Position numbers and translations under genes: made by a program. The notes below the pieces were generated by a model. That model searched no databases, was not told where the DNA came from, and saw only the letters and a list, made by a program, of their open reading frames with translations. 64,000 bases of DNA, from contig NW_024881701.1 in the NCBI RefSeq assembly GCF_019059575.1, positions 434,001 to 498,000 of the forward strand, in the 5' to 3' direction. The stretch is from Amphibalanus amphitrite. Lineage: Eukaryota > Arthropoda > Thecostraca > Balanomorpha > Balanidae. This document shows, in pieces, positions 1 through 64,000 of this stretch. Position 1 is the stretch's first letter. Each line of letters opens with the position of its first letter.

Positions 1-253
1 AGATTGTCTCGCTACGGACCAGCAACTCTATCTTCTCGGCGGAAGAGGCGTCAGCTGGAAACAGCTCCTCCAGTTGCATGTGTTGACTCGGAGCGACGGG
101 TGGCTGCTCCCGCTCCGGGCTGCTGACCGCTGCAGCTGCCATCACCAGCTCCGAGCTGCTTACCGTTGTAGCTGCCACTTCCGGCTCCGGGCTGCTGGCC
201 GCTGTAGCTGCCACCTCCGACAAAGTATCTGATGTGTCAGCGGTGTCGTCCAT
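1..253 (-). CDS. Hypothetical protein, N-terminal part, runs off the left edge
   Basis: An open frame starts at the ATG at 251-253 (context AACATGG, a good eukaryotic start) and stays open for 84 codons to the edge. The protein starts MDDTADTSDTLSEV and then has three degenerate 12-residue repeats (EVAATAASSPEP, EVAATTVSSSEL, VMAAAAVSSPER), so the DNA has a 36-bp tandem repeat. It continues with a PPVAPSQHMQLEELFPAD stretch and an EKIELLVRSET segment. The composition is Ala/Ser/Glu rich, with no signal peptide or membrane segment. I do not recognise the family. A GTAAGC inside repeat 2 could serve as a splice donor. The reading rests on the open frame, the good start context and the codon-phased repeat; it could still be chance. 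Confidence 0.45.
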   Translation of the reverse strand, partial: MDDTADTSDTLSEVAATAASSPEPEVAATTVSSSELVMAAAAVSSPEREQPPVAPSQHMQLEELFPADASSAEKIELLVRSETI

Positions 254-299
254 GTTAGCTTCCAGTGGCCTACAATATCTGTATCCGGCCGTGAATATC

Positions 300-370
300 T
301 GTACCCTACCCTGTACCCTACCCAATATCTGTACCCTACCCTACCCTACCCTAGGGTAGGGTAGGGTAGG
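300..370. repeat. Inverted junction of CCCTA and TAGGG repeats
   Basis: Short CCCTA runs meet head to head with TAGGG runs at about 350, giving a small palindrome of the same pentamer that forms the large array further right. It directly precedes the first 139-bp flank copy. Confidence 0.7.
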
Positions 371-509
371 GTTGAATTGAGTAACATCCTAACTTACAAA
401 GGGCTCCAACAACTCGCATGCATCACCATCATGCTTTACAGTTCAATTAAAAGCAGTTACCCAGTTCTACACAAATAATACCAATAAAAATGCAAGTTTC
501 TACACCCAA
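371..509. repeat. 139-bp direct repeat, copy 1 (flank of the TAGGG array)
   Basis: By my comparison this stretch is identical to 2359-2497. Both copies follow a TAGGG run directly and start GTTGAATTGAG, so the array and its flank form a repeated block about 1,988 bp apart. Confidence 0.8.
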
Positions 510-970
510 TCGTTCTACACCAAATCGTTTCTACACCCAATCGTTCAACTTGACGATTGAACTTGAATAAATTATAAGTCGTGTCTGCGTCCGTCAGCCT
601 TATGTGTCTTAATGCGCCGGAACGGCGCCGCGTATCGACGTGAAATTTACTGGGCACAAACTTTGGGTGGGGCGGACCATCGTATCAAAAGATGGGCGCA
701 ATCGGACCAGGGGTGCGGCGTCAGCGCGTGCATCTCTGCCCCAGGCTGGCTGAGGCCGGCGCCGAGCAGAGAGCACGCGCTTTAGGCTCAGTTGTTCGCT
801 TAAAAAACTGAGTGAAAAGCATCAGAGCCGGGAGGTCGTTGACCTTTGACAACAAAGGCCGACACAAGGCACCGCTCGCCAAGAGGATTCGCCAGTAAAT
901 ACAATTAATTTGTTTTTGCAATATCTCAGCCGTTTCTTGGCCGATTTAGCTGAAACTTGGACTGTCGGTG
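510..970. other. Stretch between the repeat flank and the TAGGG array, no gene seen
   Basis: It starts with short repeats of a TTCTACACC phrase (about 500-545), followed by unremarkable sequence. Only short open frames occur, with no recognisable protein. Confidence 0.4.
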
Positions 971-2358
971 GTAGTGTAGTGTAGTGTAGTGTAGGGTAGG
1001 GTAGGGTAGGGTAGGGTAGGGTAGGGTAGGGTAGGGTAGGGTAGGGTAGGGTAGGGTAGGGTAGGGTAGGGTAGGGTAGGGTAGGGTAGGGTAGGGTAGG
1101 GTAGGGTAGGGTAGGGTAGGGTAGGGTAGGGTAGGGTAGGGTAGGGTAGGGTAGGGTAGGGTAGGGTAGGGTAGGGTAGGGTAGGGTAGGGTAGGGTAGG
1201 GTAGGGTAGGGTAGGGTAGGGTAGGGTAGGGTAGGGTAGGGTAGGGTAGGGTAGGGTAGGGTAGGGTAGGGTAGGGTAGGGTAGGGTAGGGTAGGGTAGG
1301 GTAGGGTAGGGTAGGGTAGGGTAGGGTAGGGTAGGGTAGGGTAGGGTAGGGTAGGGTAGGGTAGGGTAGGGTAGGGTAGGGTAGGGTAGGGTAGGGTAGG
1401 GTAGGGTAGGGTAGGGTAGGGTAGGGTAGGGTAGGGTAGGGTAGGGTAGGGTAGGGTAGGGTAGGGTAGGGTAGGGTAGGGTAGGGTAGGGTAGGGTAGG
1501 GTAGGGTAGGGTAGGGTAGGGTAGGGTAGGGTAGGGTAGGGTAGGGTAGGGTAGGGTAGGGTAGGGTAGGGTAGGGTAGGGTAGGGTAGGGTAGGGTAGG
1601 GTAGGGTAGGGTAGGGTAGGGTAGGGTAGGGTAGGGTAGGGTAGGGTAGGGACTAGGGGTAGGGTAGGGTAGGGTAGGGACTAGGGGTAGGGTAGGGTAG
1701 GGGTAGGGTAGGGACTAGGGGTAGGGTAGGGTAGGGTAGGGTAGGGTAGGGTAAGGGTAGGGTAGTGTAAGGGTAGGGTAGGGTAGGGTAGGTTAGGGTA
1801 GTGTAGGGGTAGGGGTAGGGGTAGGGTAGGGTAAGGGTAGGGTAGGGTAGGGTAAGGGTAGGGTAGGGTAGGGTAAGGGTAGGGTAGGGTAGGGTAGTGT
1901 AAGGGTAGGGTAGGGTAGGGTAGGATATGGTACGGTAGGGTAGGGTAGGGTAAGGTAGGGCAGGGTAGGGGTAGGGTAGGGTAGGGTAGCGTAGGGTAGG
2001 GTAGGGTAGGTTAGGGTAGTGTAAGGGTAGGGTAGGGTATGGTAGGGTAGGGGTAGGGTAGGGTAGGGCAGGGTAGGGGTAGGGTAGGGTAAGGGTAGGG
2101 TAGGGTAGTGTAAGGGTAGGGTAGGGTAGGGTAGGATATGGTAGGGTAGGGTAGGGTAGGGTAGGGTAGGGACTAGGGGAAGGGTTGGGTAGGGTAGGGG
2201 TAGGGTAGGGTAGGGTAGGTTAGTGTAGGGTAGTGTAAGGGTAGGGTATGGTAGGGTAGGGGTAGGGTAGGGCAGGGTAGGGGTAGGGTAGGGTAGGTTA
2301 GGGTAGTGTAAGGGTAGGGTAGGATAGGGTAGGGTAGGATAGGGTAGGGTAGGGTAGG
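971..2358. repeat. (TAGGG)n pentanucleotide satellite
   Basis: After a few GTAGT units the array is essentially perfect TAGGG from about 994 to 1650 (roughly 130 units). It then degenerates (GACTAGGGG, AAGGG, TAGTG variants) to 2358. The unit differs from the arthropod telomere TTAGG by one base. The G-rich strand has GGG every 5 bases and can form stacked G-quadruplexes. A 204-residue proline/tyrosine/leucine frame on the other strand is a by-product of the repeat. Confidence 0.95.
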
Positions 2359-2497
2359 GTTGAATTGAGTAACATCCTAACTTACAAAGGGCTCCAACAA
2401 CTCGCATGCATCACCATCATGCTTTACAGTTCAATTAAAAGCAGTTACCCAGTTCTACACAAATAATACCAATAAAAATGCAAGTTTCTACACCCAA
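2359..2497. repeat. 139-bp direct repeat, copy 2
   Basis: This is the second copy of 371-509, directly after the TAGGG array. The two diverge right after a shared TACACCCAA. Confidence 0.8.
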
Positions 2498-4015
2498 ACT
2501 AATGCATCCGTTAATCATACATATCAAAACATACAGTTATCGCGTAAACCTGTATTCTAGTATATATTTCAATTTCATCCTTATACCTTATACCTTTCAT
2601 CCTTATACCTATATATGATATACAGGAACCTTTTTTTAATTTGGAAAATATTTTTTGGAATGTACCCCATCCAGCATCTCAAAGTCACTTATCTGCCTGG
2701 ATCTGTGAACCAATAAGCACTGTATCTCACCTCATTCTTATGGGCTTTCCTTCTGCTTGCTTGCCTCCTTCAAACCTAAAACAAAGCAATGGTTATTATC
2801 ATTAAGGTAGGTACTAAGGAATAGAATGTATCATTAACTCTGCATCACTAGTTATTCTAGACCTATCTGCTTCCTAGGTAGATTTGGATTTTTATGTGGT
2901 TGGTGACAGTATTAACCCACAGCTTGTTGCAGCTTGCAATGAATTCCAAATTGCATAAATAAGCATATATAATGGCAAAAAAGGGCAAAGGAAGCTTGGA
3001 CTTTTGGAACAAACTGTCAAAATTTCAGAGCAAAATTACTTGCTCCAAAATTCTGATGCACAAGAGCCCCTGAGAAGTCTGGCCTAGTGCATAGATATTT
3101 TCCAATCTGGATGCAACCTCTAGGACATGCCAGCACAGGCTCATGATGGGCACACCCAGCCCTTGATGAGCCTACTACAGCGAATCCTGGTCCGCCAAAA
3201 AGATTATGGACCCCTTCTTTTTCACCAGGAGCACCAGGCCAATCATCATTAAGCAGTGCCAAACCTCATTGGCATATTTTTGCTAGCATTTGGGGCTGCT
3301 TGTGGAACTGAAGCAGAATTGGTATTAGCATAAAATTTGGGTATCAGTAAAGCTGATGTCACTGTCGGTACTAGCCGGTAATTGTGTCACTTAAATCTAT
3401 CTAACTTGGGCTCTGTTCGGTCGCTGCTTTTATAACAGCATGCTGTCGGTTTTCCCAACATAAGGAAGTTAGGTATTGCTGGCGCGGTTTGGCCTCTCAT
3501 TGGTCTAACAAATAGACCTCTTGAATTTGACCAATGAGGAGCCAAGAAGTAGCAGCATGGACGCAGCCTGCTGATAAATAAATGGGGTGCGAACAGAGCT
3601 CCGACCTAACCAAATATTTACCCAATCCCCCACACACACACCACCACTGAAGAAATGCTAAAAAAAATGGAAAATACACCCCAGCCACCATCAAAACCAC
3701 ATTGACAAAAATTATCTAAAAACGTATAAGCTGTGCGAAAATTTTTGATATTGATATGTAAACGTCTACAATGCACCCTAAGCTGGAAAATAAAGCATTA
3801 CAACAAAATTCAAGAAAGAACCTACCTTAAGCATCGAACAACCACACTCCCTAGATAAGAACTCTGATACAAACACGTCTTAAAATGAATTATATCATCA
3901 AATCCGAGCAGTCAACACCGAAATATGGAAATGCGACACGCTACTTCTCGACGCCCACGCCATATTTGATTATGGAACCCAATAAGACAGTTTCAGTTTA
4001 AAATATCTTGACTAT
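2498..4015. other. Intergenic AT-rich stretch, no gene recognised
   Basis: The open frames are short and I cannot assign any of them. At 3488-3545 two CCAAT-type motifs face each other (CTCATTGGTC and GACCAATGAG). At about 3340-3365 a sequence resembling the inverted end of the repeat at 21662-21876 occurs without a clear partner. Confidence 0.4.
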
Positions 4016-4563
4016 TGACGTCATCAGTTATTTTCGATAAGTGATTCGTTTTGGTTTTGAATGTTTTTTGCAATTTTTATCGCGCCTAATTAAATGTTTG
4101 GAATAGAGAATTTTCCAGTGTCAAGCAGTTCAGTGGCCAAGCAAGCATCATTGTAAAAAAAAAATAATTTCAACATCCCTGCAAGCAGGATGCCCATTGA
4201 CAAAGTAAATGGTCCTATGACATCAGCAACGCATTTTCGAAATTTTGTCTTGGGTATACTTTTTCCACGATGCCGCCAAATCAAGGCCTAGGCATCAAAA
4301 CCATAAGCGAGGATTCTCCTGACGTCACTGGTACAAACGGTCGAACGATCCTGCGGAAAATGATCACATTTTTTAAAATGCATCGCTGTATCATTAAAGC
4401 TCAAAAGAAGACAAACAAGAAATCTAGTTGGTTCTTGGACACTTTTTAAGCATGAGTAGAGCTCTGTATCAGCACTATGCGTTTGTCAAGCCAGGATCTG
4501 CCAGTCTGCACTTGGTGAAACGGGGGCGCCGGCCAATCAGCATGCTGTAATTTTGTGACGTCA
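4016..4563 (+). promoter_or_regulatory. Putative promoter region of the SCP2 gene: three CRE palindromes and a CCAAT box
   Basis: TGACGTCA, the full CREB/ATF palindrome, occurs at 4016-4023, 4320-4327 and 4556-4563. A CCAAT box lies at 4533-4537, 19 bases before the last CRE. The last pair sits about 220 bp upstream of the SCP2 start codon, a usual distance for a TATA-less promoter. Motif presence is seen; the regulatory role is inferred. Confidence 0.45.
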
Positions 4564-4780
4564 TTGGGCATACCCTGAAGCGCTGCTGAGATCATCCGCG
4601 ATGCCTAGTCATCCGCGATCATCATATCATGCGGCCTTGATCATATCTGTTGGAGACGTGGCTGGACTCCGCTAAGGCTCTGTGGATCTTTTGTGACCTG
4701 CTGCTGGTGAGGAGACAGCGAGACGTGTGCGACAGTGCAAAGCTATCGTGGTACCAGAACTTACATCTAAATCTGTCATC

Positions 4781-5158
4781 ATGGTTGCAGAAGCTTCCAA
4801 CTTCAAGTCAAAAGAAATATTTGACAAGATGGGAGAAGTCCTGAAGACTGATGGATCTGCACTTGTTAAAAAGATGAAGGCCGTGTTCGCCTTCTCCGTA
4901 AAGAACAGCGACGGCCAGACGGCCGTCTGGACCGTGGATGTCAAAAACGGCAACGGATCTGTGGAGTTTGGCACCGACAAAAAGGCCGATGTGACGCTGA
5001 CACTCTCCGACGTCGACTTGGTCGATCTGATGCTGGGCAAACTGGACGCCCAGAAGGCCTTCTTCCAGGGAAAACTGAAGATCAAGGGCAACATGGGCCT
5101 CGCTATGCGCCTCAAGGCCTTCCAAAGTGAGATGGATAAATACAAGGCTAAACTGTGA
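4781..5158 (+). CDS. SCP2: Sterol carrier protein 2 (SCP2 domain, peroxisomal)
   Basis: A 125-residue protein that is nearly all SCP2 domain. The domain is a small hydrophobic-pocket fold that binds sterols, fatty acids and acyl-CoAs and is used in peroxisomal lipid handling. Family hallmarks are the QTAVWTVDVKNGNG strand region (about residues 46-59), the ADVTLTLSDVDLVDLMLGKL helix region (69-88) and AFFQGKLKIKGNMGLAMRL (92-110). The protein ends in AKL, a type 1 peroxisomal targeting signal also found at the end of vertebrate SCP2. I chose the ATG at 4781 (context GTCATCATGG) because the domain begins right after it. An in-frame ATG at 4727 would add 18 residues unlike the family. No intron is seen in the coding part. 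It could instead be the last exon of a larger SCPx or HSD17B4-type gene, but the good start context and lack of a nearby acceptor favour a stand-alone gene. Confidence 0.9.
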   Translation: MVAEASNFKSKEIFDKMGEVLKTDGSALVKKMKAVFAFSVKNSDGQTAVWTVDVKNGNGSVEFGTDKKADVTLTLSDVDLVDLMLGKLDAQKAFFQGKLKIKGNMGLAMRLKAFQSEMDKYKAKL

Positions 5159-5780
5159 TTGTGTGGGAGGAGCTCAAAGGAAAACTGCTTTTACATGACG
5201 ACTGTGGATGGGACGATACGATAAGACGTGCAACACAAATCTGCAATCACCAGTGTCTGTATGATCGTGTGTCGTGTATGTTAATCGAGCTATATGTGTG
5301 GCTGCCAGAGCCACCCAACGCCTGTTGACCTTGTACACTGTGGTGCAGCGGTGATAATCAGCTTTTGTATATCTGTGCCGTGTTGGCTGCGGTTGGTGGT
5401 GCGGTACTGGTGGTCGACGGCGAACCGTCTTGTTACATTTAGTCGCGATGGGGATGGACGTCTGTACTCCTGGACTTTTCCGCAGGGAGGACGGAGCCTA
5501 TAGTAGCCTTGGGGAGGACTTGTCCGAGCGGAGTAGATTGGAATTTGGAATGTGCCGATCTGCATGCTCATGCAATGCACATATTGAAAATATAAATCGT
5601 ACCAAAGGGTGTGTAAAGAAAGATGCTGTTTATCGATTGATTGTTCTTAACAATGTGTGGTTAAATTTTTATGCAATGACGAGTCTGGTAATGCGATTTT
5701 CACCAGGCTGCGTCCTGCGAAATGTCCTACGCCTTTGGCTTTCCGTGACCTCACTACGAGATCGCGCCACAAGACTGTCC
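5159..5780 (+). other. Probable 3' untranslated region of SCP2 and following DNA
   Basis: No convincing coding sequence. The short open frames here overlap on both strands and match nothing I know. No clear AATAAA signal is visible close to the SCP2 stop. Confidence 0.35.
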
Positions 5781-5990
5781 CGCAATGGCTCTGACTGAGG
5801 GCTTCGTAATGGATCTCAGGGAACTCATGTCATGGCTCTGAGGGCCCCCACAGTGGCTCTGAGGGCCCCACAACGGTTTCGAGGGACCCCGCAATGGCTT
5901 TAATGTGCCATGGCTCTAAGGGCCCCAAGGATCACACATTTGTGGTCTTGAGAGCCCCGCAACAACCCAAGGGCCCCACAGTGGCTCTGG
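5780..5990. repeat. Degenerate minisatellite, unit about 24 bp
   Basis: Variants of GGCTCTGAGGGCCCCACAA recur about eight times with changes and small gaps. Confidence 0.6.
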
Positions 5991-5999
5991 GCCTGTCGC

Positions 6000-8500
6000 T
6001 GACTTGGCAGCCCAATACTCACGGCTGATAAGCGATACCCCACGACATCCTCCAGGCGGGCTTATACATAAAAGAGTCCCACACCACAAAATGGCCGTGC
6101 TCTTGTTCTGGCTCGGCTCCGGGAGGGGGGGGGGGCATGTCGGCTTCTGAGGGTCGCCATGGCCCACGTAGAACCCTGGCGGCCCCCTTTGAGCCCTTGA
6201 GGACATGCGTGGAGAATTGTACTGAGTTTGTGGGTGTTCGGGCACTGCAAAGTGCAAATCCAGCGCTCCGGCTGGCATTTGGGGCCGCGACAGAGGATGG
6301 GGGTCAACAGGGAGACACCGGTTGGTCACGTGACTCGGAAACAAAAATCAGCTGATAGAGTGGCGGAATCCCCGTAATCAGACACGAATAATTCCGGACG
6401 ATAGAGCGGCAGCATGCGGCAGTATAGAAGTCTTCTTCACAACAGGCACACATTGCCACGTTCATCATTCAGTGATCAAGAAACGTTCATAAATTATATA
6501 TTTTTCGACGATTACCGCCGCAACCGACGCGCACATATCGTTACCAGCACATAAAGCTGTGCTTTGCGATATTATTTGTAAAGAAACGGCCAATACCTAC
6601 TAAATTATGTGCAACAAAGCTCGAAAAAGATAGCATTCTATATTGCTTCAACCTTCTACTTACGCTTTTATAATTACGACAGCGACACCATACGGCCTAT
6701 CGACGCTATGCAACTCCGTGGAGCGTCCAGCCGCACTCTGCAGAGTGTGCCGAGATCGGAGGGGGACTATCCACGGCACGTCCACCTGCGCTGCCCGGCC
6801 GCTGGAAGGGCGACGCCGACGCCTAGCTCGTCTGGATACCATCCACTCAACGGTTACACAGATGCAAAAAGACCGCCCGCTGCGCACACAACTAAGCTAC
6901 TTGGCTACGCCCTCTCGGGGAGGGGAGGGAGGAGCAACAACCGTCAACAGTCTGAACTCTGATGAGCCAATGGAGTCTGTGACTTGTGAGCCGCGCCAAT
7001 CAGCGCTGTTCCGCGAGTAGACGGGAGCTCTATTTTCGCTGGTCCGTCAGTCACCAGCATCGTTCCGTGCTCTCGATGGTACTTATTCGGCCGTGTTTTC
7101 GTGTGTAGGTCAGCAAAAACAGTGAGAGAGATTCTCGGATCGCGCCAGTCGGTCGCAAGGGTATCTATTGTCTATGTACTTTCCAGTATCGCAAACGTTA
7201 TTGTTAGGACCCGAGGGTAATCAGCAGTCGCCGCATTTGTTGTAATAATAAAATTGAAAATATAGCGAGGTATATTCACTTAAATTCACATACCACCTTT
7301 GATTTTTTTGGCACGCGCGGACTACTTGCCCCCGCAGCTACAGCACACAGCCGATCTCCATGTTTCTGTTTCAGAGCTGCAGTGGACACGCAAAAATACA
7401 CTTATGTTCTGACAACTTAATCCAAAAGTACACAGATTTCACGACGAACTACCACATTCATATAATTTTCTTGCTCACAGGTGCTCAGCAATAAGCGCGC
7501 GACTGATTGCAGCTACTCACGATTATTAATTCGCGCTCGCCAAACCTGCCATTAACATCCACCACCAATACCATCAACATCTGTCCAATTAAGTACCTAT
7601 TACCATATCGAGCCAGAATGAGACCACGACATATTATCGCCCTATTACATAGCACAAATTCCGGGGTGGGTGGGGTGGGGGTGGGGGATCCTCCAATCAC
7701 AACCAACATCGTTTTGGGACGGGGAGTCGAAGCCGGGGCTCGTATCGACGCATCCTTCACATATCTGGGCGTCTCACTCCTTTCGACACTTAATCAACCC
7801 TGGCACACCATCCACCGAGCCAGGTCGGCTCCGACCATCTTGAGTTCCATACTGAAATCTGATAACTAACCGTCATTTGTTCCTATCAGTCAGCGGGCAC
7901 TATGCCTTAGCACAGCAAGTGCACTGTGCAGCCTTCTTTGGACACCGCCTCGGAGCAGGGCGCTGGTCCTGGGTGCCCGGCGCCCTTTACGGCTAGCAGC
8001 ATTTTCGGGGTCGGATGGTTTCCGCAGTGGCGGCGCTGGTCACCGTGGAGCCGTCGGACGACACCGTCAGATGGAGCGCCCGCAACTGGTGACCTGTGAC
8101 ACAGCGACACGTCAGGTCTCACGTCAGGTCTCATGACGACCGTCACGTTTCAGTCGCGACGGCCGTTATATAAACAATCACGGCGGCCGTCACATACCAG
8201 GCACAGTGACCGTTACACACGATCCAAGGCGACCGTCAATTAGCAGTCACGGCGACATCACAGGTTGCGACGGTCCTCAAATTTCCGCCACGGCGACGAT
8301 AACTCATAGCTCATAGCGTTTCCTGTCGCACACTTAGCCATAGCCCATAATTGCAATACATTAGCCTGTTTATACGTTTCTCACTCAAAAGTCGAGGCCC
8401 GAGTCTGAGACCCATCATACGTCACGACCCCTGCAACGGCATCTGCATTAGCAGACATCCCGTCCCGGCAACACACAAAGTTCTCTCCACTCTCCAGCCA
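6000..8500. other. Long intergenic stretch, no gene recognised
   Basis: Several 70-140 residue open frames exist but overlap on opposite strands and look like nothing known. At 6980-7100 a CCAAT motif and GC-rich sequence could be a promoter or a non-coding first exon, unproven. At 8090-8300 a loose repeat of ACGGCGACCGTCA-like phrases occurs. Confidence 0.35.
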
Positions 8501-8534
8501 CTCACCTAGGGACTGGGGGGCGAAGTAATCTTGG

Positions 8535-8755
8535 GGGTGACATAGCCAGGACGTGTCGTCGAGCTGCCGTCGGCGGGCGTGCCACGAATGGCCGGCGGAC
8601 CTCCGTCGGCTGGCGGGCCACCATCAGCCGGAATGCCGTGGTCAGCCGACGGGCCGGCGTCGGTCGGCGAGCCACCATCAGCCGGCGGGCGGGCCACTGT
8701 TGGCCATTGAGCCGGCGTCCGTCGCCGGGTCTCCGTCCGCTGGCGGACACTAGTC
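8535..8755. repeat. GC-rich minisatellite, degenerate 18-24 bp units
   Basis: Phrases like GCCGGCGGGC and CCACCATCAGCCGG repeat. On the minus strand one frame gives repeated PADGG, which follows from the repeat and is not evidence of a gene. Confidence 0.5.
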
Positions 8756-9236
8756 TGAATAACAAGAAATAGTTGAATCAGTTACTCTAGTGTTCACTGT
8801 TCAAGTTCATAAAGTACAAGTCTCAGCACACCTAATTCTATTCATATACACAGTATATCTATTTCATTATACATTGCTTTACAATCGTTTTTAGAATAAT
8901 ATTAGTCTTTAACTGTTAGCAAGTGAAAATGCCTTTTGTGTTCAGTTAGGCCTGTTGAGACCATTGCAGAAATGCAGACCATTGTGGAGCTGGAAGGAAG
9001 ATAGGGAATTAGCTGCTGTGCTCCAGTGGCAGTGCTTCTGGCTACAGGTCAGGACATCCACACTTACAGTAGGGCCTGAGTTGGATCTTGGACCCCTGTC
9101 AGTGTGGTCTCCCTCTTGATGTAATTGGCTGAGGAGAATCAAAGTGATGTTAGGAGTTAGGACTGCAACTTATCACAGTTATGAGCAGGGTTTGGGTTAG
9201 GTTAGGTTTGGTTAGGTTACAAATTAAAATTAACGG

Positions 9237-9500
9237 CAGTAGTAGAGCAGATGTCAAATGAAGGCGCTTATGCTTACCAAGTAGATAAATAGGCAAAGAA
9301 TAGGAAGGGTTTCCAACCAAGGAGAGGCACAGCTGTAGGTTTGTAGGTTGTAGGGTTTTAGTTTGTATGCTGACTTGTAGGTTAGATTATATCAGGTAAG
9401 GTTTGGTTTGGTGTTAAAAAGAAGCATCTCTGGAAGCAAGAAGCATATGAGCACTTCTCCTCAGTTGTAAAACCTCTGTGTAACATCTGCTCAACTAATG
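9237..9500. mobile_element. Short non-autonomous element with inverted ends and GGTTAG-like core
   Basis: The left end (GTAGAGCAGATGTCA) and right end (TAACATCTGCTCAACTA) are inverted repeats, about 17 of 20 positions. The interior has GTAGGTTTGTAGGTTG and GGTTTGGTTTGG runs. It belongs with the element at 37567-37796, which has the same ends and core. I see no clear target duplication and no coding capacity. Confidence 0.5.
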
Positions 9501-10530
9501 CCTAAATATCTTGGTCACCAGTGACAAATTCCAATCTCAAATGAGCTGGCCAGTTCACAATTTGTAGGATCATGTTTTGTCTGTCAGTCAGCAAAACAAA
9601 TATTGTGGTTATGAGCAGTTCTTCGATGGTTGTGGAGGGTACAAATGTGGACATGTCGGGAATATAGTCTAAATATTGATCATCACTCCTTATATGGTCA
9701 TCACTCAGCACATTTGGGTGACGTCATATTCTTAAATTAGATAAATCTTATTTTAGATTATCTCCCTGCGGTTTGCCCGACTGATACCTATATGCTGACG
9801 GTGACCCCAGCTTTACCGTTACCCAGATTTCCAGCTTGACAATGACTGGTACAGAATTGTCAAACTCAATGATGCATTTGGCTAGCCCTTTTGCCAAGAA
9901 TTGTAGTCTGTTTCATTGTCATACTCACGTCTCCCCATCAGCATGACATTGCTTGGCGTACTCCATACAGCCTCGGCAAATGAACCCTTTCAACTGCTTT
10001 GTTTTGCAAAAATGCCCAACACGTGCATCATCCATTTGGGCACAGACTTCCTTCCTTAAATGGAAATCAAGGCTTCATACAAGCCAGGGGAGGCAAAGTT
10101 TGCCATCCTGTGTTGCCTATGATTCGGGCATGAGCACTGTCTTGGTCTTGGTCTTCCTGGTGGCATTGTAGCCTATTGAAATATCTTTTTAAAAAAACAC
10201 CAAGAAAACGTCAATCCAATACCTACTCCACAAATCCCCGATGCTCCGCGCTCCACAAAATATATCCACAACTCCAAGACCCACAGAAGTGAGAGAAGCA
10301 AATTCAAATTTGAATTGAAATGTGCCTAATAAACAAATATACACAACACACAAAAGTCGAAAACCAGGGATGTTCTCTATCATCACATGGAACGCCGTAG
10401 CAGCCAATTGAATGCAAAAACGTGCGTCTGCTAGCGTCAGAACTATATTAGCAGCATTTGCAGTACACGAAACCGTGAGCAGCTGTGGGTGTATAATCGT
10501 GGTCAGCAGCTTTTAACATCGAATTTCGTA

Positions 10531-11030
10531 ATGTTCCCCCATTAGTCATGTTTTGAAACTTATAACATCAGATAGAAAATTAAATTCTGTTACATATAGT
10601 ACCCTCAATAGATGCCGACTCGGTCTTATTTTTTAGTAATATGCCACTGACTGTTACAGTGTGACCTCAAACAGCAAGGAGGCTGATACATTATAGACCA
10701 AAAATATATAACTTTTAGCACCGAAACTGCAATAAAACATGCATACTTGGGAAGAAAATAAAATTTTCATTTTGATTAAGACCTTTTGCGAACCCATCAC
10801 TACCATGTTTACCGAGCATCAATGTTTTTTGTTCGGAGTTGATTGGTACCCAAAATGCCAACTTTCGGATTTGGAAGCAAAATTGACAATGTTCCCCCAT
10901 TAGATGAGCTTTGATACTTTGACACCTTATAATGTCAGCATTTCTGCATATTTTGGTGAACGTTTCAGACGCCGACTCGGTCTTGTTTTTGAAAACCATT
11001 ACATCTAGTGAAACAGTGTGACCAAGATCA
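10531..11030. repeat. Diverged direct duplication of a ~130-bp block
   Basis: Block 10531-10664 and block 10888-11025 share AATGTTCCCCCATTAG at the start, GCCGACTCGGTCTT in the middle and ACAGTGTGACC at the end, at about the same spacing. The DNA between and around them is AT-rich with no recognised gene. Confidence 0.55.
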
Positions 11031-12450
11031 CCAAGGGTGGTTTTACATTCAACATCGATTTATTCTAGTTTTGAGCATGAACAAATGAAATAATACATAA
11101 AATCGGAAAGAATGTTCAATTTTGATATTGTTCGATCATGATTTACAACCTATACAACTGATTTTATTCGAGAATTTGTGGTAAAACGTTGGCTGGTCAG
11201 GTGGGCCCGCCATTTGCTGAGCTTGGTGGTTTCGAAATTGAAAGAAACAGTATTGGCATTTGATAATACTTTTTTACTATTAATTTAAATTTTTAAGGAT
11301 AAAAATTTGATTTAATCAATAACAAACTCCTACAACCAAAGATATATTATTTTCGAAATGGCGTGGTCGGTCAAAAAATTATCTTCGCAAATACTTTACA
11401 GAGTTACGCTAGTCTTGCCCTGTGCAACTTTATTGCCAATTTATATATAAATAATAAAACATATAAAGATACGTGGCCTAGTTTCTTTTTTTGGACTGAG
11501 AAGGCCAGCTGAAAATAGTGGTTAAAATACCTTAGTGTTGTGGCGGCAAACCGGTTTTACCTAGTTCTCTATATACCGTGGGGGTCAAGGTCACCCGCGC
11601 TGGGCGGCGGCTTTACGGTGCCCGTAATTCCACAACAGACAACTCCTTACAATTCTCCATCTATGCCTGAGCAATGCCTGAGGACTCCCATGCCGTCCTC
11701 TGGGGTTTTTTATGCGGCTTTGATCTGAGGGCGACCACGCTGGCCTATGCCTTACCATACCTAATGGTGGTTTATAGTATGAATATTAAATATACCTACC
11801 CTCAGTGAAGAAGTGCGCCGATCTGGGAAGGCTCGGGACTGGCAGCCACCACAATAAATGGCGAGGGAGATATCACTACGGTGGACATCCGGAAACGGCC
11901 ACGGCCTTTGCATTTTGCGTACTCCAGTACTAACAAAACAGCGATTAGCAAATAGAGCGAAGCCAGTAATTGGCTATAATCTCGGTCGGGGTTATAGCCA
12001 AATTTGAGTTACTGATGTGTGTGTTATTCGTCATCCATGGTTATGTCTTAGTGGTAAGTGAGAGGCCTCTATGGGTATGCATAAGCCAAGCCGCGTAAAA
12101 TTGCATATCAATAACGAAAGTTGCATGCTGGCATTTGATAGACCAGCTGTGGCCAGTGAAACAAAGTCCCAAGTAGACCCTGCGTTGGTCGGCCTCCGGT
12201 TGTCTCTTGTCGCTTACGTGATCCAGATGCGGAAAAACTTGTCTCGGGTAGTCTCGGCCTTCACACAAAATACCCTGGTCTCGGCCGTCTCAGCCACTCC
12301 AACGCTACCGTACTCGGCCGGAAACATTACGGTAACGGATCCCTTACGGTGAAGGCAAAATAATAGATTGTTTGCGTTCGAGATAGCATTTAGCCATTTA
12401 CATTCCTCCCTCAGCTTGTGTTTCTAACACATTACTAGGGAGTTATACCC
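11031..12450. other. Intergenic stretch, no gene recognised
   Basis: Short frames only. A small hairpin sits near 11970-12003 (TTGGCTATAA facing TTATAGCCAA). Toward the right end this becomes the likely 3' side of the cuticle gene, with an AATAAA on the minus strand at 12453-12458. Confidence 0.35.
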
Positions 12451-12792
12451 ATTTTATTACGATAAAATATAGTATGTTCACTATCTCGTATCTGAAAATC
12501 AGCATATGAAACGGAAAATACAGGTGAAAACTGAAAGGCGACAAATAAGTAGTCTAAATTGCAATTTATAATTGCAGATATGGACAACTTTTCGTTATGA
12601 ACACATCACTTTAAAACACATTTGGTTGATGATGCGAGTGATCTCGAGTTTCCTTAGAGATCCTTCTGACAGAGGAGAGACCAGCACATGCCATGTTTGC
12701 GCGGCGCCCGCTGGGGGCGACGCCGCTCGAGCGGCCGGCCAGCTTCCCCGCGGGACCAGGCCGGTCGCTCGGTGCCCCGCTCGACAGGACGT

Positions 12793-13365
12793 CTACAGGT
12801 GGTAGCCGGCGTAGCCGAGGCCGCTGTAGGTGATGGGCGCCGCGGCGCTGTAGGCGATCGGCGCGGGACCCTCCACACTGACGGAGCGGACGATCGGCGC
12901 GCCCTGCGAGTAGCTAACACCCACCGCCCGGCGCACGTTGGACACCACCGGGTTGATGGCGGCGTACGCATGCGCCTCGTCCGAGCGGTAGGCGAAGTTG
13001 CCGCCGAACCGGTGGCTCTGGATGGTGGCAGAGTCGTGGCTGGGGGCGCGCAGCAGCGTGCTGGCGGAGGCCGCGGCCAGGCAGGCGAAAAACACAACCT
13101 GCCGGCATAGAGAGAACACGGTCAAAGGGCGAGCCATGTGCGAACATCAACAACGGTGGACCGTAAGTTTCGGAAACGTACGAAAGGTGATGACAAATCA
13201 TTTCACTTTGGGCACTTGACGAGACACAGAAGCTTTGGCGATCGTAAAATTGACGTGTATTTGGTGTTACTTGTGACTTATGTCACTGTCATGTCGACAG
13301 TCGCGGCGTATGTCTCGGAAGGAGACGTCTGATTTTGTTTCACCAATTTTACTCACCATCTTCAT
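12793..13365 (-). CDS. Secreted cuticle protein, two coding exons
   Basis: Predicted exons are 13357-13365 (codons M-K-M) and 12793-13098, giving a 104-residue protein. The tiny first exon ends at a GTGAGT donor. The second starts after CCGGCAG, preceded by a pyrimidine-rich tract, in the right phase. The protein opens MKMVVFFACLAAASA, a signal peptide with probable cleavage after ASA. A conserved-looking block follows (SHDSATIQSHRFGGNFAY, then EAHAYAAINP), then a tail rich in Ala, Tyr, Pro and Ser ending TYSGLGYAGYHL. This is the style of arthropod low-complexity cuticle proteins, which are exported by the epidermis. A one-exon alternative starting at the ATG at 13135-13137 puts 12 extra residues before VVFFACL and spoils the signal peptide. 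A three-codon first exon is usual for this gene class. I cannot name the subfamily. Confidence 0.8.
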
Positions 13366-13440
13366 ATTGCTGGCTTGGAGGGTTGTCGGAGCGTCGACAG
13401 ACAGAAGAGAAGTGAATGTCGGCTGGCCTCGTCTTACCTG

Positions 13441-13447
13441 TTTTATA
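13441..13447 (-). promoter_or_regulatory. TATA box of the cuticle gene
   Basis: Read on the minus strand this is TATAAAA, 76 bases before the M-K-M start codon. It would place transcription start near 13411 and give a leader of roughly 45 nt, typical for cuticle genes. Confidence 0.65.
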
Positions 13448-13449
13448 CC

Positions 13450-16300
13450 TCTCCATACCCGTCCACATCAACACGCCCAGCATCCAAACAGACGCGTGCC
13501 CTTCTTGACCGCAGACTCTCCACCTCACCACCATCAAACCACCATTACCACGCCCTGCGCCACGTGCATGAAGGGTTCGTGTCCCGCTGGGGCGTGGCCG
13601 CTGCGGCTGCGGCCAGGGCCATCGACTCGCGGCTGACACCAGGATGTGATGAGTGTGATGCCGGTGGTCAGTCGCAGCCGGTCTGCGCGTGGACCCGCCC
13701 CCTTCTCACGCAGGCCGGACCCGCCCCGTTAGGCACTGGTTCTACTCGAATGCAGAGCCACATCAGACCTCAGCACGAATTGAAGAACAGCATCCTTCGA
13801 ATGGCTCATCCTGATAAAAAGGCTTCAACTTTATTTGGGATGTTCATGGTAGTCAGGAACTAATGAAATGCTGAATGCAATCTTATTCGAACAGAACCAT
13901 AAAACGAACTAATAAATTGAAACGAAACGACATCTTGAAACCCCACCAGCCCATCTCGACCGAAACGAACGCTTAAAACCTTTGCCAGCGGCTACCGGAG
14001 CCTAGATACGATCATCAAAATCAAACCTGAAGAGAACGATTCAATTTTTTGTATCACAAACAAGACTAGTTCTGAGTAGTGTCAACCCAAAGTTGACGAG
14101 CCACCCATATAGGCATACATTATCTGATACGTTCCTGTGCTGTTGTCTGTTGACTGCTTAGCGGCACAGTGCGTGGTGATAAGTCACATTCTGAGTGTCA
14201 CAGGCACACGGAATGTGCCTACGATGGGCCCGTCACCATGCCTGATAACGAGGCCCGCATAGGACTTACCGACTCTCCAAGTGTTTCCCAACTCGACTCC
14301 GTAGCCCTTAGACGTCTCGGCTGATGATAACGCGCCTATCGTACGTTGTGAACGAAAAATATGTCGTGGAATATACAGGGTACTATCCAACTACATAGAC
14401 GTCGCCGCGTTACACATTGCGCCTTACTCCATCATTCACCCGAATTTAGACAACACTTTATAACAAAACCCTCCTCAGCTTTTGGTACCATTGTGGACCT
14501 AAGCCAAAGGCTTCGTCAGATATCGGCCACAGAACTGTCAGCCAGTGCCGGGTGCGAATGAGGCCGTAGCAGGAACGCGCTGGGTGCCAGTTTTTCTCGC
14601 CACGCGCCGCGCGAGGTCGGCCGGTGTCCGTTGGCTCGTCAACTGCAGGGCGGAGCTCGCGCGATCGTACCGTTCACCGTTCCCGCTCGGTGCTCGAAAC
14701 GAGATTAGTTTGTGACGGCTGTCGCTGGGCGGCTATCAGTTGTTATCTTAGTGACCCAGTCATCGAAGAATAGGAGCAGTCGGGATGGAGGTGACGCCCT
14801 GTTGAGCTGATATTGTCAGACAAAACATCTTTCTAATGGCTTATAATCATACCAGAAATAAAACAATATGATTATTTGAGTCATCGAATGGATCTATTGA
14901 TGGAAAAACACATTTTCCGTCCTCACACACAGTCATGGCACCGCACGGCGTCCCGGTGCGGCGCATTATCGAGATCGGAGGGCGCGTCCCTTTGGCAGTG
15001 GGCAGCTGTCTCACCCTGGGTGGCGCACCTCTCACACACGCCTGAGATCCTTCACCGGCCGGCCGGTGTCCCGAAACTGACCCCGCGCCACCCGCCACGC
15101 TACAGACACGTGCCCTAGTCGTACAGCGTGGTCACGGGATCACACAGACAGCACACTGCACAGATATACACACACTGAGGTACGCGCACAACCTACACAG
15201 ACGCAGCGAGTGAAATATGTAAAACTCGACTCACGTCCGACACGCCGGGCCGTTTGTTCACCTGCATTGTAATTCGTTCAAAAAGTTACCAAGCTGGCCA
15301 CTATGACTGGAGTTGAACAAGATTCCTACATGCTTCAAAAAGCTGTTTTTCCTGGCACCACCGACCGCAGGAACTCGCGTTCTGCTGCTGCTCTGTACCG
15401 ATACTGGAAGGTCTAAGGAGTCGATCTCACGCTCACGCAAACACAGTCGTCCACGCTAATTCATGCTCACTTTCTGACGTACTAAACCATCAGCTCCTCA
15501 GACATGCCGTAATGGACACCTCGCAGCTCCATAAGCAAGCCTATCAAAGGCTCAACCACACTACACTCTCGCAAAGTCACAGACTTCTCCTTCAGGACCA
15601 GCTCAGGCAGACGTCTCACTCTTGCCCATCTACTCCCTGCAAGATCATCCTCAAAACACCTTCCTTTGGCTCTGCCACCGGGACCCTCAGCGAACAAATG
15701 AACGAAATACGACGAATGGTAAAATGGAGAAAACGAGCGGGCGGAGCACATTTACTGAGTCAAAACCCACCCGTCCACATCAGTATGAATGATTGCACAA
15801 TGCACAGGCTATGAACATTGCCGGACGGGCAGTCGTCATAAACTCAGTCACCTGGACACATTCACCCCGGATCATACCGAACGCAATAGAGGTCCTCTCA
15901 GTCGCAGGGCGGCAGCGGAACACTGGACAGCAGAGTCATACGGCCAATAAACCGTTAAAGCGAGATATGAACGTTAAAACCCCTCCCATGCCACACTCAT
16001 ACGCGCGCACAATATGCACGGCCTGTGTCACCTACCGGAGCTGACAAGACTTGCCTGAATCTCGGATTCCGAGAGCAGCGCCGAGCGCGGGCCGCTGGCT
16101 GAAAGAGTCCACCGCACGAGCGTGCCGGACGCGGTCACCGTCCGCGACCGACCGGCAGTAAAGGGACCGGTCGGCGGAGCGCCGAGTCAGGCGGCTCGCT
16201 GCTGACGGTGTCCGGGGGCGCGCGCGGGGCATATCACAGAGGAGGGCCGGCGCCGGCGGCCGGCTGAGGTCCGCAGAGGGGTGGGGGAGGCGCGGCGCGG
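13450..16300. other. Intergenic stretch between the cuticle gene and Fsn, no gene recognised
   Basis: Overlapping frames of 60-170 residues on both strands have no recognisable family. GC-rich sequence at 14560-14790 could be a promoter or non-coding exon, but nothing confirms it. The right end is probably the 3' untranslated region of Fsn. Confidence 0.35.
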
Positions 16301-16306
16301 CCGGCC

Positions 16307-19300
16307 TCAGCCGTCCACCGGCGGGCCCAGGTACACCATGGACACCTCCGTGTTGCCGTACACGGCTGAGACGGACGGGTAGAGGCGCCGGTCCGGCAGA
16401 CCTGCCGACAAGGGGGGACGATACGGTCAGCCAACGACGAAAAGTAAAAGTGACCAAAGACGAAAAGGGTTTGGTTGAGAATAACGCACACAGACAACGA
16501 TACGAAAATGCTGAATGAAAGATGGGCAAAGAAGTGAAAGAAGACAACAAGCGACGTTAAAAACAGTGTGGCATAAGATAGCAATGCATAACTGCACGAT
16601 ACAACTAAAAGAAACGAAAACGAACGTCAATGGACATCACCGATAAATAACATTATCCCGCACCGTGTTTACAATTGCTTCACGTGCAAAGAAAATTATC
16701 AGATGTCGTTTAACTGATTTGTTAAATGTCTAGTGACGATTAACAAACTGTTAAACGTCTAGTAGACATTTCTGCCATTTTACCGTCTCGTTATTTTCAC
16801 TAGGGGAAGTTGGGGGAACGCCGAAGACTTTTTTTCTGACGCCCGTAGCACGCAAGGTAGACAACATACGCTATTCTTGTTGGCGTCATTCGAGAGGCCA
16901 GTCTTTTGCCTTTCAAACATACCAGGCGCATTTGATGAATTCGCATACCGTTAAGCGCACAAACTAAAAATATCAAAGAAGTGACTTTTTCGGCGTTGCC
17001 CCGGACTGCGGGGAAAGCCGAAAATGGGAGAAATGATCTACGGGGAATGCCGACATTGATGTTTTGCCATTTTATCTCAAACTTTATCCAGAATTCATCA
17101 AAGCTGACACACGTTTCAAGAGCTTGAGGACGCGGTGCACACTGGAAGTTATAATTGTGTGATATAATAAGAAAATGCCAGGTAAATCATTCCTTATAGG
17201 TAACAGGCCGTTGTGTCGGTTGAAAGTGTAATTTGTGTGACTAAAAATACGCGTTGCTATTCTACAGCAGTAAAGTCCACGTAGCGTGCTTTTAACACGT
17301 GCGTAATCGCACGTTTTCGGCATTACCCCAGCCAGCCATATTTTCATTTGCAGGCCCATAACTTTTCAACGTGCTGTATAAATTTCAAATAGGCAGCACA
17401 CTTATGCAGAGACATGCTAAAGATTACTTGACCGAATTGGCCAGACAAACGGTAGCATAATGAGTAAAAAATGCAGCTTCAAAGGCGCATGTAGTACAAG
17501 GGAAACGTACCTTGAAAACGCTCTTGGCGCCCTCACAGTCGAAGTATTCCGAATGACGACTCGTAACAAACATGCGATAATTGTAGTCACTTAAGCTTCA
17601 GAGCATCACTGACAGGTGGCATCCATGTTTTACGGTTTTCGAAATATCTCGAATTTCGGCTTTGCCCCAACTCCGGCATTGCCCCAACTTCCCCTAGTAT
17701 GCGCAGAGAAACGCAATGAAACATCATTTTCCTTTTCTTTTTAGTTCTATTTTGGACTTAATCTTCAATGTACCTGTCAATTTCAGGCCGATCACATTGT
17801 TTGGACCGTTTTTCAAAACTTCATCCGTCTCTGCTTCTCGTTGTCTCTAGCTCTGCTGAAATATGTCGTATTTTTATATAAAATGTATTTTTTACCTTTA
17901 AGCTCCCGAAAGATATCGGCGGTACGCGGTAAAATTATTAAACCGCTCGTAGGTAGAAAAATCTTTTAAACGTCGAGCCGACAGCCGAGACGTTTAAAAG
18001 ATTTTTCTACCTACTCGCGGTTTAATATACGAGTATAGTACAGAGTAGCCTAAACTCTTGGAGGAAACGACAAACGTCGAAGTAAACATATCGTTCTCAC
18101 CTCTAAACGCCACACCCAGGAACTCGTAGCTGCGTTCGAACGACAGCGTGTTATCATCGCAGTCTAGGATGACCCGGATCCTTTCCCCGACCTGAGGACA
18201 AGGTAAAGACGGCATGGGGTCACTTCACCGGTACCGATTTCACGGCCAAAGATAGATGGGGTGGTCATGGATCTCACGTCAGTGAGTCAGCGCAAGCGAT
18301 TTTTATTGAATCATTTCGTGAACGATTGACGAGTCTGGGACATTTTGAGCTAGTAACCTCGTTCATCGGAGATTCGACGTTAATGGAATACAAACACGCA
18401 TCGTTACCATTCCAAAGTCTATGATTCAACCACAGCATCTGAAACTAGCGAGCAGGAAACATTGCACTGGCATATAGGGATTGCAGCTCGTCGTGGCGTG
18501 GCAAATTTGTAAATGGGTTTCAAATGAATTCATAGAACACTCAAAGCACGACGATCGGTGACAGCCGTCGCGACAGACAGCGTTGGCAGTACCTAAATTT
18601 GGTCTTAAGATTATAAAGATACCATAATTCAACATTGTTGCATACATGGTAAATGGTGAAATGATTTCATCGACATAGATATCAGTCAATCTCAAATTAC
18701 TTGTCTTCACCTGCCACTAGGCTATCAACGTGTCCCGTTTTTTTGTTGTTTTTTTTTTACCATCTCACTCCAATGATTGTAATCTTGCAATGATTCACCA
18801 TGTTTCAGCCAAACTCCCCCGAGCTAGCCACTGTCCCCACCATCACCGACCTGGTACTTTGGCGCGTTGTTGAGCCGCGGGTAGGTGCCGAGGGCGTCTC
18901 CGTTGTGCAGCAGGTGATTGTCCACCAGGTTCCAGCCCCAGCTGTGGGCGTCTGAGCCCAGCAGCGGCAGGTAGCCGTGGCACTGCAGGCTCGCCTCGCT
19001 GGTGGCCACGCCGACCACGGCCACCGTGCCCAGCGGCCCCTCCCACACCACCTCCCAGGCGTGCCGGCCGTGGCAGAAGCCGCGCTTGCCCCGCGATGCG
19101 TCCGTGCTCTGCGCCACCGGGTTGCGGTGCAGCGTGAAGCCGTTCGGCTTGATGTAGATGTTGCGCGAGCTGTCGGCCGGGTTCCAGGCGTGGCAGAAGG
19201 CGCGCAGCTTGGCCTTGTAGGTGGGCACCGAGCAGAGCAGGTCGGAGCGGAGTGCCTCCTCTGCCAGCTGCCGCTCGCATGGCAGCCGCCACACCTCGTT

Positions 19301-19465
19301 GTTCTCGTCATTGAGGAAGTGGTACCAGAGCTTGCAGACGAGTGCACAGTTGCGCAGATCCTGCAGACTCAGATAGGAGAAGATCTGCTCGAGTGTCTGC
19401 TCTGGTAGCCGCAGCCAGAATGACTGGCCCTTTACAGGCTTTGATTTCTGAGTCCTGAGAGACAT
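16307..19465 (-). CDS. Fsn: F-box/SPRY domain protein FBXO45 / Fsn, three coding exons found
   Basis: Exons are 18851-19465, 18101-18191 and 16307-16401 (stop at 16307-16309). They join in phase to about 266 residues, against 255 in fly and 286 in human. The F-box (about residues 18-60, [19 protein letters not shown] then [15 protein letters not shown]) recruits the SKP1 or PHR-type (Highwire) ubiquitin ligase machinery. The SPRY domain follows ([39 protein letters not shown], then [20 protein letters not shown]) and binds substrates. The last exon gives [19 protein letters not shown] and the family ending. Fsn controls synapse growth. The start is uncertain: ATGs at 19463-19465 and 19475-19477 exist, but a TCTCTCAG just inside could be an acceptor, so a 5' exon may be missing. 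The exon 1 donor (CAG then GTCGGT) is weak but gives the conserved KYQVGER junction. Intron 2 holds a transposon and a hairpin. Confidence 0.92.
16803..17694. mobile_element. Non-autonomous element with inverted ends, TA-flanked, in Fsn intron 2
   Basis: The ends are GGGGAAGTTGGGG and its reverse complement, each next to a TA (16801-16802 and 17695-17696), possibly a TA target duplication. Just inside, and elsewhere in the element, GGGG-NAA-NGCCG-type phrases recur in both directions (for example near 16980, 17010, 17040, 17320, 17660 and 17680). No protein is encoded. Confidence 0.65.
17936..18028. repeat. Inverted repeat, ~42-bp arms, in Fsn intron 2
   Basis: The left arm contains AGGTAGAAAAATCTTTTAAA and the right arm its reverse complement, with a few mismatches and a loop of about 14 bases. 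The right arm lies some 75 bp from the exon 2 donor. Confidence 0.75.
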
Positions 19466-19469
19466 TAGG

Positions 19470-21660
19470 TGGCACATGAAGTGGCCACTGGAGAGCACTT
19501 ACACAATGCTCAGGCTTGCACAGCACAGGGTGCACTGCATGGCAGCTTTATGCTACTGCACTGGGGCAGTAAATAGAGCCAGCTGCTTTTATGTGTCTAA
19601 GAGTTGCTGTTCAAACAACTCAGGCTGCACTCCATCACAAACACTGGCAGTCTGCCAAATGCATGATGCCTCTGAAATAGAAATTCAAGAGACAAATTAG
19701 TACCTCGTTATCTCATATCTGATACAAAGCACATAAAAGTCATACACCATAGGCATCATTTCTCATAGGCAGGTTAGGACTAGGTAAGGAGTTAGGCCAA
19801 ATGTCCACCACTGACACCATGTATGGCATATTAATGCAACAAATAGCAAATCCCATTTCCCAAGGCTGGTCACAATGTTTTAACTAAGAATGCTGCTGTA
19901 TATGCCATTTAATCTTCCCATGCAGATAATATCTCACCACTGCACAGTGGCCCTTTTTCAGAATTAGCACGCATTAATTCCCACATTACCTGAAAGTGGT
20001 GCAAGACATCACCACGTGATCAAGGACGTATTCCCTGCCAATGCAAAGAGAAGAAAAGAAACGAACTGCCCAAGGAGATTCGGCCCAACAGCGACAGGCC
20101 GCTCGGCCCAAGATTTGGCGCACGTTCGCACGGCTCGCCCGCCGGCCCAGGCCGCTCCGAACGCAAGTGTGGCGAGCCCGCCAGCCGACCGCGCTGCACT
20201 GACCGCCAGGACGCCCCAGGGCGTCACGTAACCGCATCTACAGCTGTTGCCAGCCACCGTTAGTCGGCCCCGGCCGGGCAGCAACTAAGGTCGGCGCGAC
20301 GCGAACAATACAAACACATAGGCGCTTTTGACGTTAGATCTTAAGCCGACCACGGGACTTGTGCGGCTTGGACATCAAACGCGACAAGAAATCGGACAGT
20401 TTTTCTTGAGCACAGCGTTATGCCTACATGACATTTCAATAAGCACATCTTATGGCAAAAGTCAAGCCACATTTAGGCGCACACCAGGTGACACCAGCTT
20501 CGAGCCAGGTCAATGAGCTTAGTCGTATCGAACAGGAGCCACAGCCGCTCGCGGACTGAACTGGCTCACGTTATCCACCGTAGAAGCAAAATGGCGCAAA
20601 ATGGCGCGATGCCCTTTGGTGGACATGGTCAGAAAAGATCGGCGATTCGGACGATGTATAATACGACATGTCCCAGCGTGTGCTACTTAACATAAAGGTT
20701 CATATGTATGCCGCCATCTCCAGTTAATAATTGTCCTGTTATTGTGTCCACAATAGTCGGCAAAAGTGGTCTATTTAAGCTTATACAATGAAAATTGTGG
20801 TTTCTAGGGCTTCTACGTAAACTCAGCTTCACAGCCATGCCACTAATTTTTAATATTTTCTCACCGAAAGCCTTACAAATTGATGTTCATCTCGCCCTAC
20901 TTTTTAGGGTCCGCAGGTGGTGTCCGCGCGCCTCTCGACAAACTTCGATTTTGCGGTCAGTTTTACCAAAGGTAATTATTTTTTAGGAGGTAAAAATGGC
21001 ACCATCGGATAGTTTGGAATGTTTTGCACACGATTAGACTGCTTTTAACTCAAAAGAAGAGAAAAAAATATTTTGAATTAATGCGTGCTAATTCTGAAAA
21101 AGGGCCACTGTGCACTGGTGGGCTTCAAACCTGCTATCTCAAATCTCAATCTTGTCAGAGATCAACACACAGGTACCTATAATGTATGATCATTGCACTC
21201 CTGCAAATTGCTGTCATTGAATGAAAACACTGCAGCAGAAGTTGAAGTAGCTTTGTAGTTTGTGAAGTAACTAACTGGCACCCATTAGTCATCTCAAAGT
21301 TGAAGTCACGACCCGTCACAGTGGCTGTTAGGGGGAGGTGGCCCAAGAGCATGTATTTGGACTGGAGATTGCAACACAAATTATGGCACTTTTCAATGAT
21401 ATTATTTCTAATTCTTGTAGCTTTTAGAATGTAGGATCCCAATTGCTGAAGGTTCAGTAATATTTTTTTAAAATTTGTATCATTTAAATACTTTTCGTAA
21501 AGCGGTGACACTGTTGCTATTGCACAATATGCCCAGAGTACACCTCTCAGCTCTATTTACACGAAGTAGGTATGACGACCATGTACCGAATCTTGCCTAT
21601 GTGCATGCATGAACCCTAGGTAGGTACTACAAATAAGCATAAGCATGAAATAGGTAATAA
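19470..21660. other. Stretch upstream of Fsn, no second gene recognised
   Basis: GC-rich sequence at 20060-20300 and two AAATGGCGC motifs at about 20588-20605 (YY1-like, often near start sites) suggest a promoter that may serve Fsn. The 5' exon of Fsn may lie here but I cannot place it. Frames here give no known protein. Confidence 0.3.
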
Positions 21661-21661
21661 A

Positions 21662-21876
21662 ATGGTATTGGTAAAGCTGGCGTTACCATCAGTGGTAGGT
21701 AGGTTAGATTGTAGGTTGGTAGGTTGTGGGTTGGTAGATTGTAGGTTTGTAGGTTGGTTGGCTGTAGGTTAGTAGGTAAGGTTAGGTCAGGTTAGATTGT
21801 TTTTTACTCTAACTTCATCCACGCAGTCACATATACTGGTTAGCGGCAATGGTGATGCAAGCTTTACAGATACCAT
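21662..21876. mobile_element. Short non-autonomous element with ~28-bp inverted ends and GTAGGTTG core
   Basis: The left end reads ATGGTATTGGTAAAGCTGG. The right end is the inverse of ATGGTATCTGTAAAGCTTG; about 23 of 29 positions agree. The core is GTAGGTTGGTAGGTTG-like sequence and a short GGTTAGGTCAGG tract. It resembles the elements at 9237-9500 and 37567-37796. Confidence 0.6.
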
Positions 21877-22333
21877 AAAAATGACAGATGGAACTCTGGG
21901 TCTCTGAACTCTTTGACATAAAAAAAACATAAAATTGTGAGCAGAAATGAAAATAAATGGCAATAAGCAGCTCCATCCAATGCAATTATAAAGATGAAAA
22001 CTAAAATACGACCAATTACGTGGCATGGCATAAGTAAGGACAATTCATTAGGCAACAATCTTCATGCCTTTCAAAATTTCACTGAATATTATCCAAGTGT
22101 GAAACCACAATTACAGATGGATGTAAATGTACGGGAAATGAGAAACAAATCGGGGTATAATCCATAACACTTAAAGGAAATAGTTCACTTTCACGAAATT
22201 ATTTTTTTTGCAATGGATTTGTGATTTTTTATGTTCAAAATGATCAGCAAAGAAAATAAAACCTTTTTACAACAAAATATTATTTTCTATATTTTTGATA
22301 TAGGAAGAACTTTTCAGTTTCTGTAAGGCACAC
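21877..22333. other. AT-rich stretch, no gene seen
   Basis: Low-complexity T and A runs and no recognisable coding sequence. Confidence 0.4.
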
Positions 22334-22536
22334 GCGATCCAGTATGAAAAGAGCATGGGTCCCGAAAATTCTTCAGAAACTAGAGAAATTATCGCGGCCA
22401 CCGGCATTTGGGCGATCTGCTCGTGCTTTTGTTACTGGAGCGCCTCACTGGAGCGAATTTCTCTAGAGTTCTCGTAGATAATTTCTCTAGTTTCTGAAGA
22501 ATTTTCGGGACACATGCTCGTTTCATACTGGATGCG
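22334..22536. mobile_element. Hairpin-forming element, ~60-bp inverted arms
   Basis: The left arm (22334-22393) and right arm (22477-22536) are nearly exact inverted copies around an 83-bp loop. CCCGAAAATTCTTCAGAAAC is matched by its reverse complement on the right. Such fold-back units are usual for MITE-class DNA. A second small hairpin (20-bp arms around GTGAGTGAGAGATAA) lies at about 22740-22780. Confidence 0.65.
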
Positions 22537-22540
22537 AATA

Positions 22541-23047
22541 TATGCAAGGCACACATCCTCAACGCAAGACACATTTTTCGGGACGAGAAATAGAATATCT
22601 TTGCCTAAGGTGATCGTTGGGCTGTAAAAGCTCCTGATTTATGCTCGTCTCAGCCCAAGCTACGGAACTGCTATTCCAGTTCAAAACCCATGTTAAAATG
22701 TGAACTATTTCCTATGAATTGTGTTGTGAGATAAGTCATTGTGAGTGAGAGATAAGTCATTATCTCTCACTCACAATGGCTCTCCAATAGGCATTCAGCT
22801 TTCTGACGGCTTCACCTTTGCTAGCAGTAATTGTTGTGAACGAACAAATACATCGTAAGCAATGGGTCTAAAAGCATGGGTTAAAAAAGACCATGTTTTA
22901 AAAAATGCTCGCAGGTACGAATTGCTAGTCAATCCCTCGGCACAGACAACAAAATACTAAATTGTTTGTCGTGCTTAAAAACTATAAAACGACTTTGTAT
23001 ATCCCTCAGTTTTCCTTTTCTGAAGTAAATGAGTTATTGCATTCATG
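22541..23047. other. Spacer between hairpin and foldback element
   Basis: Apart from the small hairpin near 22740-22780 I see no gene or repeat. Confidence 0.35.
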
Positions 23048-23056
23048 ATTGTTCAT
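23048..23056. repeat. Target site duplication, left copy
   Basis: ATTGTTCAT, exactly repeated at 27830-27838, on the outer edges of the foldback element. Confidence 0.85.
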
Positions 23057-23189
23057 ATGTGCATGAAGTTGGCATCGGATTCGGATTCGTATTCAGCGTC
23101 GAGTACCGAATCACTTGAAAACGTCATATCTGGTCAATTCGGGGACGGGGAGCACGAATATGACATTAATTTTGCCCTAGCAGGTATCC

Positions 23190-26100
23190 CTTATCCCTTA
23201 ATCGTCCCTTAAACGACGGGGCGCGCCAAAAGTGCCTCAGGGGCTCTTCCGATCACGAAAATAATGGTCCCAGGCGATTCCCCGGGTCGATATCTAGCCG
23301 CACCACCACTAACTTCACACGTGCCTCATATCCCTTATCCCTTAATCGTCCCTTAAATGACGGGGCGCGCCAAAAGTGCCTCAGGGGTTCTTCCGATCGC
23401 GAAAATAATGGTCCCAGGCAATTCCCCGGGTCGATATCTAGCCGCACCACCACTAACTTCACACGTGCCTCACATCCCTCATCCCTTAATCGTCCCTTAA
23501 ACGACGGGGCGCGCCAAAAGTGCCTCAGGGGTTCTTCTGATCGCGAAAATAATGGTCCCAGGCGATTCCCCGGGTCGATATCTAGCCGCACCACCACTAA
23601 CTTCACACGTGCCTCATATCCCTCATCCCTTAATCGTCCCTTAAACGACGGGGCGCGCCAAAAGTGCCTCAGGGGTTCTTCCGATCGCGAAAATAATGGT
23701 CCCAGGCGATTCCCCGGGTCTATATCTAGCCGCACCACCACTAACTTCACACGTGCCTCATATCCCTTATCCCTTAATCGTCCCTTAAATGACGGGGCGC
23801 GCCAAAAGTGCCTCAGGGGTTCTTCCGATCGCGAAAAGAATGGTCCCAGGCGATTCCCCGGGTCGATATCTAGCCGCACCACCACTAACTTCACACGTGC
23901 CTCATATCCCTTATCCCTTAATCGTCCCTTAAATGACGGGGCGCGCCAAAAGTGCCTCAGGGGTTCTTCCGATCGCGAAAAGAATGGTCCCAGGCGATTC
24001 CCCGGGTCGATATCTAGCCGCACCACCACTAACTTCACACGTGCCTCATATCCCTTATCCCTTAATCGTCCCTTAAATGACGGGGCGCGCCAAAAGTGCC
24101 TCAGGGGTTCTTCCGATCGCGAAAAGAATGGTCCCAGGCGATTCCCCGGGTCGATATCTAGCCGCACCACCACTAACTTCACACGTGCCTCATATCCCTT
24201 ATCCCTTAATCGTCCCTTAAATGACGGGGCGCGCCAAAAGTGCCTCAGGGGCTCTTCCGATCGCGAAAATAATGGTCCCAGGCGATTCCCCGGGTCGATA
24301 TCTTGCCGCACCACCACTAACTTCACACGTGCCTCATTTCCCTTATCCCTTAATCGTCCCTTAAATGACGGGGCGCGCCAAAAGTGCCTCAGGGGTTCTT
24401 CCGATCGCGAAAATAATGGTCCCAGGCAATTCCCCGGGTCGATATCTAGCCGCACCACCACTAACTTCACACGTGCCTCACATCCCTCATCCCTTAATCG
24501 TCCCTTAAACGACGGGGCGCGCCAAAAGTGCCTCAGGGGTTCTTCCGATCGCGAAAAGAATGGTCCCAGGCGATTCCCCGGGTCGATATCTAGCCGCACC
24601 ACCACTAACTTCACACGTGCCTCATATCCCTTATCCCTTAATCGTCCCTTAAATGACGGGGCGCGCCAAAAGTGCCTCAGGGGTTCTTCCGATCGCGAAA
24701 ATAATGGTCCCAGGCAATTCCCCGGGTCGATATCTAGCCGCACCACCACTAACTTCACACGTGCCTCACATCCCTCATCCCTTAATCGTCCCTTAAACGA
24801 CGGGGCGCGCCAAAAGTGCCTCAGGGGTTCTTCTGATCGCGAAAATAATGGTCCCAGGCGATTCCCCGGGTCGATATCTAGCCGCACCACCACTAACTTC
24901 ACACGTGCCTCATATCCCTCATCCCTTAATCGTCCCTTAAACGACGGGGCGCGCCAAAAGTGCCTCAGGGGTTCTTCCGATCGCGAAAATAATGGTCCCA
25001 GGCGATTCCCCGGGTCTATATCTAGCCGCACCACCACTAACTTCACACGTGCCTCATATCCCTTATCCCTTAATCGTCCCTTAAATGACGGGGCGCGCCA
25101 AAAGTGCCTCAGGGGTTCTTCCGATCGCGAAAAGAATGGTCCCAGGCGATTCCCCGGGTCGATATCTAGCCGCACCACCACTAACTTCACACGTGCCTCA
25201 TATCCCTTATCCCTTAATCGTCCCTTAAATGACGGGGCGCGCCAAAAGTGCCTCAGGGGTTCTTCCGATCGCGAAAAGAATGGTCCCAGGCGATTCCCCG
25301 GGTCGATATCTAGCCGCACCACCACTAACTTCACACGTGCCTCATATCCCTTATCCCTTAATCGTCCCTTAAATGACGGGGCGCGCCAAAAGTGCCTCAG
25401 GGGTTCTTCCGATCGCGAAAAGAATGGTCCCAGGCGATTCCCCGGGTCGATATCTAGCCGCACCACCACTAACTTCACACGTGCCTCATATCCCTTATCC
25501 CTTAATCGTCCCTTAAATGACGGGGCGCGCCAAAAGTGCCTCAGGGGCTCTTCCGATCGCGAAAATAATGGTCCCAGGCGATTCCCCGGGTCGATATCTT
25601 GCCGCACCACCACTAACTTCACACGTGCCTCATTTCCCTTATCCCTTAATCGTCCCTTAAATGACGGGGCGCGCCAAAAGTGCCTCAGGGGTTCTTCCGA
25701 TCGCGAAAATAATGGTCCCAGGCAATTCCCCGGGTCGATATCTAGCCGCACCACCACTAACTTCACACGTGCCTCACATCCCTCATCCCTTAATCGTCCC
25801 TTAAACGACGGGGCGCGCCAAAAGTGCCTCAGGGGTTCTTCCGATCGCGAAAAGAATGGTCCCAGGCGATTCCCCGGGTCGATATCTAGCCGCACCACCA
25901 CTAACTTCACACGTGCCTCATATCCCTTATCCCTTAATCGTCCCTTAAATGACGGGGCGCGCCAAAAGTGCCTCAGGGGCTCTTCCGATCGCGAAAATAA
26001 TGGTCCCAGGCGATTCCCCGGGTCGATATCTAGCCGCACCACCACTAACTTCACACGTGCCTCATATCCCTTATCCCTTAATCGTCCCTTAAATGACGGG

Positions 26101-26347
26101 GCGCGCCAAAAGTGCCTCAGGGGTTCTTCCGATCGCGAAAATAATGGTCCCAGGCAATTCCCCGGGTCGATATCTAGCCGCACCACCACTAACTTCACAC
26201 GTGCCTCACATCCCTCATCCCTTAATCGTCCCTTAAACGACGGGGCGCGCCAAAAGTGTCTCAGGGGTTCTTCTGATCGCGAAAATAATGGTCCCAGGCG
26301 ATTCCCCGGGTCGATATCTAGCCGCACCACCACTAACTTCACACGTG
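23190..26347 (-). repeat. 144-bp satellite, left arm, with 9-unit higher-order period
   Basis: About 22 units. Unit variants recur in the same order every 1,296 bp (nine units). For example TCTTGCCGCA appears at 24301 and 25597 instead of the usual TCTAGCCGCA, and the rare GGGTCTATATC appears at about 23717 and 25013. This shows that blocks of nine units were duplicated together. Confidence 0.9.
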
Positions 26348-27700
26348 ATTAAGGGATAAGGACGATTAAGGGATAAGGGATATGAGGCACGTGTGAAGTT
26401 AGTGGTGGTGCGGCAAGATATCGACCCGGGGAATCGCCTGGGACCATTATTTTCGCGATCGGAAGAGCCCCTGAGGCACTTTTGGCGCGCCCCGTCATTT
26501 AAGGGACGATTAAGGGATAAGGGATATGAGGCACGTGTGAAGTTAGTGGTGGTGCGGCTAGATATCGACCCGGGGAATCGCCTGGGACCATTATTTTCGC
26601 GATCGGAAGAGCCCCTGAGGCACTTTTGGCGCGCCCCGTCATTTAAGGGACGATTAAGGGATAAGGGATATGAGGCACGTGTGAAGTTAGTGGTGGTGCG
26701 GCTAGATATCGACCCGGGGAATCGCCTGGGACCATTCTTTTCGCGATCGGAAGAACCCCTGAGGCACTTTTGGCGCGCCCCGTCATTTAAGGGACGATTA
26801 AGGGATAAGGGATATGAGGCACGTGTGAAGTTAGTGGTGGTGCGGCTAGATATCGACCCGGGGAATCGCCTGGGACCATTCTTTTCGCGATCGGAAGAAC
26901 CCCTGAGGCACTTTTGGCGCGCCCCGTCATTTAAGGGACGATTAAGGGATAAGGGATATGAGGCACGTGTGAAGTTAGTGGTGGTGCGGCTAGATATCGA
27001 CCCGGGGAATCGCCTGGGACCATTCTTTTCGCGATCGGAAGAACCCTTGAGGCACTTTTGGCGCGCCCCGTCATTTAAGGGACGATTAAGGGATAAGGGA
27101 TATGAGGCACGTGTGAAGTTAGTGGTGGTGCGGCTAGATATCGACCCGGGGAATCGCCTGGGACCATTGTTTTCGCGATCGGAAGAACCCCTGAGGCACT
27201 TTTGGCGCGCCCCGTCATTTAAGGGACGATTAAGGGATAAGGGATATGAGGCACGTGTGAAGTTAGTGGTGGTGCGGCTAGATATCGACCCGGGGAATCG
27301 CCTGGGACCATTATTTTCGCGATCAGAAGAACCCCTGAGGCACTTTTGGCGCGCCCCGTCGTTTAAGGGACGATTAAGGGATGAGGGATGTGAGGCACGT
27401 GTGAAGTTAGTGGTGGTGCGGCTAGATATCGACCCGGGGAATCGCCTGGGACCATTATTTTCGCGATCGGAAGAACCCCTGAGGCACTTTTGGCGCGCCC
27501 CGTCATTTACTTTTGGCGCGCCCCGTCATTTAAGGGACGATTAAGGGATAAGGGATATGAGGCACGTGTGAAGTTAGTGGTGGTGCGGCTAGATATCGAC
27601 CCGGGGAATCGCCTGGGACCATTATTTTCGTGATCGGAAGAGCCCCTGAGGCACTTTTGGCGCGCTCCGTCGTTTAAGGGACGATTAAGGGATAAGGGAT
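26348..27700 (+). repeat. 144-bp satellite, right arm
   Basis: About nine units opposite in direction to the left arm, sharing its unit variants. A small internal duplication of about 24 bp (the TTTTGGCGCGCCCCGTCATT region) lies at about 27487-27533. Confidence 0.85.
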
Positions 27701-27829
27701 ACCTGCTAGGGCAAAATTAATGTCATATTCGTGCTCCCCGTCCCCGAATTGACCAGATATGACGTTTTCAAGTGATTCGATACTCGACGCTGAATACGAA
27801 TCCGAATCCGACGCCAACTTCACGCACAT

Positions 27830-27838
27830 ATTGTTCAT
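27830..27838. repeat. Target site duplication, right copy
   Basis: ATTGTTCAT, identical to 23048-23056. Confidence 0.85.
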
Positions 27839-28019
27839 CATAAGACAAAAATTTAAATTCATATTTGATCAGACCCAACTTTTTTTTTTTAAATTTAGTC
27901 TTCCCGGCATGCCTAAGGCAACCGCCAGGGAAGGGGAAATTACTAAGGCTGGCAATGAGCCAGATCTTTCGTTTTACTTTACTTTACTGTCAGCTTTACT
28001 GCTCAGATACCCTAAGTTA

Positions 28020-29445
28020 CCCGATTTATGTGATTTTCACCCGATCGCTCTCGGAAGGTTTAGTTCCAAGCGCCTGGAAGAGATCCACTGTTGTTCCGCT
28101 GTTTAAGAAAGGTAGTCGCTATGACCCTCTCAATTATAGGCCAGTGAGTCTCACTGCTGTGTGTTGCAAAACGTTGGAGCGCCTTATTGTGAAGCACATC
28201 TACTCGTATTTAGAAGCCAACGAACTACTGTCTGTTCACCAGTTCGGGTTTAGACAGGGTAGATCCACGATGGAGCAGCTTATTCTTGTATATGAGGATA
28301 TCTCAGCCAAAGTAGATGCAGGGCAAACAGTGGATCTTGTGCTTTTTGATTATTCAAAGGCTTTCGATGTAGTATGCCACCAAGTTTTGCTTACAAAACT
28401 AGAACTCATAGGCATTAAAGGTCAACTTTTATCATGGATCTCTTCTTTTCTCTCTGACCGTCTGATGCAAGTGTGTGTTAATGGACTTAACAGTAGCACC
28501 AGAAATGTCTACAGCGGTGTTCCACAAGGCTCCGTGTTGGGACCTTTGTTGTTCTTAATTTATATTAACTTTATAGGTTCTAAACTGTCCTGTTGTTACA
28601 AAATATTCGCCGACGATTTAAAATTGTACGCTTCAGTTACTGCTAACTCGATGTCGAATCCCCACACTGATGGAGTGTTACAGAATGACATTGATGTGCT
28701 GCACAAGACATCTGTGTCTTGGGGCTTGAGGATGAACAAGGAAAAGTGCGTTGTGTTACGTTTTTCCCGCAAATCTAAAAATCAGTCTGTTCCTATGTAT
28801 ACTATGGATGGAACTCCACTTCCTGTGTGCCGTTCACAACGCGATTTAGGTGTATTAGTTGATGTCTCGTTAAAGTTCCATGATCATATTGCTTCTGTGG
28901 CTCATAAGGCTTCTGGATTGTCTTATAATTTTGCTAAATCTACGGTATGTCGTTCTCGAGACTTTATGTTGTTTTTGCTTAAGACGCACATAAGACCTAT
29001 ACTGGAGTACGCTTCCTGTGTGTGGTGTACAGGCTTCATTGACGACATGCGTAGGCTTGAAGGCGTTCAGCGCAGATGGACAAAGCAGATAGAAGGCCTT
29101 GAGAATCTGACCTACTTGGAGAGGCTGAAGGAACTGGACCTATTCTCAGTGCAAGGGCGCCTTCTTCGTGCTGATCTCATTGAATACTGGAAAATTTTCC
29201 ATGGGAAGAGTTCAATTGCCCCTGGGAATATGTTCGTTCAGCCTCTACATCGGGGAACGCGTGGACATAGTTTAAAGATTCATGTGTCGCGCACTCTATC
29301 TGACCTGCGTCAGCGCTCTTTCTCGCAACGTAGAGTCACTGTGTGGAACAGCCTGCCAGATGATGTCGTGACTTCAGTAGATGTATCCACATTTAAACGG
29401 CTGCTGGCCAGAACGTTAGGCGATCTGCTATATGATTATGTTTAG
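28020..29445 (+). CDS. Reverse transcriptase of a 5'-truncated non-LTR retrotransposon (LINE)
   Basis: About 475 residues of recognisable LINE reverse transcriptase and C-terminal part, open to the stop at 29443-29445. Motifs in order: WKRSTVVPLFKKG and NYRPVSLT (fingers), HQFGFRQGRSTMEQL, LVLFDYSKAFDVV (motif A with its catalytic Asp), SGVPQGSVLGPLLFLIYIN (motif B) and FADD at 28606-28617 (motif C catalytic pair). The C-terminal region has CVWCTGF and ends FKRLLARTLGDLLYDYV. The upstream endonuclease and ORF1 are missing, so this is the usual 5'-truncated copy. The open frame extends back to 27865, but that part looks like unrelated sequence. The style suggests a CR1/jockey-group element, not settled by eye. 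The copy is uninterrupted, hence young. It lies on the other strand from the neighbouring ORF1, so the two are not one element. Confidence 0.9.
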
Positions 29446-30209
29446 TTACACCTACTAGAACTGATAATGCTATTGTGATATAAATGTAAACACTCCGTAT
29501 TGATGCATTATTCCTGTATTACACACTTAGGACACACATTTCCAGTTTTGGAGTTGAGTAGTTGTATTTACCGTCTTGTTCATCTTGAAAACTGGCGTGT
29601 CCCTTTGTACACGGGTTTCCTTCTACCTCATCCCTTGCCTGACCTGAGCTGCGAGGTGGAGGAAACCCCACCAGGTAAGAATACCAGGTAAGAAGCTATT
29701 TAATTCTGACCCAAGCAAGAGAGAGAAGCAAACTTTACTTTAATTCGGCTCATGTGGCGTCCGATTAACAAGGCAAGGGTGTCCAGAAAGGGGTAGAATA
29801 TTCATACTTGCTGCTGTAAATCTTGCTGCTGATGGTGTGAGGTGTTGCAATGTGTGATGTTTGTTGTGGGATGTATTTACCAGGAAAAGTCCTAACTAGA
29901 AAAAACCTGGTGCCTAAGTCAAGGGGCAAAAACTGTCGAGTACAGTAAAAATCCCCGCAATAGTTACGTTACGTTATATCTCTAATGTGGACAGTGAAAG
30001 TGTAATTGCGCAGGCTGTTCGCAGGGATCGGCCAAAATAAAAACCGGCCTACCGAGTGAGACAGCCAGCGGGTTATGGCAGCCGGTGTGACCCGGGTGCC
30101 CCAGTCATGTCCCGCCCGTCTCAGGGGTACAACTTTGACTGGAATTTGGTGGCTCTGGAGGAGTAGCCGTGAGGCATAGCTCGACTCCTAGGCAGCGATG
30201 TTGGTAGGG
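29446..30209. other. 3' tail of the LINE and downstream part of the gag-like element
   Basis: No clear poly(A) tail after the reverse transcriptase. On the minus strand, the DNA after the ORF1 stop contains no endonuclease or reverse transcriptase frame. Confidence 0.4.
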
Positions 30210-31622
30210 CTAGTGGTTACCCGTTGGAGGAATTCTCTGAAGGAAGATACGGCGTCCGTGGTGAGGGGGTCCGTCAAAATAGAAGCCAGCCACGGCTGCC
30301 CTGTACGCTTTGGATTCTGGGCGAAGGTCAAGGTCGTATAGTCGGATTTCATGGTCAAACCAGTAGAGGGTGGAGGGAGGGTAGGAAAGTCGCCTGCCGC
30401 TGGCGTACTCAAACTTCAGCGACCCGATGTCAGGTGGAGGGATCTCACCCCTGGGACGTCTCTTCGGGATCAGGTCTGGATCGGGATCGTCGGTGTCGTT
30501 TCGGGGGCTGTCAGGCTGGAAGCTCGCCGTGTAGCCTCGGGTGAACGGCCTGCTTCGAGAGCAGCCGAAGTCGTCGGGGTCCGTGGTTGGTGTCGGTGAG
30601 TCGGGGGTGTCAGTCTGGACTTCGGCAGAGACCAGTCGGGCGGGTCGAGTTTGAGAGGTCGAGTCGAAGGTGGTCAGTTTGGTCGTTTGGGTGCTGGCGT
30701 CGGTCGTCTGAGAGCTGGCTGTCTCGGTCTGGGTCTGAACAGGGACTGCGGTCGCGTTAGGGGCCATGACCTCACCATCTGTCTGGACAGAGGCGTCTGT
30801 GCGAGCCGGAGGGGGCTGCATCGTTCGGTGCTGACTCTCAAGTGGAGGCCAAGCTGTGGAGTTGAGCGGCGGGGGTTGGAATGGCGCTCGCTCTCGAGTG
30901 TCTCGTTTGGTGGTTTTCCAGACGGGGCAGCTGTTTCGGTCCCATGCTGGGTGTGGACCAGAGCAGAGAGGGCACTTTGGGACCGAGGTACAGTCACCTG
31001 TGGGGTGGCTGTCCCTGGCAGAGCACTGCCCGCAGACTGTCTCTTTTCGTCGGCAAGAGCGCATAGAGTGGCCTAGCTTCCAGCACCTACGGCATTGCCT
31101 TGGCAGCTGGATCCAGGGTCGAACAGGGACGGAGAGGTACCCGCAGAGGAGCTTTCTTGGGAGATCGAGTCCTTTAAAGCGAAGTCGAATCAGGGGGTTT
31201 GGAGTTCGATCCTTGGATTTGAGCCTCTGCACCTCGATAACACCCTGCGGGGCTAGTTCGGTGAGGAGCTCTTCGTCAGAGAGGTCGCTGAGGTCCGGAC
31301 AGTGAATGAGACCCTGCGATGACATCAGGTTGGTTGCAAGAACAGCCGAAACAGGTTTTCCGAGCATGGTTTGGCAGGAGAGAAGGGCAGAGCTTTGGTC
31401 TTTGTTGAAGGTCGAGATGAGAATTTTGCCAGATCCGAGTTGTTTGGTTTTTTCGACTTCCGAGTCACAGATCGAGCGGATTTCCCTGATGATGGCGAAC
31501 GGGTTCCCTCGCAGTGGAGTGCCATCAGGCCGGCTCATCAGGATGAGAGCGCGGCCTTCTGGTGGGTCAAGGTCGGGTGGGAGACGCGCCCCTGGAGGCG
31601 GTCCGGTCGAGTCCATGGCCAT
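30210..31622 (-). CDS. LINE ORF1 (gag-like nucleic-acid-binding protein with three zinc knuckles)
   Basis: A 470-residue intact frame starting at the ATG at 31620-31622. Residues about 40-170 look like the RNA-binding region that precedes the knuckles in jockey/I-type ORF1 proteins. Three cysteine knuckles follow at about 177-237: CRRCWKLGHSMRSC (CX2CX4HX4C), CGQCSARDSHPTGDC and CPLCSGPHPAWDRNSC. The middle is Pro/Thr/Gln rich with repeats of the VQTD and SSQTTDASTQTT kind. The end is KAYRAAVAGFYFDGPP. Such proteins coat the element RNA. ORF2 should follow on the minus strand below 30210 and is absent; the reverse transcriptase at 28020-29445 is on the opposite strand. The copy is therefore 3'-deleted, gag-only or co-opted. 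Confidence 0.85.
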   Translation of the reverse strand: MAMDSTGPPPGARLPPDLDPPEGRALILMSRPDGTPLRGNPFAIIREIRSICDSEVEKTKQLGSGKILISTFNKDQSSALLSCQTMLGKPVSAVLATNLMSSQGLIHCPDLSDLSDEELLTELAPQGVIEVQRLKSKDRTPNPLIRLRFKGLDLPRKLLCGYLSVPVRPWIQLPRQCRRCWKLGHSMRSCRRKETVCGQCSARDSHPTGDCTSVPKCPLCSGPHPAWDRNSCPVWKTTKRDTRERAPFQPPPLNSTAWPPLESQHRTMQPPPARTDASVQTDGEVMAPNATAVPVQTQTETASSQTTDASTQTTKLTTFDSTSQTRPARLVSAEVQTDTPDSPTPTTDPDDFGCSRSRPFTRGYTASFQPDSPRNDTDDPDPDLIPKRRPRGEIPPPDIGSLKFEYASGRRLSYPPSTLYWFDHEIRLYDLDLRPESKAYRAAVAGFYFDGPPHHGRRIFLQRIPPTGNH

Positions 31623-31903
31623 GATCGGGGTCTGTTACAGGCAAAGATAAATAGTCCGTCTCAATGGTAAGCACTTAGCAGAGCTTTGTGCGTACTGCAC
31701 AGTGCACATGCCATTATTTCGCCAGATTTGCCTTTGGGAAGCCGTACTTCCACCGATTGCCGACTGCGGATGTTCCCAACCTCAATACACCTACCCTGGT
31801 TCCCACCAACCCCGCCCCATTCCCGCCAGTGCTTCCATCCCCAGCGAGCTCTTCGTCAATCTGCTGCTGGCAGTCAAATATTCGGCCGTGCCGGATATGC
31901 TGC

Positions 31904-31911
31904 CCTGGCAG
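31904..31911. repeat. Target site duplication, left (CCTGGCAG)
   Basis: Identical to 32395-32402. Confidence 0.85.
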
Positions 31912-32394
31912 CAGGGTTGTGCTTGACTCATGAGTCGAGTCAGAAATTTGACTCAACTCTGACTCAAATGAGTCAGATTTGAGTCGAGTCGGATAAAATG
32001 TTGAGCTGTTGAGTTGAGTCAGAGTTGAGTCAGACAAAAATATTAAGGCGTTGAGTTGAGTCAGAGTTGAGTCAGTAAAATAACTTGACATTGACTTGAG
32101 TCAAACCCCCCCCCCCCGCTTAACAACTTAGCCCTGGCCCTGCTGCTGGATTTTTTTTCACCCCCCCCGCTCAACAACTTTTTTATCTGAGTCAATTTTG
32201 AGTCAACTCATTTGACTCAACAAAAAATTTGAGTCAAGTTTGAGTCAACTCATATTTTCATTGAGCCGCTTGAGTCAAGAGTCGAGTCAAGGGAAAAAAT
32301 CAGCTCCTTGTTTGAGTCAGAGTTGAGTCAGGGCTTTCTGAAGTTGAATGATGAGTCGAGTCGGCAAATTTTTTTTGAGTCGAGCACAACCCTG
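31912..32394. mobile_element. hAT-type non-autonomous element packed with TGAGTCA motifs
   Basis: 483 bp starting CAGGGTTGTGCT and ending with its reverse complement, with an exact 8-bp duplication CCTGGCAG outside. Both features define hAT elements. The interior is almost entirely TGAGTCA/TGACTCA and GAGTCGAGTC variants in both directions, plus two C-rich runs. I count 17 perfect TGAGTCA heptamers on either strand. No protein is encoded. Confidence 0.9.
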
Positions 32395-32402
32395 CCTGGC
32401 AG

Positions 32403-34598
32403 CCGATTCGCCGAACGGGCCATGTAATGCTACAATAAAATGAATGTAAAGGCAGGCTTCACAGACATGTAACCTCAGACTCCTGAGGCCCATAATTCGG
32501 GACGCCGGAGAGGTGTATGCGTTTACACTAGTTAGTAGTTCGCATTATAATGAATGAGCTAGCGAAGTAGATGCCATCTAGGACCGGAAGCTGGACTGTG
32601 TCGCTCTTTCTTTCCAGTACCGCATTTCCTTGGGGCCTTTGCAAAGCCCCAAGACTTACCTCGCACTTTCTCACAGCGCACGAACACATTTTCTAGCGTT
32701 TTATTTTCGCACATAATTTTACGTGAGGTCTACATGATAACACATACATAATCACCATGCACAAAGGCAGTGAGTGTGTGGAATACACAAACACCCGCCG
32801 ACGGCGCTGCTGCCGGGACAGTTTCGGCGCACGTGCCACACTACTCGTCGCTTCATCGCTGCACGAATCGCACTCTGGCTGCCCGGCTAACATCGCTCTG
32901 CACGCTCGCGCACGAAGGCAGAGAAAATGCGCGAAACACGCACCTGACGCACCCTTCGGACGAACACGACAGGCGACGCATGGACCAGGCGGGTCTGCGA
33001 AGGGGACTGAACACATACACACATATATCGACGAAGTCGGGAGTTCAAACTCACTCTGCTCCCGGCGCGCCCTTGTTCGTTCTCGTCCAGTTGAGGTATC
33101 CACATTCTCATGCACATCGATTCCGAAGAAAACTTGGAAACGATAAAAGTAAAGACCGAACTTGTTGTACAACGTGCATTTCGGAAGTCCGTACGTAAAA
33201 GAACACAAGCGAGAAGCTACTCAAGAGTTATTGTCTCATTAAGTACTGAACTAACAGCTGAAATCCTTTGGTCCCCGACAGGTCCAAACTATTCTATTCA
33301 CGGCAACACGATACTATAGGACTGCCGGACGATCGTGAAAGCAACGCGGTAAAAGTACGCCATAAAACCAGATCATGCGTGTCTACTACGGTACCTTGCT
33401 TCTTCGATAGACAATCATCAGGCTCAAATAAACAGACACGCTCTCAGCCGGCAACTATGCTAAAATCGTCCCAAAATATGAAGAAGTGCAAATGCTCGCT
33501 GACGAAATTCGGGCTACAGAACCATAACATTTTAATTTGCAAGCAAGACATGTGTAACATCGTATTTCGTAAACAGTTTAATTTTCTAAAAGCCGGAAAA
33601 GTGCCTTGCCAAACCTGTCAGCCATGCTGCCAAATCCCAGTCTAATGCCAGATAACTTGATCACTGTTTGGACATTGGATATGCGACCGCTTCACTGGCA
33701 GTGGAAGCTGCGGCGGCGCTAGCTCTAACAGTTAATATGGGAAACCACACAACGGCTGAAGCTGACACCACCGGACGCCTTATCCTATCGCGGTTGCTCT
33801 ACTCGCTCTCACACCAGCAGCCAACTGAGACGTTGTACTTAGCTAAGCATCGGGCGCGCGCCACCGACCGCCTGCGCTGCGCGTGTCGCGGTGTGCGGCG
33901 CGGGCCCTCCTGTGCGCCGGGTGGCGGTGCGCGGCCGGGCCGCCCGTCCGCGGCCACCTGCCGGCGCCGCCGGCCGCCGCGCGCCACTCCACCCAGCGCC
34001 GCGCCGGCCCCGGAGACGGTCCCTGGCCCGGCTCCGGCGGCGGCCCAATGTCTCGCGAGGGCGCGGGCGCGGGCCACGGCGGCGCCCTGTGGAGATCTGC
34101 GGCCGGTCGGCACGGGCTGGGCGGCACCGGAGCGGCGGGCGGCCCCGCGCGCCACCCAGCGCACGCCTGCTAGTTGGGACGACGTTGAGACACTATCTCG
34201 ATGTATTCCTGGAACGGATGGCCGGGTCAGTGACCTTTGGTTGGGAGCCGGCTGAGAATAACTGCACTCAGCTGTCACTAAAAACAACGAAACGACCCGA
34301 GTTTAATTGCTTTCCGACTGAAGACCGACCAACAAAGCGCAGCTGCGGCGCGCCCGGCATTTCGCCGAAAACTGTTGAAGACGACAAACACTCAAGCACA
34401 AGATCTTAAGTTCGTAGTCTTATAGCGTATGCACAGCGAATTGCGGTCATTAAAAATATCTGTCAATTTAAGTTTAACAGAGTATTTAACAATGGATAAA
34501 AAGGACAACAGAGACTGAATTACTACATCAGATTCTACCTAATAGGTACACAACTCAAAGCGGAGCCGAGCAGTCGCCGGGCGGCGTTTCTGACTCAC
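32403..34598. other. Intergenic DNA downstream of AMMECR1, with a very GC-rich block
   Basis: The frames between 32693 and 33645 overlap on both strands and match nothing. The block 33840-34180 is extremely GC-rich and open in several frames on both strands, as expected from composition alone. It could be a CpG-rich control region or contain the final AMMECR1 exon, but I found no matching reading. Confidence 0.35.
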
Positions 34599-36341
<1,743 letters not shown>

Positions 36342-36372
36342 CACTGAAAGACCTGGAACAAATTGGCGACAC

Positions 36373-36650
36373 AGTCTTGAATATGTTTCAACGCTAACTT
36401 GAGAGACATTGTAACAAATAGTAAGAAAATTAACCTCACTCTCATTCTATCTAAAAGTAAATTCCGGATTCGAAATAAAACAAACTTTTTGAGAAGCTTT
36501 CGGCATTGCGCCATCATCAGCTCTGCTGATGATGGCGCAGAGCTGATGATGGCGCAATGCCGAAAGCTTCTCAAAAAGTTTGTTTTATTTCGAATCCGGA
36601 ATTTACTTTTAGATAGAATGAGAGTGAGGTTAATTTTCTTACTATTTGTT
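36373..36650. mobile_element. Insertion containing a perfect 112-bp inverted repeat, beside AMMECR1 exon 1
   Basis: Arms 36411-36522 and 36541-36652 are exact reverse complements by my base-by-base check, separated by an 18-bp spacer that itself repeats the inner arm end (CTGATGATGGCGC). A 15-bp direct repeat, ACAAATTGGCGACAC, lies at 36358-36372 and 36651-36665 and may be a target duplication; its right copy overlaps the arm end by two bases. The left arm lies about 60 bp from the AMMECR1 splice acceptor. Perfect arms imply a recent origin. Confidence 0.85.
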
Positions 36651-36848
36651 ACAAATTGGCGACACCTTCAAATTAAGGGAACAGCTGTCCATAGGTAGAA
36701 GCTACAATGCTAACAAAGCGAGTTATGCAGGTGAGATAGACAGCATTCTTTTTTATGGTTTGTCTACATCAGACTTCAAAATGCTGTGATCACAGCCAAG
36801 GTAATAAAAAGATTCCTGCATATAATTAAGACCTGTAAATTTGAAGTA

Positions 36849-37080
36849 CCGTAAGGAAGGGCTATTTGAGACAGTGGGCTATTTGAGACAGTATTTAAAA
36901 TTGCTATAAAATAAAAACCACTTAAAATTTATGCTGAATTTTTTGCTCAGGCCATTTACTGCTCGATTCCACACCTCCCTGAGCAAAAATATCACACAAA
37001 AATCAAACGATCTTCATTTTATAGCGATTTTAAATACTGTCTCAAATAGCCCCACTGTCTCAAATAGCCCCACTTTACGG
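36849..37080. mobile_element. 232-bp MITE with ~70-bp inverted ends, TA-flanked
   Basis: The left end CCGTAAGGAAGGGCTATT and the inverse of the right end (CCGTAAAGTGGGGCTATT) continue into GGCTATTTGAGACAGT, present twice in each arm, then ATTTAAAAT(T/C)GCTATAAAAT. TA lies on both sides (36847-36848, 37081-37082). Confidence 0.85.
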
Positions 37081-37566
37081 TACCTATCTAATTGTCTCAG
37101 CAAAGACAATAGTGTTCAGTGTGCCTTATCCATTCCCTGCTCCTGAATTGTAAAGATAAAATAGAAATACAAAATGAGGACATGGAAATGTCATTCCCAT
37201 CATGTTATAGTGGCAAAGGTGATACAAATATACGGGCTAAATGTTCATAATCACAATGAGACAATGAAGTTGTTTTGAAAGCGCTTTTTCTGCTATGAGC
37301 TAATGACCCTAAATAATACATCAGAAAGCACAGCAGCATCAATGTCAGGTCTCAGGAGCTACTGATCTTATTGCACTGTTAAGTAAAATTTAATTTATGA
37401 TAGCAGATTCCTTCAAGCTCATCAATGAAAAGCCTGAAATGAACAAAAGAAATGAACAAACTGAGGTTCACAAGCAGAATGAAATTTCATCAATGCTTTA
37501 GAGTTTTAAAAGTTCTGCCATCATCAAATAAAAAGACTAGGTAGGTACCAATAGACATCTTTGGGC

Positions 37567-37796
37567 ATTAGTAAAGCAGATGTCACATGGAGGTTTTATA
37601 ACCAAAGAGAGGTACTGTAGATTTGTAGGTTTGTAGGTTGTGGGTTGTAGGATAGGTTAGGTTAGGTTAGGTCAGGTCAGGTCAGGTCAGGTCAGGTCCA
37701 GTTAGGTTTGTTTTGGTTTGGTTAGAAGGAAGCATCACTGAGTATAGTGCCTCTTCTTTGTTAAAAACATTTCTGTAACGTCTGCTCTACCAATAA
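37567..37796. mobile_element. 230-bp element with inverted ends and an internal TTAGG/TCAGG tract
   Basis: The left end ATTAGTAAAGCAGATGTCAC and the inverse of the right end agree at 16 of 20 positions. The core includes about four TTAGG units followed directly by about seven TCAGG units (37655-37700). TTAGG is the usual arthropod telomere unit and TCAGG the beetle version. Same family as 9237-9500. Confidence 0.65.
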
Positions 37797-38600
37797 CCAT
37801 ATTTGTTACCTAGGTAACAAAGATAGTTACATTACAAGCAATTGCCAATACCGACACCATTAATGACCGACTATTCAACAGACATCAATAAAGTTAAAAA
37901 CAATACCCTTTATATGACCAAGCTCAGGACTAAAAATGAAAAATAAGGAAAATAATGATGGGATTGATTTAAGGACATATGAAAGACAAAGAGCCACACC
38001 AACACAAAGGAATGGGACAAAGAAAAAAGATAAACAGAGTAACTCAGAGTAACTTCTGATTGCAATTCAGTGCAAAGCATCCAACAAATCTGTTTGATGT
38101 TAGCATAGAAATAAATTGCTAATTTCAATATAATCAGTGCAACACCAAGCAAGATCCACGCAAGACGAACCTGACAAAAAATTGCAAAATGGAAATGAAA
38201 ATAAAGCTGCTTCTTCTCCCAGATGTTCTGTCAGCATGAAATCTTGAGATGTTGAAAAGTTAACAGAATCATCTATGGAATTCACTGTAAATATTCATCT
38301 AAATGTAGGTCTCCAACCGGAGACCTAGAAGTCAAGAAAAATGTAAGAGAAAACTCGTCAACACACCACCCACTTGATTCTCCACCTCGGTAGAAGCGGG
38401 TAGAATGTCCCTGCGGGGCAGTAGACTTTCTACCGTTGTCATATTTCTACAAACATGACGCTTATTTTTATTTGGTTTTTGATTTGAAAAGTTTGAGCAG
38501 CAATCAAACATAAAAAAGCTCCTTTTTACCCTCATCGTTGTCATATTTACAGCTACACATGATAAAATTATCCTTTACGATCTATAAGCAATCACTGTTT
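37797..38600. other. AT-rich intergenic stretch, no gene recognised
   Basis: Short frames only. Right of about 38600 it becomes the ALDH9A1 upstream region. Confidence 0.35.
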
Positions 38601-38605
38601 AGTAT

Positions 38606-38879
38606 TGACGTCAGTAAAAAATAATAAATCGAAATGGCTAGTTTGCTTCATAAATGACGCGTTTCGGACAAACATAATGCTGTTTGATACGTTTTTTATT
38701 AACGTAAAAAAGATATTAAATGACGTATTATATTGCAAGCAAACATTTATTTCCTTGATATTTAAAAATAATTCTTGTTTGAAATTTTGACTTTGATGAT
38801 TCACACAAAATAAGTTTACAATTAGGAATCGTATGGATACTGCTGGCCCAAAAAGTACAATATTGAACATTTGACGTCA
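38606..38879 (+). promoter_or_regulatory. Two CRE palindromes upstream of ALDH9A1
   Basis: TGACGTCA at 38606-38613 and 38872-38879; the nearer one is about 120 bp before the start codon. The spacing suits CREB/ATF control. No TATA box is clear. Confidence 0.4.
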
Positions 38880-39002
38880 TTTCTACCGTAAAAAATCAAA
38901 TAACAAACGGAGATCAAGCCTAGGATTTCATGGGGGATTTAGGCCTTCCGTTCATGGAGCCCTCGCTATTTTCGATCTTTCTGAAAATTGGGTTGCGCCC
39001 AA

Positions 39003-43973
<4,971 letters not shown>

Positions 43974-45402
43974 GCGGCGCAGGGAGCTGAAAATGTGGGC
44001 GCCGCTCTGCCAAGGAGGGGATGCTCCAGGCCAGTGGTTACCCATTACACTCATCAGGGCAGTGTGCAGGGGAGGTGCAAGAATGATGGCTTGGGGATTA
44101 AGAGGTGAATGTCATTGGAGGCAAGATGGCATGGCTAATGGAGGAGAGACATATGAGAAGTGGTGACCGACCAGTTTCTGTGGCAGTGTGTTATGGGGAC
44201 CAGTGGGTAGATGAAGGGGTAGTTGGCCATATGTTCACTGGGATAGATGGTGTGTAAAACCTGTGCCATGGTGGTATTAGTTAAAGTGGGGTGTTAGGGG
44301 CAGTGTAGTTTATTTTGCATTGAGTTTCTGGAAGCTAGGATATCATAGCTCAATTAGCTTAATGCAAATATCTTTTTTACTCATTTTATTTGAGTTCATT
44401 TTATTGATTTGGCATCGCAAGCAGTGAATAACTGCTGTATTATTATGGACACACTTTCAGCAAGTGTCTTGAGCAGGCTTTGTGACCTGTAGAACTATGA
44501 TATGTTTTTTCACTGTTACCAATGCCTAGCAAGTACTCTATAGCATGTAATGCATCTCTCAGGTTACTAGCTTTGCTTCTTATTATTTGCTTGTTTTCCA
44601 AACCTTGTGTCATTATCTCTATGATTATTACCATGTGCAATGTTGGGTTGAATTGTGCAATATGGTTTATTTGCTTCAGCCTTGCCAGTGCATCTATCTA
44701 TACTACAGTATAAAACAAAGGGGCGCAGATGACAGGTGCACCTTGCTCTGCTGTTTTGCTTTTGCGCAGTGGGCCATACTCGCAGGCTTTGTTATACTTG
44801 TAGAGAGCATCAGCAACTAAGCATACTTGTCTCTATTGTGAGAAGTGTTCAATGTGAAATAATGCATAGTGAATGTCTCTGCTCACAATAGCATGCATAA
44901 AGAAATACATCCTTGTTTTTCTTTCATTTTGGTTCATAACATACTAGTGCAATTTCCCACTTGTATTTAAGGGCCATGTAGTGGTTCACACATGGCATTG
45001 AAAATCCTCACCAGATATGCTCAATAATAAGATGTCATCAAAGCGAAGCAATGCACAATTTATTTTGTTCAACTTGGTTTATGCAAACATTATGAATTCT
45101 GAGTGAAATTGAACCCTACCTCACTATCAACCCTTATTGTTGACAAAAAAGGGAAAACAGTGGCAACTTCACCTGACTTTCAGCGAAAAAAGAAACTAAC
45201 AGCCAAGTGCCAACAGTCCTCCCACAAAGAATAGGAGCATTCCACCAAATATCATTCTTGGAGACTAGCTTATGTCATGAAATAGCTACCTTCAGTCACT
45301 CAGAAATACTCAGAAATATCACAATACAACCTTACGACCTTACACATTACAACCTTACGAAATCCACCTGTAAAATAAAATATCACGATATACGACTTCG
45401 AT
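43974..45402. other. 3' side of ALDH9A1 and intergenic DNA
   Basis: AT-rich toward the right, with no recognisable coding sequence. Confidence 0.35.
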
Positions 45403-45410
45403 CACGATTC

Positions 45411-45565
45411 GGACGCCGGTGAAAACAGGGCGCCGGAGGGCATATTAGTCACGTGACATTTGGAGCTTCTCCCCCCTCCAAGGGCCTTCAAGATGCTAAA
45501 TGTCACGTGTGAATTTCACGAACCTTGATCAAATCGCCCCAGGCGCCCTGTTTTCACCGTCGTCC
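45411..45565. mobile_element. 155-bp MITE with 24-bp inverted ends and 8-bp duplication
   Basis: The ends start GGACG(C/A)CGGTGAAAACAGG and differ at one of 24 positions. CACGATTC flanks both sides (45403-45410, 45566-45573), an 8-bp duplication as in hAT-type elements. CACGTG occurs in each half. It lies about 840 bp upstream of the formin start codon. Confidence 0.85.
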
Positions 45566-45872
45566 CACGATTCTTGCGTGCCAGTGCTAGCTGCTAAGGT
45601 GCTAAGCACGGTATGTGCTAAGGGTGCTAAGCACGATGCTAAGGCAGTCATTTTCGCGAATCGTGACAGATTAGACAAGTATTTGGCGCAGTACATCTTG
45701 ACCATCTCTATTCCCGAAATACTTTTATCAAAATGACGTATATAAAATGAAAGTGAAATTTGAATAAAAAATTGATATCTTTATATTTTCTGTTGTTTTT
45801 AACAATATACAAATAGAAAACAAGAACAAATATGATTGATAAAACGCAAAAAAGACAGCAAAAAGTTTGATA

Positions 45873-45880
45873 TGACGTCA
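45873..45880 (+). promoter_or_regulatory. CRE palindrome in the putative formin promoter region
   Basis: TGACGTCA about 525 bp before the formin ATG, followed by GC-richer sequence that probably holds the transcription start and leader (about 45900-46403). Confidence 0.35.
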
Positions 45881-46403
45881 GATTTATTGTCGACTTTTAC
45901 TTCTGCTGGCTGTCTGCTTGTTGTGTTGGAGACAATTATTGCGCAGACTCAGTGTTGTGGCGGGAGCCGTGCGGGGAGGTTGTGTTACGCGTCGCTCGTG
46001 GCAGTGCTGGTTTTATGTCGATTAGTTTATGGACGTTGATCATCGTGGGACTGGTGTCAGGGCAAGCAGATTGTGGCTGTAGCCTGGAAACTGAAAACTG
46101 GCTCTAATTACGTCCAGGGTGAAAAATACCATTGCGTCTACCGTTCGCCCGCTTCAGCTTGCACCAGCACCGTTTTGCGCTTGAGGCCGGAAGGAACCGT
46201 GCTGCCTTCTGGTTCTAGCAGAACCTGGACCTTTATATCCATATATGCGTGTGTGGTGACTGGTGCTCTATAACTTAAGTTTTATCGAATCTTGATTTGT
46301 CATCGTTTCACGCGCTTCCTAAGGGGATGACTTGTTCTCTGCATGAGGTATCACAAACAACAATATTTGTACATTAAGACCATCTTGATATTATCTGTGC
46401 ATC

Positions 46404-46574
46404 ATGGGTAATGCTGAAAGCATAGCTGAAAGAGAAGAATACAGAAGAACAATGGAGAAACGTTTGAATAACTACTCGTCCAGTATTGTGCCGGGCACTG
46501 TCGCCACGTCAATCTCGATGAAGGTCCCGATGCCTGACCAGGAGACGCTCGAGGAGAGGTTCAATCGAGTTTTG
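46404..46574 (+). CDS. FMNL: Formin-like protein (FMNL/Frl), coding exon 1
   Basis: 57 codons from the ATG (context ATCATGG) to a perfect GTAAGT donor, phase 0. The protein begins MGNAES, an N-myristoylation signal like that of vertebrate FMNL1-3, where the lipid anchors the formin to the plasma membrane. After a variable stretch it ends DQETLEERFNRVL, matching the conserved ELEERFN..L start of the GTPase-binding/FH3 region. FMNL formins nucleate and elongate actin filaments under Rho-family GTPases. This exon pairs with 59714-59797 across a 13,139-bp intron; the FH3, FH1 and FH2 domains must lie beyond the right edge. Confidence 0.9.
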
Positions 46575-49306
46575 GTAAGTTAAAACTATGCTCCGGACGA
46601 AAGGATTTATTGTGTTGCAGGGTTCAAATGGACATTTTACGGGATATTTGAATATCTGCTCGATATGAACTGGCCGTTTTTTTATTTTTATGTCTGTTGA
46701 CTGTTGGTGTCCGTCTGTTGTTTTTCCCGACCGTAGCTGAACACCGACTGCCCGCTGCATCCAAGTAGGGATTATTTAATTTGTCCTTAACAAGTTATTG
46801 GATTCGAAAATGATGTGTAAATGAACTTACCTATTTCCTGGGTTAGAATCTACGCTAAGTAGAGCTTGGATCGGGATTGCGAAGCTGAAGTACGCACCAG
46901 TATTTATCATTAGTCTGTGTCACATTGAGTCTGCGGGAACCCATAACTCAACACCTACAGACTTTAATCGGTATTAGTGCTTGAGACATAACGGGCATAT
47001 TATTGTCCACAAGTCAAGCTCACGAGAACAGCCCGGCAGGGTCGTTTAGGGCCGTGCGGCTGCGGCATGGACGGGGGAGCTGCGTCACATGTCAGCTGCG
47101 TCAGCGCGGGTTCTAAGATAACCCGCTTCATTTGATCTTTTCAACAATCAACACGGGTCGTATCGTAAGATGGCCCCCTTATTTGACCTTTTCAACAGGG
47201 GTTTTACGCCCTACGGTGGCCGGCTGAGACTGCACGGGTCTCAGAAACCGATGCTGAACTCCGATCGGGCTCCGATCTGTAACATTACGCCCCGCCTGGG
47301 CCGGCCGATGTTGTGATGAGCGCTGACAGGAGGTCGACCGATACCATCAGCTATTTCGGCGCCCGGCCGGCTCAGCTCAGCAGCTCAGCACCGGTCAGCG
47401 CTGACCGCGCGGCACCGGAGCCGCTCGCCGGCGGTCAGCGGCCGGTCAGCGGGAACTCGGGGCTGTTGTTGTTCCTCTCCACCGCCCAAGACGAAACCAG
47501 ACACCGCCGAGGGGCTTTGTCCGGCCGTGAGCTGCCAAGCTTTGTCCGGGTGCCGAGCTTTGTTTGCCTTGCGAAAGCTTTGTCAGCCTCGCTGTGGGCC
47601 GTAGCGTTTTGTTCGGCCTTGCGTTCAACTGCGGAGGACGGGTGCGCTGGACGAAGAAAAGCAAACATGTTGCGTCCTGGTGGTGGTGGTGGGACGGACT
47701 GCGCTGCGGTCTGCAGAGCTCCACGAGCCGGGAGGATTAGCGGGAGAGTTGGAGAGAGGCAGACAGATGGAGAGAGGAGAGAGGGACGTTCTGGGAGCAG
47801 AGGGATGCTTTGACCTAGCGCGGCGGTATTTCGGCCGACACACGATCTTGCGGTAACTGCTGCGAACATTCTGCGTGCGGTGCTGTTACACTCAACTATG
47901 GGAGTCAGAGGGGCCGTGGGATCGCCCCCAGCGCCCGGCCACCGACCTGGCCCTGGCCGGGGTTCTCACTAGTTCACTGCTACTGACACCGGCTCGTTAG
48001 CGGGTACCTTACAGCCTCGGGGACGCGCCTATAACAGCCCCCAGTCAAGCTTCGCTCGCTGGTTCGACGCATTGGTTCAAAACGCACTCAAATGAGCTCA
48101 TGGCAACAACGAATGGGTGGTCTATCTGAAGAGTCGATAGTCAGCCAAGCCTGACATTCTCCCCAGATTTTCTTAAGCCATCCGGCTTTCAGTTATTTCA
48201 CTGTCACCGAATCGCACCGTCCAATTTGCGGCCTCAGGCTCCGGATTTAGCCCACAAATGCCGGTGGTGAGAGGTGCCCATCCAAATCCCGCGGCGCTGA
48301 GCGGATTGTCGACTTGTCAGCCAGTGGACAGGTGCTTACCAAGGCCGGGCAGCCGCTTAACGGGAGGTTTTCACTAATCTGAGGGTGTGGGCCATCCGAG
48401 GGGTGGCGCGGGGTGGGGTTTGCCCGCGCGCTGCAGCGCCCCTGACCCCGTGTCGGCGAACCGCTATTCACGCTGTTCGACAGAGAGTCATGGCTCAGCC
48501 GGTGCCGATTTTCAGAAGTGATCCGACCCTGCACCCGTGCCCAGCTTTGATGGCTCCGTTACTGAGCGCTAGTGTTTGGCTTCAGTGCCGACTTCAGAGA
48601 GATATCTGCTCGTGGTTGCACGGAATGAGGCGTGGTTGGCAGCGAACGAGTGATATTGGTTAAACACGGGTCGGGTTTATGCCAATATGACTCGTTTGTG
48701 TTAGATGTGAGATCCAGCAAAGCGGACGCATCTTTCAATGCCGTGCTGCTTATTGACCGTGGCCTGACATTGAACACTCGTTCGTCCACCTTTCATCTAA
48801 TCCAGCCGAGCTGAGCAACGCTCGCCGTCTATGGAAACCGCACAAAAAACACGTGCGCTTGTGAAAGCATTCAGCCGCCGTGTCATCTGGCCGGCCTGCC
48901 AGGGGCCGCTGTGGAGCCACCTGGCTCATCCGTTGTGTCACAGAACTTGTGTCACTTCATTGTCACTCTTTGGACTGCCGGCTGGACGCTGATGACAAGC
49001 AGTAAGAATTCACCGAACTTAGCTGGTGTCGGAGGCGGTCGGCCTCGTTAGTGACATGGGCGGGCGAAGATGATTGCCGTCTTCATTCCGTCTCGTTAGG
49101 GAGCACGATCCCGCCCGCCCATCTGCAGGGCGAGCCAGTGTTCCTTACAACTCCCGCCATGCTGGGGCGTGGGGTACGGAGGCTGAGACACGCTGTGGTT
49201 CGCCATGAAAGGCACGGGCTCAGGGCTGACGGAGGGGTCAGGGGTGGCATTCCTTGCCGACTGCAGGGTCGAGGTTAGAGCCAACTCGCTCACCGTGAGC
49301 CGGTTT
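46575..49306 (+). other. First part of formin intron 1, GC-rich, no gene recognised
   Basis: Between 47030 and 49000 the DNA is unusually rich in GC and CpG for an intron, which could mark an internal promoter. The 166-residue frame at 47313-47813 and its overlapping opposite-strand frames look like composition effects. Confidence 0.4.
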
Positions 49307-49364
49307 CACGTGCATTCCAGGCCGTGCACGGCGGTCACGTGCCGTCACGTGCAGGAGGCACGTG
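49307..49364. promoter_or_regulatory. Cluster of four CACGTG E-boxes in formin intron 1
   Basis: CACGTG at 49307-49312, 49336-49341, 49346-49351 and 49359-49364; the second and third start exactly 10 bp apart. It is a canonical bHLH site (Myc/Max, USF, CLOCK types). Function is inferred. Confidence 0.4.
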
Positions 49365-49909
49365 CGGCGCGGTTTACCTGCATTGTCCGTGCCGGCATCT
49401 TGGGAGGACCGACCATGGAGCTCAATCGGAAATCGGAAATCGGTGCAAAGCTTTTACTGGAATATGGAATGGGGATTGATTGTGGTATGGTGGTGAAATG
49501 AACATTGATTGACGTTTTTCAATGGCTCGACTGTCGTCGCTAACTGGCGAAAACAGTAACTGGTTACTTTGAGTATACATAGACTGGTTGCTTTCTAGCA
49601 GAATCCTGCGTCTGAAGTCTGAACTATACATGAATGCTTGTGGAGCTCAGCGCAAGCTTTGGTATATTCTCCTCATACCGTGGACTCACTATGGGTTTTC
49701 CTAGCCTACACTAGCCCAGCTGGGGAACAAGATCTGCTCGTTCGGTTGACTGCCGATTTGTTTTCCAGTCTGCTGCTGATCTTGTTTTTATTGTTTACCG
49801 TGCCTGCAGTTGGTTAGTTTTGTAGCTGCTAGTTGCAACGTGGCTACTGCAGCATCTGCTTGTACAACGGGTGCTGCTTGAAATATTTGTCCTTGTGATG
49901 GCATTGGGG

Positions 49910-52178
49910 CAGTGGCGGCGGAAGCGGGGGGGGGGCAGCGGGGGCACGGCGCCCCCCCATCTTCCAGGGTGGGGGTGCAAACATATCTTTTTGCCCCCCC
50001 AAATTGTTATCGACGAAGTAGGGGAGAGCGGGGAGAGTTGTATCATGTCCAAGTTGTATCAGGGCGAATTGTGCCAAACTTATCCAATGGATGGCGCTCG
50101 CGACACGACCAGCCGACGAGGTTTCCCGGGCGCCATCTTTCCCTGTTCTGTCTTGTGGCTGAGTGGACGCGTCTCGAGGTGAGAGCCGATTTTATGTTTT
50201 TTTAATGTCATTCTAAAAAAATAAGTTGCAAGAAAATGTGTGTTCTGGGCATTTAGATGTGCACGAATTTGAAAGATCTCCGTAGCGGTGGTGAGGGTAG
50301 GTTCTAAGGCTGCGTGAGTGAAAACGGATTTCTCCATGGCTGTCCGCTGTTTTTTTAGCACGAGGATGTTTTTTCCAAGATGGCGGCTAGGTACATGTTG
50401 TATCAGAGCCGGGTGGGGTATGTTGTAACATGTATGTATGTATGTATGTATGGGTATGTTGCTTTTGATCGCGAAAGCTAAGCCCTGGCTCGCCTTTGTA
50501 GGTAGCTAGTCAATGCTCGTTCCATTTCGGCACAATGTGTTGGCTTCTTTGCTCTTAACGGGCCACTTTTGCGTCTAGTCTGTTGATGTTTCGTTCGGAT
50601 TGCATTGACCTAAGTTTGGTCTAATAAAGTGAAGCCTTTGAGCATACCTATATATTGTATTAACCCCATTTAATGTTGTTGTTATGTTCAAAACCAGTAG
50701 CAAGCACACTCCCTGAAACGTGAAATAGTGATACAAATTACCCCACCATGTGATACAACTCACCCAAGCCATGGGGCAAGTTGTATCAAAAACATTGTTC
50801 TATTCGGGAGACCGTAGAAGAAAAACTGGTAGAGGTAGCGGAAAAGTTACTTTGCACAAAAAAGCAGAAGAATCAAGGAAGGGGATAGTATGGAAATAAT
50901 GAGTTTATCACGGATAGTTACGAGGTTATGGGTCTCGGAGTAAAAACTGATACAACCCACCCCACTCTCCCCTACCACAATACTTCCATACTACGTCATG
51001 AACATATGCCAGTTTGGCTGAGTACCTTTTTAAGTTAATAGAGCGAGTAATTTGGAATGGATTGATATTGTTGTCAATGTCGTCGTACATATTTTGATCA
51101 CATTGGCTAGCATTTTGCAGTGCGAGTGTTACCAACCAAAAAGGTTTGCAATAGCCAATAATTGGCTAACTTTAATGACGTCATTGGTTTAAAGGAAGCA
51201 AGTTGTTCAACGCGAACAACAGTCACGGTGACAGCCACAGCGTGCTACACGTATTTGAACTGGACTTGCCGCAGTGGCGCGGGAACCAGAGGGGCGGTTC
51301 CCGGGAACCGGCTGGAGGGGCTAGCGGGGGCTGAGCCCCTCCAACTTTTCGGCGGGGGGAGGGCTCGTAATGTAGGTATTTGAGACCCTCCAACCGGAGG
51401 AATCGAAATCGGAAATCTACCAACATAATTTCATAGATTTATTACCTTTTCGAAATGTTAACCAGAAACAACCTTCATTATGGAGCGTTCTAACGCAGAA
51501 GACTGTGACAACATGTAAGCACATATTCATTCTCTAAATATCATACATTTCCACCAAACGCCCTCCACACATAATGCTCAGAAATCAAGCAGCTATCTAC
51601 GAGCTACCGGTAACCGGAAGAGTAGGACGGAACGCGAGTGGCCCGGCATGCGGACGTCACAGAAGCGCGTCTGAGCGTGCCACAGGCCTTTCCCCGCGAC
51701 TCTGCCAGACGCCAGCCGGCATAGACTCGTGAGCCGGGGGGCAGCATGGGGGTAGCCTGCCCCCACAACTCTGGGGCCGTGGGGGGCGCAGGCGCTGCCC
51801 CCACAAAGTTTCATAGGGCCAGGAACCGTCGGGGCAGCTTGTCCTCCCTATATTAGCGGCCGTGGGCCTCAAAGAAAAGCTGAATGGAAGACAATACCTA
51901 TTTAAGTAAAAAAATCCCCCTCTATACCTGATTTGACAGCTCATGTGTGAAAGCTTTAAACGTTTATTCCAAGTTACCAAAAAGGTAGTTCCTTGACTCA
52001 GATGAGACGGGATATCTCACTTTTTGCAAATGTTTTCGTTTCGATTTTTCGTTGTAAAGGCCAAGGGGTGAAAAATAAGTGGCCTAAAACCGGTGAGAAA
52101 ACTAGATTTGGGGGTACCCTAGGTTCCGGGAAGGATCAGGTGTGCCCCCCCATCCCAAAATACCTTCCGCCGCCTCTG
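49910..52178. mobile_element. hAT-type element, 2,269 bp, non-autonomous, with a nested element
   Basis: It starts CAGTGGCGGCGGAAG and ends with the inverse of CAGAGGCGGCGGAAG (one mismatch). Exact 8-bp duplications CATTGGGG flank it at 49902-49909 and 52179-52186. The ends are G-rich and C-rich. No transposase frame is visible. The element at about 50021-50972 lies inside it, so the hAT element was there first. Confidence 0.85.
50021..50972. mobile_element. TA-flanked element with GGGGAGAG ends and TTGTATCA sub-repeats
   Basis: The left end GGGGAGAGCGGGGAGAG TTGTATCA and the inverse of the right end (GGGGAGAGTGGGGTGGG TTGTATCA) match at most positions; TA sits on both sides. AGTTGTATCA-type phrases recur in both directions through the element. 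A (TATG)n microsatellite lies at about 50430-50455. Confidence 0.7.
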
Positions 52179-52186
52179 CATTGGGG

Positions 52187-52918
52187 TATAAAAGTTGGGG
52201 TACTGGGGTAACTGACAACGGGTGACCGTCACCAGGTTATGAGAAGGATATTCTGCAAAGTCGAATATTCCTGTTTCCTGCATGATCCTGTCGGAACACG
52301 GGCAGTTGGTGTCGACTTCGTTGGTTTGGTGACATACATTTGGTGCTTGGGCAGCTAGCTTAGTGACCAGTGCAGTGTGTTGATACTGGTGTAGACGTTG
52401 CTAGTTGGTGACAGAATATCGGGCTGCTGGTGCCCGGAGACTGGTGGTGGTGCGGTCGTCGCTGGTCAGTTACATCGGGCTTCTGGTGCCCGGAGACTGG
52501 TGCTGGTGCACCGTCGTTGCACGCCCGGTGACGGGTCGGCAGAGCCGTGCCGTACCGTTGGACGCTGGTGCCTTGACTCGCTGCACGCCGCTCCGGTCCC
52601 GTTTGTATAAACATAAGACCACCTCAGCACGCCGGGCCCGTCTCATCTAGAGATAAGACGGCTCGAAACTACGCTCTCCACGTCCTCCTCGAGCCAGTTC
52701 ATACTGAAAACCAGTCCGCCCCTACGGTGACTTCCATTTTTGGGCATGTTTCCTGCCCTCTTGCAGAAATGTATTACAGATGAGAAGAGAATGGAAACGT
52801 CTCTGGCCAGCTTTGCTCGGCTTAGTGCGTATTTCGAGTCTCTATCCGTGATCAGTATCGGGGCTATAGCTGAGCTGAGTAACCCGGCAGTTGCTGGGGT
52901 ATTTCGCCATCCACCGTT
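52187..52918. other. Formin intron 1 segment with a short tandem duplication
   Basis: A ~66-bp duplication (TGGTGCCCGGAGACTGGTG and following) occurs at about 52420-52550. The rest is unremarkable. Confidence 0.4.
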
Positions 52919-53798
52919 TGCTGGGGGGGGGGGGGGGGGGGCGTTTAACGCCCCCAGCCGATAACTCGAGAACCAATAGGCGCAGCGAAACGCACGAGGC
53001 GGCAAACGAAAGAACGCGACGAGACGCTTCAGATGAGTACTTTAAAGTTGAATTTTGAGGTCACAGGTCAGGTGAAGGTCAGGTCAAACACCTGAAATCG
53101 GGCTTTCAGTAGCATGGACTTTAGGACTTCGCAATGGGCGCCTCTCGTCATAAACTCTGTCAAAACGGTGCACAATCCATCATATAAGGCCTACAAGAGT
53201 GTCAGCTCCATGCAGGGGTCAGTCAAGCATAGGTCAGGGTCAAGGTCAGGTCAACCGGGCAGGCACATATCCCCGAAAATAAAAACTGATATTCGCAGCC
53301 TGTAACACATGTTTTATGGGTAATTTGGGGCGTAGAACACGATGGTGACATTCATTTTATCATATGTGTACGTGTTTGGCTAAAAAAGTTCAATTTAAGA
53401 AATTCATGTATCATGGTCGTTAAGTAGTCACGAGAAATTGCCAAGATTCAGTTCAAGATTTTGGAAAATGCGGAACGATAATCAATAATCGAAGATAGCC
53501 ATTTGATTCTCCATGGTATTGGCAGTCTAATGGCGTTTACGGTATGTCTATATGTCTATTCTGTGATTTTATATGATTTTTTGAACATATGCCGTTTTTG
53601 GTCGAAAACTCAGAAATCATGACGTCACTAAAACCTCGATATCTCAAAAATTTTCCGACCGATTTTTTTGAAACTTTGTCACAATAAACTTCAGTCAATT
53701 CCCTACAGGTACCCAAAATTTGGCGCGCCTGCGGCGCGCCGTTTTTATGCTATGGCCCGGCGAAAAAAAGTGGGGGCGTTTAACGCCCCCCCCCAGCA
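52919..53798. mobile_element. Possible non-autonomous element with palindromic GGGGGCGTTTAACGCCCCC ends
   Basis: TTGCTGG-G(n)-CGTTTAACGCCCCC at the left is repeated inverted at the right (about 53771-53800). Each end carries a TTAA inside a palindrome. The body has AGGTCAGGTCA phrases like those in the element starting at 63309. Exact borders are unclear. Confidence 0.45.
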
Positions 53799-54391
53799 AC
53801 TCGCGGGGTAACGCTTAAATCGGACGTGAGCTTAGGCCGTTGCTCAATCCGTACCCAAAGGTCACAGGGACGTCACGTTTATACCGTGTGGCAAGCATCG
53901 CCGGCTGCGAATGTGCACGGACAGCCTGCACTTTGGCCGGTGCGGTCTGCAATTTGCGCTGTTTGGTGGCATTTTGCTGGGAATGGTGGCGTCAGACTGA
54001 GCGTTGGGCGGTGGGGCGGGCACGTCAGCCATGATGTCACCGCAACATCCGCCAGCGCTAGCTCCCTCCACAGCTACCCCCTCTCTGTCCGGGCCTCCCC
54101 GGTAACTCCCTCCCGAGCCGCCGCCCCTAACTCCCTCCCGAGCCCCGCCCCGCCCTAGCCTGCATTATTCCCGCTCTGACCGTTTTCCATCGTTCCCTGG
54201 CTCCCGGCTGCAGCTCTCACGCCACAAATGTCCAAGCGGGTGTCTCTTTTCGGTTCGTCAGTTTGTCGTTGCTCGATCAAAGGTCAGATGTTGACTATGG
54301 GCTATACCTACTCTTATCCCATCCCAGCTAGGAATGACTGCTCCTCGACTGTTCTTCATGTTATTATTCTGTTTCCTCGCTCTTCCCTTAA

Positions 54392-55286
54392 CCCTATTAG
54401 TGGCAGGCTCCTGGCTACCCCTATTAGTGGCAGGGGGGGGGGCTGTTTACGACCCCCCCTTGATATCTCGAGATCTAACGGGCCGATTTTCAAAATTCAA
54501 ACGGCATTCGATTTCGCTCAATGTGATCTACTTTTCTAAAAAAATAAAAATTAAGAAAATGTCAATAGGGGGGTAGAGGGGGGTAAAAACGGGCAAATTG
54601 CAGATACATTTTAGACTGTTTATCACGGCCAGGTTTCTGAACCAATCTTAACGCAACTTTTGCCGATCGATAGAGAATGAACCAGGAATTCACATGGATC
54701 CTAAAAATATGCATTTTCAAAAATCATAGGCGGATACAGATCATTGAGATTGGGGGTACACAAAAACTATAGTAAATAAGGTTTTTGTTGGTACTGTTTC
54801 TAAAAAGGGTGGTAATGGTCTTGTTATGTTACAATTTTCTTATGAGAGAACGACTACAATTGTATTGGTCATGCATAGGCGGTGTCAGTGCACCTATATT
54901 GGGAGGTAAAACATAACCCCCCTTTTTGGACGCCTGGATCCGCCTATTATAGCAAAAACGTGTCAAAAGAGGATGCACAAAAACTTTGTATATGTTATCA
55001 CATGATACCTTTCATTCACTGTTCGTAAAACTGGTGCATACAGTTATAATACATCAGCATCGTGATCTTCGCCCAAATGACTCGCTTCACGAATAGGACC
55101 CCCAATTCCCAGTGCTCTGGAGCCGCCCCTGGTAAAGTTATGAACTTGAAATTTTCAGGGAATGTGCCCAATTTAGTCTTAGGAAAAGTCAGAAAAATTC
55201 AGCATCGTAGCTTCAGCGGTTTCGGAGATATTCCCGAAAAACCTGAGGGGTGGATGAAAACAACCCCCCCCCTGCCACTAATAGGG
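54392..55286. mobile_element. piggyBac-like non-autonomous element, 895 bp
   Basis: It starts CCCTATTAGTGGCAGG and ends with the exact inverse, with TTAA directly outside on both sides (54388-54391 and 55287-55290). A TTAA duplication and CCCT ends are the piggyBac signature. The left end is present twice (again from about 54418). G and C runs follow each end. No transposase. Confidence 0.85.
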
Positions 55287-55290
55287 TTAA

Positions 55291-58200
55291 CCCTTTCAGC
55301 CGTTACCTCTCCGTATGTCATCTCCCTCGTTCCTCCCTGCGGCGCTGTCCTCCCTCTCTGTGCTCCTCCCTGTCCTCCCTGTCCTTCTCCCTGTCCCCTC
55401 GACCCCGTCCCCCTCCCTCTGTGCAACCGGTCGCACTCATTGACCGATCTGTCATCAGTCTCCGAGAAGTCGCCTGGTGATGACAGCGGTCGTCCCCCGT
55501 CACTGGACGTTCCCCGTCCACCTTATACGGAGCGCCAGTTCCCTGGGTCTCCGTCCCCGGCCGTGGGGGACACTGGAAACGCCGCAGTCACCACTAGCAG
55601 CGCCGATTTACTTTCATTTGCAATAATCGGCGTTGCGAAGGGCGCGGGCCCGAACGCGGTCCTCAAAGGAAGGGGCCCACTGAGAGCGAAATGGGCGACG
55701 GGGCTCGGCCTCTGCAGCAGCGCTGCCGCTCGCTGGAGTTATCCTCTCAGAGAGCGGGCTGCGGGAGACGGCCGAGGCGCGATGACCTCATCTGACGCGG
55801 AGGCGTCCCGGCGTGTCGCGGGGCCGCTGCACTGCACCCAATCGGCCAATCGCTGGTCACCCTTCACCCTGTCACCCGCCGGGCGCGAGGGGCAGTGGGA
55901 GGGATTCGGCGGACTGGACAGGGGATGACTGGGGTGGGAGATGATCGGGGTGGATGATCGGGCCATATTGAGCCGCAGAATGATCGGGCTGAGTTGCAGA
56001 ATGATGTGCTGCAAATTGCCGGCGTATTAGTTCACGCTTTGTCACCGTAGATAATCTCTTAGGTCACGAGGTCGTGTGGTGATGTAAAAACGTGCTGTTT
56101 ACCACTGGTACGATCATTGGACATTGTAAAAACGCACCAGCACTGTCCCTTCCAATTGAACAGAGCGCGCCGCATCACTATGCTCAGCTGGCGGCGGACA
56201 ACGGGACTGATAAAGACGCACGGAGATGCATCTCTCCATGATGGATGAGTGGATGGTGGGTAGGGGTTCTGTGCACTTCTGCGTGCGCGGGAGGTCGTCT
56301 TTGTCACCGGCCACGTCATGGGGACCTTGCAGCTCGTTAGGGGGCGTATTTATGGGCTGCGTGCTCGGTCCCGCACACTTCTGGCGCGCGTCTGGCCGTC
56401 GCTTCCAGCTGCAATCGTGGTTTATGGCTGTCATATAACTGGGGTACCGGGACTAGAGGAGGCTCAAATGATCATCTGCACGGCTCGGAGGATCATGCCA
56501 CGTGTCGGCGAGGTCTGAAAGGACCACCGTGTCTGTAGGAGTTTGCTGCTTCGCCTCCCCTCCGACCTCACTCCTTCTTTGGGTAACTACCCCTTACTGG
56601 AAGAGCATGTCTACATGGGTATCAGTTTCATCGCATCAGTTGTAAAGTGTAAAGTATTCGGGGTCCTAATTCCATTCACAGGTGGCCTTGCCATGTTTGG
56701 ACTGGCTACATGCCGAAGATATTTGGCGTGCCCTGCCAAGTTGAACGGTTATTGCACGCCTAAGGTTCCCAGGAGGCTGGTAACCCCATGTCCGATCTCA
56801 TTTAACACTTGATGAATTCCGATTTGTTTCCATTATAGTCTCGTAATCGTCGAAGGCACGCGATAGCGAACGCCTGGTTATGGCCATGGGAATAATGTTG
56901 ATCCTTTGTTGAATGTCGATAACTCTCCTGGCTAAGCACACTTGACAAATGATGCGTCTTATCATAAGGAAGATCATCTGTTCAATCATTGGCGCTGATT
57001 AATCTGCATTGCGAAACATGGTTGGTGTTTTACCGGTAGGCCAGCGCTCAGCGACGGTGAGCCTATAAACTGATCAATCACCCGGCCATCGTTCTGATGT
57101 CCTGTATTCTATATCCTGAAAAGCCTAGCATTGAGCCCGTATACTGGTGCCCGTTACCATCGGCCGAATCAGGTCATTAGTCTGCCGTCTCACCCCTATC
57201 GATGCGGGAGAGTCGCTGATGTTACATCACATTTGACCCAGACCCGCGGCAAGTTGGAATTTTGGTCACCCATGGAGCACTGACTAAGATGAGATTGTCG
57301 AACGCCCTCAGTGATGTAGTCACTAGTCGAGGTATCATCTCAGGGACACCGGACAGGCGGATCCGCTTCAAATGTCTTACACGTGTCTGCATGTGTTCAA
57401 GGAACCTCTCGGCTCGGACACGCGTTGAGCAACCGCAGACATATCATTTTCATGCAGCTTAAGCAGCTGACGTTTGTCTCCGAACTAGAAGGCGACGTGC
57501 TTTGACACATTAACATATTTTACGGTAATGCCGGCTACGATTCCAGCTGAGTGAGCCAAGAAATCAGAAACCCGGCGACTTGGCACGCTAGGTGGCTGCT
57601 TGGCTCTTTGTCCAGTGAAAAACGTATGAAGTGCTCGCCAGCTTCCACACGCATACCATGCAACACGCATGTCATGTAATACCCTTGAAGCAACAAGCAG
57701 TATTGATGTAAGTATGCATTAACATCGCCTACACTGGCCTTTGATCCATATAGCTGGCTTTGTACCGGCATTCTGGCGACCTTCACACGTCTGCGCGCCC
57801 ACCTGTCATCCGACCTGTCATCCTGCCGGTCCGGCCATCACGCCGTCACTCAGACGTCATGTTCACGTGGCGGATCAGTCACCCGACCTCGTCGGCCGCC
57901 TCTGAACTGAACACGCACACCCTGACGCCCAGCACTCGGGGCTAATTGGTGCGGCCTGTTGGAGGTCGGCTGATCAGCGTTGGCTGGAGGAAGTGGGTGG
58001 TAGTCTTGGCCTGCTGATGTTGGTTTTGGTTAGGGGCTTGATACTTGACTGCCGCTGTGGGTGGTTAATGTTATTGGAGAGGAGATCTAAAGCAGCATAC
58101 GAGCATTATCACCTACTCTGGAAGCCTCAAGAACTCCAAGTTCCTTAGCCTGGCTGGGCCTTAGTTTGACAGTCCCTTAGTGGTGTCTGTTCTTTATGAC

Positions 58201-59713
58201 CGGTAAGGCGAAGATAGGGTGTCCAACTGTTCTCACAGTGCACACGTCTATCTCTGTCTGCTGTTCAGAATTTATCCGCATGCATGTCCAGGCTCCAGCT
58301 GTCCACAACCTGTCCGCATATTTTATCAGCTCGCCCGCCCGTCTACGCTTCTGTTTCAAACATATTCTCAACCTATGCACCATTCACACCTGCTCACAAA
58401 TTTCACCCATTCGCCAGCAGCACGTCGACAGCCCCATCTGATGTCATCTCACCATACGCCCATCACATCACATTGACTCACTTATTCTTCAAGCTCTTCA
58501 GTAATCCGCGCAATGTCACTCCGCAGAAGTCGGTACCTCAAAATCATGTCGGATAGGATCAGAGGGTACGGTTCGGTGCGGTGCGACTCGGTCTAGGGGC
58601 ATGTCACAATCACTTATCAGGCGAGGCCAGTCTGAGAAAGGCTCCCCGGAGCCCAGACGGACGCATTCCAGTCTGAGGCAGACTTCGCGAACCAGACAGA
58701 CGGATCCACACCAGTCTGATGCAGACTGCCCTCACGGAACACTCGACAGACGGACCTGGTCTGATGCTGGCTGTTTTAACCAGCGGTACGTTCTCAGCCT
58801 GAGGAATGTGCTGGCCGACTGAGGTGCGCCACGTTGTTCACACACCCTGCAGCTGATGCGCCAGATACGTCTACCTAACGGGATCGCGCGGCGCGGCGGC
58901 TCGAGGCGTTATTTATCAACCTGCAGACGCGGCCGCTCTGGCGGCGCGCCACAGACGTTTATCGAGATCGGAGATATTTTACGGGATGGGGTGGCGCACT
59001 GCGGTGGTTTATTACGGCGTCCACAGGTGTAGGTGGGGTGAGTGGTGAGCGACTGATACGGATCACCGGTATTTGACAACTGTCCACACCTGGGCAGCTG
59101 TGCAGTGTGCAATTGTGCAGGATGGTGCGGTGACTGATGGACATTGGGCATTGATGCCGACTTCCTGGCATGTGGACATGTAGCTTACTTGCTGGTGTGA
59201 TTCATCGTTAGTTTTCATGTTTCGTTGTACAGGAACGCCGAAGGTGCTGGAACCGGGAATTGGATTTTGGGTCACGCTACATACATTACAGCTTCACGAA
59301 AGCGTAATATGATTAAACTAAACAAGTTTTGGGTGTGTCACGCATTCATATTGCATTTGCATTCAAGAACAGGGAATGTTTCCTCAAGGTACCTTTTCGT
59401 CCTTCTCTAGGATGATGCACGTAGTTCCCATTGTCAAAACTGGCCAACGCGCTATGCGACAGTGTTTTCGGAAGGTGCTTAGATGAGAGGGGCGACTTCT
59501 TTCGTCTCCCCTGCTGCACAGTTTCTTGACAGCAAATCATTGGCTCTGTATGCATCATCGACCCATGTTCTTCCCTGTCTACCGTCCGCTCTGAGTCTCC
59601 GCGTCTCTCCGTGTCTCACCACCTTACGTAACTCTAAATGTTACCATTATTTTATATGAATGTCTTGTCTTTCCTGTACGTCTCACCATTCTCTTTTCTC
59701 TGTGTTTCCCCAG
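55291..59713 (+). other. Last part of formin intron 1, no gene recognised
   Basis: Pyrimidine-rich sequence to 55450, GC-rich frames to 55928, then ordinary intron. Local tandem repeats lie at about 55930-56005 (GATGATCGGG) and 58626-58770 (three imperfect ~60-bp units with CCAGTCTGA(G/T)GCAGAC). The 288-residue frame at 55062-55928 begins inside the piggyBac-like element and matches nothing. Confidence 0.4.
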
Positions 59714-59797
59714 GCTTCCATGGACCTGCCGCCGGACAAGGCCAAGGTCTTGCGTCAGTACGACTGCGAGAGGAAGTGGGAGATGATCTGCGACCAG
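59714..59797 (+). CDS. FMNL: Formin-like protein (FMNL/Frl), coding exon 2
   Basis: 28 codons between TTTCCCCAG and GTGAGT, phase 0 on both sides. It reads [20 protein letters not shown] then KWEMICDQ, almost residue for residue the FMNL segment that follows ERFN..L in vertebrates (MNLPPDKA..LRQYDNEKKW.LICDQ). It begins the GTPase-binding/FH3 armadillo region. The next exon, expected to begin ERFQVKNPP, is not in the remaining 4.2 kb, so intron 2 runs off the window. Confidence 0.92.
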
Positions 59798-60403
59798 GTG
59801 AGTGACGATCCTCTGATCTCTGACGTCTGAGGCTGACAGAGATCATAGAAAAAGCAGAGAGAATAACGAAGAAATTAGTCGAGGAAGGCTTTGGGCTTTG
59901 GGCTCACTTATGGGATGGACCGGCTTTGGACTCACTCATGGGGTTGGGGAGAACCGTAGAAGTCCCATGCGGTGGAGGGTGACCGTAGACCAGTCCAGTG
60001 ACCGGGACAGTTCATGGCACGGATATACCTCCGCCGCCGCTCAGCTGGACCGGAGTGTTGCGGTGTGGCCAGGGGTCAGCGATTCCGTAAATACCTGCGG
60101 CCACCGCGCCGTCACGGCATTCCCTGGAATACGGGAAACGCAAAACGTGATGTGGTTTAGTCATCAGACGTCATTTGTCGGCGGGAAAACCCGTATTACT
60201 ATTTTTCCATCGTAGCTTGTTGGCTGACAGTACACCTCACACCAAGCATCATCTGTCGGCTCGCGCCGCAGTCCCAATCACCCATAAGAATGCTGTTAAA
60301 ATTCAATGTGTTCATAATGCGTTAAAAAATCAGCGAAATACCTTTCACAGTAGCCTGTTCTTTAACTGTCATTAACTATTACCAGTATAACGCCTTTTGG
60401 GGC

Positions 60404-61082
60404 GAGTAACGGAGCGAGCGAGAGGGTGAGCCTTGCACGTGCGAAATTTCGAGGGGTACCTCCAATTGACTTGTGCACGGCACCCTACTAACCGGTCTCT
60501 AGCGATGTGCCAAATTTGAGCACAATCGGCCCAGCCGTTCTCGAGATCTGGAAGCGGCACCCTGCACGTGCGCACGTGCAAAATGGGTCCCAACTGACTT
60601 GTGCACGGCACCCTACTAACTGGTCCCTAACCGTGTACCAAATTTGAGCGCAATCGGTCCAGCCGTTCTCGATATCTGGAATCGACCCCTGCACGTGCGC
60701 ACGTGCAGCAACACCCCAACTCTGGCACATGGATATGCAGTGCCTAGTGGGTGCCTACCTACATGCCAACTTTCAGCGCAATCGGCCAAGTAGTTACCGA
60801 GATATTGCAACAATTACAAAACTGACACCTCTTCGTTTTGCACGTGGCACGTGCATAAGGGGTCACCCACATGCATCGGGAATAGTCCAATACTTGGTAG
60901 AAGGAATGAAGCTACCCTACAAAAATTACCCCGTGTAAATCGGTCAAGTAGTTGCTGAGATATAAGCCTCGCAAAAGCGTCCGCACGGCCGGCCGGCCGG
61001 CCGGCCGGCCGGCCGGCCGCTCATACTCAGAAATTTCCGTTAATCTAAGGAAAGACTACGCTCGCTTCGCTCGCTCCGTAAT
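60404..61082. mobile_element. Repeat element with internal ~130-bp tandem units and GAGCGAGCGA ends
   Basis: Inverted ends ACGGAGCGAGCGA at about 60407 and 61066-61078. Inside are three to four imperfect ~130-bp repeats, each with CAAATTTGAGC(A/G)CAATCGG, CCAGCCGTTCTCGA and GCACGTGCGCACGTGC. A (GGCC)n run lies at 60986-61020. No target duplication or protein is seen. Confidence 0.55.
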
Positions 61083-62362
61083 CAATTCATCATCAACTTT
61101 TGTTTCTGCATCGGCGGAAATGCCTACTGATCGTGACATTAAACACTTTATGACTGTGACATTTTAAACGTTGTTGAATGCTTCAGTGACATTTAGGGTC
61201 TTGCTTCTGCCGAACTGTTAGTAATGACGTAACGTTTCTTAGGATGACGTCACTTTATGTTGGGTGTCGAGACACTGTGTAGTTAACATTGACTAGCTCA
61301 AGATGAACTAAGTTACGAATACCTTGGCCTGACTAATTGGTTGAAAAAAAATCAGTCACTAGAGACCTCAGTGGTTTCCGTGGGCGCTTGGTGGTTCATC
61401 AAATTCCCTTTTGCATCACCGTTTTGCGTAATAATATAAGGAATTTGTCACACCATGACGTTCGCCGCACTAAAATGTCCAATGTTCATGCTGCCTTTGC
61501 CTATCAGCAGAAACGAACCACTCTGCCTCACACTACATGTGACAGCGCAGAGCGCCACAGGTAGCTGCTAGTCCGGGCTCCCTCAGAGCCTAACCGGTAT
61601 TATGTCTACCGTGCGGTCCCACGACACTGGTTGCCACCGTACACGGCTCACGAGTCACGGATCGGCATCCGTGACTATGCGGTCGGGAGAGCGGACTTCG
61701 GCACTGTCCGGGGAGTGGGAACGACCGTGGCTGGTGGCCGGTGGATGATGGATCACGGACGATGGACCATGGACAGTAGGCGATGGGACGGATGGTGGCT
61801 GGTGGTCGGTGGATGATAAATGATGGTGTGAGGGCTGGATGCAGTGCAAAGGGATAGAAAGGACGGTTAACGGCGGATATTGGGGAAGAGGACGGTATAT
61901 AGTGAACATGAGGACAGACTAGACAGTGGATTGTTAGTCGTGAATCGTGTTTGTTGCTTGATGACCGAGAGATAGTGAATCGTGATCGTGAACTCTTGAA
62001 TGGTGATCGGTGCCCAAATGTCCTTATGTTCGATACTCAATGCTCAATGTTCAACGCTCATTGTTCGATCGATAGTTGACCGCGTTCGAGCCGTGTTCGT
62101 CTGTTGGGTGGATATCAAACGTTACAAGATGATGGCGGCAGAGGGATTTTCTCACGGGCCTGGCAACTAATTGCGCTTCTGTGTTCAGCGAGAGGGCAGG
62201 AAATGCTGCGGTTACCGAACAATTTGCGGCGGAAGTTGGAATATTGATAGTTGCAGTCACGATACAGCTGACTATGGTTATCTCACCGTTGAATTCCAGG
62301 CATTAATTTGATTAATTCAACGAAAACATGCTATCCGCGAGCAGCCATGAGAACTGCATCTT
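61083..62362 (+). other. Formin intron 2 segment, no gene recognised
   Basis: A short G/T-rich minisatellite (GGATGATGG, GGTGGCTGGTGG) lies at about 61727-61825. Nothing else stands out. Confidence 0.4.
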
Positions 62363-62366
62363 TTAA

Positions 62367-63304
62367 AGGGACCCTCCCACCTTCAAAAAAGTTAATGAAT
62401 TGGCATGAAAGTGATGTCGCTCGGTTCAGAAAGAGCAAAAACGAATATCTACCAAATTTCATCGAAAAATATTCACCGGTTTTCAAGATATTAGACTTTT
62501 ACTTTTGTTTACTTTTTGGGATCTCCGCTGTTCCTTGCGACTTTATTTGAAAGTGCGGCATTTGTTGCGCGCAAAGCAGCGTATACCACCGCGTGCTACA
62601 AAACGTTTTAGTCAAACATTTAACAGACGTTCGAAAGCCTGATGACGTCATCAGATTCCCGTAATGGTTAAGAGATAGGGACCACGCTGGTCCCACCCTG
62701 CAAGTAAAGGGAAGAAATTTCTTGAACACCATAAAGCTGCGGGGGTTGCGACCAGGATAAATGGTGGTTTCTGAGCCTGGCCGCAAACTTGGCTATCTCA
62801 ACTCAAAACTAATGTTAAAGGGACCCTCCCACCTTCAAAAAAGTTAATGAATTGGCACGAAAGTGATGTCGCTCGGTTCAGAAAGAGCGAAAACGAATAT
62901 CTACCAAATTTCATCGAAAAATATTCACCGGTTTTCAAGATATTAGACTTTTACTTTTGTTTACTTTTTGGGATCTCCGCTGTTCCTAGCAACTTTATTT
63001 GAAAGTGCGGCATTTGTTGCGCGCAAAGCAGCATATACCACCGCGTGCTACCAAACGTTTTAGTAAAAGATTTAAAAATCGTTAGATCTCCGCTGACGTC
63101 ACAAATTCTAAGGGGGCATACCAATGCACTAGCCCCTTAGAATCCGAAAACTGCAAGTTTGAAATTCCATATCTCCGAATTAAAGCATTTGTCGATATTG
63201 TGAGTGCCCAAACCGGTATTTGCAGGCCATGGCCACCAATTTGGCTATCTCAACTCAAAACTAATGTTAAGGTGGGAGTGTCCCTTTAAGGTGGGAGGGT
63301 CCCT
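62367..63304. mobile_element. TTAA-flanked element (467 bp) split by a second copy of itself
   Basis: The ends are AGGGACCCTCCCACCTT and its inverse (AAGGTGGGAGGGTCCCT), with TTAA outside at 62363-62366 and 63305-63308. Near its right end, at ...AATGTTAA, it is interrupted by 62819-63285, a second copy with its own TTAA on each side. Removing the insert and one TTAA (471 bp) leaves 467 bp, the same length as the insert. TTAA targets indicate the piggyBac type. Confidence 0.85.
62819..63285. mobile_element. Inner copy of the TTAA element, 467 bp
   Basis: Starts AGGGACCCTCCCACC and ends GGTGGGAGTGTCCCT, with TTAA at 62815-62818 and 63286-63289. Its first ~250 bp are nearly identical to the outer copy (for example AATTGGCACGAAAG versus AATTGGCATGAAAG). 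Confidence 0.85.
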
Positions 63305-63308
63305 TTAA

Positions 63309-64000
63309 CCCTCGCCCTGGCAGGGGGGGGTCGATGCGACCCCCCCTAAGGTTTTTCGAAGATAGCGTAAAAACGGCGGCGCGCAGCGCCGCCAAATTTG
63401 GCACAGCCTATGGGGCAACCTTTTTACATATGACCTGAAAATTTCAGGTCCGGGTGACCTTGGGTCAGGTCACCAGGTCAGAAAAACCGGTACAAGGTCA
63501 TGGTCAAATTTCAATTTTCTTTTTGCACCTGTCCAACTCACAGTTTTGTACTGATTTCCTTCAAACTTTCAGAATGTGCTAAGTTCACCGAGTTGTATAA
63601 CATATAGTTCGGGTTTTTTGAGGTCACTGACCTGAGGTCAGTTAGAGGTCATTACGTCGTAATGTTAAGCCTATGGGAAAATACTAAATTCGGAAAATAA
63701 TGGAGATATCCGCTTCTTTCTATCACTTTTGTCCTTTGAAACCACAGTACTTAGCAGCAGGTCACTTGGTGCTTCTTTGCTCGGTGTACTTATCCATGGG
63801 TCAGGTCAAATGAGGTCAACTGAGGTCAAATGACGTTTTTGCCAATAACTTGGCACATAATGACGCTAGAGCTTAAAAAATGGTATCATTGTGTTCCTGG
63901 TGATCAGCCGAATCGAATGATATGCGATATGATGCAATTTGGTTAACTAGAACTTAATTTTTTAAGTTAAGTTTACTTAAAATTTAAGAAAAACTTTAAG
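63309..64000. mobile_element. piggyBac-like element, left end only (cut by the window)
   Basis: Begins CCCTCGCCCTGGCAGGGG right after the TTAA at 63305-63308, with the same layout as 54392-55286 (CCCT, TGGCAGG, G-run, then CGACCCCCCC). GGTCAGGTCA-like phrases follow. The other end is not in the window. Confidence 0.55.

Follow-up and report, generated by a model that had tools for sequence, protein, structure and literature searches.

The FB elements of Drosophila have foldback arms made of short tandem repeats and duplicate 9 bp of target on insertion. Tm1 of root-knot nematodes has tandem-repeat foldback arms and 9-bp duplications, with units of 13 to 15 bp (PMC3169594). Muta1 and related Aedes aegypti MULEs have 8- to 9-bp duplications, terminal inverted repeats (TIRs) of ~145 bp, tandem repeats near their ends, and non-autonomous derivatives numbering in the hundreds (PMC5225508). 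Foldback arms with long units are not new, having been published twice: Tetris of Drosophila virilis, a non-autonomous foldback element with a flanking domain, carries 220-bp tandem units in its inverted arms and makes 8- to 10-bp duplications, with no transposase found (PMC4079207), and Rehavkus-1_TC of Tribolium castaneum has inverted termini with 164-bp satellite arrays, mostly of 5 and 8 monomers (PMC10218199). The Rehavkus group is characterized by 9-bp duplications, a TIR of 26 to 400 bp, and a satellite before the 3′ TIR (PMC6446971). Here, we report an Amphibalanus amphitrite locus belonging to a mobile-element family (family 1) with at least 44 copies. The element is built almost entirely from two opposed arrays of a 144-bp repeat and is a foldback transposon of an already partly known kind.

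The window analyzed is a 64,000-nucleotide stretch (RefSeq assembly GCF_019059575.1, contig NW_024881701.1, positions 434,001 to 498,000, forward strand), and positions are counted from its first letter. The locus is flanked by a 9-bp target site duplication (TSD), ATTGTTCAT, at 23048 to 23056 and 27830 to 27838 (both plus strand). As claimed in the preliminary description, the duplication is exact; the 9-mer occurs exactly twice in the window (23048 and 27830), each time directly adjoining an inverted end, and its reverse complement does not occur there (9 of 200,000 random position pairs drawn in the window shared a 9-mer). The inverted ends were likewise found, at 128 bp instead of the ~133 bp first given (left, 23057 to 23184, plus strand; right, 27702 to 27829, minus strand); they differ from each other by 3 mismatches, and the left one departs from the commonest family sequence at G7A and G18A. 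Inside them lie a left arm of 22 full tandem 144-bp units (23185 to 26352, plus strand) and a right arm of about 9.2 inverted tandem units facing it (26383 to 27701, minus strand). Only 30 bp, an array-array junction built from unit fragments (26353 to 26382, no strand assigned), separate the last full units of the two arms, which bears out the description of 22 plus ~9 opposed units with almost no middle. Units 2 to 10 of the left arm (23329 to 24624, plus strand) are repeated exactly as units 11 to 19 (24625 to 25920), a 1,296-bp duplication that may reflect either very recent exchange or duplication during assembly; the right arm has a single internal 23-bp duplication (27486 to 27532). Compared from the ends inward, the arms agree unit by unit (summed difference, 12; permutation mean, 27.6; as low in 18 of 20,000 permutations). 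Scanning the window for Rfam families and tRNAs gave no match.

The genome (807.6 Mb) was searched with a 28-nt end pattern, which gave 91 family-1 ends (reversed control pattern, 0), grouped as 44 pairs plus 3 ends without a partner; the foldback family with other copies proposed from this locus thus exists. Element ends begin ATGTGC or ATGTCC, and the 128-bp end is identical in 30 of 36 ends (18 copies compared). Exact 9-bp TSDs flank 40 of the 44 paired elements (the exceptions being C79, C19a, C984, and C1155) and comprise 39 distinct sequences, supplying the different duplications that had been sought, and uninterrupted sites were also recovered. The flanks of C7 align to another locus (128 bp, 97.7%) straight across the insertion point, where one 9-mer is present; weaker, more diverged uninterrupted sites match the flanks of C85, C65, and C119, and uninterrupted sites mostly sit in diverged repeat copies. 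Facing arrays were found in 17 of the 18 copies read (the exception, C374, is truncated). The family shows structural features of a foldback element, a class whose DNA is also expected to snap back when denatured: target duplication at insertion, sites without the element, and tandem-repeat inverted arms with little or no unique middle. Non-array stretches of >300 bp were present in 6 of the 18 copies (C193, C124, C119, C114, C16a, and C374); middle samples of C2192, C468, and C7 were arrays, and that of C712 was array in part.

Family 1 resembles FB and Tm1 in its tandem-repeat arms and 9-bp duplications, but their units are short; in the Muta1 group, the repeats (9 to 15 bp) lie inside a short TIR, and autonomous copies are known (PMC5225508). 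With Rehavkus-1_TC it shares a long satellite unit in inverted termini and an arthropod host (PMC10218199), and with the Rehavkus group it shares 9-bp duplications (PMC6446971, Table 1), a TIR of fitting length (here, 128 bp), and a satellite by the terminus, a likeness of layout. Rehavkus-1_TC, however, is a 9.5-kb element, whereas family 1 has no middle and arrays of up to tens of units; the Rehavkus satellite precedes the 3′ TIR (PMC6446971), whereas family 1 has arrays at both ends; and the group encodes a PHD-finger transposase (PMC10218199, PMC6446971), none being recognized in the family-1 copies read. Tetris and family 1 are alike as non-autonomous foldback elements with a flanking domain, long tandem units, and no transposase found, but Tetris has a middle and an inner domain, is described from 3 structurally complete copies (44 paired copies in family 1), shares 37 bp between end and unit, and has given rise to satellite arrays (PMC4079207), whereas family 1 has no middle, no detected end/unit similarity, and no free arrays seen. 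A Tetris-like derivation of the unit from the end was dropped, the family-1 unit/end similarity being no greater than that of shuffles.

We consider it probable (roughly 0.85) that the locus is a copy of a young, non-autonomous, cut-and-paste foldback family served by a transposase in trans, most likely of Mutator and perhaps of Rehavkus. A transposase encoded elsewhere in the genome would recognize the 128-bp ends, and insertion would duplicate 9 target bp. In the probable ancestor, each end was backed by an array of ~144-bp units, and the middle carried the gene; this middle would have been lost many times through the joining of two inverted arrays, yielding all-arm elements; repeated loss is suggested by nine different array-array junction types among 17 copies. 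Arm length would shift via unequal exchange or slippage, and arms within one copy would stay alike through exchange inside the element. Across the whole set, a copy's own arms were more alike than shuffled arms (0 of 20,000 shuffles matched), though unevenly (in C122, C120, C19a, C6, C16a, and C16b, 9 to 16 of 32 foreign arms were closer than the copy's own). The unit variants in the arms record duplication, inversion, and exchange, and dozens of near-identical insertions with tandem arrays offer a clean natural experiment for studying the relation between transposons and satellite DNA.

The foldback/Mutator-like assignment made earlier stands for the foldback form; for Mutator, TSD and TIR lengths fit (9 bp in 40 of 44 elements, within the 8 to 11 bp of MULEs), but no MULE transposase was found with these ends. 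The ends begin ATG, against the conserved G/C in the first three TIR bases noted, as a tendency and not a definition, in an arthropod MULE survey (PMC13359780). A Mutator-type transposase between similar ends, which the preliminary description proposed to look for, did not emerge: scoring 150 of the 204 candidates gave 111 PF10551 (MULE) matches, and in a comparison by eye none of them fell within a listed element (100 of the 137 ends of family 2, described below, were listed). At 12 MULE loci examined, matching element ends were absent; the unpaired single end C1243 has a MULE match 28 kb away on its inward side. No transposase was recognized in the 18 family-1 copies read (partly by eye), and a gene inside the other 26 could go undetected because most of these were read just at the ends or in part. 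The scanned frames of C119 (zinc knuckle, reverse transcriptase) and, by eye, its 937-codon frame look retroelement-like, one of three scanned C114 frames is Rft-like, and the C947 middle sample contains a reverse transcriptase. Twelve family-2 intervals of 10 to 28 kb were read over 2 kb in the middle, and all 12 samples were 77 to 100% unit array.

A transposase from another superfamily with 8- to 9-bp duplications, either Merlin or a Galileo-like P relative with foldback arms, is an unlikely though tenable source. Galileo makes 7-bp duplications and Merlin often makes 8-bp ones, against exactly 9 bp at 40 of 44 elements here. The genome does contain 21 Merlin-type (PF12762) matches, but by eye none lies inside a listed element; Galileo, whose arm repeats contain binding sites, exemplifies the origin of foldback arms in a group other than Mutator (PMC3688188).

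The reading as a foldback transposon family is also supported by a second family (family 2) in the same genome, with 137 ends, the same architecture, a diverged 143-bp unit, and exact TSDs in 4 of 4 elements checked. The units of the two families align (score, 74; 200 shuffles, 42.7 ± 6.1, maximum 63) and the arrays start at about equal distance from the element end, so the unit is older than the family split. Two motifs, GACGGGG...AAAAGTGCC and TCTAGCCGCAC, occupy exactly matching positions in both families, at distances of 159 and 238 bp from the end of the element, and the sequence outside them is largely diverged; the second family reveals which unit parts are kept. We tentatively suggest, from this sequence comparison, that the 143- to 144-bp unit may be a working transposon part, each unit a putative binding site for a transposase or host protein, and not a passenger satellite; alternatively, the motifs could be just the best-kept parts of a homologous unit. 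Were the binding-site reading true, an element with tens of units would be a mobile array of binding sites (perhaps up to ~190 in the longest family-2 intervals), and unit length would be under selection near nucleosome size. The Galileo authors state that such a role had yet to be tested in Foldback and Phantom elements (PMC3688188); for foldback-arm repeats it now becomes testable.

Capture of a pre-existing free satellite by a transposon that now spreads it would suit tandem, homogeneous units but is improbable, since the unit predates the family split (it is alignable and at similar distance from the end) and shows no clear surplus outside elements. Genome-wide, 1,933 unit cores were counted: 746 fall in the 18 read elements, ~975 are predicted in 23 further elements (assuming arrays throughout), and the remaining ~210 fit 6 other elements or ends. 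The total can be explained by elements alone, and unit counts in the assembled genome (positions listed for a minority of matches) gave no sign of free arrays; the seeding of satellite arrays envisaged earlier was not seen.

An assembly error that fused one tandem array with its reverse complement is very improbable: the exact left-arm duplication and near-identical units are of a kind that assemblers mishandle, and C340 contains three inversions, but facing arrays lie between paired ends in nearly all copies read, exact duplications flank 40 of 44 pairs, and some junctions are common to copies at different sites. The central junction of the locus recurs in C287 and C119, there in opposite orientation. 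With at least 44 copies and an architecture common to a distant sister family, the locus is a real transposon and not an assembly error.

Other readings were tried and dropped. Hairpin formation by ends or units found no support, folding being not beyond shuffles (z, −1.35 and 0.23). Two exact patterns had 0 matches in viral collections; the 7 stretches retrieved there by a 17-nt pattern of the end aligned with it over just 17 to 27 bp and were taken as chance. The TIR opens with ATG at its first base, and the family-1 and family-2 end translations look alike; it was not taken as coding because mismatches between the families are even over codon positions (16/13/16) and Pfam gave no match. A coding unit was likewise dropped, its open frame being taken as chance. 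Each strand has one unit frame that runs the length of the array with no stop, and a frame of 1,029 codons results; the 18 unit variant types comprise 9 silent and 9 residue-changing ones, two of the latter leading to a stop, and a PPK2 Pfam match passed by summed score only, with no single stretch passing.

The window element (positions 23057 to 27829, target duplications excluded) is flanked on both sides by the 9-bp duplication ATTGTTCAT (23048 to 23056 and 27830 to 27838) and ends in 128-bp inverted repeats with 3 mismatches between them. Behind these lie two opposed arrays of 144-bp units, 22 in the right-facing array and about 9 in the left-facing one, whose last full units are separated by 30 bp; duplication, inverted ends, and opposed arrays bear out the foldback form first proposed. 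Counted inward from the ends, both arms show the same unit variants, almost in the same order (summed difference, 12; permutation mean, 27.6; 18/20,000 permutations as low). Between adjacent left-arm units there are 0 to 6 base differences (9 in the final pair), and units 11 to 19 of that arm repeat units 2 to 10 exactly (1,296 bp, 0 differences), a repeat that stems either from an exchange of very recent date or from a duplication made in assembly.

The assembly (807.6 Mb; 2,644 contigs) was searched with a 28-nt end pattern (≤3 mismatches), and the 91 matches (46 and 45 by strand; reversed control, 0) formed 44 convergent pairs of the window copy's family (family 1) and 3 single ends (on contigs C74, C1243, and C2134, the last close to a contig end and with the same flank as element C947). 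Eighteen copies, including the window's, were read throughout (C119 and C114 as two adjacent pieces each); for C19b and 25 further copies, both ends were read. The transposon of the preliminary description recurs with different 9-bp duplications, exact in 40/44 pairs (17/19 for the 18 full copies plus C19b, 23/25 for the end-read copies); C16a and C16b have flank and duplication in common, leaving 39 distinct sequences among the 40. Inexact duplications differed at 2 of 9 bases in C79, 6 in C19a, 4 in C1155, and 8 in C984. Base bias was weak (counts only), with G or C at position 1 in 32/39 and T and A commonest at positions 4 and 6, respectively. Element length ranged from 3,059 to 11,630 bp (median, ~6,566 bp) among the 36 elements that lack known inserts; for 23 of these, only end coordinates were used. 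Family 1 is probably young, with 30 of the 36 128-bp ends of the 18 copies fully identical (the truncated right end of C374 being among the other six).

For 39 insertion sites, the two flanks were joined and compared, solely with loci extracted for this analysis (designated L). Sites without the element were recovered, several joined flanks aligning straight across the insertion point, best for C7 in L114 (97.7% over 128 bp, single copy of the 9-mer). Matches also spanned the insertion point for C119 in L114 (81.5% over 108 bp), C85 in the window (positions 748 to 894; 79.7% over 148 bp), and C65 in L048 (79.5% over 185 bp), and more weakly or over shorter lengths for C3 in L048, C119 in L050, and C7 in L010 and L024. 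The uninterrupted sites represent related copies of repeats rather than alleles. A match for C11 was discounted as that element's own flank locus.

The 18 read copies contained 700 full units of 118 haplotypes. Across 17 of them (up to 8 units per arm), an element's own left and right arms differed by a mean of 1.85 per unit, versus 2.64 when right arms were shuffled among elements (0/20,000 as low). No foreign arm was nearer than the element's own in five copies (C340, C124, C119, C79, and C3), and 9 to 16 of 32 foreign arms were nearer in six (C122, C120, C19a, C6, C16a, and C16b). By eye, one centre junction is common to C287, C119, and, in opposite orientation, the window copy; another to C304, C193, C124, C122, C3, and, mirrored, C114; a third to C16a and C16b; and C340, C120, C79, C65, C19a, and C6 have one each. 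Given these nine junction types (by eye) among 17 copies, we infer that the middle was lost repeatedly through array-array joining; subfamilies would then have spread via transposition as arm length drifted (for example, to 5 versus 34 units in C65 and 33 versus 6 in C6).

Element C340:497502-506130 (L016) has three inversions separating blocks of ~9, 31, 11, and 8 units that alternate in orientation; its two plus-minus junctions mirror each other, as though one foldback had been duplicated within itself. At C19:1612552-1682647 (read over 10 kb on the right side and briefly on the left), the same 9-bp CGGTAAATG flanks two family-1 ends 70 kb apart, which could reflect an insertion (nested or composite) or a misjoin. 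The adjacent copies C16:454911-463760 and 467236-474124 (L033 and L034) have identical near flanks and duplication, with an extra insert in one, and represent either a segmental duplication or an unmerged haplotype. TTAA-bounded inserts of ~1 kb with G/C runs lie inside unit arrays (L033, 2785 to 3750; L019, 3040 to 4220; L035, 1192 to 2101) that themselves contain TTAA.

A 39-nt unit core matched the genome 1,933 times (948 on one strand, 985 on the other; control, 0). Of these cores, 746 lie in the 18 read copies, and ~975 are predicted from the lengths of 23 others, if these are arrays throughout; the remaining ~210 could plausibly belong to C712, C947, C19b, C74, C1243, and C2134. Among the matches listed, all positions fall in elements C3, C6, C7, and C11. 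Seeding of satellite arrays by the element, as first suggested, was not seen: the elements could account for the 1,933 cores, and core counts gave no sign of a free array in the assembly, although small arrays could escape such counts and heterochromatin may be missing from the assembly.

A Mutator-type transposase, the other expectation, was not found between similar ends: none of at least 111 matches to the MULE domain PF10551 (150 of 204 candidates scored) lay within a paired element (by eye; compared with the 91 family-1 ends and 100 listed of 137 family-2 ends), the closest noted lying inward of C1243's single end, for which no partner was located, at a distance of 28 kb. Family ends were absent from twelve MULE loci read with 1.5-kb flanks, and none of 21 matches to the Merlin-type domain PF12762 (28/28 candidates scored; by eye) lay within the elements listed. 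Non-array stretches of >300 bp occurred in six of the 18 read copies; frames scanned there were retroelement-like in C119 and Rft-like in one of three in C114. The latter (L025, 6797 to 7204; Pfam Rft-1) sits within a foreign insert of the element and recurs at 27 genome places (≥90% identity over ≥94 residues); it is therefore part of another multi-copy element, apparently one carrying a fragment of a host gene. Long inverted ends, arrays, and a 9-bp duplication agree with Rehavkus as tabulated (PMC6446971, in part) and likewise with Rehavkus-1_TC as described (PMC10218199, in part); on these features, the Rehavkus branch of the Mutator superfamily is our favoured candidate driver.

With 903 genome matches to a 17-nt end (≤2 mismatches) versus 66 for the reversed control, the clan extends beyond family 1. 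Family 2, a sister family with a diverged 143-bp unit, has 137 ends (ATGTCCGTGAAGTTGGC) in the genome (control, 0). In its element C12 (L048), an exact duplication flanks inverted ends, and another insert separates the two opposed arrays of the 143-bp unit; C5, C13, and C21 also have exact duplications. In 12 family-2 intervals of 10 to 28 kb, 2-kb mid-interval samples were 77 to 100% unit array (12/12). In some family-2 arrays, internal pieces of the end sequence occur as extra units (L121, L127, and L130). The ends of the two families align gap-free (77/122 identical), and beyond the first 20 bases the alignment scores 73 versus 21.7 ± 6.7 for shuffles (maximum, 51 of 500); the units score 74 versus 42.7 ± 6.1 (maximum, 63 of 200; shuffles preserving only base composition). 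GACGGGG-type and CTAGCCGC motifs begin 159 and 238 bp from the element end in both families, and a damaged third copy (C5:1002389) has a similar end with motifs at 158 and 230 bp.

Long tandem units in foldback elements have been published for Tetris (PMC4079207, in part) and Rehavkus-1_TC (PMC10218199, in part). Full-text searches, with subscription journals and Repbase outside their scope, gave no title or abstract opening describing a comparable crustacean family. New, to our knowledge, are the large number of elements consisting of arms alone, the differing centres arising repeatedly, and a unit length and motif position conserved across distant families.

Elsewhere in the window, gene content included F-box/SPRY, aldehyde dehydrogenase, and SCP2 exons and a reverse transcriptase, consistent with an animal. 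An open reverse-transcriptase frame lies at 27844 to 29442. On the opposite strand, a 470-codon frame (30213 to 31634; no Pfam match) looks, by eye, like a retroelement nucleic-acid-binding protein. Small inverted-repeat elements lie immediately left of the foldback (22334 to 22545; possible 9-bp duplication AAGGCACAC, by trying offsets) and at 45411 to 45565 (exact 8-bp duplication CACGATTC). At 36409 to 36654, the arms of a perfect inverted repeat of 118 bp enclose a 10-bp loop, and at 970 to 2360 the 5-base repeat GGTAG forms an array of 1.4 kb.
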